Assembly: GCF_015207425.1 (NCBI RefSeq)
Contig: NZ_JADEWZ010000026.1
Location: 1-64,000, forward strand
DNA length: 64,000 nt
Source of the DNA: Lusitaniella coriacea LEGE 07157
GTDB taxonomy: Bacteria > Cyanobacteriota > Cyanobacteriia > Cyanobacteriales > Spirulinaceae
Direction: 5' to 3'
Shown: one piece after another, positions 1 through 64,000 of the stretch
Layout of the letters: every line of letters starts with the position of its first letter
Numbering within the stretch: the first letter of the stretch is position 1
The notes under the pieces: model-generated
What the model was told of the DNA's origin: nothing
Database searches by the model: none
The model's input: only the letters and a program-made list of their open reading frames with translations
Position numbers and translations under genes: made by a program

Positions 1-126
1 GGTTGCTCGTAACTTTGCCCTCAATCTTTATCGCTCCAATGCGTTCTCCAATATGGCTCAGGCTCAACGCTTTTGTCAGTTCGGATTAGACACACTAAAG
101 CTTCTATTTAGAATGAAATAGCCCTG
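1..126 (+). mobile_element. Right end of an ISAs1-family insertion sequence
   Basis: The window opens inside an insertion sequence. The transposase tail reads to a stop at 119-121. The reverse complement of the DNA ending at 126 starts CAGGGCTATTTC, and ISAs1-type terminal inverted repeats usually begin CAGGG. I therefore place the element boundary at 126, with the transposase stop inside the inverted repeat. The left end and any target-site duplication lie outside the window, so the boundary is inferred from one end only. Confidence 0.6.
2..121 (+). CDS. ISAs1-family transposase, C-terminal fragment (partial)
   Basis: Thirty-nine codons are visible before the stop, and the 5' part lies off the window. 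The peptide contains RNFALNLYR, NMAQAQRF and ends DTLKLLFRMK. This is the characteristic tail of cyanobacterial ISAs1 (DDE_Tnp_ISAs1) transposases. The frame is open from the window edge, so the gene could be intact outside. Its last codons overlap the 3' end of the opposing SUKH-like gene at 108-121, which suggests that the element inserted into that gene. Confidence 0.75.
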   Translation, partial: VARNFALNLYRSNAFSNMAQAQRFCQFGLDTLKLLFRMK

Positions 127-668
127 GTTCCACACTCATCATTCAATACTCCGTATATGTCATAACTCCGATCTTGCTTACTATAAGTTCTAAGATCGAA
201 AACAAATAGAAGAGGCTCCGGACCACTACCAAATAAATACGCATTTTCTAAAAGCTGCTTGAATTTACTTTCATCTCGACCTAGTTCTCTAGTGCATTCC
301 ATAGCTTGAGCTTCCAAGATACATCGATTTGAATCGAGATCTTCTTCAAGATACTGTATAGATGGACATTCAATAAGAAACCCTCCTGCTCCAAATCTTC
401 CCGAACCAAACACCTGACAATATTCCTGATATCCTTGAGGAAGAATCAATTGAGTTTTACTTTCAAATAAATTGAGTTTCTCTTCATTCCAAGTAGATAA
501 ACATTCTTGAGGGAAACTAAAACCTTCTTGATCTGCGAGTTGGGTGAGTTCTTCTTCATTTAAGCTCGACAAAAATTTTGAATATTTTAGAGGTACGCCA
601 AATGCTTCAAGGGATATATCTAATTCAATAAAAAGATTTTGCCACTTTTTCAAGTTTTTTTGATTCAT
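108..668 (-). CDS. SMI1/KNR4 (SUKH) superfamily-like protein, 3' end rewritten by an IS
   Basis: The 186-residue soluble protein has a central segment LILPQGYQEYCQVFGSGRFG. It resembles the SUKH signature (L-P-x-x-Y followed by a short loop and a Gly-rich strand). SUKH proteins are common immunity proteins against secreted nuclease toxins, but they also have other roles. The last residues (AISF) and the stop are read from the terminal inverted repeat of the adjacent insertion sequence. The native C-terminus was therefore probably longer or different. The stretch is AT-rich and has no complete HIP1 site, unlike its neighbours. No partner toxin is visible. The family call is tentative. Confidence 0.55.
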   Translation of the reverse strand: MNQKNLKKWQNLFIELDISLEAFGVPLKYSKFLSSLNEEELTQLADQEGFSFPQECLSTWNEEKLNLFESKTQLILPQGYQEYCQVFGSGRFGAGGFLIECPSIQYLEEDLDSNRCILEAQAMECTRELGRDESKFKQLLENAYLFGSGPEPLLFVFDLRTYSKQDRSYDIYGVLNDECGTRAISF

Positions 669-705
669 ATCAAAAATAAAATCTTATTTTTTCTCATGAA
701 AGTGA

Positions 706-1143
706 TTAAAGAAAAACTCGATCTTCTTCTACCTCAACTTCTTTCAGTTGCTTTTGATCGTCAAAAAAGAATTGAATTCTATATCCCCCTAATCGACTAA
801 AGTTAAGATTGAATTTTTCATGACTCAAAGGAATATAGCATAACAGTTTTTCTGATAGAAGTATACAAACTGAGCGACTTTTTTGAGGCTGGTTAAAACC
901 TTTTTTGTCTGTAACAACAAGATCTCTTTTTTTAAGAAAAGAAACAACTGAATTTATATCACTTTTCAGAGGAAGGTCAGTCAAAATAGTTGCTCTAACT
1001 GTCTTGGGATTGACTGGACTTAGTATTGAAACATTGAAATGATCGCGAGTTCTTCTTTTAACATCCATGTCTGAATCTAAAAACAAGAAATAAATGAGTA
1101 ATGTCGCAACAAGAATAAAAAAAATACTAATATAAACCACCAT
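706..1143 (-). CDS. Hypothetical membrane-anchored protein
   Basis: I do not recognise this 145-residue protein. Residues 2-22 (VVYISIFFILVATLLIYFLF) form one strongly hydrophobic segment, consistent with an N-terminal membrane anchor. A mixed alpha/beta soluble part follows, with a basic stretch (VKRRTRD) and a C-terminus rich in Glu (EVEVEEDRVFL). It lies 37 bp upstream of the SUKH-like gene on the same strand and could be cotranscribed with it. Base composition is AT-rich, like its neighbour, which suggests recent acquisition. The function is unknown. Confidence 0.5.
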   Translation of the reverse strand: MVVYISIFFILVATLLIYFLFLDSDMDVKRRTRDHFNVSILSPVNPKTVRATILTDLPLKSDINSVVSFLKKRDLVVTDKKGFNQPQKSRSVCILLSEKLLCYIPLSHEKFNLNFSRLGGYRIQFFFDDQKQLKEVEVEEDRVFL

Positions 1144-1220
1144 TTTTTTGCTCAGGAAAGACCAACTTATCTAATTTGCAAAAATCATCATTGTATATAA
1201 TACCGCACGTCAAAAAGAGT

Positions 1221-1646
1221 TTAGAGATAGAGTTGTTGGTGAAGAAGTTGAATGGTGGGAACCACTTTTTTGGTTTGGTTGGAACTCGACCACAACAACT
1301 TGGTATGCGCTCCAGCGCCCTGTTCCTGGTATTCGAGCTTAATGTCGTATTTCTGTCCCCCTTGTAGGGTAAGTGAGAGAACGTTGCGATTGCCACAACC
1401 ATTCCAGCTATCAATCATCAACTGACCCTTAACCCCCAACCGTACGCCATCGTCGGATTCGGTGTGGAAGGTATAATCTTCGCCGTACAACGATTCGATT
1501 TCTCCCGTCCAGCGAGTGGTAAAGGTATCGACTTCAATTGACGGGTAAAGGGAACGCGGTGAGGAAGAATACGAGAGTGTCTGTCGAGGTACGATCGTTA
1601 ATGGGTTGGAATCTTCCAAAACATCACAAACGTTAAAAAAAGACAA
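1221..1646 (-). pseudogene. PA14-domain protein fragment
   Basis: The core reads FTTRWTGEIESLYGEDYTF, then TESDDGVRLGVKGQLMIDSW, LTLQGGQKYDIKLEYQE and KLLWSS. These are the successive strands of a PA14 carbohydrate-binding domain. Such domains are normally parts of large secreted or surface proteins, whereas here only about 140 codons remain. The only possible start is a TTG with no ribosome site, followed by unrelated sequence. The C-terminus ends abruptly after the PA14 fold. I read it as the 3' remnant of a larger gene that has been deleted. Confidence 0.6.
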
Positions 1647-1774
1647 CTATGGCTCCAAGACACTTAGAGCTTCGCTATGATTGAGTTCTACGCTAGAGGA
1701 TGGGCGATCGAAAGCATTCCTCAAACACGCCCATTTCCCAATGCGAGTCATGTTTAGCAATTAATTCAAATGGA

Positions 1775-2203
1775 ATGAGAGAAAACGATCGATTTAACGC
1801 TAGTTCAACAATCTCAGGGGCAAATAACAACGAAGAAGATAGTTCGTTGCAACTCGCACACGCGATCGCGGAAGCGGCAGACGATCGCAAAGCGTCGGAT
1901 ATCGTTATCCTCGGCGTAACGGAGTTATGCTACTTAACGGATTATTTTGTCATTGTGAGTGGTTTTTCCAAAACGCAAGTTCGCGCGATCGCGGACTCCA
2001 TTGAAGACAAAACCCAAAAAGAATTACAGCGCGTTCCCCTGCGAACCGAAGGAAAAACCGAAGGCACCTGGATTCTCCAGGATTATGGCGATGTCATCGT
2101 CCATACCCTATTGCCCACAGAGCGCGAATACTACAACCTCGAAGCCTTTTGGGGACACGCCGAACGCATTCCCTTTAAACTCTCGCAATCGATTGGGGAG
2201 TAG
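1775..2203 (+). CDS. rsfS: Ribosomal silencing factor RsfS
   Basis: RsfS (Iojap/DUF143 family) binds ribosomal protein L14 on the 50S subunit and blocks subunit joining when nutrients are short. The conserved core is visible: DRKASDIVILGV, YLTDYFVIVSGFSKTQVRAI, GTWILQDYGDVIVHTL and REYYNLEAFWGHAE. A longer reading from an ATG at 1700 exists, but those first 25 residues look unconserved and AGAGG directly abuts that ATG, so I prefer the ATG at 1775. The CGLD27 gene follows after 5 bp, so the two genes are probably one operon. Confidence 0.9.
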   Translation: MRENDRFNASSTISGANNNEEDSSLQLAHAIAEAADDRKASDIVILGVTELCYLTDYFVIVSGFSKTQVRAIADSIEDKTQKELQRVPLRTEGKTEGTWILQDYGDVIVHTLLPTEREYYNLEAFWGHAERIPFKLSQSIGE

Positions 2204-2208
2204 CACCA

Positions 2209-2709
2209 ATGAAAAACACGTCAACCGCCCCCTGTCCCGTTCCTAACGAACAACAGCCCGTCAACGAGTACGAACAGTTAAAAGACGCTTTCTTCTTCTC
2301 CTGGACGACTCTAGGGCAGGTTGGGTATCTTCGCAAACTGGTTTGGGTATGGGCGTGGAGTTGGATTGTGGCAGGACCGATCGCGGCGGCGAGTTTTCCC
2401 CTAGAAAAATATCCCCTTCGCTTTGGGCTGTTGGGAGGCGGTGGGGCGCTCATCGGGTTAATCCTCGTCCTGAGCCGATTGTACTTGGGTTGGTCTTACG
2501 TGCGCGATCGTCTCCGGGGCGAACGAGTCTTTTATGAAGAATCGGGATGGTACGACGGACAAACTTGGCAAAAACCACCCCAAATCCTCGCGCGCGATCG
2601 TTTGATCGTCGCCTATGAAATTCAACCCCAGCTCGATCGCCTCAAGCAGACCTTTGCTGTGGTAGCGTTACTCATTGGAGTCGGTTGTCTGCTTTGGCTA
2701 ATTTTGTAA
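2209..2709 (+). CDS. CGLD27 family membrane protein (DUF1230, Ycf36)
   Basis: The 166-residue protein belongs to a family conserved in cyanobacteria and plastids (Ycf36/CGLD27), linked by plant and algal work to chloroplast iron or photosynthetic acclimation. The family features are NEYEQLKDAFFFSWTTLG near residue 20, then hydrophobic segments at about 42-62, 70-90 and 148-166. Between them is the loop SGWYDGQTWQKP followed by ARDRLIVAYEIQP. It starts 5 bp after rsfS and lies 53 bp upstream of the asparaginase gene, a grouping also familiar from other cyanobacteria. The biochemical function is unknown. Confidence 0.88.
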   Translation: MKNTSTAPCPVPNEQQPVNEYEQLKDAFFFSWTTLGQVGYLRKLVWVWAWSWIVAGPIAAASFPLEKYPLRFGLLGGGGALIGLILVLSRLYLGWSYVRDRLRGERVFYEESGWYDGQTWQKPPQILARDRLIVAYEIQPQLDRLKQTFAVVALLIGVGCLLWLIL

Positions 2710-2762
2710 ATTCAATTTGACCGCTCCACATCACCATCCACTCTCTAAAAACCTACAATCGA

Positions 2763-3716
2763 ATGACCCGGGGAAAACGAACCTACGCACCAGAACTTGT
2801 AGTTCATCTCCTGCGAGAAGGAATTATTGAATCCGTCCATCGCGTCGCGGCTGTTGTTTGCGATCGACGAGGGCGGGTTTTATCCGTCGCAGGCAACGCT
2901 GAAACTTCCACCTTCATCCGTTCGTCGCTCAAGCCGTTCCAGGCGCTTGCTGTAACCAGTACGGGAACCCTAGAGCGCTACAAACTTAACGATAAAGATT
3001 TAGCAATTATTTGTAGCTCCCATCAGGGAACCATCGAGCAAGCGCGGCAAGTATTTAAAATTCTCTGGCGGTGCGACATCGATCCCGATCTCCTCCAATG
3101 CCCAATCCCAGAACACAAACAAACTTCCCTGCAACACAACTGTTCTGGCAAACACGCCGGAATGCTCGCCATTTGCAAACAGCGCAATTGGACGCTCACA
3201 ACCTACACCAAACCCGCTCACCCCGTCCAAAAATTAATTGTTGACAAGGTGGGAGAGTTACTGGGAATGCCAGGGGAAGAATTTATTCGAGCGCGGGATG
3301 ACTGCGGTGCGCCCACCTATTCGATGCAGTTGTTACAAATGGCAACGCTTTACGCACACCTGGCATCGGGCAATAGTTTGGATTTAGAACGGGTGGTGCG
3401 AGCAATGGTTTATCACCCCACAATGGTGTCTGGTGAAGGTGGATTCGATACGGAATTGATGCGCCTTACGGAAGGAGAATTGGTGAGTAAATCCGGCGCG
3501 GAAGGCATTCAGTGCATCGGGCGCGTTGGTGAAGGGATGGGTTTAGCGATTAAGGTTGCGGATGGCGCGAGACGGGCAAAATACGCAGTGGCAATCCAAC
3601 TGCTCAAACAGTTGGGGTGGTTGACTCCTTCTGTGGCGGAAACCCTCGCCGAACAATTTACGATTCTCAGCAGTTGCAAGCGCTTAGAGGTGATCGGGGA
3701 AATCTCAATGTCGTAG
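2763..3716 (+). CDS. L-asparaginase II family protein
   Basis: This 317-residue cytosolic enzyme is of the asparaginase_II (Rhizobium etli-type) family, which hydrolyses asparagine to aspartate and ammonia. Family motifs visible are FIRSSLKPFQALAV, IICSSHQG, LQHNCSGKHAGMLA, RDDCGAPTYSMQL and MVSGEGGFDTELM. The length matches the family. It probably ends the rsfS-CGLD27 transcription unit, since the gap is only 53 bp. It is unrelated in fold to the E. coli AnsA/AnsB enzymes. Confidence 0.88.
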   Translation: MTRGKRTYAPELVVHLLREGIIESVHRVAAVVCDRRGRVLSVAGNAETSTFIRSSLKPFQALAVTSTGTLERYKLNDKDLAIICSSHQGTIEQARQVFKILWRCDIDPDLLQCPIPEHKQTSLQHNCSGKHAGMLAICKQRNWTLTTYTKPAHPVQKLIVDKVGELLGMPGEEFIRARDDCGAPTYSMQLLQMATLYAHLASGNSLDLERVVRAMVYHPTMVSGEGGFDTELMRLTEGELVSKSGAEGIQCIGRVGEGMGLAIKVADGARRAKYAVAIQLLKQLGWLTPSVAETLAEQFTILSSCKRLEVIGEISMS

Positions 3717-3773
3717 AAATTGAAGGTTTGCAGCAAGGATTTGAGCGATTTCCTACTTCTTTTTCTATAAAGT

Positions 3774-3803
3774 TTGTTATTTGGGTCACTTTGTCGTTAT
3801 ACT
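3774..3803 (+). promoter_or_regulatory. Sigma70-type promoter of the initiator tRNA
   Basis: TTGTTA at 3774-3779 and TATACT at 3798-3803 are separated by 18 bp. This is close to the housekeeping sigma consensus and ends 11 bp before the mature tRNA start. The position is what a tRNA promoter would require. No start-site data exist here. Confidence 0.55.
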
Positions 3804-3814
3804 GTTTAAGGCGA

Positions 3815-3891
<77 letters not shown>

Positions 3892-3908
3892 AATACTAAT
3901 CTCAACTT

Positions 3909-3941
3909 AACCCTGTAACTCGCCGCAGTTGCAGGGTTTTT
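3909..3941 (+). terminator. Rho-independent terminator after tRNA-fMet
   Basis: CCCTG (3911-3915) pairs with CAGGG (3932-3936), and an inner AACT pairs with AGTT around a CGCCGC loop. A run of five T follows immediately at 3937-3941. It lies 18 bp downstream of the tRNA. Confidence 0.8.
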
Positions 3942-4024
3942 AGTGTAGCAGTTAGCTATCAGCAAAAACCTTGAAAAGCTTATTACTGATGGCTCTTGGT
4001 GAAACACAATTTTTCGCTGAGGCT

Positions 4025-4082
4025 GGGCGGGTTTGAACAACAGTTACTGCTAAGATTCATAAGGGATTCGCAAAACCCGCCC
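4025..4082. repeat. Inverted repeat GGGCGGGTTT / AAACCCGCCC
   Basis: GGGCGGGTTT at 4025-4034 has an exact inverted copy at 4073-4082, separated by 38 bp. Paired arms of this kind recur in intergenic spacers of cyanobacterial genomes as small non-coding repeats. A related pair is at 28568-28631. The rest of the 3942-4183 spacer is a polypyrimidine tract (about 4135-4170) bounded by two copies of CTGATGACTGAT. No gene is visible there. Confidence 0.65.
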
Positions 4083-4183
4083 CTACTGCGACCTTCTGGT
4101 TGTGTCTCCTTTTCTTTTTCGGGCGCTGATGACTGATTTCCCCCTTCCCCTTTTCCCTTTCCCCGTCCTCCATCTGATGACTG

Positions 4184-5035
4184 ATGAGCAGCCCTCCTAT
4201 TCAATGGTATCCCGGACATATTGCCAAGGCAGAACGGCAACTCAAAGAACAACTCAAGCGCGTGGATGTGGTGCTGGAAGTTTTGGATGCTCGCATTCCC
4301 CTCGCTTCGCAGCATCCCGATGTTGCCCGTTGGATCAGCCATAAACCCAAGGTTCTCGTTCTCAACCGCGTGGATGCGATTCCTGCGTCGTTACGTCGAG
4401 AATGGACGATATGGTTTGAGTCTCAGGGGCAAATGCCCTATTTTACGAATGCCAAACAGGGTAAGGGGATTCAAGCCGTTGCAAAGGCGGCACGAGGGGT
4501 TAAAGCTGAAATCGATCGGCGGCGGCGCGATCGCGGAATGCGTCCCCGTTCTGTGCGAGCAGTCGTCATTGGAATGCCGAACGTGGGCAAATCAGCCTTG
4601 ATCAATCGACTGGTGGGACGCAAAACCGTTAAAAGCGAACGCCGCGCGGGAGTGACGCGACAATTACACTGGGTGCGTATTTCCGATTCTTTGGATCTTC
4701 TCGACGCACCGGGGGTCATTCCTTGGCGTTTGGACAATCAAACCGATGCGCTGAAGTTGGCAATTTGTGAAGATATTGGTGCAGCCGCTTACGACAATCA
4801 GATTGTTGCCGCAGCCTTTATCGATTTGTTGGTGCAAGTGGGATTCGCTGAAGTTTTGAAATCGCGCTATCAGCTCGATCCTCTCTCCCGTACTGGGGAA
4901 GAATATCTCTACGATCTCGCACACATGAGCTATCGTGGCGATCTCGAACGTGTTGCTATGCTGTTATTAAATGATTTTCGGAAAGGCTCGATGGGAGCGA
5001 TTCCTTTAGAGTTCCCGCCGCAGGAATCGAATTGA
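4184..5035 (+). CDS. ylqF: Ribosome biogenesis GTPase YlqF (RbgA)
   Basis: This 283-residue protein is a circularly permuted GTPase needed for late 50S subunit assembly. The motif order shows the permutation: G4 NRVD at 61-64 comes before G1 GMPNVGKS (130-137), G2 around GVTR (156-159) and G3 DAPG (174-177). The N-terminal WYPGHIAKAER motif is typical of RbgA. The C-terminal half holds the helical ANTAR-like RNA-binding region. The start ATG lies inside the second copy of a CTGATGACTGAT direct repeat, with no clear ribosome site ahead. Confidence 0.93.
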   Translation: MSSPPIQWYPGHIAKAERQLKEQLKRVDVVLEVLDARIPLASQHPDVARWISHKPKVLVLNRVDAIPASLRREWTIWFESQGQMPYFTNAKQGKGIQAVAKAARGVKAEIDRRRRDRGMRPRSVRAVVIGMPNVGKSALINRLVGRKTVKSERRAGVTRQLHWVRISDSLDLLDAPGVIPWRLDNQTDALKLAICEDIGAAAYDNQIVAAAFIDLLVQVGFAEVLKSRYQLDPLSRTGEEYLYDLAHMSYRGDLERVAMLLLNDFRKGSMGAIPLEFPPQESN

Positions 5036-5372
5036 GTTGTAGTTAGGAATAGTGATTGATGGTAATATTCCCTTTTGGACTGAGAAATAGCGAGTTTTTT
5101 ACTGTCTAAATTTCTCTAAAGAAAGAAATAAAATCTAGTTTGATGCAGATGGCATTATCATCAATCGCCTAATTTTTCCAGTTAACCGAAAGCCTTGTCT
5201 TCCCTGCACTCTTTATCCCATAATCTATATCCTGTCCTTGCTCGATCGTCCGCCACCCTAGATACAATTGTCGTATTTTTGAGTAAAAATTGGGTGCAAA
5301 GTCGATTGGCTTTCGATCGGATCTTCAATTTTTCTGCGTCAATTGATGGGCATTGATATAGAATAAGCAATT
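5036..5372. other. Intergenic spacer, no gene seen
   Basis: These 337 bp separate ylqF from the glycosyltransferase operon. They are AT-rich. I see no coding region, tRNA or clear hairpin terminator. A promoter for the following operon should lie here, but I cannot single one out. Confidence 0.5.
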
Positions 5373-6563
5373 ATGAAAAATGTGGCTTCTCCAGTTAGCA
5401 TTCACCTCTGGTTTCCCAATATTTTTGAATTCAAAGGGGGAATTCAAGTCTACTCTGCTTTTTTCCTAGAAGCATTACAAAGTATTGAGCCTCGAAATTT
5501 TTACGACGTTTTCATTAAACACGATACCTGTTGTTCGCCAGAATTTCCCCAATCTCCCAATATTGATTTCCACTGCACTGGAAAATGGAGATTATCTCTA
5601 CGAACGTTTATTTTTGCTGCAACGATATTTGGTTATGGACTGTGGCAAAAACCCACTTTGATTATCACAACACATTTGAATTTTTCAATTGTTGCTTATT
5701 GGTTAAAACGGCTTTTGGGAATTCCCTACTGGATTGTCGTTCATGGGGTTGAGGCGTGGGATGTTCAACGTCCTTATTTAAAAGAAGCATTGTCTCATGC
5801 CGACTGTATTTTAGCGGTAAGCGGTTACACGCGCGATCGTCTTCTTAAAGAACAACATCTCGATCCTCATCAAATTGTCGTACTCCCCAATACGTTTGAT
5901 GCCAGTCGCTTTAGAATTGCTCCAAAATCTTCAAGATTACTCAAACGATATTCCTTAAATCTTACACAGCCTATTATCTTAACAGTTGCTCGACTGGATA
6001 GTAGCGAACGTTATAAAGGATATGACAAAATTTTAGCCGCACTTCCTCGCATTCGAGAAGTTCATCAAAATGTTCATTATCTTTTAGTGGGAACGGGAAA
6101 TGATAGTTCGCGAATCGAACAGCTTGTCAGTCAATTAAATTTACAAGATTGTGTCACTTTAGCGGGGTTTGTTCCCGATGAAGAACTCGCGGATTATTAT
6201 AATTTATGCGATGTGTTCGCCATGCCTTCCAAAGGGGAAGGATTTGGGATTGTTTATCTTGAAGCATTAGCTTGTGGAAAACCCGTTCTTGGGGGAAATC
6301 AAGATGGAGCAATCGATGCGCTGTGTTATGGGGAGTTAGGCGCATTAGTCAATCCTGATGATGTTAGCGAAATTGCTAAAACTCTAATTGAAATCTTAAA
6401 GGGAACGTATTCTAATACACTAATCTATCAACCAGAAATGCTGAGAAAAAAAGTTATTGAAATTTATGGCTTTGAAAAATTCAAAAAAACATTATCAAGT
6501 TTAACAATAGAGCAAGATTCGCTTTGTGAATCTTCTTTCCCCAGTCACTCTTCTATCCGCTAA
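5373..6563 (+). CDS. Glycosyltransferase family 4 protein
   Basis: This 396-residue GT-B enzyme probably transfers a sugar from a nucleotide-sugar donor in surface polysaccharide or glycolipid synthesis. The N-terminal acceptor domain begins HLWFPNIFEFKGGIQVYSAF. The C-terminal donor domain contains LTVARLDSSERYKGYD, YLLVGTGND and VTLAGFVPDEEL. The E-x7-E motif lies in KGEGFGIVYLEALACGKPV. It is the first of three genes read tightly in the same direction. The region is more AT-rich than the flanking housekeeping genes. Confidence 0.88.
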   Translation: MKNVASPVSIHLWFPNIFEFKGGIQVYSAFFLEALQSIEPRNFYDVFIKHDTCCSPEFPQSPNIDFHCTGKWRLSLRTFIFAATIFGYGLWQKPTLIITTHLNFSIVAYWLKRLLGIPYWIVVHGVEAWDVQRPYLKEALSHADCILAVSGYTRDRLLKEQHLDPHQIVVLPNTFDASRFRIAPKSSRLLKRYSLNLTQPIILTVARLDSSERYKGYDKILAALPRIREVHQNVHYLLVGTGNDSSRIEQLVSQLNLQDCVTLAGFVPDEELADYYNLCDVFAMPSKGEGFGIVYLEALACGKPVLGGNQDGAIDALCYGELGALVNPDDVSEIAKTLIEILKGTYSNTLIYQPEMLRKKVIEIYGFEKFKKTLSSLTIEQDSLCESSFPSHSSIR

Positions 6564-6564
6564 C

Positions 6565-7749
6565 ATGAAAGTTTTACAAGTTATTCCATCTTTAAGTCCT
6601 GCGCTGGGAGGTCCAACACAAGTTGCGTTAAATTTAACGAAGGCATTGCAAGATTGTGGAGTGGTTGCGGAGATTGTTACAACAAATGATAACGGTCAAA
6701 CATTGTTGGATGTTCCTCTAAATCGAAGGGTTGAATATAAAGAGGTTCCTGTTTGGTTTTTGCCGCGTTTTTCACCGCCGTTAAAAGAGTTTTTATTTGC
6801 TCCGACGATGGCTCAATGGTTGTGGAAGAATATTGGAAACTACGATATTTTGGATAATCACTATTTATTTTCTTATGCCTCAACTTGTGCGGGCGCGATC
6901 GCGCGATGGCAAAATATTCCCTATACTGTCCGTACAATGGGACAATTATCCCCTTGGGCATTAGCGCAAAGTCAGACAAAGAAACAACTTTATTCTTTCC
7001 TCATCGAACGTCGCAATCTCAACAGTGCGACAGCGATTCACTGCACATCTCCAGGAGAAGTTCGAGATGTCCGCAATTTTGGCATTCAAACCCCAACGAT
7101 TACGCTTCCTTTGGGGGTGAACTCTTCCTCAAGACTTCCCGATGCAAGGGAAAAAGTTCGCCATCTTTATGGAATTGAAACTGAAGCACCGATTATTCTT
7201 TTTCTCTCTCGCCTTCATCCTAAAAAACGCCCAGAGTTGCTCTTGGAATCTCTACAAGAAGTGGCAATTGGACAAGATTTTCATCTCATTTTTGCAGGTT
7301 CTGGAGAAGCAGATTATGTGGCAAAAATCGAACAGCAAGTAACTCATTTGGGATTGGAAAATCGCACGACTTTTGCGGGATTTGTAATGGGGATTGAGAA
7401 GGATTTATTATTACAAGGTTCCGATCTTTTTGTACTTCCATCCCATGCAGAAAATTTCGCAATCGCGGTTGCCGAAGCAATGGCGCAAGGACTTCCCGTG
7501 ATTGTTACGCCTGGAGTACAAATTGCACCGGAAATTGCTCGCGAAAAGGCGGGATTAGTTGTGGAAGGGAATCAAGAGAATTTATCCACCGCAATCCTTC
7601 AACTGCTTGCTTCTCCATCCCTTCGTACCGAATTAGGAGAGAATGGAAAGCGTCTCGTGCAAAATTGCTATTCCTGGCGCGCGATCGCGTCTGATTTAAT
7701 TGAAGCATACCAAGCGATCGTCGATCGTCAACCCCTTAAAAATTTTTGA
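6565..7749 (+). CDS. Glycosyltransferase family 4 protein
   Basis: This is a second GT4 enzyme of 394 residues. I start it at the ATG at 6565, one base after the stop of the previous gene, because the chain then opens with the typical MKVLQVIPSLSPALGGPTQV. An upstream in-frame start (6526) would overlap its neighbour. Donor-domain motifs are FLSRLHPKKRPELLLE, FAGSGEADY and TTFAGFV. The E-x7-E motif lies in HAENFAIAVAEAMAQGLPV. The close spacing suggests that both GTs build one glycan. The substrates are unknown. Confidence 0.88.
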   Translation: MKVLQVIPSLSPALGGPTQVALNLTKALQDCGVVAEIVTTNDNGQTLLDVPLNRRVEYKEVPVWFLPRFSPPLKEFLFAPTMAQWLWKNIGNYDILDNHYLFSYASTCAGAIARWQNIPYTVRTMGQLSPWALAQSQTKKQLYSFLIERRNLNSATAIHCTSPGEVRDVRNFGIQTPTITLPLGVNSSSRLPDAREKVRHLYGIETEAPIILFLSRLHPKKRPELLLESLQEVAIGQDFHLIFAGSGEADYVAKIEQQVTHLGLENRTTFAGFVMGIEKDLLLQGSDLFVLPSHAENFAIAVAEAMAQGLPVIVTPGVQIAPEIAREKAGLVVEGNQENLSTAILQLLASPSLRTELGENGKRLVQNCYSWRAIASDLIEAYQAIVDRQPLKNF

Positions 7750-7754
7750 ATTCA

Positions 7755-8477
7755 ATGTCCTATTCTCAACGCCTCCTACAGCAAGGAACTAGTATTACCC
7801 GCTTGGCGCATCAATCCCGTTTTCGTCAAGTGATTCAAGCCGTTGGCGAGCAACAATACAATTGCGTTTTAGACTACGGTTGTGGTGATGGGTGGCTGCT
7901 CAAAACCTTATACGAACAAGGTAAGATTCAAGGAGGTTTTGGCGTTGATATTTCCCCTCATATGCTGTCGTGTTGCGAGGATATTTTTACCGATATTCAA
8001 GGGTTTCAGTTCTTTCAACCCGATGCGATGGAACGCCATATTCCAACCCGCAGTTGTGACTTATTATTGTGTACGGAAACCTTAGAACACGTTGGTGATG
8101 CCGAACGCGCGATCGCGCAAATGCTTCCCTTCTGTAAATCTGGTGCGAAAGTTGTTGTTTCCGTTCCCATTGAAATTGGGCCTTCTTTACTAATCAAACA
8201 AATGGGACGTTATTTTGCCAATCTCAAGGGACGCTACGGTTACGAACGCTATCGTCTTCCAGAACTCTTTTCGGCGGCAATTCTTTGGAATACCACTCGT
8301 TTTCCCTCCTCCCATTTAGAGAATGTTTCTCTCAAAGGACATAAAGGCTTTGACTATCGAAAATTAGAACAAATCGTCGCTCAAAAAATCAATCTCGAAA
8401 AAACCCAATTTTCGCCATTCCCTCTCTTGAGCAATATCCTCAATAGTACTGCGATTTGGATTGGGAAGGTTCCTTAA
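7755..8477 (+). CDS. Class I SAM-dependent methyltransferase
   Basis: The 240-residue Rossmann-fold protein has motif I VLDYGCGDGWLL, an acidic motif II region (GVDISPHML) and CDLLLCTETLEHV as the post-motif strand. An in-frame TTG at 7746 overlaps the previous stop, and I prefer the ATG at 7755. Its place directly after two GT4 genes suggests methylation of a sugar or lipid intermediate in the same pathway, but the acceptor is not deducible. Confidence 0.82.
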   Translation: MSYSQRLLQQGTSITRLAHQSRFRQVIQAVGEQQYNCVLDYGCGDGWLLKTLYEQGKIQGGFGVDISPHMLSCCEDIFTDIQGFQFFQPDAMERHIPTRSCDLLLCTETLEHVGDAERAIAQMLPFCKSGAKVVVSVPIEIGPSLLIKQMGRYFANLKGRYGYERYRLPELFSAAILWNTTRFPSSHLENVSLKGHKGFDYRKLEQIVAQKINLEKTQFSPFPLLSNILNSTAIWIGKVP

Positions 8478-8508
8478 TAGAAAGAACTATTCGTTGAGAA
8501 AACGTGCT

Positions 8509-9639
8509 TTACACGGCAGATTTTGCAGGAGTTTTTCGTTTAATCAATCGCTGTCGCAAAAAGCTAACGACAGGCTGTTCCACAAAAGAATAGAATAGAC
8601 ATCCAAGAGTGAGCGCGATCGCGAGAATCAAAAAACTAACAAGTAAGGCTTGAATGGGTGAGTTACCGAGATTGAATTTAACCGCAAGCTTCGTCATCGC
8701 AGAAACGACAGGACTGTGAATCAGATAGATGGAATAAGACGCATTTCCTAAATAATTGAGACTTTGAGGAATTTCTGTTCCCTTATTAAGGTCTAAAGAA
8801 GCTGCACCCAGAATGAGCAAAAAGCAAGGAATGCCAAAAAAGAAAACGCGGTTTAAAAGGAGTGTCGTCCCAAAAAGTTGTAGAGGTTCGATATCCAAAA
8901 TTACATCGTAAGCGTGGAGAATTCCCACAAGTATAAAAAGCGTACTTCCAGCAATAAAAATACTCTTGCGTTGGGGAAGATTGCGAGTGAGTGCTAACCA
9001 AGCTGCCAAACAGCCGAGTGCAAATTCGGGATTTAACGAGTTAGTTAGTAACTGAAGCACGGGATATTCATTTGTAACCGCTAATCCTTGAATGTATTGA
9101 GTTCCCGAAGCAAGCATTAATAGTACGACGAGGGGGAAATAGAAGCGCCAAGGAAGGATGAAAACAAGGCTAAAAATGAGGTAAAAGAAGACAATCAAAA
9201 TAAGCGTCCAACCCACATCGAGTAAAGGCGCTTCTGATTGAGGAAAGAGGAGAAATGATTTGCCAAGAAACTCTAGGGTTAAATCACCCTTTTTGGCAAA
9301 ACCGGGCATCACAAATAAAAAGGCAATAACAACGAGCGAAACAATCCAGTAAACCGGATAAATGCGAATAAAACGCTTGGTCAAAAAGCTTTTGAACTTT
9401 TTAAAGCTACGTTGTCCCAGTTCATGCCAGTGTGCATAAACTGCAACAAAACCACTCAAAACGAGAAAATAATCAACACCCGCAGAACCAAATTGAAAGA
9501 AGTCGAACAAAAAGGGTTGATTGAGGTTTTCATTACTCAATTGATCGACATGAAATAAGACGACCAATAATGCTGCAATACCTCGAAAGGCTTGAAGGAG
9601 ATTGAGTTGAACTCTTTTGAAAGAGGCTTTATTTTGCAT
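8509..9639 (-). CDS. Acyltransferase 3 (OafA/OAC-type) membrane protein
   Basis: The chain has about ten hydrophobic segments. The family start QLNLLQAFRGIAALLVVLFH contains the catalytic His region, followed by GSAGVDYFLVLSGFVAVYA and the R-x10-YW signature near RIYPVYWIVSL. Such enzymes O-acylate surface polysaccharides or lipids at the membrane. I take the ATG at 9639. A TTG eight codons upstream (9663) is the alternative. It converges on the glycosyltransferase/methyltransferase operon and probably modifies the same product. Confidence 0.86.
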   Translation of the reverse strand: MQNKASFKRVQLNLLQAFRGIAALLVVLFHVDQLSNENLNQPFLFDFFQFGSAGVDYFLVLSGFVAVYAHWHELGQRSFKKFKSFLTKRFIRIYPVYWIVSLVVIAFLFVMPGFAKKGDLTLEFLGKSFLLFPQSEAPLLDVGWTLILIVFFYLIFSLVFILPWRFYFPLVVLLMLASGTQYIQGLAVTNEYPVLQLLTNSLNPEFALGCLAAWLALTRNLPQRKSIFIAGSTLFILVGILHAYDVILDIEPLQLFGTTLLLNRVFFFGIPCFLLILGAASLDLNKGTEIPQSLNYLGNASYSIYLIHSPVVSAMTKLAVKFNLGNSPIQALLVSFLILAIALTLGCLFYSFVEQPVVSFLRQRLIKRKTPAKSAV

Positions 9640-9871
9640 AATTAAGGAGGGTGAGGAACTCAAAGCTGGTGACTAGCGTTTAAATTCAGCGCAAAAGTGG
9701 CTTATTGATAGCATTCCCTGAAATGTCCGTTCAATTGCTATCGGGAAAAATCAATGATGAGCGCTTGTCTTAATCGATTTATTGCTAGGTTGATTTTGAG
9801 CTTAGGGAAATCTAACATAATTGAGGCAAGTCTTGCTAATGTTAGATTTCATGAAGTGACGAGGAACGTGG

Positions 9872-10312
9872 ATGGACATTTTCTTAGCTAGCATGACACA
9901 CCTTGAGAGTTTATCGATATTGTTTGATCGCTACCGCGTTTTTTACGAACAGCCATCAGATGTTGAAGCAGCTCAACAGTTTCTCAAAGAACGTTTTACC
10001 AATAACGATTCAGTGCTGTTTATTGCCAGCGATAGAGATGAAATGGTTGGGTTTACTCAGCTTTATCCCAGCTTTTCTTCTGTGTCGATGAAGCGGGTAT
10101 GGATATTGAACGATTTGTACGTCAAAGTGTCCCATCGACGAAAAGGGATTGCTACATCGTTGATAAGAACTGTCGAACAGTATGCACGAGACAGCAATGC
10201 AGTGCGAGTCGTTTTGGCAACTCAGATTTCTAACGTCAGCGCGAAAAAGCTTTATGAAGCACGAGGATATATTCACGATAAAGCGTTCGATTATTACACT
10301 CTTTCCTTATAA
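9872..10312 (+). CDS. GNAT family N-acetyltransferase
   Basis: The 146-residue single-domain protein has the GNAT core. It shows strand beta4 VWILNDLYVKVSHRRKGIAT with the acetyl-CoA pyrophosphate loop RRKGIA, then AVRVVLATQISNVSAKKLYE and ARGYIHDKAFDYYTL. This arrangement is typical of small acetyltransferases acting on free amines or protein N-termini. The substrate is not predictable. It is divergent from the acyltransferase and convergent with the PEP-CTERM gene. Confidence 0.82.
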   Translation: MDIFLASMTHLESLSILFDRYRVFYEQPSDVEAAQQFLKERFTNNDSVLFIASDRDEMVGFTQLYPSFSSVSMKRVWILNDLYVKVSHRRKGIATSLIRTVEQYARDSNAVRVVLATQISNVSAKKLYEARGYIHDKAFDYYTLSL

Positions 10313-10330
10313 GGGTAAAATTTAATCCAT

Positions 10331-10355
10331 AAAAAAAGGGAGTGCAAAACTCCCT
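10331..10355 (-). terminator. Terminator of the PEP-CTERM gene
   Basis: On the minus strand AGGGAGT pairs with ACTCCCT around a 5-nt loop and runs straight into seven T (positions 10337 down to 10331). It lies 36 bp past the stop of the PEP-CTERM gene. The stem may also stop transcripts from the convergent GNAT gene, but the T run favours the minus strand. Confidence 0.8.
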
Positions 10356-10390
10356 AGATACACGAATCAGCAAAACAGTTGAAAGGAAAA

Positions 10391-11197
10391 CTATGCAGCG
10401 CGAGATCCCTTGCGTCGAGAAGCGAGGAAACCGCCAATTCCGAATAAGCCTAGGATTGTTGCGGGTTCCGGTACGGATTGAGGAGAATCGTTAGAAGGAG
10501 TTTCACCGCCATCGCCACTGGAGGGAGTTTCACCACCATCGCCACTAGAAACACCTTGGGGTGTAGTGGTGACAGAAAAGTTTCCACTAGCAGAAACGAC
10601 CGTTTCAGGTAATCCTGCAAAAAGTACTAACGGGTTATCTTGGTTGGACAGCAGGTTAAAAGCAAAGTTTCCTGCTGTCGTGCAAGAACCAACCAAGCAA
10701 GACTCGATAATGCTAGAGTCAAAGTCCGCAAATGTAGCTAAGATTTCGTTGTTCGCACTATCGTAGCTCAAGTCAAAATCTAGGTCTTCGCTGCCATTGG
10801 TGAGCGTTCCACTTCCAGAGAAATCAATATCGGCATAACTATCAAGAAGCGCGATCGTCGAAGTATCAAGACTAATGCCAAGGACACTGGAGAGCATATC
10901 TACCCCAAAACTCAGATCGCCATCCATATACTGGGCGGGATCGTCATCAATAGTAGCGCTATAGCTCAGGCTTTCATCAACCAGAAAAGTCCCGCTTGGA
11001 ATGGGTTCGGGAAGTACGTTAGCGAATAAACCGTTAACAATATCAGCAAAGGTTGAGTCAACAGTTGCTTCGCCGGAAACCGTTGCGTCTACATCAAATG
11101 TAATAGGGTCTGCTGCTGCGGGTGCTGCGCTGATGGCGAAGGTTCCGAGTGCCATAGCCGCCGCGCCAACGGTTGCCATTGATGATTTTTTAACCAT
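10391..11197 (-). CDS. PEP-CTERM sorting domain-containing protein
   Basis: This 268-residue exported protein has a signal peptide (MATVGAAAMALGTFAISAAP then AAAD). Its body is rich in Asp and Ser. A short linker carries a repeated GDGGETPS unit. The C-terminus reads SVPEPATILGLFGIGGFLA then SRRKGSRAA: PEP motif, hydrophobic helix and basic tail. This tail is the signal for exosortase processing and is typical of surface or exopolysaccharide-associated proteins. The middle has no recognisable domain. It fits with the nearby glycan genes, but the link is only positional. Confidence 0.87.
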   Translation of the reverse strand: MVKKSSMATVGAAAMALGTFAISAAPAAADPITFDVDATVSGEATVDSTFADIVNGLFANVLPEPIPSGTFLVDESLSYSATIDDDPAQYMDGDLSFGVDMLSSVLGISLDTSTIALLDSYADIDFSGSGTLTNGSEDLDFDLSYDSANNEILATFADFDSSIIESCLVGSCTTAGNFAFNLLSNQDNPLVLFAGLPETVVSASGNFSVTTTPQGVSSGDGGETPSSGDGGETPSNDSPQSVPEPATILGLFGIGGFLASRRKGSRAA

Positions 11198-11396
11198 GTC
11201 TTTTCCTAAGCCTTAACGAATTGGGCGTTTGTATAATGCGATCTACTGTTCCAATCTATGCAAGATATGGTGGCAATGGGTGAAGGTGGGATGAAGTTTT
11301 GCAGCTTCTTCGTTAAGTTTCTATAAAGCGACTCGAAGGCATTACTCAAAGTAATTCTTTCACCGTGTCACCCTCAACTCACAAGATCGAGGTTAA

Positions 11397-12374
11397 CTAA
11401 CTGCTAGTGGGTTTAACCCAGCAGGCAACGGCGTGACCCTCTGCAACGGGTTCTAAATTTGGATCTTCTTCTTGACAGCGCGCAACTACGAACGGACAAC
11501 GTGCGGCAAAGGGACAGCCTTGAGGGTAACGAATCAAATCGGGGGGTAATCCTTCAATGGACGGCAAACGGCTACCTTGAGGCGCGTTTAAGGGTGGAAT
11601 ACTTTGTAATAATCCAATGGTGTAGGGGTGGCGCGGATTTTGATAGAGTCGATCTAAAGGCGCAACTTCAACAATTTGTCCTGCATACATCACGATAATC
11701 CGTTCTGCTAATCCTGCAAGCAATGCCAGATCGTGGGTAATCCAAATCACCGCCATGCCGATTTCTATTTTGAGGCGTTTCACTAACTCCACAATTTGCG
11801 CTTGAATCGTTACGTCTAAGGCTGTTGTGGGTTCGTCGGCGATGAGTAATTGGGGGTTACAGGAGAGTCCTATTGCAATGGTGACGCGCTGGCGCATTCC
11901 GCCGGAAAATTGATGAGGGTAATTGCGAATGCGTTGTTTTGCGCCTGGAATTCCTACCATTTCCAGCAGTTCGATGGCTCTTTGTTTGGCTTCCCTGCGG
12001 GTCATTCCCAAGTGGGAGGTCATCGCTTCGGTTAATTGCGTTTCAATCCGCAATACGGGGTTTAAGGAGGTCATTGGGTCTTGGAAAATCGTTCCAATCT
12101 GACCCCCCCGTATTTTTCTCATTTCTTTCTCTTCTAGTTGCAGGAGGTCGCGTCCTTGAAACAACGCAATACCCCCGGTAATTTTGCCGGGAGGAGAGGC
12201 AAGTAGGCGCGTGATTGAGAGCATCGACACGCTTTTCCCGGAACCGGATTCCCCGACAATCCCGACGGTTTCTCCTTCTTTGACCTCAAAGGAAATGCCA
12301 TTGACTGCGTTGACGATTCCATCCTGTGTAAAGAAGCGCGTTTCTAGGTTGCGAACGTCGAGGAGGACTGACAT
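11397..12374 (-). CDS. Oligopeptide/dipeptide ABC transporter ATP-binding protein (DppD/OppD type)
   Basis: This 325-residue ATPase energises import of peptides or related solutes. Visible motifs are Walker A GESGSGKS, Q-loop in TIFQDPMTSLNPV, signature FSGGMRQR and Walker B LLIADEPT, then the H-loop WITHDLAL. The C-terminus has the oligopeptide-transporter extension with CPFAARCPFVVARCQEEDP, which in relatives binds an iron-sulphur cluster. No permease or binding-protein gene is adjacent, so it probably works with subunits encoded elsewhere. Confidence 0.92.
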   Translation of the reverse strand: MSVLLDVRNLETRFFTQDGIVNAVNGISFEVKEGETVGIVGESGSGKSVSMLSITRLLASPPGKITGGIALFQGRDLLQLEEKEMRKIRGGQIGTIFQDPMTSLNPVLRIETQLTEAMTSHLGMTRREAKQRAIELLEMVGIPGAKQRIRNYPHQFSGGMRQRVTIAIGLSCNPQLLIADEPTTALDVTIQAQIVELVKRLKIEIGMAVIWITHDLALLAGLAERIIVMYAGQIVEVAPLDRLYQNPRHPYTIGLLQSIPPLNAPQGSRLPSIEGLPPDLIRYPQGCPFAARCPFVVARCQEEDPNLEPVAEGHAVACWVKPTSS

Positions 12375-12389
12375 AGATAGGGTTCAGAA

Positions 12390-13385
12390 CTATCCAGGAT
12401 TGGAAGATTCAACAATTTGAGAGGGCGTAACATTAAATATTACTTTAAAGGAGCGATTCAATTCGGTTTTGAGCAATTCTTCGACCAATGCGACTTCATC
12501 GGCAGTTACGGGTTTTTCCGTGCGAGCGCTCAACATAATCGAGGGTGGTTTTTCTCTCCAATTGACATCAGAATGAACAATTTCGATATCGGGTCTATTA
12601 ATTAAGGAACGATTGACGAGAATTTCTTCGATGGATTGGTTGGCACGTCCTTGATTGATGAGTTGAGCGAAACTAATTCCTAGGGGGATGATTAGGGCAA
12701 AAATCAGTGCAACGGAAACGCCCCAGGATAGGGTACGACCGAGTTCGTTGCTGCGGGCGTATCCACTGAAGACATAAACTGCTAGACAGGCAAGATTGAT
12801 GCCGATGAGGTTGGTTAGATAAAGGAGTAAGGCTCCTTTAGCGCCAATCCAATCCCCTTGAGAGAGGGATAAACCGACGACGCACAGGGGGGGCATGAGG
12901 GCAACGGCAATGGCGGTTCCGGGGATGGCATCGCCAATAGCGGGGCGAATTTTGGCATAACCGCTCACGCCTCCGGCAACGACGGCGATGGAGAGATCGA
13001 TGAGGGTGGGTTGGGTGCGAGAGAGGACTTCGGTGCCGAATTCTGGCAAACCCACGATTAATCCAACTGCCCAAGAACACGCGATCGCGAATAGGGTTCC
13101 AACCCCAATGGAAGCCATGCTCGCCTGTAATAGCTTAGTATCTCCTTCTAATGCCGCGAAGGGGAATCCGCGCAGGGGAAGCATTAAGGGTGCAATAATC
13201 ATTGCTCCAATAATGACGGCTGCACTGTTAACGATTAGTCCTAGGGTGGCGATTAAACAGGAGCTAACGATCAGAACGAGAAAACTTTGAGTGAGCTTTG
13301 AGTCTTGAAGGAGAGATTCTCTGAGCTTGAGGATGGGAATTGCACCCAGTCCTTGGTTTCTCACCAGTTGCCAAACTCTTTGCAT
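12390..13385 (-). CDS. DUF389 domain membrane protein
   Basis: The 331-residue integral membrane protein has the DUF389/TIGR00341 core: IVNSAAVIIGAMIIAPLMLP, then repeated hydrophobic helices including GVSGYAKIRPAIGDAIPGTAIAVALMPP and a region rich in small residues. The soluble C-terminus (about 250-331) contains SARTEKPVTADEVALVEELL. The biochemical role is unknown. Its stop lies 15 bp upstream of the ABC ATPase start, so the two genes may be cotranscribed. Confidence 0.85.
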   Translation of the reverse strand: MQRVWQLVRNQGLGAIPILKLRESLLQDSKLTQSFLVLIVSSCLIATLGLIVNSAAVIIGAMIIAPLMLPLRGFPFAALEGDTKLLQASMASIGVGTLFAIACSWAVGLIVGLPEFGTEVLSRTQPTLIDLSIAVVAGGVSGYAKIRPAIGDAIPGTAIAVALMPPLCVVGLSLSQGDWIGAKGALLLYLTNLIGINLACLAVYVFSGYARSNELGRTLSWGVSVALIFALIIPLGISFAQLINQGRANQSIEEILVNRSLINRPDIEIVHSDVNWREKPPSIMLSARTEKPVTADEVALVEELLKTELNRSFKVIFNVTPSQIVESSNPG

Positions 13386-13481
13386 GGGTTTAAAGGATTT
13401 AGTAGATGCACGTTTACAATCTGAGTCCAGACTATAGTACTATCTATCCTATTTCCCTGTCCTGTCGTCTTTTATACTTTC

Positions 13482-13865
13482 CTAATCCTGAATGTATTCC
13501 TGACTCTCAATTAATGCGATTTCTGCGCGCGCGAATTCTCGTCCTAGGTACAGGGCGTGGTCTAATTTGCTGATGGGATAAGGTTGGGCTTGTTCTGTAA
13601 TTTTTATGCCGATTTCTTTTGCCGTTCTCCCGGTAAATGTTGCGGTGGGTTTGCGTGCTAATTTTTCATCGCAGGGAAAGGGTTCTCCGGTTTCGGGATC
13701 GACGGCTAGACCTTTTTCGTTGATATCGTTGGTGTAGTGTTCGGCACAAATTAGGCGCTTTTCGCGATCGATATAAATTATAAAATAGCCCGATGGATCG
13801 AGTTCGATGAACCGTTGGGAAAGTTTATCGTCGATCGCGGTAAGTTCTGAGAGTGTTAAAGGCAT
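13482..13865 (-). CDS. DUF4346 domain protein
   Basis: The 127-residue cyanobacterial protein has the DUF4346 features: DPSGYFIIYIDREKRLICAE, the HYTNDINEKGLAVDPETGEP segment and TGRTAKEIGIKITE. No catalytic site is evident. In some cyanobacteria and archaea this domain is linked to tetrahydromethanopterin methyltransferase-like proteins, but here it stands alone. The function is unknown. Confidence 0.8.
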   Translation of the reverse strand: MPLTLSELTAIDDKLSQRFIELDPSGYFIIYIDREKRLICAEHYTNDINEKGLAVDPETGEPFPCDEKLARKPTATFTGRTAKEIGIKITEQAQPYPISKLDHALYLGREFARAEIALIESQEYIQD

Positions 13866-13941
13866 GGTAAATTATTCCAATTTTAAAAAGTTGCGATTTT
13901 TAGTTTAACGCTGGAAGGCTCGATCGAATTCTGATGCGGTT

Positions 13942-14415
13942 CTAACGATCGACGAATCGCAGTTCTTCGGGTTGAAATTGATGATGGTCATCTAGGGTCC
14001 AACTGAGCAGTTCTCCGGCTTGTCCTTGGGGGACGGAAATGATGAGATAGGAGTAGGTTGACCAAGCGATCGCGCGATCGAATTCTGAGGGGATTGCAGG
14101 GGAGTCGGGATGGGAGTGATAGATTCCAATAATATCCAACGCGCGATCGCGCGCTTCTTTTTGGACTCGCAACATTTCTTTCGGTGCAATGCTGAAACTT
14201 CGATTTTTGCTCGCTTCTCGCTCTTTTGATCCGGAAATTTCTCTAAAAGATTGCGCCGCTTCTTGATTCCAACTATTCTCTGTGGGAATCACGTCTATGA
14301 GAATTTTGCGATCGCGGTTTCGCGTTCCCAACAACAAACCACAACACTCTTCGGGATAGGTGCGTTCGGCGTGAGGACGGAGAATTTGTAAGTGGTGGGG
14401 ATGAATTTCAAGCAT
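13942..14415 (-). CDS. M67 family metallopeptidase (JAMM/MPN+ fold)
   Basis: The 157-residue protein carries a complete JAMM zinc site: Glu22/23 in PEECCGLLLG and H100-S-H102 in YHSHPDSP, followed by Ser110 and Asp113 in PSEFD. JAMM peptidases of this size (Mec of Mycobacterium, cyanobacterial M67) cleave after the C-terminal Gly-Gly of ubiquitin-like sulphur carriers. A ThiS/MoaD-like carrier is encoded at 28708-28983 in the same window, so it is a possible substrate. The start is the first ATG, and the N-terminus MLEIHPHHLQ fits family members. Confidence 0.87.
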   Translation of the reverse strand: MLEIHPHHLQILRPHAERTYPEECCGLLLGTRNRDRKILIDVIPTENSWNQEAAQSFREISGSKEREASKNRSFSIAPKEMLRVQKEARDRALDIIGIYHSHPDSPAIPSEFDRAIAWSTYSYLIISVPQGQAGELLSWTLDDHHQFQPEELRFVDR

Positions 14416-14540
14416 GGGGAAAAGGGGACAATAGGTTGATCGCGCGATCCTATTGCATTGTCAAGATTAAGACAGTTCGCAAAGCTCTCAGCTAAAAATA
14501 GCAAGGTTTGACCGATTTCTGCCGACTTAAAGCTATCATC

Positions 14541-15941
14541 TTAAGTCTGTTGGGAAAACGCTTCTGGATCGGTGTCCCAATTGACCCAACGAATTGCTTC
14601 CCGTGCCGATTGTACATTAGGAGGAACCCGCGCTGCATGGATATAAGCCGTACTCGGACAGGTCATTTTAAGCAAGTGAATGGGTTCGACATCCACATCA
14701 TTTTCAATTTTCAGTAGGGTATATTCTTCCCAAGAATCTAACTCAATGGCATCCAAATCTTGACACAATCGCGCGTAGCCAATTCCTTGAATTAAAACGC
14801 GCCTTAGTTCTGCATTTCTCTCTTCTAGCAGCCATTTTGCTTCCCATTGTTCGGGATGCAACTGTCCGTATTTTTCGGGCAATGTTACGCCGTGATGGGC
14901 ATAAATACTAAAGCCGTCGGCAAACTGGATAGCGGGTTCTCCTTCTGCGTGGAGGCGGTTTTCGTCGTCTAAGTTGATTTTACGGGCGCGATCGCAAATG
15001 ACAAGCTGCCGACGGAAGCTAAAAATCCAGCCACACTCTCGCACCAGAGATTGCAATGCTTGCCATTTTTTCTCATCAATCGAGAAATTTAAGACGGAAG
15101 TGGAGAAGTCTAACCCAATACTCGCGATTGCAGCAGACTGAGGCATAAAAACAGCAGGGTTTTGTTGGAACAATTTGGGCATTTCTGCCAACAGCCGCAT
15201 CTGAATTTGTGCATCAACTGGATGATGATTAGTTCCTTGAATCTTTGCCAGCGTTGTACTAATAAAAACATTTCCAAACCACCAGCGAAATAATGTTTTT
15301 TTTGCAGGGAGCCAAGAAAGCTGTTGTTCTACATTCGTTGCAGTAGTTGTGAACGAATCTTTTAAATCTTCAGGTTCTTGCTCGCCAAGCCGTTCCTGCA
15401 AGTCGGGAAAAACCGCAGAAAAACCTTGAACGCTTTGCTCGACAATCTCTTGAGTATTTAGATTTTTAGGAGTTAGAGATTCAAACTTTTTCTTCCACTG
15501 TTTAGCGGTAGATTGACTGAGCGATTTTTGTAGTCTAGAGAGAGAGTCGCGTGCTTGAGTTACTTTTCGCCCAATGGAAATAACAAGCAACATGATAACT
15601 GAAATAACTACACTCCAAATAAGTCCAAAAAAGATCGCCCAAAATCTTAGAAAAGTCGGAGAAGAAAATCTTATATGTTCGGAGTTTGTGGGTTGGGCGA
15701 TCGCCTTTTTCGGTTGTGACGCTTTTGATGACTGCGCCTTAAGTTTCATTGCTGCGTGAGGACTATCACAAAAAACAATCTCAGGAATTTTTTTCCTCAT
15801 CGCAGAATAGGCTTCTTTAACCGCATTTTCGGCACGCTGGCGATCGATAGGTTCGGTGGAAAGCTGAATATCTTGCCACTTTTCTTGATATTGCGAGATG
15901 AGTTCTTCTTGTTCAGGAGTGAGTAAAGAAAATTTTTTCAT
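14541..15941 (-). CDS. DUF6745 domain-containing membrane protein
   Basis: From the ATG at 15941 the protein is 466 residues. The N-terminus FSLLTPEQEELISQYQEKW, with STEPIDRQRAENAV and PEIVFCDSPHAAM, is the DUF6745 opening. One hydrophobic segment follows (FWAIFFGLIWSVVISVIMLL). The C-terminal part contains DGFSIYAHHGVTLPEKYG, VLIQGIGYARLCQDL, CPSTAYIHAARVPP and SAREAIRWVNW. The membrane insertion between the two halves of the domain is unusual to my knowledge. It is last in a same-strand cluster behind an Rpn gene and a small His-containing protein. The function is unknown. Confidence 0.75.
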   Translation of the reverse strand: MKKFSLLTPEQEELISQYQEKWQDIQLSTEPIDRQRAENAVKEAYSAMRKKIPEIVFCDSPHAAMKLKAQSSKASQPKKAIAQPTNSEHIRFSSPTFLRFWAIFFGLIWSVVISVIMLLVISIGRKVTQARDSLSRLQKSLSQSTAKQWKKKFESLTPKNLNTQEIVEQSVQGFSAVFPDLQERLGEQEPEDLKDSFTTTATNVEQQLSWLPAKKTLFRWWFGNVFISTTLAKIQGTNHHPVDAQIQMRLLAEMPKLFQQNPAVFMPQSAAIASIGLDFSTSVLNFSIDEKKWQALQSLVRECGWIFSFRRQLVICDRARKINLDDENRLHAEGEPAIQFADGFSIYAHHGVTLPEKYGQLHPEQWEAKWLLEERNAELRRVLIQGIGYARLCQDLDAIELDSWEEYTLLKIENDVDVEPIHLLKMTCPSTAYIHAARVPPNVQSAREAIRWVNWDTDPEAFSQQT

Positions 15942-15983
15942 GGTTGCATAAAAATGAGAGATTGCTCTTAAATTCAATCTGAA

Positions 15984-16847
15984 TTAACGTAATGTTCTTA
16001 CCTCCTCAAGACTTAAACCCGTTGTTTGACTAATTGTTTCATCATCTAATACATCTAGTAATTTTCGAGCAATTTCTATAGCTTTCTCCATCTTTCCTTC
16101 CATCTTTCCTTCTATTAGCCCTTCTTTCTTCGCTTCCTTTTTAGCTTGAACAATTATCCCCTTTTGATCCTGAATGAAGATTTCTCGCTTTTCCAAGTCT
16201 TCCAATTCTTGGGGAGATAAATTTGCTCGATCTGCTTTGCGAAAAGCTTGCTGAATTTCCGGTACATCTACCATTGTTGTGGGAACCGATTCTAGAGTAT
16301 TTGAGCTTTTCAGAAAGTAAATCCATTTATCGGTCAAACTGTCTAAATGGTTACTATCTTTTGCAAATCGCGGCAATTCAACAAAAACCAAACTTAATTC
16401 GCCTTCAGGAAGTGTGAAGTTATTGTCCTTTTCCTTAAATATAAAATGAGAAATCAATGAATTCGATTCTTCAAACATGATAAAGTCGGTAATTGTCAAA
16501 GCAATCACCGGTTTAAGGAAGCGATAGCCTTCCCCTGCGTTTAGTTGCAGCGAATAGGCTTTAGCGGCGTTGTACAAAATCCGCTTGGCAAAGGATTCGA
16601 CATTAAGAACCTGCATCTCAATAATGACCAAAGAACCATCATTGAGCTTGGCTTTAACATCCAGGTAAGTATCTTTTAATCCGGTTATTTGGGGAGCAAG
16701 ATAAGGATCGATAATTTCTAGGTCTTCAATTATCGATTCACCTTGGTAAATCAGAGCATTAAGAAAGCTAATCAGGATTCCCTTACTTTCAGGAGAACCA
16801 AATATTTTTTTGAAGGCAAAATCTGTTTTGGGGTTAATAAAATTCAT
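15984..16847 (-). CDS. Rpn family recombination-promoting nuclease / putative transposase
   Basis: I start this at the ATG at 16847, giving 287 residues with the typical MNFINPKTDFAFKKIFGSPE. The PD-(D/E)XK nuclease core shows Asp63 in YLDVKAKL and E77-M-Q79 in VIIEMQV. The C-terminus has the EGKMEGKMEKAIEIARKLL helix and a short helix-turn-helix-like tail. Rpn/PDDEXK-transposase-like proteins are numerous in cyanobacteria and cut DNA to promote recA-independent recombination. The gene sits between two members of what looks like a conserved pair, as if inserted there. Confidence 0.85.
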   Translation of the reverse strand: MNFINPKTDFAFKKIFGSPESKGILISFLNALIYQGESIIEDLEIIDPYLAPQITGLKDTYLDVKAKLNDGSLVIIEMQVLNVESFAKRILYNAAKAYSLQLNAGEGYRFLKPVIALTITDFIMFEESNSLISHFIFKEKDNNFTLPEGELSLVFVELPRFAKDSNHLDSLTDKWIYFLKSSNTLESVPTTMVDVPEIQQAFRKADRANLSPQELEDLEKREIFIQDQKGIIVQAKKEAKKEGLIEGKMEGKMEKAIEIARKLLDVLDDETISQTTGLSLEEVRTLR

Positions 16848-16897
16848 GACAATCGCATCTCCCAAAAATTCACAAAACGAGAGAAAGTCGTGTAAAA

Positions 16898-17191
16898 CTA
16901 ATCCGAGATATATCGCCACCCTTGTGGTTCGTATTCCCGTTGAATTTTCACCATCCAATCCCCTTGGGGAATCGTAACGGGTTTGTGTTCTTCATGGACG
17001 AGTAAAGCGGTTTCAGAAAGCACTTTTAAGTAGAGGGTGTCGCCTTTCTCCAATAATTGTGCTTCTCCACTGCTGATGCGGTGGCTGTGTCCGGTGACTT
17101 CTCCCTCTGCTAGGGTGAGGTGGGAAAGTTTTTTCCCTTGCACTTGAGAGATGGGTTTTAAAATTACGTCGCCTTGTCGAATGGGTTTCAT
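16898..17191 (-). CDS. Small conserved cyanobacterial protein with paired His motifs
   Basis: This is a 97-residue beta-rich protein without a known name. Two short motifs stand out: GHSH (His35, His37) and HEEH (His66, His69). The spacing would allow a cupin-like metal site, which is an inference. The conserved-looking opening is RQGDVILKPISQVQGKKLSH. From memory, proteins of this type sit next to DUF6745 genes in cyanobacteria. Here the DUF6745 gene is downstream on the same strand, beyond the Rpn gene. Confidence 0.6.
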   Translation of the reverse strand: MKPIRQGDVILKPISQVQGKKLSHLTLAEGEVTGHSHRISSGEAQLLEKGDTLYLKVLSETALLVHEEHKPVTIPQGDWMVKIQREYEPQGWRYISD

Positions 17192-17569
17192 GGTTAATAG
17201 GGATAGAGTTTATTGCTTTCTTCGATCCTAGCAAACTCGCCCGCGAGCGCGCACCTTTTTTTGCACCCATTACCATTCCGACAGAACTACTTAAGTTTGG
17301 CTTTTCTCGTGAGATTCTGAAAGAGAAATAAAGCGCTTGGCGATCGTTTTTTTATATCCCAAAGTATTGGATTACCTTGATTGTGGCGCGGAAAAATCGA
17401 AGTTATCTATCTGGTTTTATAGCTTCACAAAAAATCTCAAATAAATTGATTTTAAACGGAGAGAACGCAGTGAAAGTTTTTCTACGATCGCGGAAAATTT
17501 TTCGATTATCATGACTGAGTAGCTCAGAAGCCTTAAAATCGATCTCAGTATTCAGATTTTTCTTTCCTT
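17192..17569. other. Divergent intergenic spacer, no gene seen
   Basis: These 378 bp separate the small His protein from moeA. They should hold promoters for both directions. I find no RNA gene and no strong hairpin. Confidence 0.5.
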
Positions 17570-18790
17570 ATGCTGAACGCTCAAGAAGCTGAAGCGTTGA
17601 TTTTAGAGCTAGTTTGTCCCCTTCATCGAGAACGGGATGGGGAAACAGTCGATCTTGGTGTGGCGCGCGATCGCATTTTAGCTGCAACTGTCGCCAGTCA
17701 GCTCGATTTTCCCCATTGGGATAATTCTGCAATGGATGGCTATGCGGTACGCTACGCAGACGTGCAGGACTGTCCTGTGGTGTTGGAGATTGTCGAAGAA
17801 ATTCCCGCCGGAGTTCAACCGGAAAAATCGCTGCAATCGGGACAGGCGGCGCGCATTTTTACGGGTTCTGTGATGCCGAATGGGGCGGATACAATTGTTA
17901 TTCAGGAGAATACTCAGCGCGACCGCGATCGCGTTACGATTCTTCAATCGCCTCAATTTCAAGAATTCGTCCGTCAGCGCGCTTCTTTTTACAATGCGGG
18001 AAATCCTTTATTATCACCAGGAATAGCGATTGGCGCGCCGGAAATGGCGATTCTAGCCGCCGCACAGTGTACTCAGTTGGAGGTGTATCGTCGTCCTCGC
18101 GTGGCGATTTTATCAACGGGAGATGAGTTGGTTACGCCGGATTCTCCACTGCAACCGGGACAAATTGTAGATTCCAATCAGTATGCCCTCTCTACTTTTG
18201 TGGCGCAAAACGGGGCATTGCCGCTCCCATTGGGGATTGTACGCGATCGCGCAGAACAACTCAAACAAACAATTGCGCAAGCGATTATTTCCGCAGATAT
18301 CGTTCTCTCAACAGGTGGCGTTTCGGTGGGAGAGTACGATTTGGTCGATCGCATTTTAGGAGAATTGGGGGGAGAATTGCATATTCGTTCTGTTGCGGTG
18401 AAACCGGGAAAACCCCTTACCGTTGCCACCTTCCCCCATCAAAAACATCCTTGTCTTTATTTTGGCATTCCCGGCAATCCGGTTTCTGCTTTGGTGAGTT
18501 GCTGGCGCTTTGTGCAACCTGCGTTAAAGAAATTGTCGGGATTGAGTAATTATCAACCTCAATGGATTATCGCGCGATCGCGCGACGAATTGCGCGGTGC
18601 AGTTAAGCGAGAAACCTATCTGTGGGGACAACTTACCTTCCTTGAAGGAAAGCCAGAATTCGCCCTCGCCAGGGGAAGTAAAAGTTCCGGGAATTTAATC
18701 GATCTCGCCCAAACAACTGCCCTAGCAAGGGTTCCGCTAGGAGAGAAGTTCATTCCTACGGGGGAAGAAGTGCGAGTAATGTTAATTTGA
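17570..18790 (+). CDS. moeA: Molybdopterin molybdotransferase MoeA
   Basis: This 406-residue enzyme inserts molybdate into adenylylated molybdopterin at the last step of Mo-cofactor synthesis. Motifs in order are HWDNSAMDGYAVRYADV (domain linking the N-terminal part), ARIFTGSVMPNGADTIVIQE, VAILSTGDELV and DSNQYAL. These are followed by LSTGGVSVGEYD and KPGKPLTVA, the MoCF-binding region, and FGIPGNPVSALV. The length fits the family. No other Mo-cofactor gene is adjacent. Relevant cofactor users in cyanobacteria include nitrate reductase. Confidence 0.95.
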   Translation: MLNAQEAEALILELVCPLHRERDGETVDLGVARDRILAATVASQLDFPHWDNSAMDGYAVRYADVQDCPVVLEIVEEIPAGVQPEKSLQSGQAARIFTGSVMPNGADTIVIQENTQRDRDRVTILQSPQFQEFVRQRASFYNAGNPLLSPGIAIGAPEMAILAAAQCTQLEVYRRPRVAILSTGDELVTPDSPLQPGQIVDSNQYALSTFVAQNGALPLPLGIVRDRAEQLKQTIAQAIISADIVLSTGGVSVGEYDLVDRILGELGGELHIRSVAVKPGKPLTVATFPHQKHPCLYFGIPGNPVSALVSCWRFVQPALKKLSGLSNYQPQWIIARSRDELRGAVKRETYLWGQLTFLEGKPEFALARGSKSSGNLIDLAQTTALARVPLGEKFIPTGEEVRVMLI

Positions 18791-18829
18791 ATTGGCGGAA
18801 TTGGGAACTTTAAAACTCGCTCTTCAGTT

Positions 18830-20935
18830 TCACCACAAACTCGCTTCCTGTTTCTGAATTAGACCCCAAATTTGCCAGCATTGTATTACGCAAGAAGGAT
18901 CCTTCCATATGTTATGGTAATATCCCTCCCCTCTAAACTTGATGTAGTTAGGGGGTATTTCTCTGCTGCGACTCCTTACATAATCTCTTGCGGTTGGGAG
19001 ATGTCCCTCTTCTGTGGAGAGGTCAAAGATATAATCTTCGTAATACAACCAGTTTTTATTCACTCTCCATCCCACACGATCTCCGAACTTGTCCCAGGCT
19101 TCTTCATAGTATTGACCATCCAGTATTCCACCACAAAACTGATAAATCCGTTTCTGGACACTGAAGCCAAAGCGCCCGTTACTCGCTTGTACCCAGAGTC
19201 GATCGATTGTTTGCAGGTCGGCGCAAGGAAATTTCTCAATGGAATTAGGATTAAGCCAACCTTCATTGGTGCGTCCTGCAATTTCAAGCATCACCCTCGC
19301 TGTTTCTTCATCTGCTTCCTTCCATTTCTTCGCTCTCAGCAACTCTCGCAGCTTGGTGTAGTCCGCACCTTTCTCTGACTTCAGCTCAACAGCATTCAAT
19401 GGATCGCTCTCGTACGCTTCACAAGCCTTAACGTGAGAGAAGATACTCGAAAAAGCCTCACGCGCCCACCCGACTCTATAGGTCCACTGTACTCCTTGAA
19501 CACCATAAACAATCGGTAGATGTCCCTTGGGTGCTGAGAGGTCAAAAGTCAAGTCATTGTAATACAACCAATTATCATTCACTTTCCATCCGACCCGATC
19601 TCCAAAGCACTCCCAATTTTTCTTTTCTTCTTGATAAATGCATTTCTGACAGCTAAAGCCAAAGCGTCCACCACTCGCTTTCGTCCAGAGTTCGTCAATC
19701 GTTTGCAGTTCAGCACACGGAATTTTCTTAATGAACTTAAAATTGAGCAAGCTTTCCTTTGCAAATCCGGAAACCTCAAGCATCAACTTTGTAGTTTCTT
19801 TGTCTGCTTCCCTCCATTTCTTTGCTCTCAACAATTCCCGAAGTTTAGTGTAATCCGCGCCTTTCTCCGACTTCAATTCAACCGTATCTAACGGCTCGAT
19901 TTCTTTCGCTGGGGGAGCTGGTTTTTCAGCCTCGGGTTTTGGAGGAGGAGTAACAGGTGTAGCTTTGCTTCCTGCGCCACTAGGAGAAGGACTTGGAGGT
20001 TGAGGAGATGGTTTTGTAGACTGCTGTCCCAATTTCGTAACAACCCGCTCGTAAGCATTGATAACCCTTGAATTCCCAGGATCGAGCATCCAAACTCTGC
20101 GTAAAAGTTGCTTGGCAAGAATTAAATTTCCTTCCGCTTCCGCCTCAAACGCATCTTCTCTCAATGCCGCAATATCGCTCTCATTTGGTCTGATGTAGTC
20201 GGGAAGCAGAATGTAATGATACTTGGTTGCTGGTTCAACAATCGAATAGGGAATTTGCCGGGGTTTTTTGTACTCCCGATTAATCTCCTTCACTCGCAAC
20301 CGCAAGTGACTGCACAACCGTTCTACCGTCGCGCAATTACTTTCCCCCTGAATCCGCAACGCCTCCAACAACGCATAGGTGAACGCGCCTTGTCCCAATT
20401 CCTCAATCTCGTAGGACTTCTCGCTGGGACTGCACGAGGCAATCGTAATTACGCCCTTTTGCTTTTCCCCACCAATTCCCAAACCTGTTTTTGCGCCTTC
20501 ATTGCGACAGGCATCGAGAAACAACACCACATTATCCGCACCGCAACCGCGCAGGCGTTCAGTAACGTAGTTGAGGGGAATGGCTGTGTTTTCAACCGCT
20601 CTTGGATTGCCATCGCAAGGCATCAAGTAATCGCGTCCCTCGTGACGAACCCCGTGTCCGCTAAAAAAGAACCAGAAGTTATCCCCATCACCCAAACACG
20701 GTACAGAAAAGAAGTCTACAAGAAACGAGTAAAGGTTGGCATAGGTGGGTTGCGTGGATTGATAGGAACCATCGGCTGCAAGAATTTCCGGAGAATTATC
20801 AGAAAAGTAGAAAATTTGGTCAAACTGCGCTTTTTCGAGAAACTCACACATCGCCTCTGCATCTCGCACCGCACAGGAGAGGGATTGCAGGCGTTGATAG
20901 GTATTGATGCCGATAACGAATGCCCAATTTGCCAT
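18830..20935 (-). CDS. Caspase-family protease with two C-terminal GUN4 domains
   Basis: The 701-residue protein starts MANWAFVIGINTYQ, the opening of a C14 caspase-like (orthocaspase) domain spanning about 1-245. The catalytic dyad is His94 in FSGHGVR and Cys143 in LFLDACRNEG. Residues 255-302 look like one TPR-type helix pair. Residues 306-345 form a Pro/Lys-rich linker. GUN4-like domains follow at about 358-505 and 522-665. Each has DYTKLRELLRAKKW, a Cys-containing P-C-A-(E/D)-L-Q-T-I-D segment, GRFGFS and FGDRVGW. GUN4 binds bilins or porphyrins in photosynthetic organisms, but such modules also serve as sensors fused to signalling enzymes. It is directly downstream of the Pepco gene. I expect a pair activated by stress or infection. 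Confidence 0.9.
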   Translation of the reverse strand: MANWAFVIGINTYQRLQSLSCAVRDAEAMCEFLEKAQFDQIFYFSDNSPEILAADGSYQSTQPTYANLYSFLVDFFSVPCLGDGDNFWFFFSGHGVRHEGRDYLMPCDGNPRAVENTAIPLNYVTERLRGCGADNVVLFLDACRNEGAKTGLGIGGEKQKGVITIASCSPSEKSYEIEELGQGAFTYALLEALRIQGESNCATVERLCSHLRLRVKEINREYKKPRQIPYSIVEPATKYHYILLPDYIRPNESDIAALREDAFEAEAEGNLILAKQLLRRVWMLDPGNSRVINAYERVVTKLGQQSTKPSPQPPSPSPSGAGSKATPVTPPPKPEAEKPAPPAKEIEPLDTVELKSEKGADYTKLRELLRAKKWREADKETTKLMLEVSGFAKESLLNFKFIKKIPCAELQTIDELWTKASGGRFGFSCQKCIYQEEKKNWECFGDRVGWKVNDNWLYYNDLTFDLSAPKGHLPIVYGVQGVQWTYRVGWAREAFSSIFSHVKACEAYESDPLNAVELKSEKGADYTKLRELLRAKKWKEADEETARVMLEIAGRTNEGWLNPNSIEKFPCADLQTIDRLWVQASNGRFGFSVQKRIYQFCGGILDGQYYEEAWDKFGDRVGWRVNKNWLYYEDYIFDLSTEEGHLPTARDYVRSRSREIPPNYIKFRGEGYYHNIWKDPSCVIQCWQIWGLIQKQEASLW

Positions 20936-21011
20936 AACTTTTTGCGTTGCAGATTTTCTCGTTTGGGAGCGAGTTTCACAATTCGTCTCGAACCCAAGGC
21001 GGAGGATTGGT

Positions 21012-21386
21012 TTAACTGTTTTCCGCTCGTTTGAATTTCAGTGTAATTGCACCCTTGGCTTCCACGCCGATGCCTGTTCCCATCAGTTTAACGTCTCCAT
21101 CGCCCGTAATCTCGACGGACAATTCTACTTCATCCAAGTGCATTCCCGACCGATTTTCGGCTTCTTGGGCGGCTTGTTTAAAAATCCCGCCCACCAACGC
21201 AAGAAATTCCGACATATTGTCTTCAAGCTTCTCAACACTCACTTGAACGCTGTTGACGGCTTTGATTGCTGTTGCTTTTGGGTTCCAGGGATTGCTGGAA
21301 TTTGAACCTTTGTCACCTGTAACGGTTTGTGCGGGTTCTGCGGTGACAATCCAGATTTTTGGGGAGGTTTCGTTATTTTGTTCCAT
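21012..21386 (-). CDS. Pepco domain-containing protein
   Basis: The 124-residue protein matches what I remember of the Pepco domain. It begins with a beta strand KIWIVTAEPAQTV and a Gly/Ser-rich loop. Then come VNSVQVSVEKLEDNMSEFLA and a helix. The C-terminus reads GMHLDEVELSVEITGDGDVK followed by KGAITLKFKR. Aravind and colleagues described Pepco as a small adaptor found beside peptidases (caspase, trypsin-like) in NTP-dependent conflict systems. Here it lies 76 bp upstream of the caspase-GUN4 gene on the same strand, exactly the expected arrangement. It probably links the protease to a sensor. Confidence 0.78.
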   Translation of the reverse strand: MEQNNETSPKIWIVTAEPAQTVTGDKGSNSSNPWNPKATAIKAVNSVQVSVEKLEDNMSEFLALVGGIFKQAAQEAENRSGMHLDEVELSVEITGDGDVKLMGTGIGVEAKGAITLKFKRAENS

Positions 21387-21553
21387 GTCGTTTGAGGATT
21401 ATTGGGTGAGGAAAAAGGGAGGCGCAAATGCTGAGTTTTAGACTCTCTTTTTCCATTATTCACTCTCACCCTTTTGTATTACCACTGGTAAATCTGGGGA
21501 ATATTCTTCAAGGCGCGACTGTAAAGAGATACGCTTTCAGCAACACGCGCACG

Positions 21554-22228
21554 CTACGCATTCAAACCCGCTGCAAATTCCCGATGTTCCGATGTCTGCA
21601 ATCCCTCCTGAAGAACGCCCAACACCTCCCCCAAATCTTCCCTCTGCAACGCCGCCACCGACAACCACAACCCCGGAAACGCTTCGCTGCGAATAATTCC
21701 CTGCTCATCCGGTTCTAATGCCACATATCGCCCTTCTCGCAAGCGGAACCAATCGAGGCGATTCTCGTAACTCTGCCATACGAGATACTCCTTGACTCCA
21801 TTGCGTCGGTAAGCGTTGAATTTATCATTGAGGTCGTAGGATGCGCTACTCGCTGCCACTTCTGCAATCAATTCCGGTACGCCGTCGATATAATCATCCT
21901 CGCTAATGCTCGAAGTTCCCCCCACCTCCAAGCGCAGAAGCGCATCGGGTTGCACTTCGTTATCCGCATCCAACCGCACGGTTGCATTATCCTGTAAATC
22001 GACACCGGGAGTTGTCGCCTTATAGACGAAAAGCCAACCAATAATGGCAGCGTGGGGTCTACCATGACGAGTTGTGCGTACAGGGGAAGCCACGTAAACC
22101 ACTCCTTCAATTAATTCTGCTTTTTTCGTTGAGGGCATTGCCCAATAGCGACGCTCGAATTCGTAGCGGGTTAAACGATCTCCGCTTTCGAGAGGGGGAA
22201 GATTGAGAATTGTCGATATTGCCGACAT
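21554..22228 (-). CDS. Uma2 family endonuclease-like protein (DUF820)
   Basis: From the ATG at 22228 the protein is 224 residues with a PD-(D/E)XK nuclease fold. Visible family features are RYEFERRYWAMPS, KAELIEGVVYVAS, the Asp in VQPDALLRL (Asp95), Glu123 in PELIAEVAASS and Lys136/Lys146 in DKFNAYRRNGVKEYLVW. Uma2-type genes are amplified in cyanobacteria, and their biological role is unclear. It follows the same strand as the Pepco/caspase pair but is separated by 167 bp, so membership in that module is doubtful. Confidence 0.87.
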   Translation of the reverse strand: MSAISTILNLPPLESGDRLTRYEFERRYWAMPSTKKAELIEGVVYVASPVRTTRHGRPHAAIIGWLFVYKATTPGVDLQDNATVRLDADNEVQPDALLRLEVGGTSSISEDDYIDGVPELIAEVAASSASYDLNDKFNAYRRNGVKEYLVWQSYENRLDWFRLREGRYVALEPDEQGIIRSEAFPGLWLSVAALQREDLGEVLGVLQEGLQTSEHREFAAGLNA

Positions 22229-22535
22229 GGTAAAGAGTTGAGGCTTTTTTTGATTGTACGCGATCGCGTGTGGGGATACCTCTATCGCTACAGCCAAGAG
22301 TATTAGGACATCGGTGAAGGTGAGCAGGGGAAGCGGGGGGAGAGATGCTGTGAGTTCGGACTATCCTAACTGTTATAACTTTACCGCTCGATACCCAACA
22401 CTGGTTTTAATTGAACTGTTTCAGGCTTATTCTTTTTTAGCAATAAATCTTAAAAAAGAGTTACAAATGAGGTAGTATTTGGAAAGAAATTTATCTCTTT
22501 TTAGATAATTGCAAACGGTTTGAGAATTGACTGTT
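22229..22535. other. Divergent intergenic spacer, no gene seen
   Basis: These 307 bp lie between the Uma2 gene and clpS. The stretch has a HIP1-type site near 22259 and no recognisable RNA or coding region. Promoters for both flanking genes should be here. Confidence 0.45.
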
Positions 22536-22862
22536 ATGAGTAAAGAACTTTCTTATCCCATCAAGATGATGGCAACAAGTCCAACAATTGCACCAACACA
22601 GTCCCGTCAAGTTGTTCGCAAGCCCTATCCCAACTATAAGGTGATCGTCCTCAACGACGACTTCAATACATTTCAACACGTTGCCGAGTGCTTAATGAAG
22701 TATATCCCAGGGATGACAAGCGATGTCGCCTGGAACCTCACCGAACAAATCCACAACGAAGGACAGGCAATTGTTTGGACTGGCCCTCAAGAACCCGCAG
22801 AACTGTATCATCAACAGTTAAGCAGAGCAGGCTTAACAATGGCTCCCCTAGAGGCAGCTTAG
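22536..22862 (+). CDS. clpS: ATP-dependent Clp protease adaptor ClpS
   Basis: This 108-residue adaptor delivers N-degron substrates to ClpAP/ClpCP. The core motif YKVIVLNDDFNTFQHVAECL holds the Asn-Asp-Asp that binds the N-terminal residue. It is followed by GMTSDVAWNLTEQIHNEGQA and VWTGPQEPAELYHQQL. I start at the ATG at 22536. A TTG two codons earlier and an ATG at 22566 are alternatives. The DUF2103 gene follows 39 bp downstream, a pairing common in cyanobacteria. Confidence 0.92.
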   Translation: MSKELSYPIKMMATSPTIAPTQSRQVVRKPYPNYKVIVLNDDFNTFQHVAECLMKYIPGMTSDVAWNLTEQIHNEGQAIVWTGPQEPAELYHQQLSRAGLTMAPLEAA

Positions 22863-22901
22863 TCCATTTGCTCTCACCCTTAAAACTCTCCCCTAAAGCC
22901 C

Positions 22902-23192
22902 ATGAGTCGTTCGAGTGAAGGAAGATTAGTTTGGAATCATTCAACCCATCTTGCTGGGTTGATTCCTATTTTAGAGCGGCTGATTAAGCATCACGGAATT
23001 CGCACCGTTACGCCGGGAGTTATTGGAAGGGCGAAAGGTCATATTCCTCAACTCAAACTTCGCATTTCCGTCCCCATTCGTGGCGGATTCAAAGTGATTG
23101 CGCGTCAAGGAAAAACCGTGCAAGAAGTCTTTATTATCACGAACTTGAATCAAACAGAATTGGAGGGCGCGATCGCGCAAGCCATAAAGTAG
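22902..23192 (+). CDS. DUF2103 family protein
   Basis: This is a 96-residue basic protein. The family pattern is visible: RLVWNHSTHLAGLIPILERL, VTPGVIGRAKG, RISVPIRGGFKVIARQGKTV, and QEVFIITNL. It has been annotated as a predicted metal-binding protein, but the evidence for metal is weak here. It probably shares a transcript with clpS. Confidence 0.85.
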   Translation: MSRSSEGRLVWNHSTHLAGLIPILERLIKHHGIRTVTPGVIGRAKGHIPQLKLRISVPIRGGFKVIARQGKTVQEVFIITNLNQTELEGAIAQAIK

Positions 23193-23223
23193 TTATATAA
23201 TCACTCGAATGCCGATTCAGCTT

Positions 23224-23514
23224 ATGTCAACTCAAAACGCAACGAAGATTCAAATCGAACGCCAACCCGATTCCAATCGCCTCAACGAACTTGGCGTTAA
23301 AAGTTGGTCGATTTGGGAAAAAGAAGTATCCGAATTTCCCTGGACTTACGATACCTCAGAAACCTGTTATTTTCTCGAAGGCGATGTTATCGTTACTCCC
23401 GACGGTGGCGAGTCGGTTTCTATGGGAAAAGGAGATTTAGTCACTTTTCCGGCGGGAATGTCTTGCACCTGGAACATTCTCAAACCCGTGAGAAAACACT
23501 ATCAATTTGATTGA
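23224..23514 (+). CDS. Cupin domain protein (DUF861/EutQ-like)
   Basis: The 96-residue single cupin has the pattern SWSIWEKEVSEFPWTY, ETCYFLEGDVIVTPDGGE, GDLVTFPAGMSCTW and a terminal RKHYQFD. This matches small DUF861 cupins. The usual metal His pair is not obvious, as Glu and Cys occupy the corresponding first motif. An in-frame ATG lies five codons upstream at 23209. It is 31 bp after DUF2103 and might be in the same operon. The substrate is unknown. Confidence 0.82.
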   Translation: MSTQNATKIQIERQPDSNRLNELGVKSWSIWEKEVSEFPWTYDTSETCYFLEGDVIVTPDGGESVSMGKGDLVTFPAGMSCTWNILKPVRKHYQFD

Positions 23515-23571
23515 GCGGGAAATTCTGGAATGGGGTGTTATGGTATTACTGCATTGCCTTAACGACCGACT

Positions 23572-24201
23572 ATGCCCTATATCAACCAAATTCAAACCAG
23601 CGCTTCAGAAAGTCGCCTCGAAAAGCTTATCGCAGAACGCTTGAAACCGGGAGCAGATAAAGCGAAAATTGATGCTCGAATTTGGGATTTATTCGGCGAA
23701 ACCTGGGCGGTTATGTTTACGGATTTGTCTGGGTTTTCTCGTTCCGTTGCAGAGTTTGGCATCATTCACTTCCTGCAAATTATTTACGAATCCCAGCGCC
23801 TCCTCGTTCCCTGTATTGACCGTTACGACGGGATTTTGCTGAAAACGGAAGGGGACAGTATGCTGGTGATTTTTCGCCAAGCGAGAAAAGCTGCTGCCTG
23901 CGCGATCGCGATGCAACGAGCCGCAAAACGTTACAATCAGGACAAGCCCGATACAGAAAAAATATTACTTTGTGTGGGTTTGGGCTATGGAAAAATCTTG
24001 AAAATTGGCGATCGCGATGTTTTTGGCCCAGAAGTTAATGCAGCCAGTAAACTAGGGGAAGATACCGCCAAAGCTTGGGAAATATTGGGAACGGGAACCG
24101 TCGCAGAACATCTTAAAACCCTCAATAAAATTAGCCTCGAACCCATTTCAACCATTCCCCCTGGCGCAAAACAGGCATTTCGCATCATCTATCCCCTTTG
24201 A
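23572..24201 (+). CDS. Class III adenylate/guanylate cyclase domain protein
   Basis: The 209-residue protein consists almost only of a cyclase homology domain. The two metal-binding Asp are Asp51 in VMFTDLSGFSRSV and Asp95 in LLKTEGDSMLVIF. Other family features are AAACAIAMQRAAKRYNQ, LCVGLGYGKIL and VFGPEVNAASKLGED. It has no sensor or membrane part, so regulation would have to come from a partner. The purine-specifying residues cannot be called safely. It could make cAMP or be a degenerate cyclase. Confidence 0.85.
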   Translation: MPYINQIQTSASESRLEKLIAERLKPGADKAKIDARIWDLFGETWAVMFTDLSGFSRSVAEFGIIHFLQIIYESQRLLVPCIDRYDGILLKTEGDSMLVIFRQARKAAACAIAMQRAAKRYNQDKPDTEKILLCVGLGYGKILKIGDRDVFGPEVNAASKLGEDTAKAWEILGTGTVAEHLKTLNKISLEPISTIPPGAKQAFRIIYPL

Positions 24202-24214
24202 ACGTTTTTTGATA

Positions 24215-25564
24215 CTACACAATTGAAGACTGATTCTCCAAAAACACGTAACCGTGTGCCTCTAAGCCCGTTAGAGTACTCTTGAACTTGTTAAATACTT
24301 CTTCCCAACTTGTTTCTTCGAGAGTCTCTAAATCAATCGGTCTAAATTTTAACCAGCGCTCAACCAAAAACTCTATTGATTGGGAACCTTCAAATAATGG
24401 CGGTAGCAAACAAGCAGCAAGGGTAACATCTAAGGAAACTACTTTTCCACCATCGATGGGGAGTAGCTTTCCAACATCTAAGAGCGTTAAGTTTTGACAA
24501 CAATTGCTGAGTTCTTGTTTGACCTCTGAGGTTTTTAGTTGTGGGTGAAGGTTGACTTTTGCAGCTTTCCAGTCTTCATCCGTCCATTGTTCAATAGGAA
24601 GAAATGCTTGAGATTGACCTGGATGTCCGCACCAAAAATCTAAAAGGCGATGTGCGGGATGAAGTAGCTCAAATAGATGAAGCTTTTCCTCGATAGTTGC
24701 TTCTGGCAAAGATAGTGCCAAAAAAACAGGCAAGTCTTCAGGATTTTCAAACAACTCCATTAAATCCCACTGTCGCCAATTAACCATATCAATGAATTCT
24801 AAGCCTGCAACTTGTAAGGCAGCAAACAAATCGGGAATTGTGAATCCTTTATCTCCTTGAAAAAGATAATTCATTAAAGTTTCCTCTTTTCGAGTATCAT
24901 CATCCTCATATTTTGAACTCCAGGTTGTTTTCTTGAGATCGACTCCATTTTTTAGAGATTTTATTATTTCTACAGCAATATCAATTTCCATCTCTTCTGG
25001 GTTATCGTTCATTAATCCCATTAACTTGAAAGCTGACTGCGCTCGAAAATAACTGAAACGTTGTAACGAACTATGGAGATTACTACGAATAATTCCTTGT
25101 GGTTTCAGTACAGACTTCATTGCCTGAAGAGCCTGACTTGGATCGGGAAATAGATAGAGTAGTTCGTCACAATTAATATAGTCAAATTCCAGTTCTAAGT
25201 TAGGTAAATCATCAATTCCAAGAACATGAAACTCGCCTTGCTGACAGTTTTGATATTTAAATCGTTCGCGAGCTAGCTCAATAGAACGTTCTGATAGATC
25301 GATTCCAATGATTTTTGCTCCTGGGTTGGCGAATGCTAATGCTAGGGCTTTATATCCTGTGCCACAACCTGCATCTAGAATAAGCTTGCCCTCAGATTCA
25401 ATGACTTTTTGATTTCTTAAATAATAAGGTGTAGCTAAATTATGAATATAAAGTAGATTTGGACGGTCTTTAGGAGATTCGTCAATCAAAAATCTAGGGT
25501 AGGGACCAAAGTCGAATTGTTGGCGAATTTTGTTTTTCAGTTCAGTAGCATTTTTATCTGTCAT
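24215..25564 (-). CDS. Class I SAM-dependent methyltransferase with a long C-terminal region
   Basis: The 449-residue protein has an N-terminal methyltransferase domain. Motif I is ILDAGCGTGYKALALA, motif II is GIDLSERSIELARERF, and a later strand contains YINCDELLYLFPDP. An FGPYPRFLIDESP segment precedes motif I. About 250 residues follow with no domain I recognise, including LDFWCGHPGQSQAFLP and RWLKFRPIDLETLEE. From memory, proteins of this build occur across cyanobacteria beside SAM-dependent pathways. The substrate is unknown. The gene is convergent with the cyclase gene. Confidence 0.78.
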   Translation of the reverse strand: MTDKNATELKNKIRQQFDFGPYPRFLIDESPKDRPNLLYIHNLATPYYLRNQKVIESEGKLILDAGCGTGYKALALAFANPGAKIIGIDLSERSIELARERFKYQNCQQGEFHVLGIDDLPNLELEFDYINCDELLYLFPDPSQALQAMKSVLKPQGIIRSNLHSSLQRFSYFRAQSAFKLMGLMNDNPEEMEIDIAVEIIKSLKNGVDLKKTTWSSKYEDDDTRKEETLMNYLFQGDKGFTIPDLFAALQVAGLEFIDMVNWRQWDLMELFENPEDLPVFLALSLPEATIEEKLHLFELLHPAHRLLDFWCGHPGQSQAFLPIEQWTDEDWKAAKVNLHPQLKTSEVKQELSNCCQNLTLLDVGKLLPIDGGKVVSLDVTLAACLLPPLFEGSQSIEFLVERWLKFRPIDLETLEETSWEEVFNKFKSTLTGLEAHGYVFLENQSSIV

Positions 25565-25691
25565 TTTGCACCACCTTTATCTAATGTTCTAAGAGTAATA
25601 AAAGAGTTTCTAGATTCTGATTGTCTCAACTTTTTGTGCAAATTCCGATTTTGAATTTAGATCTAACTAAACTGTTAAAATAATTCAATGC

Positions 25692-27092
25692 TCAAATCCA
25701 ACTGCGAAACCACATCCGAAGTTTGTAGCTGTCGGGAGTGAGGGGAAGACCGATATAGAGGGGCAACCAGAAGAAGAAGGCTGCGCTAATACATAATAGG
25801 ATTGCCAAACCAATTTGTCGATCGCGCGCCTGGGGACTATTCAACCAAGAATCCACAAACCACGCGATCGCGTATCCAGAAAAAACTGAAGCTGCCATAT
25901 AATGATAAAGGAAGGTGCAGCGCGTGACCTTCAGCCACGGAAGCAAGTTTGCGCAGTAATTCAACAACAGATAAAGACCCAACCAACTCGAAGCAGTAAA
26001 ATTCTCTCTCCACAGTTGTTTTCCCCACAATCGCTGCACGAGTAAGAGGAAAAATAGCAAAATTGCTGCGGTAGAAAACCACCACAGGAAGGGATTTCCC
26101 ATTGCGTGAACGTCGTAAACAATCTTGACTGCTTCTCTGGGTAAAGGAGGAAGGGAAGGAACGGGTTCTTGCAGGTTTCTTGCGGTTTGGTAAAAATAAG
26201 CAACGGGACGAATCATCAACAGCCAACTGTACCAAGGGGAACAGTAGGGATGGACGTTGGTTCCGCTTCCAACGGTTTGGTGGAAGGAGAAAATTCGCTG
26301 TTGCATTTCCCAGAATCCCGGTTTGGGGTTCATTATCAGATGAGGAATCCAACTCACGCCGTAGGTAAGGGCAGGAATGATGCCCAAGTAACCCATAATG
26401 TGGAAAAGATTGAGTTGTGTCAGGTTTTGTAGGGGCGTTGAAGGGGAACGCACAGGAGAATTGTGTCGAGGAACGAACCAAGCAACGCACCACACCAGAT
26501 AGATTCCCAGCAAAAATCCCAACCCATTCCATTTAATCGCAGCCGATGCGCCGAAAAAGAGTCCGGAAAGTATCAAGTTTTTGCGGCGATTTTGTTGTTG
26601 GCGGAGTGCAATCAAGACGTATAACTGCCCTAGCAAGCCAAAGAGGATGAGGTAAATGTTGTTGAGGGCGAAACGGGATTCAACGAGAAATAACCCGTCC
26701 AGGGCGGCGAAAAGGGCAGCAATTGCACCAAAACTACGGCGGTTGGTTAAATGGTACGCGATCGCGCCCACAACAATTGGAATAAACGACCCGGTTAGCG
26801 CATTCAACCATCGGTAACTCAAGGGAGTGCGCAGCGAACCCAACAACCCATTCATCGTGTCCTGTCCGATTGGGAAATGGGAACCCAGCCAAATGCTAAT
26901 TGTAATCAAATACTGACTTAAGGGTGGATGGGCGTTATAAACGGGTTTTCCCAAAAGGTAGCGATTGGCGAAAACGGGGTAGTAAACCTCGTCAAACACT
27001 AAGGTATTGAAACGATCTAGGTGCCAAAAGCGCAAAACCAACGAAAACACAAAAATAATCGCTAAAGCAACCTTAAACCAGGATTTAGTCAT
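25692..27092 (-). CDS. PMT/ArnT-type glycosyltransferase (polyprenyl-phosphate sugar dependent)
   Basis: This 466-residue integral membrane enzyme probably transfers a sugar from a lipid-phosphate carrier. The catalytic Asp-Glu pair is present as FDEVYY (Asp34-Glu35), followed by NAHPPLSQYL typical of the PMT (GT39) family. The chain has ten or more hydrophobic helices and a PMT_C-like end (CTFLYHYMAASVFSGYAIAW). I take the ATG at 27092. An ATG at 27122 is also possible. Its promoter region overlaps that of the divergent thrC. Confidence 0.85.
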   Translation of the reverse strand: MTKSWFKVALAIIFVFSLVLRFWHLDRFNTLVFDEVYYPVFANRYLLGKPVYNAHPPLSQYLITISIWLGSHFPIGQDTMNGLLGSLRTPLSYRWLNALTGSFIPIVVGAIAYHLTNRRSFGAIAALFAALDGLFLVESRFALNNIYLILFGLLGQLYVLIALRQQQNRRKNLILSGLFFGASAAIKWNGLGFLLGIYLVWCVAWFVPRHNSPVRSPSTPLQNLTQLNLFHIMGYLGIIPALTYGVSWIPHLIMNPKPGFWEMQQRIFSFHQTVGSGTNVHPYCSPWYSWLLMIRPVAYFYQTARNLQEPVPSLPPLPREAVKIVYDVHAMGNPFLWWFSTAAILLFFLLLVQRLWGKQLWRENFTASSWLGLYLLLNYCANLLPWLKVTRCTFLYHYMAASVFSGYAIAWFVDSWLNSPQARDRQIGLAILLCISAAFFFWLPLYIGLPLTPDSYKLRMWFRSWI

Positions 27093-27238
27093 GGAAATTT
27101 GATTGGGAGGGTCGATTTGCATCCTACATTCAATCGTTAGATTTGAATCCCGACAAAAAAAGTCGGGATTGATTGACGGAATTTTATGCCCTGTGATACC
27201 ATCAGGCGACTGTCGAGGAAATTGGAGAAAACCAGCAG

Positions 27239-28543
27239 ATGACCCAGGCGATTGCAACCGAAAAAACCCCCACTAAACCAACCTTCAGCAAACTCGTTTC
27301 AAAAGACGGCGGTATTGAATACGAAGCCAAAGCCCTCTACGTTTGCGAAGAAACCTTTTCTCCTTTGGAAGTGGCTTACGATTACGATGTCATTCGCGCT
27401 CAAGTCAGCCGGGAAAGCATTGAAGCGGGTCCCAATTCAATTTGGCGCTATCGTCCGTTCCTCCCTGTCGCCACCGATAACGTGATTGATGTCGGTACTG
27501 GAATGACTCCTCTGGTGAAATCCCAACGCCTCGCTCGCCGCCTGGGTCTAAAAAATCTCTACATCAAAAACGACGCGGTGAATATGCCAACCCTGAGTTT
27601 TAAGGATAGAGTGGTATCCGTCGCCCTCAGCAGAGCGAGAGAATTAGGGTTTACAACCGTTTCCTGTGCGAGTACAGGCAACCTAGCCAATTCTACCGCC
27701 GCGATCGCGGCACACGCCGGATTGGACTGTTGCGTTTTCATCCCCTCAGACCTCGAAGCCGGAAAAGTTTTAGGAACGCTAATCTACAATCCCACCGTCA
27801 TGGCGGTTAAAGGTAACTACGACCAAGTGAACCGCCTCTGTTCTGAAGTTGCCAATTCCTACGGTTGGGGTTTCGTGAACATCAACCTGCGTCCCTACTA
27901 TTCCGAAGGTTCCAAAACCCTCGGTTTTGAAGTCGCCGAACAACTCGGTTGGAAATTACCCGACCACATCGTCGCACCTATCGCCTCTGGTTCCCTCTAC
28001 ACCAAGATTTATAAAGGCTTCCAAGAATTCATTAAAGTCGGACTTGTGGAAGATAAACCCGTGCGCTTCAGTGGCGCGCAAGCGGAAGGCTGTTCTCCCG
28101 TTGCTCAAGCGTTTAAAGCCGGACGAGATTTCATTACCCCCGTCAAACCCAACACCATTGCAAAATCCATCGCCATCGGCAACCCCGCAGATGGAATGTA
28201 TGCGGTGGAACAGGCACAAAAAACCGGTGGAACCATTGAATCCGCAACCGATGCAGAAATCGTCGAAGGGATCAAACTCCTCGCGGAAACCGAAGGAATC
28301 TTCACCGAAACCGCCGGGGGAACCACGATTGCCGTCCTCAAAAAATTGGTTGAAGCCGGAAAAATCGACCCCGATGAAACCACCGTCGTTTACATCACTG
28401 GAAACGGATTAAAAACCCAGGAAGCCGTTCAAGGTTGTATCGGCGAACCCCTAACCATTGATGCCAAACTCGACAGCTTCGAGCGGGCGTGGGAACGGGC
28501 GCAAACCTTAGAACGCTTGGATTGGCAGCCTGTTTTAGTTTAA
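27239..28543 (+). CDS. thrC: Threonine synthase
   Basis: This 434-residue PLP enzyme makes threonine from O-phosphohomoserine in the aspartate pathway. The PLP lysine is Lys122 in LSFKDRVV. The phosphate-binding region [12 protein letters not shown] and the [11 protein letters not shown] segment are typical, as is the threonine synthase opening with [16 protein letters not shown]. The length matches the family. A ThiS/MoaD-like carrier gene follows 164 bp downstream on the same strand. Confidence 0.95.
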
Positions 28544-28567
28544 ATTTTCAAAGCTATCGATATATTT

Positions 28568-28631
28568 GGTGGGTTACGGCGAATAATCGCGCAGACGGAA
28601 AGAGATTGCTCGAATTGCTGCCTAACCCACC
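28568..28631. repeat. Inverted repeat GGTGGGTTA / TAACCCACC
   Basis: GGTGGGTTA at 28568-28576 and its exact inverse TAACCCACC at 28623-28631 flank 46 bp in the spacer between thrC and the carrier gene. Arms of this sequence are common in intergenic DNA of cyanobacteria, often followed by CTACGC as here. A related pair lies at 4025-4082. Confidence 0.6.
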
Positions 28632-28707
28632 CTACGCAATAACTGACAATACTGACCCACTTTTTCCCATAACCTTTAACGAATTACGAGCAATCGACAA
28701 TCAATCC

Positions 28708-28983
28708 ATGAGCGTAAAAGTATTAGTTCCAACCGCACTGCAAAAATTCACCAACAACCAAGCAGTCATCGAAGTTTCCGGTAGCAATATCACTGAATTA
28801 CTCGATTCCCTCGAATCGAACTGTCCGGGGATTAAATCTCGACTGTGCGATGAATCGGGAAAACCTCGACGCTTTTTAAACCTGTATGTCAACAGCGAGG
28901 ATATTCGCTTCTTGGAAGGAACTGAAACGGCGTTGAAGGATGGGGATGAGGTGAGTATTGTTCCTGCTGTTGCAGGAGGGTGA
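28708..28983 (+). CDS. ThiS/MoaD-family sulphur carrier protein
   Basis: This is a 91-residue beta-grasp protein ending [10 protein letters not shown]. The terminal Gly-Gly is what E1-like enzymes adenylate and thiocarboxylate. The motif [18 protein letters not shown] and the helix region [15 protein letters not shown] fit MoaD/ThiS. I start at the ATG at 28708, because the upstream codons run through the thrC end and a repeat. In many bacteria such a carrier beside thrC resembles the CysO type that serves cysteine synthesis. A JAMM peptidase at 13942-14415 could be its processing enzyme. Confidence 0.87.
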
Positions 28984-29022
28984 TGTTTTGATGACGCGGG
29001 GAGGCGGAGACGCGGCGACATG
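28984..29022. repeat. Short GGAGACGCGG-type tandem repeat
   Basis: The sequence carries imperfect GACGCGG/GGAGACGCGG units directly after the carrier gene stop. Related units occur at 52020-52046 and, inverted and longer, at 57301-57360. It is a dispersed low-complexity repeat of non-coding spacers. Confidence 0.5.
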
Positions 29023-29120
29023 GTGAAAGATTAACAACTTCTCTACAAAACTCTGCGATACTTTACACTCCGCTTGTTTGTGCTAGTCCCTCTATTGCCT
29101 ATTCCCCCTTTCTTTTTTGC

Positions 29121-29720
29121 TCAAAAAGGTAAAGTGAAACAATACTGTTTTAGGGGGGCTTTCTGCGATTGCCGAAACCAGAGGCAAATTGTGGGTTGTT
29201 GGGGAAATACGAGTTCAATCTCGCGGTTTCCTTTGGGTAAATCTTGGAAAGATCGCGCGTTTAAAAATTGTAGCGGGTAGGGAAAGAAGCGAATCAATAA
29301 TCTTCGTTGAGGCTCGAACATCTCCAGACAAGATTTTTCGTAGCGAACGACGGTACAAACCCAATCACCTAGAGATTTTACACTGAGAAATTCACAAAAC
29401 GCGATCGCGTCGTGCCAATGCTTCTTCGTTCCTTGGGGAATATAAGCGTCAGCGTAATCCAAAAATAAACGCCCAAACCGTTTGCCCAAAACATTTTGCG
29501 TCAATGGGAGCAATTTGCGAACCTCTCCCAATCGTTTGTATTGCAGGGAACTGGCAAAAAGATTCACCTGCTGCTCGGATAACTGCGCGAGTTGCGAAAT
29601 TTCCTCATCGTTCAGCCCCATCTCTCGCCCTGCTAGAGCGGGATTAGTGAAAAAGTCCTCTCGAAGTGCGCGATCGGTGTAAAGTTGTGCTAAGGCGCTC
29701 TGAACGGCTTCTAATCCCAT
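29121..29720 (-). CDS. Probable partner protein of the MNIO enzyme
   Basis: The 199-residue protein starts MGLEAVQSALAQLYTDRALR. Its first 80 residues (EDFFTNPALAGREMGLNDEE, LAQLSEQQVNLFA, LGEVRKLLPLT) resemble the small helical partner domains encoded next to DUF692 enzymes (SCO6045-like). The rest includes WVCTVVRYEKSCLEMFEPQ and is not recognised. Its ATG overlaps the stop of the DUF692 gene by 10 bp, so translation is probably coupled. The role would be substrate delivery or assembly. The assignment rests mostly on context. Confidence 0.65.
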   Translation of the reverse strand: MGLEAVQSALAQLYTDRALREDFFTNPALAGREMGLNDEEISQLAQLSEQQVNLFASSLQYKRLGEVRKLLPLTQNVLGKRFGRLFLDYADAYIPQGTKKHWHDAIAFCEFLSVKSLGDWVCTVVRYEKSCLEMFEPQRRLLIRFFPYPLQFLNARSFQDLPKGNREIELVFPQQPTICLWFRQSQKAPLKQYCFTLPF

Positions 29721-30544
29721 TTTTGATACTGCCTCCCCAAGGCTCGCGCCCGTTCCAATTCCGTCGCCAATTCCTCAAAGGGCGGCAAATTCTCATCCCG
29801 CTCCAATACAATACCTTTAAGGCACGCTTGCGCGACAACCTTCTCCATCAACTGCCAAACCTCTGGAAATGTAGCGTGGGAATGGCTGTCAATCAACACC
29901 CCATCCTGCCAGTATCCCCCCGCAAAGTGCAATTGAACGACTCGTTCGAGGGGAAATTCCGATAAAAACCCTTCCACATCGTAATTGTGATTGACCCCGT
30001 TTGTATATAAATTGGTCACATCCAGCAATAACCCGCAATCCGAGCGTTCTGCAATCTCTGCGATAAATTGCGCCTCGCTCATTTCCGCGCCGGGAACTGT
30101 CACCAAATAAGCAATATTTTCTAACAATAACGGACAATCGATCGCGCGACGCACGCGGTCGATATTGCGACACACCACATTAACTGCCTCGCGGGTGTAA
30201 GGTAGAGGGGACAAATGTCCGATATCAATTCCCCCTGCTTGCGTAAAACATAAATGCTCGCTCCACCAAAGCGGATTAATGCGACGAATCAACGCGGCAA
30301 ATTTCCCCAAATAATCGGAGTCTACCCCTTGAGCGCTGCCAATGGATAAATTAATTCCGTGGGGAATCAAAGGGAAGTGCGCCGCAAGCAAGTCTAATTC
30401 TCGTTCTTTCCTGTCGGTTACATCCAAATAGCGTTCGGCAATAATTTCCAGAAAATCCACGCGATTGCGCTGTAAAAAAATCTCGCTTCGCAACGGTTCG
30501 CGAAACCCAATACCCACGCCTAATGGAGAAAGTTCTGAAAACAT
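29711..30544 (-). CDS. DUF692 family multinuclear non-haem iron oxidase (MNIO)
   Basis: This 277-residue TIM-barrel enzyme is of the MbnB/TglH/ChrH family, whose members oxidise cysteines or other residues of ribosomal peptides using two or three irons. Candidate ligands are all present: His62 (LIPHGINLSIG), Glu96-His97 (WWSEHLCF), Glu142-Asn143 (LLLENIAYL), Asp175 (LLLDVTNLY), His206 (VQLHFAGGY), Asp219/His221/His223 (DSHSHATF) and Glu248 (VLERDEN). The partner gene overlaps downstream. No Cys-rich precursor peptide is apparent on either side, which is unusual for the family. Confidence 0.88.
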   Translation of the reverse strand: MFSELSPLGVGIGFREPLRSEIFLQRNRVDFLEIIAERYLDVTDRKERELDLLAAHFPLIPHGINLSIGSAQGVDSDYLGKFAALIRRINPLWWSEHLCFTQAGGIDIGHLSPLPYTREAVNVVCRNIDRVRRAIDCPLLLENIAYLVTVPGAEMSEAQFIAEIAERSDCGLLLDVTNLYTNGVNHNYDVEGFLSEFPLERVVQLHFAGGYWQDGVLIDSHSHATFPEVWQLMEKVVAQACLKGIVLERDENLPPFEELATELERARALGRQYQKWD

Positions 30545-30595
30545 ATTCTCGCGCGATCGCTAACCCTATTTAAATTTTAAAGGAAACAATCAAAT

Positions 30596-31378
30596 ATGCA
30601 AGAAACCGTTTTAATTACCGGAGCATCAAGCGGGATTGGACGCGAACTCGCCAAAGTCTTTGGAAAAAAACAGTACAACTTAGTCCTTGTCTCCAGGAAC
30701 GAAGCAAAACTGAATTCCCTTAAAACCGAACTTGAAACGCAAGAAAATATCCAGGTTATTGTTATTGCGAAAGACTTATCAAAATCCAATACAGCGACAG
30801 AAATTTTTGAGAAATTAACAAAAAAAAATATTATTATTGATATCTTGATTAATAATGCTGGATTCGGAGAATACGGACTCTTTACTGATACAAATTGGCA
30901 AAAGGAAGAGCAAATGATTTGGGTGAATATACTCGCACTCACCCATCTAACCAAACTTTTTCTACCGGGAATGATCGCGCGAAAAACAGGAAAAATTCTC
31001 AATCTTGCCTCAACTGCGGCATTTCAACCAGGACCTTTGATGGCAGTTTATTATGCAACAAAAGCTTACGTTCTCTCCTTTTCCTGTGCGATTGCCAACG
31101 AATTAGAAAATACAGGAGTCACCGTAACAGTGCTTTGTCCGGGACCCACTGCTTCAGAATTCCAAGCGATTTCAGGGATGGGACAGTCAAAAATAATTCA
31201 AGGAAAAAAACTGCCCACCTCAGCAGATGTCGCACAATTTGGCTACGATGTTTTACAGCACGGAAGAACAGTTGCCATTCACGGATTCACCAATAAGCTG
31301 CTAACTTTTTTCGCTCAATTGATGCCGAGAAAACCTGTCACTCAATTTGTCCGTTTCTTGCAAGAACGCCCTGAGTAG
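30596..31378 (+). CDS. SDR family NAD(P)-dependent oxidoreductase
   Basis: The 260-residue classical short-chain dehydrogenase has the cofactor site VLITGASSGIGRELA, the NAG motif LINNAGFGEYG, and the active site Ser/Tyr/Lys (ASTAAF, YYATKAYV). It also has PGPTASEFQ after it. The C-terminal QFGYDVLQHGRTVAIHGFTN segment is typical of members annotated as oxidoreductases of unknown substrate. It is divergent from the MNIO gene across a short spacer. Confidence 0.88.
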   Translation: MQETVLITGASSGIGRELAKVFGKKQYNLVLVSRNEAKLNSLKTELETQENIQVIVIAKDLSKSNTATEIFEKLTKKNIIIDILINNAGFGEYGLFTDTNWQKEEQMIWVNILALTHLTKLFLPGMIARKTGKILNLASTAAFQPGPLMAVYYATKAYVLSFSCAIANELENTGVTVTVLCPGPTASEFQAISGMGQSKIIQGKKLPTSADVAQFGYDVLQHGRTVAIHGFTNKLLTFFAQLMPRKPVTQFVRFLQERPE

Positions 31379-31387
31379 AAACAATCA

Positions 31388-31798
31388 TTAGGGTGATGGG
31401 TTTCGGAAAAACGTGTCTTTGCTACTACTCAAGTCTAAAGGTGTATTTCTCGAAGATTGTTGTTCTGTTACAATCCTTCCCAACCCTTCCGAATTAACAT
31501 TGCCTAGGCGAATTCGCAATCTTGGTCCTGATTCACCTAAGCGAAGGATCATTCCGTCACAAACCGGCATTTGCCCTACCGATTTACCATCAACATAGGT
31601 TCCGTTTGCCCCTAAGTTGGTAAATTTCCAGTGGGAATCTACTTTGCGTAATTCTAAATGGTGGCGAGATACAACTGCACTATAGAGAATGACATTATTA
31701 TCACTCGCCCGCCCAACATGAACCGCAGACTCTGATTCAAACGTCCAGCTTTGAACCGGAGTAGACTGTCTAGGGTGAAGTAACGTAAGTGTAATCAC
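31388..31798 (-). CDS. FHA domain-containing protein
   Basis: This is a 136-residue phosphothreonine-binding protein. The FHA signature is visible as VHVGRASDNNVIL (Gly-Arg), SRHHLELRK (Ser-x-x-His) and LGANGTYVDG (Asn-Gly-Thr). The tail after residue 100 is Ser-rich and looks disordered. It probably reads Ser/Thr kinase signals. The partners are unknown. It converges on the SDR gene with only 9 bp between stops. Confidence 0.9.
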   Translation of the reverse strand: MITLTLLHPRQSTPVQSWTFESESAVHVGRASDNNVILYSAVVSRHHLELRKVDSHWKFTNLGANGTYVDGKSVGQMPVCDGMILRLGESGPRLRIRLGNVNSEGLGRIVTEQQSSRNTPLDLSSSKDTFFRNPSP

Positions 31799-32099
31799 TG
31801 AAGTTACATAAAGGGTTTTCTCTGAGGATTAAAAACTCCCTCAAAACGGTTCAAACCGCAGTAGGGATTCTAACACATACAAGGGATTGAAATTTTGAGC
31901 TTGAATGAGGAACTGCCATCTAAAAAAAAAGCATTTCTAAAGGTGCGCGCTCCTCGTACATAACAGTCTAATCGACAATTGGGCGAGTTTCCCAATAACT
32001 TACCGATTTTTGCGCCATTTTAATAGAGGAGCGATCGCGCCCATAGCCCTTGAGTGTAATACTGAGAGGGATAATACCGAATCGAACTGCAATAAACCC
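31799..32099. other. Intergenic spacer, no gene seen
   Basis: These 301 bp separate hemL from the FHA gene, both on the minus strand. There is one HIP1 site near 32032 and a short A-run near 31923. I see no RNA gene or convincing terminator hairpin. Confidence 0.45.
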
Positions 32100-33404
32100 C
32101 TACGACAAACTTTTCATCACCTCGCGTGCGGCGGCTAAAGTCTTGTCAATGTCCTCATCCGTATGAGCCAAAGAAGTAAATCCCGCTTCAAACTGAGACG
32201 GTGCTAAATAAACTCCCCTCTCCAACATTCCACGATGGAAGCGAGCAAACTTCGCCGAATCCGACTTTTTCGCATCGTCGTAACTGCGCACGGGCCCTTC
32301 CGTAAAGAACAACCCAAACATTGCGCTGAGTTGACCGCCACAAGCCGCATGACCCGTTTCCTTCGCAACTTGCACCATCCCTTCCGCCAACTTCTTGGTG
32401 ATGCGGTCGAGTTGTTCGTAAGTTCCAGATTTTTGCAGCAGTTCCAGGGTTTTAATCCCAGCCGTCATCGCCAAGGGATTGCCAGAGAGGGTTCCCGCTT
32501 GATACATTGGGCCCGCAGGAGCCACCATTGACATGATATCTTTCCGACCGCCATACGCGCCCACCGGTAGTCCGCCACCAATCACTTTCCCCAAGGTGGT
32601 CAAATCCGGGGTTACGCCAAATTTTTCCTGTGCGCCGCCGTAGGAGATGCGAAATCCCGTCATCACCTCATCAAACACCAACAGCGCGCCATTTTCCTGG
32701 GTTAGCACGCGCAATCCTTCCAAAAATCCAGCATCGGGAGTGATGAACCCAGAATTGCCCACAACGGGTTCTAGAATCACCCCAGCAATTTGGTCGGGAT
32801 GCTCGGCAAATAGGGCTTTAACGGCTTCTAGGTCGTTGTAGGGTACGGTTAGAGTATCGCTCGTGGTTGTTTTGGGAACGCCGGGAGAATCGGGCAATCC
32901 CAGGGTTGCGACCCCAGAACCCGCTTTCACCAAGAACATATCCGCGTGACCGTGGTAACAACCTTCAAATTTAACGATTTTATCTCTACCGGTAAAGGCG
33001 CGCATCAGGCGCAGCACCGACATACAGGCTTCCGTTCCGGAGTTAACGAAACGCACCATTTCAATACTGGGAACCGCATCGATAACCATTTCTGCCAGAA
33101 CATTTTCCAGGGCAGAAGGCGCGCCAAAACTGGTTCCTTTCTCCAATGCGTCGTGGAGTGCGGCGATGACATCGGGATGGGCGTGTCCGCAAATAGCGGG
33201 TCCCCAGGTTCCCACGTAATCGATGTACTGGTTGCCATCGACATCCCAGATATACGCGCCTTTCACGCGGTCGAAAACAATGGGATTGCCGCCAACAGAT
33301 TTAAAGGCTCGCACGGGAGAACTGACTCCTCCCGGCATGAATTTCTGAGCTGCTGCAAAAATTTCTTCTGATTTGTTTGTTGTCAAAGAAGTTTGAGTTA
33401 CCAA
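32100..33404 (-). CDS. hemL: Glutamate-1-semialdehyde 2,1-aminomutase
   Basis: This 434-residue PLP enzyme makes 5-aminolevulinate for haem, chlorophyll and bilins. The PLP Lys is Lys273 in [14 protein letters not shown]. Asp245 in [12 protein letters not shown] contacts the cofactor nitrogen. [15 protein letters not shown], the cofactor phosphate loop, and [16 protein letters not shown] are typical of the family. The first codons [16 protein letters not shown] match cyanobacterial HemL. It is a single gene here. Confidence 0.96.
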
Positions 33405-33641
33405 AACGCTCTCCTTAAGCCAAAATGCTGAATGTTTATAGACTTATCACTGTATCGGAAATTCAGGACAAGTAGGAATTGTAAGACAGGCTGCCCATAA
33501 AATATCCTACTCCCGCGATCGCGCATCTAATTGTGTAGAAAAAATTAAAGGAAGAGGGAAACCCAATTTCGCGTTTTGTGCAACTCGACTCTCTCAGCTC
33601 TGGCAAAATGTTAAGAGCAAATCATCGCGCTTCATTAATCC

Positions 33642-34661
33642 ATGAACTTACCTGCATCCAGTCGATTTCAATTCGCGCCCGATTTAGAAATTTGTCGCCT
33701 GCTCAATGGAATGTGGCAAGTGAGCGGCGCGCACGGACGCATCAACCCGAAACAGGCAATCCAAAGTATGTTTGCCTACACGGAAGCCGGATTTACCACC
33801 TGGGATTTAGCCGACCATTACGGTCCTGCGGAGGATTTTATCGGAGAGTTTCGCCGCCAATGGGCTGCAAAGCACGGAAAAGAAGCCCTCTCTACCATTC
33901 AGGCATTCACTAAATGGGTTCCCCGTCCCAGCGTGATGACCCGGCAACTGGTCGAAAAAAATATCGACATCTCTCTACAGAGAATGGACGTGGAGTGTTT
34001 AGACCTGTTGCAATTTCACTGGTGGGAGTATCGAGATAACAATTATCTCGACGCACTGCGCCACTTATCAGAACTGCAAAAGGCCGGTAAAATCAAGCAT
34101 CTCGCCCTCACCAATTTCGATACGGAACATCTCAAAATCATTACCGAGGCGGGAATTAAAATTGTTTCCAATCAAGTCCAATTTTCCCTCATCGACCGCC
34201 GTCCGTTAGAAAATATGGCGAAGTTTTGCCAAGACCATCAAATTCACCTGTTGGCTTACGGAACCTTAGCGGGGGGATTGTTGAGCGAGAAATATTTGGG
34301 ACAATCGGAACCGAGTGCCTGGAGCCTGACGACAGCAAGTTTGAAAAAATATAAGAATATGGTCAATGCTTGGGGCGGTTGGACGCTGTTGCAGCAATTA
34401 CTCTCCCAACTCAAGCAAATTGCCGATAAGCACGGTGTTAGCGTTGCCAATGTTGCGGTGCGTTACGTTCTCGAACAGCCTGCGGTGGCGGGAGCGATTG
34501 TGGGAGCGCGTTTGGGCGTATCGGAACACTGCCAAGATAATGCCAACGTTTTTCGATTTCAACTCGATGAAGCGGACTACCAACAGCTAGAATCGACGTT
34601 CTCTGAGGCGCAGAATTTGTTTGAAATTATTGGGGATTGCGGGGACGAATATCGGCGTTAA
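33642..34661 (+). CDS. Aldo/keto reductase
   Basis: This 339-residue TIM-barrel oxidoreductase is NADP-linked by family. The usual Asp-Tyr pair shows as WDLADHYGPAEDFIG. The Lys region is near FTKWVPRPSVM, and there is a conserved LDLLQFHWWEYRDN stretch. The C-terminus IVGARLGVSEHCQDN matches cofactor binding. The substrate is not deducible. It ends four bp before the stop of the convergent prmC. Confidence 0.87.
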   Translation: MNLPASSRFQFAPDLEICRLLNGMWQVSGAHGRINPKQAIQSMFAYTEAGFTTWDLADHYGPAEDFIGEFRRQWAAKHGKEALSTIQAFTKWVPRPSVMTRQLVEKNIDISLQRMDVECLDLLQFHWWEYRDNNYLDALRHLSELQKAGKIKHLALTNFDTEHLKIITEAGIKIVSNQVQFSLIDRRPLENMAKFCQDHQIHLLAYGTLAGGLLSEKYLGQSEPSAWSLTTASLKKYKNMVNAWGGWTLLQQLLSQLKQIADKHGVSVANVAVRYVLEQPAVAGAIVGARLGVSEHCQDNANVFRFQLDEADYQQLESTFSEAQNLFEIIGDCGDEYRR

Positions 34662-34664
34662 TGG

Positions 34665-35543
34665 CTAATTCCCTAGGCGATAAGCTAAGGCAAAGCGCTC
34701 CATTCCTTCTAAATCCGGGAGAATTTGAATTCGGTCGTAATTCCCGCTCTCTCGCAGCAATTTAGTAATAACAGAGGCTTGTCCTGCCATCATTTCAACC
34801 AACCAGATGCCCCCCGGACGCAGGTAATCGGGAGCGGTTTGAACGAGGTAACGGAGACAGTCTAAGCCGTCATCTCCGCCGTCGAGGGCAAGGAGAGGTT
34901 CGTGGATACGGACTTCCGGTTGCAGTTGGGTAATTAGGGAGGAGGGAATGTAAGGGGGATTGGAAACCATGCCGCGAATTGTCCCTTTTAAGGGAGCTAG
35001 CGGCTCCCACCAGGAGCCTTGGTGAAATTCGATTCTTTGGGCGAAACCAAGGTTTCGAGCGTTCTCCTGGGCAATTCCAAGGGCTTCGGGGCTGTTATCG
35101 ACGGCATGGATGGTAGCTTCGGGAAAAGCATCTGCCAATCCGATCGCGATCGCGCCACTTCCAGTTCCCAAATCCACCCAATCGCCCCCCATTCCCTGCG
35201 CTGCGGCAACGGTAACCTCGATAATGCCTTCAGTTTCCGGACGGGGAATTAAAACCGCAGGAGACACTTTGAGTTCAAAGTTCCGCCAGGGGGTTGTTCC
35301 GATGAGGTATTGCAGGGGGACGCGATCGCGCAGTCGTTTTTGCCACAATTGTTCGAGTTCCACCAAAGGGAGGCGAACCTCAACGCGCGATCGCGCTCTA
35401 AAGGTTCCCAGGCGCAACGCCAGCCGATCGAGATCCGTCACCGCTTGCAATAACCAATCCACCTCAGCCGTTGGAATATTTTCCGCGATCGCCCCTGCTT
35501 TTGCCGAGTCATACCAAATTCCTAACGCTTGACCCGACACCAT
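34665..35543 (-). CDS. prmC: Release factor glutamine methyltransferase PrmC
   Basis: This 292-residue enzyme methylates the Gln of the GGQ loop in RF1 and RF2. Motifs are PRPETE (101-105 region) and motif I VDLGTGSGAIAIGL, then the catalytic NPPY at 195-198 in VSNPPYIPS. The N-terminal helical domain binds the release factor. It lies upstream of the AKR stop and downstream of the Tic22 gene on the same strand, with 11 bp to the latter's stop. Confidence 0.93.
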   Translation of the reverse strand: MVSGQALGIWYDSAKAGAIAENIPTAEVDWLLQAVTDLDRLALRLGTFRARSRVEVRLPLVELEQLWQKRLRDRVPLQYLIGTTPWRNFELKVSPAVLIPRPETEGIIEVTVAAAQGMGGDWVDLGTGSGAIAIGLADAFPEATIHAVDNSPEALGIAQENARNLGFAQRIEFHQGSWWEPLAPLKGTIRGMVSNPPYIPSSLITQLQPEVRIHEPLLALDGGDDGLDCLRYLVQTAPDYLRPGGIWLVEMMAGQASVITKLLRESGNYDRIQILPDLEGMERFALAYRLGN

Positions 35544-35554
35544 CGCGGAAATGC

Positions 35555-36295
35555 TTAATTTGACCGATTGGATTGATTTTGCTGTTGAACCTGCTCCTGA
35601 ACAGAGCGAACAAATTCCAATGCCTCTTGGGAAGGAACGAGAACAATTTGTGTTAATGCTTGGTCATTACTCGTTTTCAGCGTCTCGATCACTGCCTCCA
35701 GTGGCACGACCTTAACCTGTACGTTTGCCGCTTGAGCGGGTTGTTCCCGACGGAATCGCTCGACCATTTGCATTAACCCTTGTTGTTCAAAGAAGAACGG
35801 AATAACCGTTTTACCGTTCTGCTGAATGGTTAGGGAATCGTCGCCCACCGTGGCATAAAACAACGGCGTACCTACAAATTGTTGTTGGACTTGTTGTGCT
35901 GCCCGAATCTGTTGTTGAGTTGCAACGTATTGGAACTCAACGCCTTGGGATTGATTGGCACCTTCGAGGTCGGCTTTATAAAGTTCCCCCAAGGGAATTG
36001 CTGCCACTTGCGCCTGGTTTGCCAGTTGAGGGTTGTCTTGTTTGAGCTTTGCTAAAAAGGCTTCCGCGTCTTGCCGACTGATAAAGCGCGGGGAAACGCG
36101 CTCCTGATTTTCTGTCGAGACATACATTAATTGATTGTTGCCCGACATAATGAAAAAGATCGGGGTTACGCCCAAACTCGAACTCACTTGTTCCGGGGGT
36201 AATGCTAAGGCGGGAACGCTTCCTCCCAACAACATTCCCCAGGCGAGACTTCCGGTCAAACTTAGCGTTGTACCCCAGTGAAATAGCGATTTCAT
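35555..36295 (-). CDS. Tic22 family protein (copy 1)
   Basis: From the ATG at 36295 this is a 246-residue exported protein with a signal peptide (MKSLFHWGTTLSLTGSLAWG). The Tic22 pattern is visible: LGVTPIFFIMSGNNQLMYVS, then FISRQDAEAFLAKLKQDNP, AAIPLGELYK and GTPLFYATVGDDSL. These are followed by VIPFFFEQQGLMQMV and VLVPSQEALEFV. Cyanobacterial Tic22 is a periplasmic or thylakoid chaperone-like protein linked to outer membrane biogenesis. A second copy is encoded just upstream. The Gln-rich tail is disordered. Confidence 0.9.
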   Translation of the reverse strand: MKSLFHWGTTLSLTGSLAWGMLLGGSVPALALPPEQVSSSLGVTPIFFIMSGNNQLMYVSTENQERVSPRFISRQDAEAFLAKLKQDNPQLANQAQVAAIPLGELYKADLEGANQSQGVEFQYVATQQQIRAAQQVQQQFVGTPLFYATVGDDSLTIQQNGKTVIPFFFEQQGLMQMVERFRREQPAQAANVQVKVVPLEAVIETLKTSNDQALTQIVLVPSQEALEFVRSVQEQVQQQNQSNRSN

Positions 36296-36454
36296 AACGA
36301 ATGTCAATCCTACAATCTATATTTTTATAGGTCGGGTTCCTCGTTCGATTGAGACAAAGCCGATCGCTCTCTAGCTATCGAATTTTTGCGCGGGGGAAAA
36401 GCAGTTTGATGACCTCGTTTTCCCCCTTGTCGAGGAACAGTTGCGATGCTCGAT

Positions 36455-37174
36455 CTATTGTTCTTGGTTGAGAGATCTCAAAAATTGTAACGACTCTCGC
36501 GAAGGAACGAGCATCACGTTCTTGAAAAATTCATCATTTTGACCCTCTTCAAAGGCTTTAATCAAACCTTCTAAAGGAATCACTTCAACTTTGACCTGTG
36601 TGTCGCCCACTTGCTGCAACAAATGCTCTCGCTCGAAGAAGAAGGGTACGAGTTGCTTGCCTTCGACTTGAATGGTTAACAATCCATCCTGCTCTGCGCC
36701 TCTGGCGAAAAAGAGGGGAACGCCAGGAAAGTTTTCGAGGTCTGGATTTTGAGCTTGCAGTAATGTTAAGGCTTGCGTGACTTCTTGCTGTGTGGGAACG
36801 TAAGCAAAATTCAACCCATCGGTTGCGCTGGTTGTCTCTTGGTTGAGCTGGTAAATTTCTCCCATCGACACGGGAACCACTTGTACCCGATTGCCGAGTT
36901 CTGGATTTTCTTGCTTGAGTTTTTCCACAAACGCGATCGCGTCCCGTTGACTGATGAATGCACCCGCGATCGCGTCGCTTCCTTCCGAAGACGATGCCAC
37001 CAGGGGAGAACCTTCCTCATCCGCGATCGTAAATACCGGGACGGCTTTCAACTGTTCGACAATTTCCTCTGGGGATAATGCCAAAGCCGATAAATTTCCA
37101 CCCAGTAACGTTCCGAGTAAAGTACTGCCCACTAAACCCAGAGTTGCACTCCAACGGAAAAACGATTTCATCAT
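36455..37174 (-). CDS. Tic22 family protein (copy 2)
   Basis: This is a 239-residue paralogue of the neighbouring gene, with a signal peptide (MMKSFFRWSATLGLVGSTLLG) and the same ordered motifs: LKAVPVFTIADEEGSPL, FISQRDAIAFVEKLKQENP, PVSMGEIYQLN and GVPLFFARGAEQD. After these come LVPFFFEREHLL and MLVPSRESLQFLRSL. The intergenic gap of 159 bp and the similar layout point to tandem duplication followed by divergence. I cannot say which copy keeps the ancestral role. Confidence 0.9.
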   Translation of the reverse strand: MMKSFFRWSATLGLVGSTLLGTLLGGNLSALALSPEEIVEQLKAVPVFTIADEEGSPLVASSSEGSDAIAGAFISQRDAIAFVEKLKQENPELGNRVQVVPVSMGEIYQLNQETTSATDGLNFAYVPTQQEVTQALTLLQAQNPDLENFPGVPLFFARGAEQDGLLTIQVEGKQLVPFFFEREHLLQQVGDTQVKVEVIPLEGLIKAFEEGQNDEFFKNVMLVPSRESLQFLRSLNQEQ

Positions 37175-37359
37175 GCTCTTAAAACCTCAGTAATTACTAC
37201 TTTCTAGAAAAATGTCACAGTTGAGAATTTACGCATCAACTCAATCGTGCAATTTCTAAAACTTTCGATAACTTCACCTGACCGAACTTGTTTTTCATTA
37301 GTTCCACAATACCCCCTCTATCACTTGCCCACTTTGGCAAAAGACATTTAATTTGACTA

Positions 37360-37433
37360 TCGGGATGACAGGATTTGAACCTGCGACATCCTGCTCCCAA
37401 AGCAGGCGCGCTACCAAGCTGCGCTACATCCCG
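37360..37433 (-). tRNA. tRNA-Pro (TGG)
   Basis: The minus-strand cloverleaf of 74 nt begins with acceptor CGGGATG and ends CATCCCG plus the discriminator A. The anticodon stem CCTGC/GCAGG holds the loop TTTGGGA with anticodon TGG. The T arm contains GGTTCAAATCC. No CCA is encoded. It lies between the Tic22 genes and a GNAT gene. Confidence 0.95.
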
Positions 37434-37498
37434 TGATTCGCTGGTGTATTGTAACCCATTTTGGGAATTTCAAACATTAAATATTGTAAGCGCAAGCA

Positions 37499-38008
37499 TT
37501 AATCAGGATACCAAAACATTCCCTTGATGCCTTCTGGGTCGAGCAAAAAACCCAATCTTCGATAAAACTCCACCACTTGAGGATCCGCAAACAACGTAAT
37601 ATTACTAATATCTTCACTTTTGAGTTTCTTGATTGTATATTTCATCAACGCCTTGCCCAGACCTTTATTTTGGAACTGGGGATGAACCACCACATCCCAA
37701 ATGGTGGCGTTAAAAGCGTGGTCGGAGGTGGCGCGAGCAAACCCAATCAAACGCCGTCGTGCGGGACGCTCTTCCCACATAGAAACGACAAGAAAACTGT
37801 GTTGCAGCGCTTTTCTGACCTTACGCAACGGACGACGCGACCACCCTACCGCATCGCAAAGTTCTTCGAGTTCGTAAAGGTCGAGTTCTCGATCGACGCT
37901 AAAAACAATACGAGGCTCCGCCGCGATCGCGCCTCTTCCTTCCTGCTGAATCTTTACCGGCGCAGAAAGTCGATCTGAAGTGCTAAACAAACTTTTCCAA
38001 AAACCCAT
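37499..38008 (-). CDS. GNAT family N-acetyltransferase (Ycf52/NSI-like)
   Basis: The 169-residue protein has an N-terminal cyanobacterial extension and a GNAT core. The core includes [17 protein letters not shown]-like segments (as [17 protein letters not shown]), then [20 protein letters not shown] with the acetyl-CoA loop QNKGLGKA, and [20 protein letters not shown]. This resembles plastid Ycf52 and plant NSI acetyltransferases that acetylate chloroplast proteins. The substrate here is unknown. Confidence 0.85.
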
Positions 38009-38121
38009 GCCAACGCGGCTAAGTTATCAATAAAGGTAAATCTTAGAGCATTTCCCAGAATAAGCTGACTGTTCCCAAAAGAAAAGTTTGTCATCTGCGC
38101 CTGGGATCGCTTTTTGACATC

Positions 38122-38146
38122 ATCACCGGGCTAAAGCCTTGGTGAT
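38122..38146 (-). repeat. Right-end hairpin of the tnpB-type element (omega-RNA-like)
   Basis: ATCACC at 38122-38127 pairs with GGTGAT at 38141-38146, and an inner GGC/GCC pair encloses TAAA. It lies about 70 bp beyond the tnpB remnant stop and just before TGTCAA on the minus strand. That is the place where IS200/IS605-type elements keep their right-end hairpin, which overlaps the 3' part of the omega RNA. A rho-independent terminator is less likely, because the downstream T tract belongs to the other strand. Confidence 0.4.
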
Positions 38147-38211
38147 TCCTAAGACTCGCGACTTAGGTTCGGTGTTTCTTTCCTTCCGAAATTTCGCAAC
38201 TGCCTCCATGC

Positions 38212-38340
38212 TCAAAGCACTTTTCGGTCTTCGTTCTCTTGGATTGACTTCCGAGAGCTGCGAGGACTTGGGCTTACATTCGCTCGGCAGACTTTAGGCT
38301 TAGACCTTCCCGCAAGTCTTGCGGTATTCAAGAATGCTAG
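38212..38340 (-). pseudogene. tnpB-type C-terminal remnant (IS200/IS605 family)
   Basis: On the minus strand the frame reads LAFLNTARLAGRSKPKVCRA then NVSPSPRSS and RKSIQENEDRKVL, followed by a TGA at 38212. This resembles the extreme C-terminus of cyanobacterial TnpB proteins (Asn-rich helix, R-A-C-G-A-N-V-like turn, then a Ser/Lys tail). No RuvC or zinc-finger part precedes it, and a stop lies just upstream near 38362. I read it as decay of a TnpB transposon, with the right-end hairpin at 38122-38146. The identity is from memory, without alignment. Confidence 0.5.
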
Positions 38341-38361
38341 CATATCGTTTGTAAAGCCGTC

Positions 38362-38600
38362 CTAGTGGTTCGTCAACCTCGATCTTGTGCGTTGAGGCTG
38401 ACACGGTGAACGGTCAGACCCCGCGCCTCCGGAAGAAGTCGGGGGATGCAGAGGCTTCCTCAGAAGTTCATGCCGGATGCTCAGTGAGTGACCGAAGCAA
38501 GGAAGACGAGGTTTCAGACCCAAAGGAGATTTTGATAACACACCCTGCACGGGTTCGGCACTTGGTTCCCAGATACTAGAAGACTCAGGTAGAAGAGCCT
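38362..38600 (+). other. GC-rich structured non-coding stretch, possible group II intron 5' fragment
   Basis: This block is unlike its AT-rich surroundings. It starts near GTGCG at 38387-38391, the usual first bases of group II introns. Then CTGAC...GTCAG and CCCCG...CGGGG stems can form, followed by GGAAGAAGTCGGGGG, as in a domain I-like fold. No domain V and no reverse transcriptase are present before 38819. It could also be debris of the adjacent element or an unknown RNA. A 64-codon frame across it carries no domain I know. Confidence 0.3.
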
Positions 38601-38818
38601 GAATAGATTAGACTGGGGCTATAGTATTGACCGACTCCATTATTATCTATTCCGCTAAAGCTATAGCAATTTTCGCTCCTGCAAGGTATCTATTTCACTG
38701 CCTATTGCCTTAAGCTTAAAGCTTTAATGCCTCGCTAGACTGAGAAACGCTAGATCATTGCTCGCTAACTCTAACCTTTAGATTTTTCTATTGGACAAAA
38801 ACTCTCTTCCTCATACCT

Positions 38819-39538
38819 ATGGCCGCAGGTTTAAAATCATCTACGATAGAACTCCTGAAACGATTTAATCAGGCGTTTCCTAAATTCTACGAACAGTTCG
38901 TCAGCAGCGAAATTCAACTCCAAAACCTGCGACTGGCATATCGGCTTTACAAAACCCAGCGAGCGGTTATTGAAATCAAGCCCGAAGGTTCTAAAAGCGC
39001 CCTACATTTTGCCTACCGCAATCAATCCTTTCTCCTCAGCGATATTTTTGGCGTTCTTGCCGCTTACGGATTGACGATTCACAGCCTGAGTTTGTACGGT
39101 CAAATTAAGGCTCCCATGTTGGTTTTCATCAAACTCGTCGTTTCTCGCGGCAATAAAGCCCTCAGCAGCAAAATTGCAGATAATGTGTGTCGGGCGGTTC
39201 GAGAAGCCCTTGCGGGTCACTTTGAAGTCGAAGAAATGCTGGCGGTAGAATTCAATCTCGACGCGGGTTTAGAACAGGTTGAAACCGAATTTTATGTCGA
39301 CCCGGTTTTTCATCTTCCGGCTTTGCTGATTGAAGCAGACAACCAGCCGGGACTCTTCTACAAAGTGATGTATGCCATTTGGCAAGAAGATTTGTTAGTG
39401 GTCAATGCAAACTTACTGGTTTGGCGAGGGCGAACGCGCCTCATTCTCTACTTGCTTGGTCCTAATGAAAGCCTGATTCCGGAATACTTGGGTCAAAAAA
39501 TTGCCGAGAGCGTGCGCCTGCGCTTGATGGGCGAGTGA
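38819..39538 (+). CDS. ACT domain-containing protein
   Basis: This 239-residue cytosolic protein has two ACT-type regions, about 70-145 (FLLSDIFGVLAAYGLTIHSL) and about 160-235 (LPALLIEADNQPGLFYKVMY). They resemble the paired ACT domains at the end of uridylyltransferases such as GlnD, but without any enzymatic part. It would bind a small ligand, perhaps an amino acid. The first 60 residues are helical. The family seems cyanobacterial, and its function is unknown. Confidence 0.75.
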   Translation: MAAGLKSSTIELLKRFNQAFPKFYEQFVSSEIQLQNLRLAYRLYKTQRAVIEIKPEGSKSALHFAYRNQSFLLSDIFGVLAAYGLTIHSLSLYGQIKAPMLVFIKLVVSRGNKALSSKIADNVCRAVREALAGHFEVEEMLAVEFNLDAGLEQVETEFYVDPVFHLPALLIEADNQPGLFYKVMYAIWQEDLLVVNANLLVWRGRTRLILYLLGPNESLIPEYLGQKIAESVRLRLMGE

Positions 39539-39605
39539 GGTTGGAGTTGGGTTTTGCGCGCGATCGCGAGTAGGCAAGAAACCCAGAAAAGGATAGGATG
39601 GAACT

Positions 39606-40523
39606 ATGGCAATTATTGATATTGGAGGAGTGCCTCATGCTTACGAACTCACGCCTCCTCCAGATACTCCTTCTACCCCTGTCTTAGTTTTTATTCACGG
39701 CTGGTTGCTGAGTCGTCAATATTGGCAGCCTCTCATCCAAAAATTAGCCCCCCACTACCAATGCCTAATTTATGACTTGCGAGGTTTTGGAGAATCTAAA
39801 CCCACCTCATTTTCAAACCAACGCGGTTACGACCTAGCCGCCTACGCAGAAGACTTAGAACAACTACTGCAAGGATTAGATATTCACCGCGCTTGGCTTG
39901 TCGGTCACTCCCTCGGCGGGAGTATTGCCCTGTGGGGAGCGGATATTTCCTCCCATCGCGTTCGAGGGGTCATCTGCCTGAATGCGGGTGGGGGCATTTA
40001 TCTCAAAGAAGAATTCGAGCGCTTCCGAACGATGGGAAAACAACTGGTTAAACGTCGCCCGCGCTGGCTTTCCTACTTCCCCCTTCTCGATCTCCTCTTC
40101 GTGCGCGCGATGGTCGCCCGTCCCCTATCGCGCCATTGGGGAAGACAGCGATTGATCGATTTTGTTGGTGCAGATGCCAGCGCGGCATTGGGCGCTCTAC
40201 TGGATACGACCACAGAAAAGGAAGTCCATCTTCTGCCTCAAATTGTTGCCCGTCTCAAACAACCCGTCTATTTTTTGGCTGGGGCGAAGGATAAAATAAT
40301 GGAACCGAAGTACGTTCAGCACTTAGCCAGTTTCCATCACTTGTTTAAGAATGGCGGGAATAACGTGATTGAAATTCCAGATTGCGGTCATCTCTCAATG
40401 GTCGAACAGCCAGAGATTGTCGCCGAAGAAATGAGTTCTATCCTCTCCCACCATCCCCCTTCCCCCACATCAAGTCAGCAGACGCAGAAACGAAAGACAA
40501 GAAAAGGCTACAATAGCACTTAG
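39606..40523 (+). CDS. Alpha/beta hydrolase
   Basis: This is a 305-residue alpha/beta hydrolase fold protein. The oxyanion region is VFIHGWLLSRQYW, the nucleophile elbow is VGHSLGGSIAL with Ser102, and the acid and His are near AGAKDKIMEPKYV and PDCGHLSMVEQPE. There is a cap insertion around 130-200. The C-terminal 25 residues are low-complexity (HHPPSPTSSQQTQ). The substrate is not deducible, and the length and motifs fit cyanobacterial esterase/lipase-like members. Confidence 0.88.
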   Translation: MAIIDIGGVPHAYELTPPPDTPSTPVLVFIHGWLLSRQYWQPLIQKLAPHYQCLIYDLRGFGESKPTSFSNQRGYDLAAYAEDLEQLLQGLDIHRAWLVGHSLGGSIALWGADISSHRVRGVICLNAGGGIYLKEEFERFRTMGKQLVKRRPRWLSYFPLLDLLFVRAMVARPLSRHWGRQRLIDFVGADASAALGALLDTTTEKEVHLLPQIVARLKQPVYFLAGAKDKIMEPKYVQHLASFHHLFKNGGNNVIEIPDCGHLSMVEQPEIVAEEMSSILSHHPPSPTSSQQTQKRKTRKGYNST

Positions 40524-40594
40524 AACTACCCTTGAACGGTCGAACGACAGAAGAAATACGGCAATATCCACAATTGAGCTAGGAGAGGCTAACG

Positions 40595-40909
40595 ATGCTA
40601 CACCGCAAGATTTATCAACTTTGTGCAGATGGTCGTGAGGTTTGCGTTTTCTTGCGGGATCAGCAGCGCTGGATCGAAAACGCTCGCATTGTCGATCTTG
40701 AGGGAGATTTAGTCACCATTCGCTACGAAACGGAGGAAGAAGACGAAATTAGTTCTTGGGAAGAAATGGTTCGCCTAGAAAGCATCGGCGCGGTAACCCA
40801 AAAGCTTGCTTCAGTTTCTAGAGGAACCATCGAACTCGCCATCTCCGAAGACTGCCCCGAAGCAGAGCAAATTCATCCTCGTTCTCCCGATACTAATGGA
40901 GAGAGTTAA
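40595..40909 (+). CDS. DUF6679 family protein
   Basis: The 104-residue protein is of a family I recall as restricted to cyanobacteria. It begins MLHRKIYQLCADGREVCVFL, continues DQQRWIENARIVDLEGDLVT, then IRYETEEEDEISSWEEMVRL. This is a compact beta-barrel-like fold with an acidic middle. A good AGGAG ribosome site stands ahead of the ATG (tag-GAGAGG-type). The gene is 71 bp after the hydrolase. The function is unknown. Confidence 0.8.
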   Translation: MLHRKIYQLCADGREVCVFLRDQQRWIENARIVDLEGDLVTIRYETEEEDEISSWEEMVRLESIGAVTQKLASVSRGTIELAISEDCPEAEQIHPRSPDTNGES

Positions 40910-40917
40910 TTTGTACC

Positions 40918-42570
40918 CTACTCTTCCCTCCTCAATTCCGCAGACTCAAAAGCAGGGCAATACCCCTCCGGTGTCACTTTAAAATCGTAGAGGGGAGAAG
41001 CGGGGTTCCAGCAGCGCTGTCCCCGTTGGTGGCGGCAGTTCCGGCAACAGTCCACATCCATCTGAAACTTGACGCTGCTACTTTGACTCAAGAGTTCTCT
41101 CTGGGATAAACCGCGCAAAACCAATTCTTCTCCTTGCCAGCGCGCTTCGATTAACCCCGTATCGGCAAAGTGTCGCCAGTGGGGATCGTCAATGATGGTT
41201 GTGGGGAGTGTAATTTGTACGGCAGTATCGAATTCATTCAGTTCTCCTTCATAGTTCGTTTCTGTGGGAGCAGCCGGTTGAATGAAAGTGTCGCCAATGG
41301 GAAGTTCTACTAAGGTTCCCACTGCTGGGGAGTGCAGTTGGTAGCGACTTTGTAACTCCTCTAGACTGGTCAAATCAGCTAAGTAAGTAGGCGAACCGTG
41401 GACGAAAATGACGTGTTGGGGGCGAATATTATGGATCAGTTGGATCGTGTTGCGTCCGTCGCTGTGTTCTGCGAGCAGATAGGTTTCCCAGCTCAAACGG
41501 GTTGTGGCGCATCTTAGAACTTTTTCTAGGGTTGAGCTTTCGTCTAGTTGGGGACGTTCGGGCAATAAGACAACCCAAGTTCCCAGGGCGGGGGAGCAAT
41601 AGGGACTCCAATCCGCCGTCAAATCGGTCAGAATAATGCAGGGCAATTGAATCTTTTCTTCTAGTGAAGAGGGGAGGCGGCGGGTGCGCGGAAGAACTTG
41701 TTCGTCCCAAAAGAGGGGTTGATGTTTGGCGAAGTTTTGTACTGCGGTGGGAAGAGCGGGTAAGAGGTCTAAATAGATATCGCAAGCTGTGGCAACTTCT
41801 GTATCCACCCAAATATCTAAGTCCCGTCCTGTAAATTGGTGATGGGAGCGCAGGAGCATGAGAATTTCTTGTCCCAATCCCAAGGGGGGAACGGGGAGTA
41901 AGACTGACATTTGGTTCGCGATCGCGCGATCGATCTTTTCCACCAACTGCTTTTCCTGCTGCCGTCGGCGAGGATGTCGCGCAGTTCCGTAACTCCCTTC
42001 AATAATCAAAACATCCGGACTCAAACCCCGCAACGGATCGATTGATAACCCTTCTACCAAGCGGGAATTGGACAGAAAAAAATCCCCCGTATAGAGTACC
42101 GTGTAAGCTCGCCCAGATTTGGTGTAGGTGAGCAATATTGCGGTTGCTCCCGGCAAGTGTCCTGCCGGAAATAGCTCGACGGTTAACCCTTCCAACACTT
42201 CAACAGCCGACCGCCACGAGAGCGCGCGACAGAAAGAAGAGAGGGTTTCTCCTTCTAATTCCAGCCAATTAAGGGGAAGCAGTCGCGCCGTTACTTCGCT
42301 TGCATAAATGGGAAGCGAGGGAAACCGCTCGTGCAATTCCAAGAGTCCTCTGGCATGATCCGCATGAGCGTGAGTACACAATACCAAGTCAGCCGGAGGC
42401 GTTTCAGTGGCGAGGAAGGGGGACAAATCTTTTAAGCCGCAGTCGAGGAGAATGCGATAGGGACCCATTTGCACCAACAAGCAAACTCCCTCAGAATCGC
42501 GTCCCACGCCGTAGGGAAAACAGGACAGAGGGTTTTGGCGATTTGAGGATGCGGTAGGCATTGGATTCAT
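40918..42570 (-). CDS. Metallo-beta-lactamase fold protein, RNA-nuclease-like (beta-CASP type)
   Basis: The 550-residue protein has the metal motif THAHADHARGL near residue 70, and the later His/Asp motifs LYTGDFFLS and HGSPTYLADL. After the MBL half comes a beta-CASP-like insertion with LLPVPPLGLGQEILMLL. This arrangement resembles cleavage/polyadenylation-type nucleases and cyanobacterial exonuclease-like proteins. The C-terminus adds a Cys cluster (CRNCRHQRGQRCWN...YC) that may bind zinc. It overlaps no neighbour and is convergent with DUF6679. Confidence 0.87.
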   Translation of the reverse strand: MNPMPTASSNRQNPLSCFPYGVGRDSEGVCLLVQMGPYRILLDCGLKDLSPFLATETPPADLVLCTHAHADHARGLLELHERFPSLPIYASEVTARLLPLNWLELEGETLSSFCRALSWRSAVEVLEGLTVELFPAGHLPGATAILLTYTKSGRAYTVLYTGDFFLSNSRLVEGLSIDPLRGLSPDVLIIEGSYGTARHPRRRQQEKQLVEKIDRAIANQMSVLLPVPPLGLGQEILMLLRSHHQFTGRDLDIWVDTEVATACDIYLDLLPALPTAVQNFAKHQPLFWDEQVLPRTRRLPSSLEEKIQLPCIILTDLTADWSPYCSPALGTWVVLLPERPQLDESSTLEKVLRCATTRLSWETYLLAEHSDGRNTIQLIHNIRPQHVIFVHGSPTYLADLTSLEELQSRYQLHSPAVGTLVELPIGDTFIQPAAPTETNYEGELNEFDTAVQITLPTTIIDDPHWRHFADTGLIEARWQGEELVLRGLSQRELLSQSSSVKFQMDVDCCRNCRHQRGQRCWNPASPLYDFKVTPEGYCPAFESAELRREE

Positions 42571-42694
42571 CTCTCCTCCAAGTTAGGGTAGGGAACTGAA
42601 TTGCGGTTTTGAAAATTGAGAGCAGAGAAAAAGGAAAAACCAATCTCCCCAAAATTTTCGTCTTAATTTTCTATTGCCAGTCCCCAAAACCTAC

Positions 42695-42817
42695 TTAGTG
42701 AGCCGAACCATTGCCGTGATAGTTGTCAGAATCATAAAATCCATTTTTGGTTCCAAAGAATAGCGTTGCCACTGTAAATAAGGCGGTCAAAATAACGAGT
42801 ACTAATTTGACATCCAT
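42695..42817 (-). CDS. ndhP: Probable NdhP, small NDH-1 subunit
   Basis: This 40-residue gene has an AGGAG ribosome site (TAAGAGGAGAGACAACAAA precedes the ATG). The chain is MDVKLVLVILTALFTVATLF, one membrane helix, then FGTKNGFYDSDNYHGNGSAH. The helix-plus-FYDSDxYHGNGSAH layout and 40-residue size match what I remember of NdhP (Sml0013 of Synechocystis), a single-helix subunit of the photosynthetic NDH-1 complex in cyclic electron flow. It stands alone, upstream of the antiporter gene's stop on the same strand. Confidence 0.65.
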   Translation of the reverse strand: MDVKLVLVILTALFTVATLFFGTKNGFYDSDNYHGNGSAH

Positions 42818-42892
42818 TTTGTTGTCTCTCCTCTTAGGAATCTCTCAATCTATAATACTGCCTGGGAATTCAGTATTTTTGCTAGATCGACC

Positions 42893-44833
42893 TTATTGAA
42901 TGGATTGGGTCATTTGCTCCACTGTCGATTCTGCCACATTGGACGCGATCGGAATTTCTTCCACCTCTGGCAACTTTTCTAGGGCAAGGCGAGATGCTTG
43001 AGTTCCACCTGAAAGGCGTTTGAGCAGTTGGGGTCTGGGGTCGTGGAGAAGATAGCTGATTTCATCTTCTGCTTGCCATTCTTCCCCTGCTTTAACAACC
43101 GTCAAGCGATCCTTACGCCGTACTAATAGCGGTACGAGTTCCCCGGAGCGAATCAGTGCTTGGAGATGTGCAATTTGAAAGGATAATCCTTCCACTTTCA
43201 GGAGCGTTCGCCCCAACTTGACTTGCCCGTCTTTGAGATACTGATTCCACTGTTTGATGGGAAGTTGGGTGATAAATGCTGGATTGACTTTGGCCTTATT
43301 GGTTTTACTGGCTGTTAGATTGGTTTTGGGATTTTGCGGGAAAATCGCTAAAACTCGCGGGGGATTAAATTCCTCGACAGCACGCTGGGATAAAACCAGA
43401 TTCACTTCTCCATTACTGGTGAGAGCGAGGAACGTTCCAATCGATTCAAGACCTGCCTCTTCTAAGACATCGTGATCTAAACCGCTACTTTCAAAAACCC
43501 GCAGGTTGTCTTCTCTTGCTTTTTGACAAGCTTCTGGGTCTGTATCGATCGCGACGACCGATTCGCCTTCTTCTTGGAACAAGCGACCCATGAGCCGACC
43601 GAGTTCGTTACATCCCACAATCACTGCGCCTGTTGCCTCGGAGGAGGTGATTTTCAGCCATTGAGCGACCCAGCGCGCGGAAAGACCCTGGATGAAAACA
43701 GTCATCATAATCGTGAGAAACACCAAGGCTTTAATGGCTTCTCCCCCGTTGATGCCCTGTTGGGTGAGCAGGAAGGCAAATAAGGACGCAACCGAAGCAG
43801 AGACAATTCCTTTGGGGGCAACCCAAGCAATAAAGAGCTTCTGCCGCCAGTTCATCGTACTGTTCCAGGTACACAGGAGAACGCTGATCGGTCGAATGAC
43901 GAGCATTAGCACCAGAACGGTGAGGACGCTTCCCCAGCCCAAAGCAAAAATACTCGCGATCGATAGATCGGCGGCTAGGAGGATGAATAGGACAGAAACG
44001 CCCAAAACTGTCAATTGACCTTTAAATCGCCTCAGCATTCGTTCTTCGGGAATGGAAGAGGCTCTGAGGACGATACCTGAAACGACGGTTGCCATTAACC
44101 CGGATTCGCTGCGGATGGTTTGGGCTAAACCGAATAATCCCCAAACTCCGGCGAGAACCACCAGACCTTTGAGTTCTTCAGAGAGAAAGCTGGCTTTTTT
44201 GAGCGTTAAGCCGAGCAACCAGCCTCCCAGCGCACCGATGGCAGCGCCGATCCCCAAGCGCAATCCCAGACCGCTAACAATTTCGAGGGGAAAGGCATCG
44301 CTATTAAGAATCGTGTCTAAGACGACGACAGCAAGGATTGCGCCCACGGGATCGATGAGAACGCCTTCTCCTTCGAGCAAGGTTGCCACTTGACGATCGA
44401 CTTCTACTTGTTTGAGTAGAGGACTAATAACAGTGGGACCGGTGACAACGACGAGGGCGGCGTAGAGAAAGGCAATCGACCAGGGGAACTCACTGAGCCA
44501 GTGAGCGGCCATCCCACCGCCGAGCAGAGTCAGGAGGGTGCCGATGGTGACTAGGTTGCGCAAGCTTCCTGACACCCGTCCCAAATCTCGCAACTCTAGG
44601 TTCAAGCCTCCTTCAAATAAGATGATGGCGACGGCAAGGGATACCAAAACTTCGAGTCCAACGCCCAGTTCGTGGGGATGGAGAATGTTTAAGCCATCGG
44701 AACCGAGTAGAATCCCAAAAAGCAATAAAAAGACAATGCTTGGGACTTTAATCAATTCGGCTAAAACTTGAGCGCTGATGCCTGCAAGGGTTGTAATCAC
44801 AATTTGCAGGGTCAGTGTAAACGATCCGTCCAT
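42893..44833 (-). CDS. CPA1-type Na+(K+)/H+ antiporter with TrkA-N domain
   Basis: The 646-residue protein has about 12 hydrophobic segments in its first 400 residues, including AIILFEGGLNLEL, AALVVVTGPTVISPLL and GEGVLIDPVGAILAVV (the ion-binding Asp-Pro region). The chain then shows a cytosolic NAD-binding TrkA-N domain (GAVIVGCNELGRLMGRLF, VVAIDTDPEAC) and a C-terminal region like TrkA-C. It probably exchanges monovalent cations for protons and senses NAD(H) or voltage through the cytosolic domain. The length fits NhaP-type cyanobacterial proteins. Confidence 0.92.
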   Translation of the reverse strand: MDGSFTLTLQIVITTLAGISAQVLAELIKVPSIVFLLLFGILLGSDGLNILHPHELGVGLEVLVSLAVAIILFEGGLNLELRDLGRVSGSLRNLVTIGTLLTLLGGGMAAHWLSEFPWSIAFLYAALVVVTGPTVISPLLKQVEVDRQVATLLEGEGVLIDPVGAILAVVVLDTILNSDAFPLEIVSGLGLRLGIGAAIGALGGWLLGLTLKKASFLSEELKGLVVLAGVWGLFGLAQTIRSESGLMATVVSGIVLRASSIPEERMLRRFKGQLTVLGVSVLFILLAADLSIASIFALGWGSVLTVLVLMLVIRPISVLLCTWNSTMNWRQKLFIAWVAPKGIVSASVASLFAFLLTQQGINGGEAIKALVFLTIMMTVFIQGLSARWVAQWLKITSSEATGAVIVGCNELGRLMGRLFQEEGESVVAIDTDPEACQKAREDNLRVFESSGLDHDVLEEAGLESIGTFLALTSNGEVNLVLSQRAVEEFNPPRVLAIFPQNPKTNLTASKTNKAKVNPAFITQLPIKQWNQYLKDGQVKLGRTLLKVEGLSFQIAHLQALIRSGELVPLLVRRKDRLTVVKAGEEWQAEDEISYLLHDPRPQLLKRLSGGTQASRLALEKLPEVEEIPIASNVAESTVEQMTQSIQ

Positions 44834-45677
44834 AGGCTTTGAGGGTCGCAGGCAATCAAGAGTGGGCGGTTTAGTGCTTTTCTTGTTTCCTGGTGAATGA
44901 GTTTTAAGGGCGTTCTAAATTATTGTTCCCCTAACTGGCAATTCTAACTCTGTCTAGGGGGCGAAGTCGCCGCGATCGAAGTTGGTTTGAGTTTGGTATA
45001 AGTGCTGACAGTAATGGGAGATGGGGGTTTGCAAGGGTTTTCAATTATCAATTTGGGTACAAGATATTTAAAAATTGCTCGGAACTTTAGATTGAAAGTT
45101 CTGATGGAAAGGAAGGATAATGGGAGCAAGATGGACGAGGATTCTATTTTTTTAGATAATGGGTTGCCTTAATTAGAATAAAAGTTGAATAGGAGTGAGT
45201 TAGAAATGGTTCAATGGGATTTGGGTTAATGCTGTATTTTAACATCCTGATTCCCAGAAGCTCTGAGGAATTAATTCTGTGTTCTTGGGGAATATTTAGG
45301 ATTAGAGAGGAATCAGAGTTTGAATGACGGGTTTTTTGGGTGAATTTGCAATAAGCTGCTATGCATTTAAATTGTGACTGAGGCTGATACTGAGGGGAGA
45401 GATTTTTCAGTCATCAGATAGGGAGATGGGGCGAGAGGGAGACAGAGTGCAATAGCACAATGCAGATGGGTAGGATTTGATATCAATTGAAAATTGACAA
45501 ATCACCGGAAATAGTCAGGTTTTTCTTCATCGCTGATGGCTGAGAGCTGATGGCTGATTGCTTAACGCAATACAGAGCGCCCCATACCTGATTTAGATAT
45601 GTTTTAGCTTAGAGTTCTAGTAATAATAAGGTTAGTAATCTCAATTGAGGTTCTAGGGAATTAGAAAGATCGATGTT
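44834..45677. other. Long intergenic region, no gene recognised
   Basis: These 844 bp are AT-rich and carry no coding region I can support. Short frames exist but look like noise. Two copies of GCTGATGGCTGA stand at 45532-45543 and 45546-45557, with a third at 53081-53092. A purine-rich stretch (45418-45450) resembles other spacer repeats. A promoter for the next gene is probably in the last 100 bp. Confidence 0.5.
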
Positions 45678-46820
45678 ATGAATCGTCAACTTTTTGCGTG
45701 GGATCGTTTGAAGTCTAAAATTTCTAGGGGTTCTGATTGGTTGGAATCCCTACAGATTTTGGGTGTGTTGAGTGCGGCATTAATCCTTTTTTGCACGAAT
45801 TTGGGAGAGGTGCCTCTGTTGGGGGCAATACTGGCAGCACTTTCAACTTTGTTGTTGTATTGGGTGGGTCGAGAGTTATTTCCTCGTCGAGATCCGGCTC
45901 TTTTTTCGGCGTTGATTTATTTAACCTGTTGGCCGATTTTGTGCGCGGGACGCGTGGCGGGTTCTGCGGGTGCAATGCTGTGCTGTCTGTTGCTTGCGAT
46001 GTTGTTTGCGCTGCGAGCGCGCCGAGATTTGCGCTGGAGTTTGGGGGCGGGGTTGGCAATGAGCGCCCTAGGCTGTGTGGGAGCGATACAGGGAGTTTTG
46101 CTGGGCGCGATCGCGCTGTTATTTTTGGCTTGGGATACGCCGAGGTTGTTGCGATCTTGGTTTTTTTGGCTGGGAGGGCTGTTGGGGGTGGCTCCCGCGA
46201 TCGCGTGGTATGGGGTTCGCGGCGTGTATTGGAACGAGCCTTGGACTGTCCTGATGGGCTTGGAGGGGGCGCGATCGGATGTTTTCTCCGGGCTATGGCT
46301 TTTAGCCCTTTGCCTCTATGCTTTGCCCTGGTTGCCCATTTTTACCGGAGGGCTGCAATTGGCTCAGGAGAATTGGAATTGGAGTTGGGCGAAGTTGGTT
46401 TGGCTTTGGAGCGGATGCTATCTCTTCTGTCTGTTCTTGTTCGCTCATTGGTTGACCCTCTCGATTTTGCCCATTTATCCGCCCCTCGCTCTCGCAGGGG
46501 GAGCCGTACTGGCTGAGGTTTATTCTGCTCCGCGCGATCGCCCCTACCCTCGTTTCTGGGCGCTCTCTTTCATGGCGACGGCGATCTTGGCGACGGGTGC
46601 TTGTCTTTATTGGAGCTTTCAGGATTTTGCTTTGGGAATTTTCTTTGCTGCTATTGCCCTGACTTTAGGCGTAACTGCCCTATCAATCGAACGACAGGAT
46701 AGCCAATTTATTATCTCGATTTTTTGGGGACTTTATGTATCGCTATTATTATTTGTCAATTCTCCCCATTGGCTTTGGATTTTTGAAATTATTCCCATGA
46801 AAAGTCTGTTCTTGAGTTGA
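45678..46820 (+). CDS. PMT/ArnT-like membrane protein lacking the catalytic loop
   Basis: This 380-residue protein has about ten hydrophobic helices. Its framework matches ArnT-like glycosyltransferases: LFCTNLGEVPL, LLLYWVGRELFPRRDPALFS, LRARRDLRWSLGAGL and LLGAIALLFLAWDTPRLL, then SILPIYPPLALAGGAVLA. In full-length relatives the part after LGEVPL holds a W-D-E catalytic loop of roughly 70 residues. Here LGEVPL continues straight into LGAILAALSTLL. The RLAMLDG-type motif is also changed to RVAGSAG. The frame is intact, so it looks like a non-catalytic derivative rather than a fresh pseudogene. It follows an 844-bp spacer. Confidence 0.78.
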   Translation: MNRQLFAWDRLKSKISRGSDWLESLQILGVLSAALILFCTNLGEVPLLGAILAALSTLLLYWVGRELFPRRDPALFSALIYLTCWPILCAGRVAGSAGAMLCCLLLAMLFALRARRDLRWSLGAGLAMSALGCVGAIQGVLLGAIALLFLAWDTPRLLRSWFFWLGGLLGVAPAIAWYGVRGVYWNEPWTVLMGLEGARSDVFSGLWLLALCLYALPWLPIFTGGLQLAQENWNWSWAKLVWLWSGCYLFCLFLFAHWLTLSILPIYPPLALAGGAVLAEVYSAPRDRPYPRFWALSFMATAILATGACLYWSFQDFALGIFFAAIALTLGVTALSIERQDSQFIISIFWGLYVSLLLFVNSPHWLWIFEIIPMKSLFLS

Positions 46821-46988
46821 TGCTTTGTTATCTCTCTTAGGGGAGAGAAACAAAAACACAACAGGATGATAGCGGTCGATATCAAATATCCGAACGCCAA
46901 CATCCTGACTGTATCTTTTGAATTGTGTTGGAACGATCGCTCAAACGGTTTAAACCTACCGCTCGATACACTACCAAAAAGAATTCAT

Positions 46989-47390
46989 TTATTCTTCTTC
47001 GTCTCCCTCTCTATCAACTTGTTTGAGGTGAATGTGTTTGCGTCCCAAGGTAATTTCAAATTCATCTCCCGGCTCTAAGCCCATTTTTTTCGTGTAGGCC
47101 GAACCAATGAGTAGATTACCATTCGATTGTACGCTGATGCGAAAGCTGGCAGAACGTCCTCCTCGTCCTTGTCCGTTAGCAGTGCTATCTAACTCGATCC
47201 CCTCTGCATCGATCAGTGCATTGAGGAATTTCATCATATTGACTCGCTCTATTCCGTTTTTTGTGACGGTATAGTAACCACACTCTCTTGCTTTTTCTTC
47301 TTTGCTCAGGTTGCCCAGCTCTTTGACTTTCTTACTGAGTTCTTCCCCCGTTAAGGGGACGGGATCTGACTTCTTCTTTTTATTCATCAA
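46989..47390 (-). CDS. AbrB family transcriptional regulator (cyAbrB)
   Basis: The 133-residue DNA-binding protein is of the cyanobacterial AbrB type. These act as global regulators of nitrogen, carbon and hydrogenase genes. Visible features are LTGEELSKKVKELGNLSKEE, ECGYYTVTKNGIERVNMMKF, GRGGRSASFRISVQSNGNLL and GLEPGDEFEITLGRKHIHLK, which forms the AbrB domain at the C-terminus (opposite to Bacillus AbrB). I cannot decide between cyAbrB1 and cyAbrB2. It is divergent from the Rrf2 gene. Confidence 0.9.
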   Translation of the reverse strand: MMNKKKKSDPVPLTGEELSKKVKELGNLSKEEKARECGYYTVTKNGIERVNMMKFLNALIDAEGIELDSTANGQGRGGRSASFRISVQSNGNLLIGSAYTKKMGLEPGDEFEITLGRKHIHLKQVDREGDEEE

Positions 47391-47690
47391 CTTAACATCT
47401 AAAAACGACGACTGAAGGGTTTGTTCTATTTATTGTCTAGCCACTTGGTAGAAAAGACAATAAAATTCATTGATTGTATCGGTACGCTCACCAAACTATA
47501 TTACACCCAGTCAGTCAATATAAGTTTAACCCAACTTAAAGTTTAATCTTTTGCTTGCTCTAATCAGTCAATAGATTGAGAACAAATTAAACGGGTGTTA
47601 ATGCTTCCAGGAGAAATAGGAGAGATTGGGGATAACACTGAATTTTTATTACCATTAGCAACGATTAGATTAGAAAATCGAAGGGAGAAG

Positions 47691-48134
47691 ATGAAGTTAA
47701 CTCATCGCGGTCACTACAGCGTTAAAGCATTGCTAGATTTAAGTTTACAGGCGAATTACGGCCCAACTTCTGTTGCCGCGATCGCGTCTCGCCAAAATTT
47801 ACCCGCACCTTACTTAGAAAAACTTTTAATTGAAATGCGTCGCGCGGGATTAGTTCGTTCGGTACGCGGCGCGCGTGGAGGATATCAACTGGCTTGCGAA
47901 CCCGCTCAAATTTCCCTCGGACAGATCCTTGCGGCGGTTGGAGAAACCCTAGAACCCTTGAAGCGCCATCGCCCCGATGCGACTCAAGCAGAAGATTGGG
48001 TTACCTTTAGTTTGTGGCAGAGATTGCATCAAAAACTCAAAGAATCTCTCTATAGTATTACTCTTGCGGATCTTTATTACGATGCTCGAAGTTGGCAAGC
48101 CGCTCAAGGAGAAGATACCAATTTTGTGGTTTAG
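47691..48134 (+). CDS. Rrf2 family transcriptional regulator
   Basis: From the ATG at 47691, preceded by AAGGGAGAAG, the protein is 147 residues. The winged-helix region is MKLTHRGHYSVKALLDLSLQ, then PAPYLEKLLIEMRRAGLVRS and RGARGGYQLACEPAQISLGQ. The usual three-Cys iron-sulphur motif of IscR or NsrR is absent, so it probably senses something else or is cluster-free. The target genes are unknown. The upstream codons from 47595 in this frame do not look like protein. Confidence 0.9.
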   Translation: MKLTHRGHYSVKALLDLSLQANYGPTSVAAIASRQNLPAPYLEKLLIEMRRAGLVRSVRGARGGYQLACEPAQISLGQILAAVGETLEPLKRHRPDATQAEDWVTFSLWQRLHQKLKESLYSITLADLYYDARSWQAAQGEDTNFVV

Positions 48135-48217
48135 GAATGAGAAAAATTACGGGTAAATTCAACGTCTTATTTTTGAGAGAATGACATGGGATTTTTCAAG
48201 AATCGCGACTCATTCCT

Positions 48218-48688
48218 TTACGATTGGGGATCGTGCAAACTACGACTGGGACGAAAGCTATCCCCTAAGAGCAAAATAATCCCAATACAAATAAAAACAT
48301 CGGCTAAATTAAAAACGGGAAAGTTAATCCAGCGAAAGTCCAAAAAATCTACTACATGACCGTAGGCAAATCGGCAAAATCCGTTTCCGGCTGCACCGGC
48401 AAAAACCAAACCGTAGCCGAGTTGTTCGATAAGCAGCAATCGTTTGACGAGTGCAAAGACAATCAGCGCCAAACTAACGCCAATAGATAACCAGCGCAAC
48501 CAATCAACGCCTCCAGAGAATAGACTAAATGCCGCGCCAGTGTTGAGGGCATAGGTGAGGTGGAAGATGTTGGGAAGAAGAGGAATTGTGTCCCCCTGAG
48601 CGGTGAAATGATCGGCTGCCCAAGATTTACTCGTCCGATCTAAAATTAACCCGATGAGGGCAAGAGTCCAAAACCAAGGATTTTTCAC
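48218..48688 (-). CDS. lspA: Lipoprotein signal peptidase (signal peptidase II)
   Basis: This 156-residue membrane aspartic protease cleaves prolipoprotein signal peptides. Four hydrophobic helices are visible. The catalytic Asp residues are Asp114 in GHVVDFLDF and Asp130 in FNLADVFI. The NTGAAFSLF stretch is a family hallmark. The gene stop-start gap to bioY is 1 bp, so the pair is probably one transcript. Confidence 0.94.
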   Translation of the reverse strand: MKNPWFWTLALIGLILDRTSKSWAADHFTAQGDTIPLLPNIFHLTYALNTGAAFSLFSGGVDWLRWLSIGVSLALIVFALVKRLLLIEQLGYGLVFAGAAGNGFCRFAYGHVVDFLDFRWINFPVFNLADVFICIGIILLLGDSFRPSRSLHDPQS

Positions 48689-48689
48689 A

Positions 48690-49556
48690 TTAATAAAATA
48701 AGATTTGTCGCAAAATAAATCCTAAAACAGAAACGGCACAAACGATCGCGATTTGTCCGGGTAATGGAAGAATGGAGTATTTTACAATTCCTTGAAGAAA
48801 GGCGCTGAAGCCGTTGCCGAGGGGACTAAAGAGTTGTAAGCCCATTAAATAGGCAATGCCAATGGAGTGGATTGCAAAAAGTCCGCTCATTCCGCTAAAG
48901 GCAAGGGATTCTAGTTTTACTCTGTGGCGAAAGGTCAACCAGCCGCAAAGCCAAGCGCCGGGAATAAAACCGAGGATGTAGCCAAAGGTGGGTTCGCGGA
49001 AGTAGGCTAGACCTCCTCCCTGAGAGAAGATCGGGAAGAAGGTTAAACCCAAGGCAATATAGGCAATTTGCGACAGTGCGGCGGCGTTTTTGCCTCCCAA
49101 ACACCCCACGAGCAGAACGGCACCAATTTGATAGGTGACTCCGAGGGAGTGGGCTTGAATGCCGCGATCTGCCCATTGCCAGGGAAAGGTGGTAATAAAT
49201 GCTTCGAGAAAGGTTCCTCCAATGGTCAAGAGTAAACCGATGAGCGCCCAAAGGAGTTGATGGGGTGCGGATAAAACCGATTTGGAGGGTTGGGAGTTGG
49301 GGGAGGACGAACGACTTTTCGATCGCCGATTCCTGCGGCGTGGAGTGTTACTCACTAGGGATGGGAGCTTTACCACTGGGGTGTTTTCTTTAAAATGCGC
49401 GCGATCGCGGGTCTGGGTTAAAAAGGCGCGTTGAATAGAGGACACAGGGCGTTGAACGACTCTGTTTTTCTCGCGACCTAAAAGCGATCGCAATTCTAGC
49501 ACTTCGCCGATCGCGTACCAAATTTCTTCAGAACGGCGTTGGACGGTGTGAGTCAT
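48690..49556 (-). CDS. bioY: Biotin transporter BioY-like protein with an N-terminal extension
   Basis: The 288-residue protein has six hydrophobic helices in residues 95-285, as expected for the S component of a biotin ECF transporter. These include ITFPWQWADRGIQAHSLGVT, GAVLLVGCLGGKNAAALSQI and FREPTFGYILGFIPGAWLCG. The first 95 residues are basic and Ser/Arg-rich (RRRNRRSKSRSSSPNSQPS), longer than the usual family. It is likely disordered and cytoplasmic. It is read with lspA. Confidence 0.85.
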   Translation of the reverse strand: MTHTVQRRSEEIWYAIGEVLELRSLLGREKNRVVQRPVSSIQRAFLTQTRDRAHFKENTPVVKLPSLVSNTPRRRNRRSKSRSSSPNSQPSKSVLSAPHQLLWALIGLLLTIGGTFLEAFITTFPWQWADRGIQAHSLGVTYQIGAVLLVGCLGGKNAAALSQIAYIALGLTFFPIFSQGGGLAYFREPTFGYILGFIPGAWLCGWLTFRHRVKLESLAFSGMSGLFAIHSIGIAYLMGLQLFSPLGNGFSAFLQGIVKYSILPLPGQIAIVCAVSVLGFILRQILFY

Positions 49557-49710
49557 CTCACTGAGTTTTCGGGGGTTCAGTCACCGATTGAGTATTTTCA
49601 CCGTCACCTAACCTCTCGACAAACTTCACAAGAGTTAGCAGGAAGCGTCACTGCCTGAGTTGAAGTTTCAGAACACAATAGTAAGTGTAGAGATTGAACT
49701 TAAACCTGCC

Positions 49711-49920
49711 ATGTATCCCCAACTCCAACTTCTCCCCGGCGCGATTTCTGAAATTCTTGCTTCAGTAAACGAGACAGGCACTCTAACGCTAAACGACCGC
49801 TATGGACTGATGGCGGCGATTTTGGATGAGAACATTGAGGAAGAGGAAGCTAGAGCGATTACTCGGTTGTTGAGATCGATCAAAAGGGGTCGCCTTTCTT
49901 ACGAAGCGACAGCAATTTGA
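49711..49920 (+). CDS. Small conserved cyanobacterial protein
   Basis: The 69-residue chain is MYPQLQLLPGAISEILASVN, then ETGTLTLNDRYGLMAAILDE and NIEEEEARAITRLLRSIKRG. It has no domain I can name, but its residue pattern (short helices, acidic centre, basic end) looks like a real cyanobacterial protein rather than a random frame. The start is an ATG at 49711, and an in-frame TTG 17 codons upstream is less likely. The function is unknown. Confidence 0.55.
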   Translation: MYPQLQLLPGAISEILASVNETGTLTLNDRYGLMAAILDENIEEEEARAITRLLRSIKRGRLSYEATAI

Positions 49921-50097
49921 ATTTGAGACTGAATCGAGTCTAGCGTTAAGCGACACAAATAAAGCCTGCACCAGCAGGCTAAGGGAAGACGGATATCGCA
50001 GCAAATTGGGATGGGTTCAATTTCTTCTACAAATGTTCCCAATTTGCATATTAAATGGGATAGAGGAGCGATCGCGCGTCTTAATCTTTAAAATTGC

Positions 50098-51000
50098 TTA
50101 CCGATTCTCGCTCAACCAGTTTTGGGCAACTCGACGCTCGTGTTCGAGGGGATATTGGATGTATTGGGGGAGTTGATCTTGTTTCGCGATCGCGGTATCA
50201 AAGAGGGCGACGGATTCTTGCACGAGAGCGGGATTATTTTTTTGTTTGCCCTGATGGTAGAGGATTTGAGCTTTGAGGTAAAGCAGTTCGGGGTTATTGG
50301 GGGCGATGTCTAGGGCTTTTTGCGCGAATTCCATTGCTTTGTCGTATTGTTTCAGGTCGCGATAGGCAACGGCAATTCCGCGATTGACAATGTATGCAGG
50401 TGCGGCGTCATTTTGGAAGTCCGCGATCGCTTGTTCTGGACTGGAGAAGGGAACATTAACAGCAAGCATTAATTGCATATACCCTTTAAATAAATTCAAT
50501 TCGGGATCGCTCGCATCAATATTTTCCGCCTTTTCGAGCGCTTCTAGAACCTCTTTTAACTTCGGAACTGCGGCGAGGGGTCCTTCTGTTTTAATCAGGT
50601 AAGCACCTTCGATAAAATGACCGATGGCTAAGTAAAGATTGCCCCGTAGCGGATCTTCTGACATCAGTTGCCGTGCGGTTTCTAGGGTTTTTTGTGCGGC
50701 TGGCGCGATCGCGTTCCAATCGCGATTACCGTACGCCAATCCCCCTTGAATCGCATACACCAAAGGCTCGTCCGCATCATTGGCAAGTGCTTGCGAGAGA
50801 TATTCCTGCGCTTTTGGGTAGTTTCCCTCAACAAAAATTGCCTCAATTGCCGCTTCTGTTGAATCGCTGATATCGCGGGGATTTTGAGTGCGAAACGGAT
50901 CTCCAGCGAAAGCGGGATTTCCCCCGCCAAGGAGAACGAGGGTTGCAGCCAAAGAGAAAGCCGCAGAGAGTTGTTTGGCAAGCATAGATGGTATTTTCAC
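50098..51000 (-). CDS. Sll0314/Alr1548 family TPR repeat protein
   Basis: This is a 300-residue exported protein. The signal peptide (MLAKQLSAAFSLAATLVLLG) leads into GDPFRTQNPRDISDSTEAAI, and TPR pairs follow, including YNRDWN-like (GNRDWNAIAPAAQKTL) and QYDKAMEFAQKALDIAPNNP. The family is named from Synechocystis Sll0314. It probably acts as a periplasmic scaffold. The precise role is unknown. Confidence 0.85.
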   Translation of the reverse strand: MKIPSMLAKQLSAAFSLAATLVLLGGGNPAFAGDPFRTQNPRDISDSTEAAIEAIFVEGNYPKAQEYLSQALANDADEPLVYAIQGGLAYGNRDWNAIAPAAQKTLETARQLMSEDPLRGNLYLAIGHFIEGAYLIKTEGPLAAVPKLKEVLEALEKAENIDASDPELNLFKGYMQLMLAVNVPFSSPEQAIADFQNDAAPAYIVNRGIAVAYRDLKQYDKAMEFAQKALDIAPNNPELLYLKAQILYHQGKQKNNPALVQESVALFDTAIAKQDQLPQYIQYPLEHERRVAQNWLSENR

Positions 51001-51117
51001 GATTGTTTTGAGTGATTTTGAATTGAGAGTTTAGAATTTAAACACTTAGATCGGTTTTGACGAAATTAAGGATACTGGGTTCCAATAGGAGTCAGGGAAA
51101 GGGAGAATAGACAGCTT

Positions 51118-51990
51118 ATGGCACACTTAACTCAACGGCGCACCCAAAATGTAAGCGGCGATTTGTACGTGGATGAAACTTGCATTGATTGCGATACCTG
51201 TCGCTGGATGGCTCCTGAAGTGTTCGGTCGTGCGGAGGGGCAATCCGCAGTGTATCATCAACCCAAGGACGAGGCGGAAAGAGCGCGATCGCTCCAGGCA
51301 CTCCTGGCGTGTCCCACAAGTTCGATAGGGACGGTGGAGAATCCCACGGATATCAAGGTCGTTCAACATGACTTCCCGCTCCTTATAGAGGACAATGTGT
51401 ACCACTGCGGCTATGCCTCAGAAGCCTCCTTTGGTGCAACCAGTTACTTTATTCAGCGTCCCGATGGCAATGTATTGGTCGATTCCCCTCGATTTACGCC
51501 GCCTTTAGTGAAGCGGTTGGAAAAAATGGGGGGAATTCGCTGGATGTACTTGACCCATCGCGACGATATCGCCGATCATCAGAAGTACCACGATCATTTT
51601 GGCTGCGATCGCGTGCTGCATCGAGAGGAGATTGCCAGGGAAACTCGCGACGTTGAAGTGCAACTCGATGGATTCGATCCGATCTCACTCGCTCCCGATT
51701 TAACCATTATCCCCGTTCCCGGTCACACCGAAGGTCATACCGTCTTGCTCTACGACAACAAATTCCTCTTTAGCGGCGATACAATCGCGTGGTCTTCGCG
51801 TCTTCAACATCTCATCGCCTTCCGCAATTATTGCTTTTATTCTTGGTCGGTATTGATGGAATCGATGCAGAAGTTGCAAGATTATCAATTTGAGTGGATT
51901 TTACCGGGACACGGACGGCGCTACCATGCGGACAGAGAAACGATGCAACAAGCCGTTAAAGATTGTATTCGTTGGATGGAAACGCAGTAA
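51118..51990 (+). CDS. Ferredoxin-fused metallo-beta-lactamase fold hydrolase
   Basis: The 290-residue protein starts with a 4Fe-4S ferredoxin-like domain (Cys22, Cys25 and Cys28 in ETCIDCDTCRWMAP, and Cys65 in LLACPTSSIG). An MBL-fold domain follows: THRDDIADHQKYHDHF in place of the usual HxHxDH, then GHTEGHTVLL, LFSGDTIAWS and LPGHGRRY. The first metal motif is altered (Arg for His), so metal binding may differ. The pairing with a ferredoxin suggests redox control. It is conserved as one chain in cyanobacteria from memory. The substrate is unknown. Confidence 0.87.
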   Translation: MAHLTQRRTQNVSGDLYVDETCIDCDTCRWMAPEVFGRAEGQSAVYHQPKDEAERARSLQALLACPTSSIGTVENPTDIKVVQHDFPLLIEDNVYHCGYASEASFGATSYFIQRPDGNVLVDSPRFTPPLVKRLEKMGGIRWMYLTHRDDIADHQKYHDHFGCDRVLHREEIARETRDVEVQLDGFDPISLAPDLTIIPVPGHTEGHTVLLYDNKFLFSGDTIAWSSRLQHLIAFRNYCFYSWSVLMESMQKLQDYQFEWILPGHGRRYHADRETMQQAVKDCIRWMETQ

Positions 51991-52019
51991 GCTGTTTGCA
52001 TTTAAATTTTGACTGGGGG

Positions 52020-52046
52020 TGACGCGGAGACACGGAGACGCGGGGA
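52020..52046. repeat. GGAGACGCGG-type tandem repeat
   Basis: Units of GACGCGGAGACACGGAGACG lie between the ferredoxin-MBL gene and the Mpo1-like gene. They match the inverted series at 57301-57360 and the short form at 28984-29022. Confidence 0.55.
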
Positions 52047-52076
52047 TTATTCGATTGAGTTTAGGGATTTAGCGCA

Positions 52077-52400
52077 ATGATGAATCATTTCCAAGCCGCA
52101 AAAGCACACTTTCTCCAATGCCACCAACATCCCATCAATCAGCTTTTTCACCATATTACAAATCTGTTCGCGATCGCGGCAATTTTTTGCATCTTCTACG
52201 ATTGGCGACTCACCGTCCTTTGCGTCGTTCTCACTCAAGTCTTTGCACTCAGCGGTCACATCTTCTTCGAGAAAAACGAACCGGCATTTAACAAGTATCC
52301 CGGAATTGTCATTCTCGTTTCCCTGTTGTGGTCTTTAGAAAACGGATTTGGATTGCGCCAAATTTTCTCAAAATCCCCCTCCTTTACCGAGAACCGATGA
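52077..52400 (+). CDS. Mpo1-like protein (DUF962)
   Basis: This is a 107-residue small membrane protein. The family motifs are HPINQLFHHITNLFAIAAI at the front and GHIFFEKNEPAFNKYPG. In yeast Mpo1 such His residues hold the iron of a fatty acid alpha-dioxygenase. Two to three hydrophobic segments are seen. Activity in this bacterium is inferred only from the fold motif. Confidence 0.8.
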   Translation: MMNHFQAAKAHFLQCHQHPINQLFHHITNLFAIAAIFCIFYDWRLTVLCVVLTQVFALSGHIFFEKNEPAFNKYPGIVILVSLLWSLENGFGLRQIFSKSPSFTENR

Positions 52401-52447
52401 CTTACGCCTAATGTGAATTAGAGTTACCGAACTCACTCACCTTATCT

Positions 52448-52534
52448 CCCCTCTCCCAGTCTTGGGAGAGGTCGGAACGCCTCTGAGGTTTCCTCAGAGG
52501 ACGCAAGCCGACCTTAAGGGGCTGGGGGAGAGGG
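52448..52534. repeat. Nested palindromic repeat element
   Basis: Three nested pairings are visible. CTCTCCCA (52451-52458) pairs with TGGGAGAG (52463-52470). GGTCGG (52470-52475) pairs with CCGACC (52508-52513). Within that, CCTCTGAGG (52480-52488) pairs with CCTCAGAGG (52492-52500). The outer CCCTCTCCCAG also pairs with CTGGGGGAGAGGG (52522-52534). It lies between two short genes and looks like a MITE-like or RNA-forming dispersed repeat of cyanobacterial spacers. Confidence 0.65.
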
Positions 52535-52589
52535 CTTTCAGGGCTTCTGGGTAATACGCATCAGACAGAACTTATAACCAAAAGGATAT

Positions 52590-53012
52590 ATGCAATATCG
52601 CGTGATTTACGATGGAAACTGCAACCTCTGTGTCACCTTCACCCAACTCCTCCAACAGTTCGACGGAGGAAAACAATTCGTTTACATTCCCATGCAAGAT
52701 AGCGAAACCCTCCAACAATGGGGAATTACCTCTCAAGATTGCGAAATGGGGATGATACTTCTCAATAATCAAACCCCTCCCAAAAAATGGCAAGGAAGCG
52801 ACGCAGCAGAAGAAATCGCACGTTTGTTGCCAATGGGTCAACTTTTCATCGACACCTATCGTGCAATCCCCGGAATGAAGTGGATGGGCGATCGCGCCTA
52901 CGAACAAATCCGCGATAATCGGTATAACTGGTTTGGTCGGCGTTCCTCCACCTACCACGCACCCTACTCCATCGGATGTGACCCTAATGGGAGACACGGA
53001 GAAGAGTATTGA
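52590..53012 (+). CDS. DCC family thiol-disulphide oxidoreductase-like protein (DUF393)
   Basis: This is a 140-residue protein. The D-x-x-C-x-x-C motif is present as YDGNCNLCVTF. A family-typical CPMAC-like loop is absent, but FVYIPMQDSETLQQWGI and AAEEIARLLPMGQ fit the fold. It is a probable thioredoxin-like cytosolic protein of unknown redox partner. It follows the palindromic repeat at 52448-52534. Confidence 0.85.
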   Translation: MQYRVIYDGNCNLCVTFTQLLQQFDGGKQFVYIPMQDSETLQQWGITSQDCEMGMILLNNQTPPKKWQGSDAAEEIARLLPMGQLFIDTYRAIPGMKWMGDRAYEQIRDNRYNWFGRRSSTYHAPYSIGCDPNGRHGEEY

Positions 53013-53103
53013 TAGCTCGATTCCAAACTCCTTGAAAAGCTACAAACTAGAAATAGCAAGCTTGTAGCTGATAGTTGACGGCTGATGGCTGAGTGCCATA
53101 ACT

Positions 53104-53523
53104 CTAACTCTGAAATAACTCAAACACCTGACGGCAAAAATGCTTGATTTTTTCAGCCACATCCGTTGCAGGTTGATAATTACCAACAATTTGCCAATTC
53201 TCCACAGTAGACAGCCGCCACGCTTCTCCCTGATGGTTAAACGCCGCCGTTTCCAACCCAATTAAGCGCTCCTGCTGCTCCACCGGGTCTTGATAGAATC
53301 GAATCTGCACCAAAATACTGCGACCCTGGAAGCGAGGACTCCAACCCGGAAAATGAAAGCCAATATCAATTGAATCGGGATCGACCCATTCTCGCGTATC
53401 CGGGTCATTTCGCCAAGGTTTGAGGTCTGCTTTCGCATCGGGAAATTCAGACCGAAACAAATTAACCACTGCCGCAATTTTAGTCGCAATCTGTATTCCT
53501 TTCGCCTGTTCTGCTGCGTTCAC
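53104..53523 (-). CDS. Conserved hypothetical protein
   Basis: I do not recognise a domain in this 139-residue protein. It has a predicted helix (EQAKGIQIATKIAAVVNLF), then WVDPDSIDIGFHFPGWSPRF, and SILVQIRFYQDPVEQQERLI. A final helix (EKIKHFCRQVFELFQ) follows. The codon use looks like its neighbours, and the chain reads like a compact soluble protein. It converges on the DCC gene. Confidence 0.6.
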   Translation of the reverse strand: MNAAEQAKGIQIATKIAAVVNLFRSEFPDAKADLKPWRNDPDTREWVDPDSIDIGFHFPGWSPRFQGRSILVQIRFYQDPVEQQERLIGLETAAFNHQGEAWRLSTVENWQIVGNYQPATDVAEKIKHFCRQVFELFQS

Positions 53524-53829
53524 GCCCTCTCTCCTTTCTATCGTTAACCGCCATTTAAGTCCAATTCAAATTGATTCAAGCCAATCTACATCCAAAATTG
53601 GGTATTCCTCACACCCCCACACCCTTTCCTCAATGTCGAACAGCTTAATTATTTAGGATACACTTGCAACCAATCTGCTCGATTCTTTACGGTTTGGGAA
53701 AATCCTCTTCCAACTCTCCCTCAGTTTTGCTCAACCCCACCCTCACTTCCTCCTAAGCCTTCATTAAATTTTGCGCGATCGACTATGCTAGTGGATAGGG
53801 AATCCTCGCCGACCAGAAGGTGATACGCA
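53524..53829. other. Intergenic spacer upstream of ccmO, no gene seen
   Basis: These 306 bp contain no coding region I can support. Part is Ser/Pro-rich if translated, but no frame is convincing. The promoter of ccmO is expected here. I cannot identify a regulatory site with confidence. Confidence 0.45.
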
Positions 53830-54720
53830 ATGTCTAGAATGGAAGTTCGAGCTAATTTATCTGCGCGTCAAGCACAATTGAGGCAGCAGCAACTCAGTGG
53901 AGAAAGCGCACTCGGTTTAGTCTCCACCCGAAGTTTCCCCGCCATTGTCGGTACCGCAGACATGATGCTCAAATCCGCAGAAGTCACCTTAGTCGGCTAC
54001 GAAAAAATTGGCGGAGGATACTGTACCGCAATTGTTCGCGGAAAAACCGCAGATGTTCGCCTCGCCGTGGAAGAAGGCGCTCGCACCGCAGAACAGTTCG
54101 GACAATTAATCTCTAAAATGGTTCTAGCGCGTCCCATGCAGAACCTAGAAGCCGTGTTTCCCATCGGCAAGTATTTGGCACACATTGCTCAAGAACAGCA
54201 AAGCTACAGTCGCCTCAGCAATCAATCCCTCGGTTTGCTCGAAACGCGCGGTTTCCCCGCAATGGTGGGTGCAGCCGATGCAATGCTCAAATCCGCAGAC
54301 GTACAACTCGCTTCCTACGAAACTATTGGAGATGGATTGTGTACTGCCATCATTCGCGGTTCTGTGTCCAATGTCGCCATTGCAGTCGAAGCGGGAATGT
54401 ACGAAGCCGAACGCATCGGAGAACTCAACGCCGTTATGGTCATTCCCCGACCCCTCGAAGACCTCGAACACACGCTTCCCGTTGCCAGTTGTTGGCTGGA
54501 CAAACCCGAACCCTTACCAATCCTCCTCTCCAAAACAGAGGAGAAAAAACAAGAAGAATTGGTGGAATTGCCAGAATTGGAAAAAGTGCCTCTCTCTTTG
54601 GAAGAAGCGAAGGAAGAGAAGTTGGAGGAAATGTCTCTTTCTATGGAAGAGGTGAAAGAAGAAGAATTTCAAGAAATATCCTCTCCCTCGGAAGAAGATA
54701 AGGAAGAATTAGATTGGTAG
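53830..54720 (+). CDS. ccmO: Carboxysome shell protein CcmO
   Basis: The 296-residue protein has two tandem bacterial-microcompartment (BMC) domains at about 28-111 (LGLVSTRSFPAIVGTADMML) and 134-217 (LGLLETRGFPAMVGAADAML). Double-BMC proteins of this type form the trimeric shell tiles of beta-carboxysomes that concentrate CO2 around RuBisCO. After residue 224 comes a strongly acidic tail (about 70 residues rich in Glu, with LSLEEAKEEKLEEM-like repeats), which is longer than in textbook CcmO. No other ccm gene lies nearby. Confidence 0.93.
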   Translation: MSRMEVRANLSARQAQLRQQQLSGESALGLVSTRSFPAIVGTADMMLKSAEVTLVGYEKIGGGYCTAIVRGKTADVRLAVEEGARTAEQFGQLISKMVLARPMQNLEAVFPIGKYLAHIAQEQQSYSRLSNQSLGLLETRGFPAMVGAADAMLKSADVQLASYETIGDGLCTAIIRGSVSNVAIAVEAGMYEAERIGELNAVMVIPRPLEDLEHTLPVASCWLDKPEPLPILLSKTEEKKQEELVELPELEKVPLSLEEAKEEKLEEMSLSMEEVKEEEFQEISSPSEEDKEELDW

Positions 54721-54859
54721 AAAAACTTCTTGCTAAAGATTTTGTTGGGTTTCGCTCTCGCTCAACACCAACCTACGGAAACACCAAAGTTTAAAAATTA
54801 TTTCTTGCCGATCGATTTTTTGTCTTGTACAAACCGAGCGCGCGTTCTTTCTCTTTATT

Positions 54860-55738
54860 TCAAAACTCGTTTTGTCTCCAATCTTCCAAGACCTCAGAAT
54901 AATCTCCCGTTGCACCCGCATTTTGCAGCAATTGCATCATTTCTATCTTTCCGCTTCGTGCGGCAAAAAATAAAGCCGTTTGACCGTTTTCAGTTCTGAA
55001 ATTCACATCTATTCCCGTTTGAAGCAATACGTTGGCGATATCTAAACAGTTGCTCTCTGCCGCTATCATGAGCGGAGTTGCACCATTAACTAATAAGTCA
55101 GGATTGGCACCTGCTTCAATCAGGAGAGTAACCATTTCTGTGTACCTCCTTACAATGGCTTCTGCTAAAGGAGTATAGCTATCATTTTCAGCAGGAGTAT
55201 TCGGGTCAGCACCAAGTTCTAATAATACGCGAGCGACATCTATTGCATAATTGGAAACCGATATATAGAGCGGTGTTTCTCCGTTTTCATCAAACACATT
55301 AATATTTGCTCCCTTGACAATTAATTCTCGAATTGTTTGAATCTCTCCTCGAACGACAGCCGCTATCAAACTACTGAGAAGTGGATCGTCTCGTCTTGCC
55401 TTGAGCAGGAGTCCACGAGGAAGTTCGGCTTCCGCATATTGTTTTTGCTGTAAATCAGTCGTCAGCGGAAGTAGATATTCAAAGATATCTTTGTGACCTC
55501 TTTGTGCCGCAAAAACTAAGGCTGTTTCCCCTGTTTCGCGATTGACAGCATTAGCCAGCGCACCAGCTTCGAGCAAAATTTTGACAAGTTGGAGATTTCC
55601 GGTATAAGCAGCAAGCATTAAAGACGTTTCCCCTGTTTCACGATTAACAGCATTAACGTTTGCTCCTTTGTTAATTAAATTTTTAATTAATTCAATGTCT
55701 TCTCTTGCTATCGCAGTTTCTAAAGCACTGTTTTCCAT
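54860..55738 (-). CDS. Ankyrin repeat protein
   Basis: The 292-residue protein is built almost entirely of ankyrin repeats. Typical units are INKGANVNAVNRETGETSLM, LEAGALANAVNRETGETALV, LIVKGANINVFDENGETPLY, LLELGADPNTPAENDSYTPL, and LLQTGIDVNFRTENGQTALF. There is an internal non-repeat part around residues 95-130. It probably mediates protein-protein contacts. Ligand unknown. Confidence 0.9.
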   Translation of the reverse strand: MENSALETAIAREDIELIKNLINKGANVNAVNRETGETSLMLAAYTGNLQLVKILLEAGALANAVNRETGETALVFAAQRGHKDIFEYLLPLTTDLQQKQYAEAELPRGLLLKARRDDPLLSSLIAAVVRGEIQTIRELIVKGANINVFDENGETPLYISVSNYAIDVARVLLELGADPNTPAENDSYTPLAEAIVRRYTEMVTLLIEAGANPDLLVNGATPLMIAAESNCLDIANVLLQTGIDVNFRTENGQTALFFAARSGKIEMMQLLQNAGATGDYSEVLEDWRQNEF

Positions 55739-55956
55739 GAAAAGCGAGTTGAGATGGGTTCATGCAGCGCGATCGCGCACATTTATAATTATCGCGCAGG
55801 TACAAGACCTTGAATCAAACATCAAAACCATTGATGCCAAAGCACTAAACAATTCGGCTTTGCGAGATCGCGCGCGTCTCTTGACAGAAAACTAACCCTT
55901 TGCGTCACAATGAAGAAAAGTAAATTTTTCTATCTTTTCTTAAAAAATTCCGACCT

Positions 55957-57210
55957 ATGGCGCTGGAACAGCTAACGAAGACGACGAACCCCAAACCCCA
56001 AGACCTAGATTGCGATCTGGTTATTGTTGGAGGCGGCATTGTAGGGGCAACCTTGGCGTGTAGTTTGAAAGGGCCGGGGTTGCAAGTGATATTAATTGAG
56101 GCAAAAACTTTAGAAGCGGCAGCCACTCGCCCACAAGCTTATGCCCTATCCTTACTTTCCGGTCGAATTTTTGAGGGAATTGGCGTGTGGGACGACATTT
56201 TGCCGAAAATATCCCAATACCATTCCATTCAGCTTTCCGATGCGGATTATCCCCATATCCTGCAATTCCAACCCGAAGATTTAGGCACAGATGCGCTCGG
56301 TTATGTGGCGGAACACGGCGTAGTGCTGCGGGCATTACAAAAAAGTCTTGCGGATTGCCCCAATATTCGTTGGTTGTGTCCGGCGGAGGTTGTGGGGATT
56401 GAGGATGGCGCGTCGGCGGTTGCAATTCGCGTCAAAATGGGGGCGGAGGAACGACAAGTGCGTGCAAAATTACTCGTAGGGGCAGATGGCGCGCGATCGC
56501 GCGTTCGCCATTGGGCAGACATTAAAACCCGTGGCTGGAAGTATTGGCAGTCCTGCGTTACCTTCAAAATTCAGCACGAAGCCCCTCGCAACGATATCGC
56601 CTTCGAGCGGTTTTGGTATAGCGGCCCGATGGGCGTATTGCCCCTCCCCGGTAATCGCTGCCAAATCGTCTGGACGGCTCCTCACGCAGACGCAAAAGCC
56701 CTTCAAGCTCTTAACGAGGAAGAATTCATTGCCCAACTCGAAGGCAGGACAGGAGGCGTGCTAGGCTCCTTAAAACTGGTCAGCGATCGCGTTCTCTTTC
56801 CCGTACAGTTGATGCAGTGCGATCGTTACATTCAATCTCGACTCGCCCTAATTGGCGATGCCGCCCACTGCTGTCACCCCGTTGGCGGTCAAGGACTCAA
56901 CCTCGGCATCCGCGATGCCGCCGCGATCGCGCAAATCCTCCAAGAAGCCCAACACCAAGGGGAAGACATTGGCAAACACCAAATTCTCAAACGCTACGAA
57001 CGCTGGCGCAAGGGAGAAAATCTAACTATTCTCGGCTTTACCGATTTACTCGATCGAATGTTCTCCAATCGTTGGTTTCCTTTGGTTGTCAGTCGCCGCC
57101 TAGGATTATGGCTATTGGCTAATATTCGTCCTTTGAAAATTTATGCCCTACAACTCATGACGGGTTTGAGGGGACGTATGCCGAAACTTGTAACCTCTAA
57201 TAAGGATTAA
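55957..57210 (+). CDS. FAD-dependent hydroxylase (UbiH/VisC family)
   Basis: This 417-residue flavin monooxygenase is of the kind that hydroxylates quinone precursors in cyanobacteria and plants. The FAD dinucleotide motif is LVIVGGGIVGATLACSL, the second Gly-Asp motif is LLVGADGARSRVRHWA, and the FAD-ribityl motif is ALIGDAAHCCHPVGGQGLNL. The length suits the family. A role in plastoquinone or phylloquinone-type synthesis is likely but not proven. Confidence 0.9.
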   Translation: MALEQLTKTTNPKPQDLDCDLVIVGGGIVGATLACSLKGPGLQVILIEAKTLEAAATRPQAYALSLLSGRIFEGIGVWDDILPKISQYHSIQLSDADYPHILQFQPEDLGTDALGYVAEHGVVLRALQKSLADCPNIRWLCPAEVVGIEDGASAVAIRVKMGAEERQVRAKLLVGADGARSRVRHWADIKTRGWKYWQSCVTFKIQHEAPRNDIAFERFWYSGPMGVLPLPGNRCQIVWTAPHADAKALQALNEEEFIAQLEGRTGGVLGSLKLVSDRVLFPVQLMQCDRYIQSRLALIGDAAHCCHPVGGQGLNLGIRDAAAIAQILQEAQHQGEDIGKHQILKRYERWRKGENLTILGFTDLLDRMFSNRWFPLVVSRRLGLWLLANIRPLKIYALQLMTGLRGRMPKLVTSNKD

Positions 57211-57300
57211 ACGAGCGTTCAGCCTTCAGCTTCTGGATATAGCGTTTTCCCAGCTTATGAGGTACTTGTTTTTCCCTGTCTTGGTTCGCGTTCTCAAGTC

Positions 57301-57360
57301 CGTGTCTCCGCGTCTCCCCGTCTCCGTGTCTCCGTGTCTCCGTGTCTCCCCGTCTCCCCC
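57301..57360. repeat. CGTGTCTC / CCGTCTCC tandem repeat
   Basis: The 60 bp consist of roughly seven units of about 8 bp based on CGTGTCTC and CCGTCTCC. It is followed at 57361 by GGTCACTGAGCGTGTCGAAG, another dispersed motif known to me from cyanobacterial spacers. Related shorter blocks are at 28984-29022 and 52020-52046, on the opposite strand. Confidence 0.7.
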
Positions 57361-57418
57361 GGTCACTGAGCGTGTCGAAGTGCCGTGTCAGTCCTCACTG
57401 AGAGCATTCAACCGGATT

Positions 57419-58522
57419 TCACATCGCCTTGTCTTCCTCCAGGATGCGCAAACTCCCCGGAGACAGTCTAACCTGTACGTTTTTTCCCGCCGCCACGGCG
57501 AGATCGCTGCGAGTTAAGTTTTGTCGGCGCACAACAATCGTGCTTTGGGGGGTTAGGCGCACGACAAAGCGAGTGTCTGTTCCTAAATAAACGATCTCTT
57601 CTACGGTTCCGCGAATGCAATGGTCTTTAACCGCATCTAGAGGGTAGAGCATTGCCTTTTCCGGGCGAATAATTAAAGTAACCTGCGTTCCAATGGGGAG
57701 TTCGCGGTCGCGCGCGACATTCAATAGCAACGTATTGTCTACCAGGACAGAAGTAATGCCATCTTGGTGTTGCTGTACTTGTCCGGAAAGAAAATTGGTT
57801 TCCCCAATAAAATCCGCCACAAACCGCGATCGCGGTTCTTCATAAATATCCGTTGGCGTTCCCACTTGCAGCACCTTCCCGGCATTTAACACCGCAATGC
57901 GGTCGGACATAGTAAGGGCTTCCCCTTGATCGTGCGTCACAAAAATAAAGGTAATGCCAAGCTGCTGTTGCATATGCTTGAGTTCGATTTGCATCTCCTT
58001 GCGCAACTTCAAATCTAACGCCGCTAGGGGTTCGTCAAACAGCAGGACTTGGGGTTTCTTCACCAAAGCTCGTGCCAAGGCAACGCGCTGTTGCTGACCG
58101 CCAGAGAGCTGACGAGGACGGCGATTTTCCATCCCATTCAGCTTCACCATCGCCAAAGCTTCCCCCACGCGGGAGCGAATTTCTTGCTTGGGAACCTGTT
58201 CCATCTGCAAACCAAACGCCACATTATCCGCCACTGTCAGGTGCGGAAACAGGGCGTAGTTTTGGAAGACCGTATTCACCGGACGGTGGAACGGAGGGCG
58301 ATCGCGCATCGGTTCGCCGTGAATAAAAATTTCTCCCGACGTGGGCAACTCAAAGCCTGCAATCATTCGCAAAAGCGTTGTTTTCCCGCATCCCGAAGGG
58401 CCCAAAAGCGAAAAAAATTCTCCCTGAGCAATGGGAAGATCGATCCGATCCACAGCGAGAAAATCCCGTTTGTTTTTCCCGCTAAAGCGTTTAGAAATAT
58501 TTTTAAGTTCGACTGCGTGCAT
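57419..58522 (-). CDS. potA: Spermidine/putrescine ABC transporter ATP-binding protein PotA
   Basis: From the ATG at 58522 the protein is 367 residues. Walker A GPSGCGKTTLLRMIAG, Q-loop FQNYALFPH, signature LSGGQQQRVALARAL, Walker B LLFDEPLAALD and H-loop FVTHDQGEAL are present. The C-terminal TOBE-like region (VTLIIRPEKAMLYP) belongs to polyamine and maltose-type importers. It is last in the operon potB-potC-potD-potA, 52 bp after potD. Confidence 0.92.
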   Translation of the reverse strand: MHAVELKNISKRFSGKNKRDFLAVDRIDLPIAQGEFFSLLGPSGCGKTTLLRMIAGFELPTSGEIFIHGEPMRDRPPFHRPVNTVFQNYALFPHLTVADNVAFGLQMEQVPKQEIRSRVGEALAMVKLNGMENRRPRQLSGGQQQRVALARALVKKPQVLLFDEPLAALDLKLRKEMQIELKHMQQQLGITFIFVTHDQGEALTMSDRIAVLNAGKVLQVGTPTDIYEEPRSRFVADFIGETNFLSGQVQQHQDGITSVLVDNTLLLNVARDRELPIGTQVTLIIRPEKAMLYPLDAVKDHCIRGTVEEIVYLGTDTRFVVRLTPQSTIVVRRQNLTRSDLAVAAGKNVQVRLSPGSLRILEEDKAM

Positions 58523-58574
58523 TGTTTTCGTCCGACACTCGCGGAAATTCGTAGATAACAACCCCAAAAAACTG

Positions 58575-59648
58575 CTACCACATACTCACTTTCAACTCAG
58601 TCCAAGCATCATCGTAAAGACTGATTTTTTTACCCACATCGCTAGCATACTGGAGATGCGCGAAAATATCCGGCGTTGGGTAAATGGCAGGATTCTCTAA
58701 GTCTTCCGGTTCGATTAACCCCTGGTCGATCGCGGCTTGGTTTGGCGTTCCATACTTAATATAATTCGAGATTTTCGCGCCAATTTCTGGTTTGAGGATA
58801 AAGTTAATGAATTTTTCCGCCAATTCCTTGTGGGGTGCATTTTTAGGAATCGCTAAATTATCCGTCCAAACGATCGAGCCTTCCTTGGGGATGACGTAGC
58901 GCAAATTTTCATTCTCCTCCATCACCTGGAAAACATCGCCACTCCACTCTACCGCCAAATCCACCTCTCCTTGATCCAGTAAGGTTTGTCCGGTATCCGG
59001 GGCAAAAACCGCGATCGTCTCCTTGTGGCGCACGAGGTAGTCTTTCGCGATTTCGATCTCCTCCGGATTTATGGTGTTGGGATTGTAGCCCAAATAAATT
59101 AACGTTACGCCTAAGACCGCACGCAAATCTTCCATTAAAGCCACGCGATCGGTATATTTTGGATCGAAGATCGCCGCCCAACTGTCAATCTCTCCTCCAG
59201 TTTTCTCAATGTTGTAACCAATTCCTATCGTTCCCCACTGATAGGGAACGCTGTATTCATTTTGGGGATCGAAGGGAGGGTGACTAAACTTCGGATCGAC
59301 ATTTTTGAGATTGGGAATATTCTCAAGATCGAGCTTTTCAAGTAAGCCCTCCTTCATCATAATTTCTACATAATCGCTCGTGGGCGCAATGATGTCGTAT
59401 CCAGGATTGCCGGGACGAATTTTAGCAAAGAGAGACTCATTGCTGTCAAAAGTGTCGTATTTAATCTCGACTCCAAACTCTTTCTCAAATTCATCGAGAA
59501 CCTCCGGATCGATGTAATCCGTCCAGTTATAAATACTCAAAATTCTTTCACCACTGCGCTCTACACCATTGGGATTAATTGCCGTACAGCCAATGGGGAG
59601 AATCGCACTAACCAAGAAGAGGAGGAAGAAAATTAACAGGCGTTTCAT
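58575..59648 (-). CDS. potD: Spermidine/putrescine ABC transporter substrate-binding lipoprotein PotD
   Basis: The 357-residue exported protein has a lipoprotein signal (LLIFFLLFLVSAILPIGCTA). Family motifs are LSIYNWTDYIDPEVLDEFEK, VEIKYDTFDSNESLFAKIRP, YDIIAPTSDYVEIM and VPYQWGTIGIGYN. The C-terminal region DNLAIPKNAPHKELAEKF also fits. It probably captures spermidine or putrescine in the periplasm and passes it to the PotBC permeases upstream. Confidence 0.92.
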   Translation of the reverse strand: MKRLLIFFLLFLVSAILPIGCTAINPNGVERSGERILSIYNWTDYIDPEVLDEFEKEFGVEIKYDTFDSNESLFAKIRPGNPGYDIIAPTSDYVEIMMKEGLLEKLDLENIPNLKNVDPKFSHPPFDPQNEYSVPYQWGTIGIGYNIEKTGGEIDSWAAIFDPKYTDRVALMEDLRAVLGVTLIYLGYNPNTINPEEIEIAKDYLVRHKETIAVFAPDTGQTLLDQGEVDLAVEWSGDVFQVMEENENLRYVIPKEGSIVWTDNLAIPKNAPHKELAEKFINFILKPEIGAKISNYIKYGTPNQAAIDQGLIEPEDLENPAIYPTPDIFAHLQYASDVGKKISLYDDAWTELKVSMW

Positions 59649-59742
59649 CGCTTATAGTCTCAGCGCACATCCCAAAGATCGATCGAAGAAATCTGCCATT
59701 TAATATAACAGCCCTGACGAACTTGTTGAATTTTAGCTTTTC

Positions 59743-60621
59743 TCATGCCGAATCGCTCTGGCGACGCTGGGCGGCGAGGGAAGAAAGCACCAACGTTAAA
59801 GACACAAGCAGCATGAGGGTTGAAATGGCATTAATAGTTGGCGGTACGGGTTTTTTCACCAAACCATAAACGAAGAGGGGTAATGTGGTCGAACCCACCC
59901 CTGCGGTGAAGAAGGTAATCACAAAATCATCTAGAGAGAGGGTAAACGCCAGCAAAGCGCCGCTTAAAATAGCAGGAGCAATTAAAGGGAGGGTAATGCG
60001 GCGCAGCGTTCGCCATTCATTTGCTCCCAAATCGAGGGCTGCTTCTTCCAAGGCGGGATCGAGTTCTGCGATTCTCCCGCGAACCGTAACCGCAACAAAG
60101 GAAATATTAAATGCCACGTGACCGATGATAATCGTGGGCAAACCAAGGACGAGATAGATTCCCGTTAAATTCTCAATCGCCTCGAAGATCAGGCTAAAAA
60201 ACACGAGCAATGATACGCCCATTGTGATATCTGGAATCACAATCGGGAGGAAGAGAAGGGCTTCTAGGAGGGATCTTCCGCGAAATCGATAGCGTTCGAT
60301 CGCGATCGCGATCGCGGTTCCCAAAATTGTTGCTAAAATCGTTGAAATCACCCCGACAATCATACTGTTGGCGAACGCACTCCAGATCAAATCCGGCGTA
60401 ACGCTCTCCCCTCCGGCATCAAATCCCCCAATCAGCAAGCTGCGATACCACTCCAGCGTAAACCCTCGCCACACTGCATTCGATCGCGAATTGTTGAAAG
60501 AGTAAGCAATTAAAACAACAATTGGAACATAGAGGAAAATCAGCCCAAAAATGGAAATCGCCCATAGGGATGCTCTTCCTCCATAACGAATCCATAAATC
60601 TGTTTTGTTGGTTTTAGTCAT
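59743..60621 (-). CDS. potC: Spermidine/putrescine ABC transporter permease PotC
   Basis: This is a 292-residue integral membrane protein with six hydrophobic helices. The EAA loop with conserved Gly is visible as LDPALEEAALDLGANEWRTL. The opening LWAISIFGLIFLYVPIVVLI and the SLDDFVITFFTAGVGSTTLP segment are typical of PotC. It follows potB after 5 bp. Confidence 0.93.
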   Translation of the reverse strand: MTKTNKTDLWIRYGGRASLWAISIFGLIFLYVPIVVLIAYSFNNSRSNAVWRGFTLEWYRSLLIGGFDAGGESVTPDLIWSAFANSMIVGVISTILATILGTAIAIAIERYRFRGRSLLEALLFLPIVIPDITMGVSLLVFFSLIFEAIENLTGIYLVLGLPTIIIGHVAFNISFVAVTVRGRIAELDPALEEAALDLGANEWRTLRRITLPLIAPAILSGALLAFTLSLDDFVITFFTAGVGSTTLPLFVYGLVKKPVPPTINAISTLMLLVSLTLVLSSLAAQRRQSDSA

Positions 60622-60626
60622 AGTTC

Positions 60627-61508
60627 CTAATCATCCTCAGACACTCGGAAATACAGCCATACGGGAATTAAAACCGCAGCCATCATCAGAATTGACAGGA
60701 CTGAACCAAAGGGTTCGTTACGCGCCCGCAGGAATTGATCTTGAATCACATTACCAATCATTAACCCCTTCGCCCCTCCCAAAATATCAGGAGTGATAAA
60801 AGCGCCCACAGAGGGGATAAACACCAGAAGAGAACCCGAAATAATGCCTCGCATCGTTAAAGGTAGAACAACGCGAAAAAACACGCGCAAGTCGTTTCCT
60901 CCTAAATCTTGTCCCGCTTCAACCAAAGAAAAATCAAATCGTTCGAGCGTGGCATATAACGGAAGAATCATAAAAGGTAAATAGCCATAAATCAAACCCA
61001 AAATAACCGCAAAAGGCGTGAAAACGAGTTTTAGGGGTTCGTCAATAATATGCAAACTTTGCAGAATAACATTCACAACGCCTTCTTTGCGTAGGATGAT
61101 AATCCAGGCATAAGTTCTGACTAAAAAGTTCGTCCAAAAAGGAATAATCACCAACAGGAGCAAAACGCTGCGCCAGCGAGGGGGGCGCGTCGCGATAAAA
61201 AAGGCAATGGGATACCCGATGAGCAAGCAGGCTACCGTGGTGAGAAGGGCAAGGAAAATTGAACGCCACAGAACAACCCAGTAAACTCCTTTACTCAATC
61301 GCTGATAGTTTTCGAGGCTGAATTGCCAGAGTACGCCGCCGTAAGTTCCCCTCTCCAAAAAGCTATAGAGCAAGACGATGAGAAGCGGGGCGACAAAAAA
61401 GAGAAGTAGCCAAGCGGTTCCCGGCAATAAGAGTAGGGTAAGTATCTTTCGCTTGCGCGTTTCGAGATTAGAAGGGTTTTTTTGCTCTGAGGGCTGCCCA
61501 ACAGTCAT
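60627..61508 (-). CDS. potB: Spermidine/putrescine ABC transporter permease PotB
   Basis: The 293-residue permease has six hydrophobic helices and the EAA loop LVEAGQDLGGNDLRVFFRVV. The front KILTLLLLPGTAWLLLFFVA and IPFWTNFLVRTYAWIIILRK are typical of PotB. It is the first gene of the operon, with the other three close behind on the same strand. Its ATG at 61508 is well placed after a 383-bp spacer. Confidence 0.93.
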   Translation of the reverse strand: MTVGQPSEQKNPSNLETRKRKILTLLLLPGTAWLLLFFVAPLLIVLLYSFLERGTYGGVLWQFSLENYQRLSKGVYWVVLWRSIFLALLTTVACLLIGYPIAFFIATRPPRWRSVLLLLVIIPFWTNFLVRTYAWIIILRKEGVVNVILQSLHIIDEPLKLVFTPFAVILGLIYGYLPFMILPLYATLERFDFSLVEAGQDLGGNDLRVFFRVVLPLTMRGIISGSLLVFIPSVGAFITPDILGGAKGLMIGNVIQDQFLRARNEPFGSVLSILMMAAVLIPVWLYFRVSEDD

Positions 61509-61891
61509 AGTGAGTGCGTAGTGATAAGTGCTGGAGAATGTAACTTTATCCCTAATTTTAAGGGGTTAGTCCTCGTTTCTTGGTTTTGATTCCGCACGTG
61601 CTGCTACAGGTAGATGCCTTTAGGGTCGCGCTAAAATATTTTGTAGCCCAATTATGTTCGTCCCATGAGTCGTTTCACCCTCGCCATGACAGCCGTTCAA
61701 TTGACTGACGAGCAATTTTTCCGCCTCTCAAACTGATTGGGTAACAAGATGGGACATTTTGTGGAAGTAGCGATTATCGTGCAAATTTAAACTAAAACGA
61801 GAAGATTAAGCTAGAGAAAGTTCTTAATTCGCTCCATTGCCAATGAAATCGCGCAAAAAATCCAGAAGATTACAGGATATTAACCTTACGA
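61509..61891. other. Divergent spacer between the pot operon and the TPR gene
   Basis: These 383 bp should hold the pot promoter and the promoter of the TPR gene. The only coding trace is a short Uma2-like remnant at 61665-61736. I see no RNA gene. Confidence 0.5.
61665..61736 (+). pseudogene. Uma2-family N-terminal remnant
   Basis: The frame reads MSRFTLAMTAVQLTDEQFFR and LSN before a stop at 61734. The string M-T-A-V-Q-L-T-D-E-Q-F-F resembles the opening of Uma2-type proteins (LTDEQFYQL and similar). Nothing of the nuclease core follows. I read it as the remains of a decayed gene copy, with modest certainty because the match is only 12-15 residues. Confidence 0.4.
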
Positions 61892-64000
61892 ATGGAACAA
61901 TACTCTAAAGTCATCAAAGACTTCGACAGAGCCGTAGAACTTGACCCCGAATATGATTGGGCGATCGCGCGACGAGGAGAAACATACCAAGAAATGGAGC
62001 GTTACGATGATGCTCTCCAAGACTTCAATAGAGCTATCGAACTCGATCCTGAATATATTTGGGCGATCGCGCGACGAGGAGAAACATACCAAGAAATGGA
62101 GCGCTACGATGATGCTCTCCAAGACTTCGATAGAGCTATCGAACTCGATCCTGAATATATTTGGGCGATCGCGAGTCGAGGAGAAACGTACCGCTTGATG
62201 GAGCGTTACGAAGATGTCATCAAAGACTTTAATAGAGCTATCGAACTCGATCCCGAATATGATTGGGTGATCGCGCGACGAGGAGAAACATACCAAGAAA
62301 TGGAGCGCTACGATGATGCTCTCCAAGACTTCAATAAAGCAATTGAACTCGATCCTGAATACCTATTGGCAATCGTACTTCGAGGCTTAACTTACCAAGC
62401 AATAGAATGTTATGAAGATGCCCTCAAGGACTTTGATAAAGCTATTCAGCTTGACCCCGATGATGATTTGGCAATCGCGCAACGGGGAGAAACGTACCGC
62501 TTGATGGAGCATTACGATGATGCCCTCAAGGACTTTGATAGAGCTATTCAACTTGACCCCGAATATGATTGGGCGATCGTGCAACGAGGACTAACTTATC
62601 GAGAGATGGAGCGTTACGATGATGCCATCAAAGACTGTGACAGAGCTATTCAACTCAATCCTAAAAACAAATTGGCGATCGCGCTTCGAGGATTAATTTA
62701 CCAATCAATGGAGAGTTACGGAAATGCTCTTCAAGACTTTAGTAGAGCTATCGAGCTTGACCCGGAAAATGCCTGGACTATCGCGAGTCGAGGAGAAATA
62801 TACCGCTTGATGGAGCGCTACGAAAATGCTCTTCAAGATTTTGACAAAGCCATCGAAATCAATCCTGAGTCGGATTGGAAAATCGAGAGCCGAGGGCAAA
62901 CTTATCGAGATATGGAGCGTTACGATGATGCTCTCAAGGATTTTAGTAAAGTCATCGAACTTGACCCCGACAATGCCTGGGCGATCGCGAATCGGGGACA
63001 AATTTATCGAGAGATGAAGCGATATAAAAATGCACTCCAAGACCTTAACACAGCTATCGAATTCGATCCTGAATCGGCTTGGAAGCTCGCGAGTCGGGGA
63101 GAAACCTATCGCTTGATAGAGCATTATGATGAAGCACTCCAAGACTTCGATAGAGCTATTCAACTTGACCCCGAATATGATTGGGCGATCGCGCGACGGG
63201 GAGAAACATACCAAGAAATGGAGCGCTACGATGATGCCATCAAAGACTTCAATAGAGCTATCGAACTCGATCCTGAATATACTTGGGCGATCGCGCGACG
63301 GGGAGAAACATACCAAGAAATGGAGCGCTACGATGATGCCATCAAAGACTTCAATAGAGCTATCGAACTCGATCCCGAATATGATTGGGCAATATCGAGT
63401 CGAGGAGAAACGTACCGCTTGATGGAGCGTTACGAAGATGTCATCAAAGACTTTAATAGAGCTATCGAACTCGATCCCGAATATGATTGGGCGATCGCGC
63501 AACGGGGAGAAACGTACCGCTTGATGGAGCGTTATGAAGATGCTCTCAAAGACTTCAGTAAAGCAATTGAACTAGACCCTGAATATATTTGGGCAATTAG
63601 AGAGCGAGGGGAAACCTACCTCATGCTTCAACGCTACACTGAAGCCCTTGCAGATTTTAATCGCGCTCTTGAACTTGATGATGATGATTGGTATCTGTAC
63701 GATCGCGCGCTTGTCTATTTAGCCCTCAAACAACCCGAAAACGCTCAAACCGACCTGAATCGAGCCATTCACCTCGCACGACAAACCTACAACGAAAACC
63801 AAGAAAACTCGCGCAACACCTTTAACCTCGCCCTCTACTTCCTCGCTGCGGGCAATTCCCAACAAGCCAAACACTTCTACTGCGATGCTATTAAAAACGG
63901 CGCATCCCCTCAATCCATCCAAGAAGCAATCCGCGATCTAGACGATTTCCTGCGCATTTTTCCCCAACACCCCGGAGCAACCGCAGCACGACAAGCGTTA
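61892..64000 (+). CDS. Tetratricopeptide repeat protein (3' end beyond the window)
   Basis: An ATG at 61892 opens 703 codons, uninterrupted to the last base, so the protein is incomplete here. It consists of 17 tandem 34-residue TPR units plus one divergent unit. Each has the form RRGETYQEMERYDDALQDFN followed by RAIELDPEYDWAIA. The last 90 residues leave the repeat and read RQTYNENQENSRNTFNLALY and IQEAIRDLDDFLRIFPQHPG, the tail I associate with cyanobacterial STAND-type or TPR signalling proteins. No effector domain precedes the array. The ribosome site is weak, so the true start could lie elsewhere. The role is probably a scaffold or sensor. Confidence 0.88.
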   Translation, partial: MEQYSKVIKDFDRAVELDPEYDWAIARRGETYQEMERYDDALQDFNRAIELDPEYIWAIARRGETYQEMERYDDALQDFDRAIELDPEYIWAIASRGETYRLMERYEDVIKDFNRAIELDPEYDWVIARRGETYQEMERYDDALQDFNKAIELDPEYLLAIVLRGLTYQAIECYEDALKDFDKAIQLDPDDDLAIAQRGETYRLMEHYDDALKDFDRAIQLDPEYDWAIVQRGLTYREMERYDDAIKDCDRAIQLNPKNKLAIALRGLIYQSMESYGNALQDFSRAIELDPENAWTIASRGEIYRLMERYENALQDFDKAIEINPESDWKIESRGQTYRDMERYDDALKDFSKVIELDPDNAWAIANRGQIYREMKRYKNALQDLNTAIEFDPESAWKLASRGETYRLIEHYDEALQDFDRAIQLDPEYDWAIARRGETYQEMERYDDAIKDFNRAIELDPEYTWAIARRGETYQEMERYDDAIKDFNRAIELDPEYDWAISSRGETYRLMERYEDVIKDFNRAIELDPEYDWAIAQRGETYRLMERYEDALKDFSKAIELDPEYIWAIRERGETYLMLQRYTEALADFNRALELDDDDWYLYDRALVYLALKQPENAQTDLNRAIHLARQTYNENQENSRNTFNLALYFLAAGNSQQAKHFYCDAIKNGASPQSIQEAIRDLDDFLRIFPQHPGATAARQAL
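61960..63690 (+). repeat. Array of near-identical 102-bp coding repeats
   Basis: The repeat unit is 102 bp and encodes one TPR motif. About 17 copies follow each other. Many copies share long identical stretches, such as GAAATGGAGCGCTACGATGA and TCGAACTCGATCCTGAATAT. Units at about 63226-63430 are almost base-for-base duplicates of each other. Most copies contain the core GGGCGATCGCG (HIP1) at the same phase. This points to recent tandem duplication or gene conversion. Confidence 0.9.

Follow-up and report, generated by a model that had tools for sequence, protein, structure and literature searches.

The window, as we call the whole 64-kb stretch of DNA that was analyzed, carries a small gene of the Pepco type that is followed on the same strand by a gene for a C14 caspase with two GUN4 domains at its C-terminal end. 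The features of the locus are as follows.

21012..21386, minus strand: Pepco gene, 124 aa (Pfam PF24393), the conserved first gene of the pair
20936..21011, minus strand: intergenic gap of 76 bp between Pepco and caspase
18830..20935, minus strand: gene of 701 aa, composed of C14 caspase, linker, GUN4-1 and GUN4-2
20231..20929, minus strand: caspase domain, aa 3-235
20656-20654, minus strand: codon of His94, catalytic dyad
20509-20507, minus strand: codon of Cys143, catalytic dyad
19514..19876, minus strand: GUN4-1, aa 354-474, whose C-terminal end is GHLP (fold model and profile)
19444..19513, minus strand: hypervariable segment of 70 nt, G+T 67%, where the LxNxLR motif should be; part of it has pLDDT below 50 in the model
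19413..19446, minus strand: degenerate copy of a 3' element (element model, E 3.9e-4)
18995..19384, minus strand: GUN4-2, aa 518-647, a tandem duplicate of GUN4-1 (profile)
18833..18994, minus strand: tail behind GUN4-2, aa 648-701, an unrelated sequence without the 3' element

The open reading frame at 21012-21386 matched PF24393 over its full length (E 2.5e-34; 118.6 bits, the curated cut-off being 27), Peptidase_C14 covered aa 3-232 of the frame at 18830-20935 (E 2e-24), and the GUN4 profile PF05419 gave two matches within the 701-aa protein (E 1.1e-90). The first-pass annotation of this DNA, which had placed a Pepco gene 76 bp ahead of a same-strand C14 caspase with two C-terminal GUN4 domains, was thus confirmed by the profiles, and its coordinates, lengths and residues were all correct.

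In a profile search, Pepco scored above the cut-off in 134 of 390 cyanobacterial genomes. The neighbourhood was surveyed for 81 cyanobacterial loci (80 that were fetched and the window), and in 71 of these a caspase lay within 1.5 kb on the same strand, 63 times downstream and 8 times upstream; a caspase on the opposite strand was found within this distance at none of the 81 loci. The gap to a downstream caspase was at most 25 bp in 48 of the 63 cases, with a median of 3 bp in these relatives. The pairing is far above chance, the two genes are conserved as neighbours elsewhere, and the supposed two-gene unit without an adjacent STAND NTPase was borne out as a conserved Pepco-caspase pair. The earlier qualification of the combination as little described holds in part: fusions between GUN4 and caspases have been on record since 2010 (PMC2853523), occur in 29 of 473 orthocaspases (PMC8283722) and are also named in PMC7159879, whereas no paper on the pairing of Pepco with a caspase was found in the open PubMed Central literature.

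Compared to Trypco1 (PF19493), the Pepco protein reached 17.3 bits, which is below the cut-off, with an hhalign probability of 9%. Its structure model (pLDDT 59) was too weak for a fold search, its 124 residues contain no long hydrophobic stretch as judged by eye, and no relatives were found in viral contigs. PADLOC holds no Pepco model. In a profile scan, the open reading frames around the pair were assigned to MoeA (convergent), Uma2, PDDEXK_2, cupin, JAB and a cyclase-like protein, and these surroundings constitute no recognisable defence island.

His94 and Cys143 are invariant in an alignment of 53 Pepco-linked caspases, in agreement with the intact dyad that had been claimed. The C-terminal domain of the same 53 proteins varies and was GUN4 in 23, FGE/C-lectin in 23, nSTAND in 2 and WD40 in 1. 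To judge from these sequences, the caspase part is constant and the C-terminal part, a putative sensor, is swapped between lineages. The arrangement with two GUN4 domains is rare: among the Pepco-linked caspases that were read, only one other clear case (L098) was encountered. According to excerpts of PMC7517822, FGE/C-lectin domains are diversified by DGRs in cyanobacterial signalling proteins, some of which possess caspase or GUN4-like domains. The fact that this classical DGR target occurs in the same place in about as many Pepco-caspases supports the idea that GUN4 represents an alternative hypervariable receptor. Within 51 proteins that have variable GUN4 tails, the partner domains included kinase (15), caspase (10), NACHT (9) and TIR (7), and also KAP, CHAT and EAD1. 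These partners make up the effector repertoire of the proposed bacterial conflict systems. The fusions of this GUN4 class to TIR, NACHT, kinase and KAP, in conjunction with the variable caspase C-termini, thus sustain the conflict-type context that was suggested at first.

GUN4-1 and GUN4-2 are clearly the result of a tandem duplication, which is visible in the DNA. The AlphaFold model of GUN4-1 (pLDDT 88) has a TM-score of 0.81 to the Synechocystis GUN4 with phycocyanobilin (7e2t), and a Foldseek search with the model matched 14 GUN4 chains, the solved GUN4s being the closest. Rockwell and Lagarias established that the bilin is in contact with the LxNxLR motif, that CrGUN4 requires the Asn of this motif to bind bilin, and that GUN4 paralogues are devoid of it (PMC10156173). 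All 12 housekeeping GUN4s that were compared, among them the copy from the window's own genome, have the motif after GHLP as L(S/T)NQLRG, versus none of the 66 GUN4s of the class described here (alignment of GUN4-1 and 65 relatives). After GHLP, GUN4-1 continues with IVYGVQG and GUN4-2 with TARDYVR, and neither has LxNxLR. In GUN4-1, Asn211 is replaced by Tyr and Arg214 by Gln (Synechocystis numbering), and the equivalent of Phe196 is replaced as well. Considering this distribution and these substitutions, the original proposal that the domains sense bilins, haem or a pigment is not supported; sensing through the canonical motif was rejected for bilin, and by their motif the window's GUN4 domains fall outside the bilin-binding kind, whereas porphyrin may still bind.

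The segment that takes the place of the motif coincides with the low-confidence part of the GUN4-1 model. In the protein alignment, Pro474 is conserved at 4.3 bits, sites 475-494 mostly at 0.5-1.2 bits, and conservation returns after around 20 residues, at an end of the form Leu-x-Ser-Arg-x3-Cys. The corresponding DNA was collected as a set of 144 entries, 10 of which are genomes present in two collections. The segments are 25-200 nt long (median 62), where a few lengths are approximate as the stretches stop at the profile boundary, and their lengths are spread over the three classes modulo 3 (52/52/40). Their G+T content is 70% versus 52% in the GUN4 part. Stop codons occurred 10 times in the reading frame versus 116 and 162 times in the other two frames, and around 145 times in shuffled sequences (p 2e-36), which amounts to a depletion of around 14-fold that is confined to the reading frame. 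The depletion is not a selection artefact, because an open reading frame was not demanded during collection, and since stops were purged in the reading frame only, the segment must be translated and its product be under selection.

The same segments differ between loci that are otherwise nearly identical. For 41 pairs of loci with like flanks (at least 75% identity over 200 nt upstream and at least 85% over 100 nt downstream), no segment pair exceeded 70% identity, and overall the similarity was at the random level (random mean 0.45). For instance, two loci from one genus (L079 and L130) share 84% identity in the last 200 nt of the GUN4 part and 98% in the downstream element, with unrelated segments in between, and paralogues within a single genome (L189) are 87% identical upstream, 56% in the segment and 99% downstream. 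Three Okeania genomes have related segments that diverged like ordinary sequence, so that replacement must be episodic and occasional at most. Cassette shuffling between genes was considered and rejected, as an all-versus-all BLAST of the segments recovered only the genomes in duplicate collections and one pair of Okeania species. The sequence pattern is solid and indicates that the segment is truly hypervariable. No paper on GUN4 with a hypervariable tail, or on GUN4 with a RAYT (see below), was found among the open PubMed Central papers.

Behind the segment lies a conserved DNA element of around 120 nt in total, which starts with TCTCTTCTCTCGCGCAGAGACTTGTAAACTGTAG and continues for around 90 nt more. 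Depending on the locus, any of the three frames runs through its start, giving LFSRAETCKL, SSLAQRLVKC or SLLSRRDL, with phases of 26, 25 and 16 among 67 loci, and the conservation of the element extends into the coding part in each of them. The element is indifferent to frame: its first bases end the protein in any of the three. Inside it, TGTA(G/A) is nearly invariant and T-rich stretches are present; there is no consensus hairpin. A structured RNA was rejected as an explanation, as RNAalifold predicted no pair and an Rfam search with the element returned chance matches only. A 23-mer with at most 3 mismatches was found in 57 of 242 cyanobacterial genomes (the reversed control matched once), and a degenerate 22-mer in at least 116 contigs of 257 Gb of GTDB DNA from all species, the 80 contigs that were listed all being cyanobacterial. 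Among the matches listed, a GUN4 gene was located directly upstream in 79 of 83, the others being mostly at contig edges. The element model, when applied to 12 genomes, likewise placed all 28 matches that could be read with their flanks behind GUN4 genes; two further matches were at contig ends and weaker ones were left unread. Among the matches listed, the element was thus seen exclusively in cyanobacterial DNA and exclusively behind GUN4 genes.

Clustering of neighbours brought up one recurrent extra gene near GUN4, encoding a Y1_Tnp protein of the RAYT/TnpA_REP kind (Y1_Tnp E 1e-17) with conserved HxH (SNHxHYL) and YIHANP motifs. The gene is convergent with GUN4 and ends about 110-200 nt past the motif of the element. 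At 25 of the 30 best RAYT loci GUN4 was convergent and adjacent, and 4 of the 5 others stop at a contig end. Near Pepco loci without GUN4 a RAYT was encountered once in 52, as a weak match. The element motif was present in 24 of 42 genomes with a RAYT versus 33 of 200 genomes without (p 2e-7), which also means that 33 of the 57 genomes with the motif gave no RAYT match. The RAYT is often broken or missing, and the element is still conserved where it is gone. A GUN4 segment, the element and an intact RAYT occur together in Microseira wollei NIES-4236 (L303), whose genome has Pepco and a caspase as well, in Planktothrix paucivesiculata PCC 9631 (L345) and in Nostoc linckia FACHB-104 (L330). Younger, more G/T-rich segments beside an intact RAYT were looked for and rejected, as the G+T content did not differ significantly with the presence of RAYT (p 0.20). 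The known substrates of RAYTs are hairpins.

The window itself contains a single match to the element model in its 64 kb, at the end of GUN4-1, and no RAYT within this distance. Because the second GUN4 follows GUN4-1, this decayed element has been situated inside a gene since the GUN4 duplication, so that this copy is probably frozen. Elsewhere in the same genome, contig C57 carries an intact RAYT with the element and has its first bases within the motif, and contig C60 breaks off within the variable segment of a further GUN4 gene. C57 and C60 presumably adjoin; the break between them fits a mixture of alleles in the sequenced culture, and a run of G could also have caused it.

We consider it rather likely that the locus is a protease-based conflict module, in which an intact caspase effector is combined with Pepco and with a formerly diversifiable GUN4 sensor of the class that lacks the bilin motif. 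More tentatively, and as a proposal slightly more apt to fail than to hold, a RAYT acting at the element may exchange the ligand-side tail of GUN4 in caspase, TIR, NACHT and kinase conflict proteins for fresh G/T-rich sequence that varies randomly in length and is made mostly without a template, and would thus constitute a dedicated, RT-independent diversifier of cyanobacteria that had the Pepco-caspase of the window as a client, its element since decayed. The sequences show the domains, the pairing, the catalytic dyad, the loss of the bilin motif, the translated hypervariable tail, the frame-indifferent element and its linkage to the RAYT, while target recognition, release of the protease, the role of Pepco, the RAYT as diversifier and a function in phage defence are inferred. 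The steps might be as follows. As the proposed effector, the C14 caspase with its intact dyad would act with Pepco and a C-terminal sensor that is swapped between lineages. The variable tail, located on the canonical ligand face of GUN4, would recognise a changing target, in all likelihood an infection product or a state of the host that infection has altered, and binding would release the caspase, which Pepco may couple or restrain. From time to time the RAYT and the element would remake the tail: the RAYT would nick at the element, the free end would be extended with little or no template and then be rejoined, and the element would terminate the protein whatever the frame of the new tail. 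Every stop codon contains adenine, and for this reason a G/T bias, with its low adenine content, would keep the frames open. Against this explanation we counted the lack of a defence island, of a PADLOC model for Pepco and of a fold in the element, the Okeania segments, the 33 of 57 genomes without a RAYT match, a G+T content that did not differ with the RAYT, the poor pLDDT of the Pepco model, and the window's having a decayed element only and no RAYT.

Two other readings are unlikely, to about the same degree. Given that the site is always the same, that the RAYT is frequently broken or absent and that Y1 transposases are enzymes of mobile elements (PMC6006769), a selfish RAYT element could have settled at GUN4 3' ends as an ending for genes in any frame, with the variable sequence as a by-product of insertion and excision. 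Insertion should spare the GUN4 sequence to its left, yet the segment differs between near-identical neighbours; moreover, the purging of in-frame stops points to a selected product, and the element is conserved even without a RAYT. The caspase may also serve in stress or differentiation signalling outside any conflict, with GUN4 as a plain scaffold for protein interaction. Orthocaspases are tied to ageing, differentiation and homeostasis in excerpts of PMC7517822, and the absence of a defence island from the window is consistent with such a role. The partners TIR, NACHT, KAP, CHAT, EAD1, nSTAND and FGE, however, make up the spectrum of the proposed conflict systems (PMC7159879, PMC8195603), and a fixed endogenous partner hardly explains a hypervariable binding face.

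Less probable still is a tetrapyrrole-sensing death protease, in which both GUN4 domains would control the caspase by binding bilin, haem or porphyrin. Kaur et al. 2020 suggested such a sensing role for GUN4 fusions (PMC7159879), the fold of the phycocyanobilin-bound GUN4 is kept, and CrGUN4 without the Asn of the motif (Asn219Gly) still binds porphyrin (PMC10156173). This reading has to face the loss of LxNxLR from both domains and from all 66 members of the class, the replacement of Asn211 and Arg214, the fact that variability is highest on the ligand-contacting face, and the presence of FGE/C-lectin at the same position as often as GUN4. That the tail decays as neutral sequence ahead of a conserved transcription end, as its variable length and composition and the T-rich stretches of the element might suggest, is quite improbable in view of the stop depletion, which is restricted to the reading frame, and of the element conservation that enters the coding part in three frames. 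A DGR, with its RT, template repeat and adenine mutagenesis, is known from excerpts of PMC7517822 to act on FGE/C-lectin domains of cyanobacterial signalling proteins, including some with caspase or GUN4-like domains, but was rejected here as very improbable, since the segments have no fixed length (25-200 nt, all three classes modulo 3), no template copy shares the element, which in the matches read from complete genomes was located only behind GUN4 genes, and one genome (G228) has a segment and an intact RAYT without any RVT_1 match.

The common inference that GUN4 on conflict-type proteins stands for pigment sensing is hereby corrected. The targeted protein diversification known from bacteria relies mainly on DGRs, invertible segments, cassette recombination and simple-repeat slippage. 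A coding segment of random length next to a frame-indifferent element, associated with one gene family and one clade of HUH transposases, fits none of the known diversifiers in the tests that were made. If the pairing with the RAYT makes the variation, this would be a previously unrecorded bacterial route to diversify candidate immune sensors, and a bacterial analogue of junctional diversity. It would also join two questions, namely the role of a RAYT that has no REP family and the role of GUN4 on caspases, TIRs and NACHT proteins, both of which could be tested in culturable strains.

The comparison with known systems makes clear where the locus stands. With RAYT/TnpA_REP (PMC6006769) the neighbouring transposase shares the Y1_Tnp domain, the HxH and Tyr motifs and a short conserved stretch of DNA bordering the gene, but here the partnership with GUN4 is fixed and the element is around 120 nt long, partly coding and without a conserved hairpin. 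Like the cyanobacterial DGRs, as portrayed in excerpts of PMC7517822 and PMC10907252, the system places a hypervariable binding face at the C-terminus of modular kinase, caspase or TIR proteins from proposed conflict systems; in contrast, the GUN4 segments are of random length, G/T-rich, without a template copy and linked to a RAYT, and one genome with segment and RAYT has no RT. The GUN4 proteins Synechocystis sll0558, CrGUN4 and AtGUN4 have the same fold and the same core motif up to GHLP, but here LxNxLR has given way to a hypervariable tail and the domain is fused to a protease. This fusion was already tabulated for the GUN4 orthocaspases (PMC2853523, PMC8283722), whereas excerpts of these two papers report neither the Pepco partner nor the hypervariable tail. 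The VMAP/iSTAND ternary systems are set apart, as no MoxR or vWA was found among the scanned neighbours of the pair in the window. There is a likeness in layout with the EACC1-caspase system (Kaur et al. 2020, PMC7159879), where a small constant first gene likewise precedes a caspase whose C-terminus has many alternative forms and an NTPase is unnecessary. EACC1 spans the membrane with one transmembrane helix, whereas Pfam identifies the first gene here as Pepco, which shows no long hydrophobic stretch by eye, and the Pepco-linked C-termini are mostly GUN4 and FGE/C-lectin. The Pepco-caspase pair has the two-gene layout of EACC1-caspase, with Pepco standing in for EACC1.

Related variable segments, the G/T-rich coding stretches that follow GHLP in GUN4 genes of this class, are kept across three related Okeania genomes (loci L283, L314 and L341), and because of this persistence the proposed remaking of the segment, for which the RAYT transposase is the candidate agent, would not be continuous. 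Some variable segments contain short tandem repeats (L274, L279, L211, L058, L115 and L189), in which the repeated unit is the segment itself, the GGACACCTCC flank or the start of the element, the conserved DNA with which the segment ends. These repeats look as if the ends had been copied during remaking.

Several loci carry multiple GUN4 genes clustered within 6-9 kb, namely L186 (genome G021), L189 (genome G049) and L334 (Arthrospira sp. PCC 9108). At L186 and L189 the tails differ among all element-bearing GUN4 copies, and at L186 the reading frame of one GUN4 copy is broken.

In the window's own genome, the assembly breaks off at the end of contig C60 (26329), within the variable segment belonging to a different GUN4 gene; contig C57 starts (position 1) in the element, beside an intact RAYT gene (loci L135 and L225). 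Contigs also end or start near the element in genomes G207 (C148) and G061 (C537). Three small genomes (G121, G184 and G286) carry 8-11 copies of a second RAYT clade, at 44-51% identity.

The Lusitaniella genome carries a second Pepco-caspase pair, on contig C48 (L119:7534-10177), with a gap of 325 bp and without GUN4. Uma2-like ORFs lie near some GUN4 loci, apparently as recurrent and not as constant neighbors; the window holds one:

21554-22297, minus strand: Uma2 ORF, 167 bp upstream of the Pepco gene and on the same strand

Finally, the GUN4 part was matched by the PADLOC profile PD-T4-6, an anti-T4 defense protein, with an E-value of 1e-91; therefore this model may mislabel plain GUN4 proteins as defense proteins.
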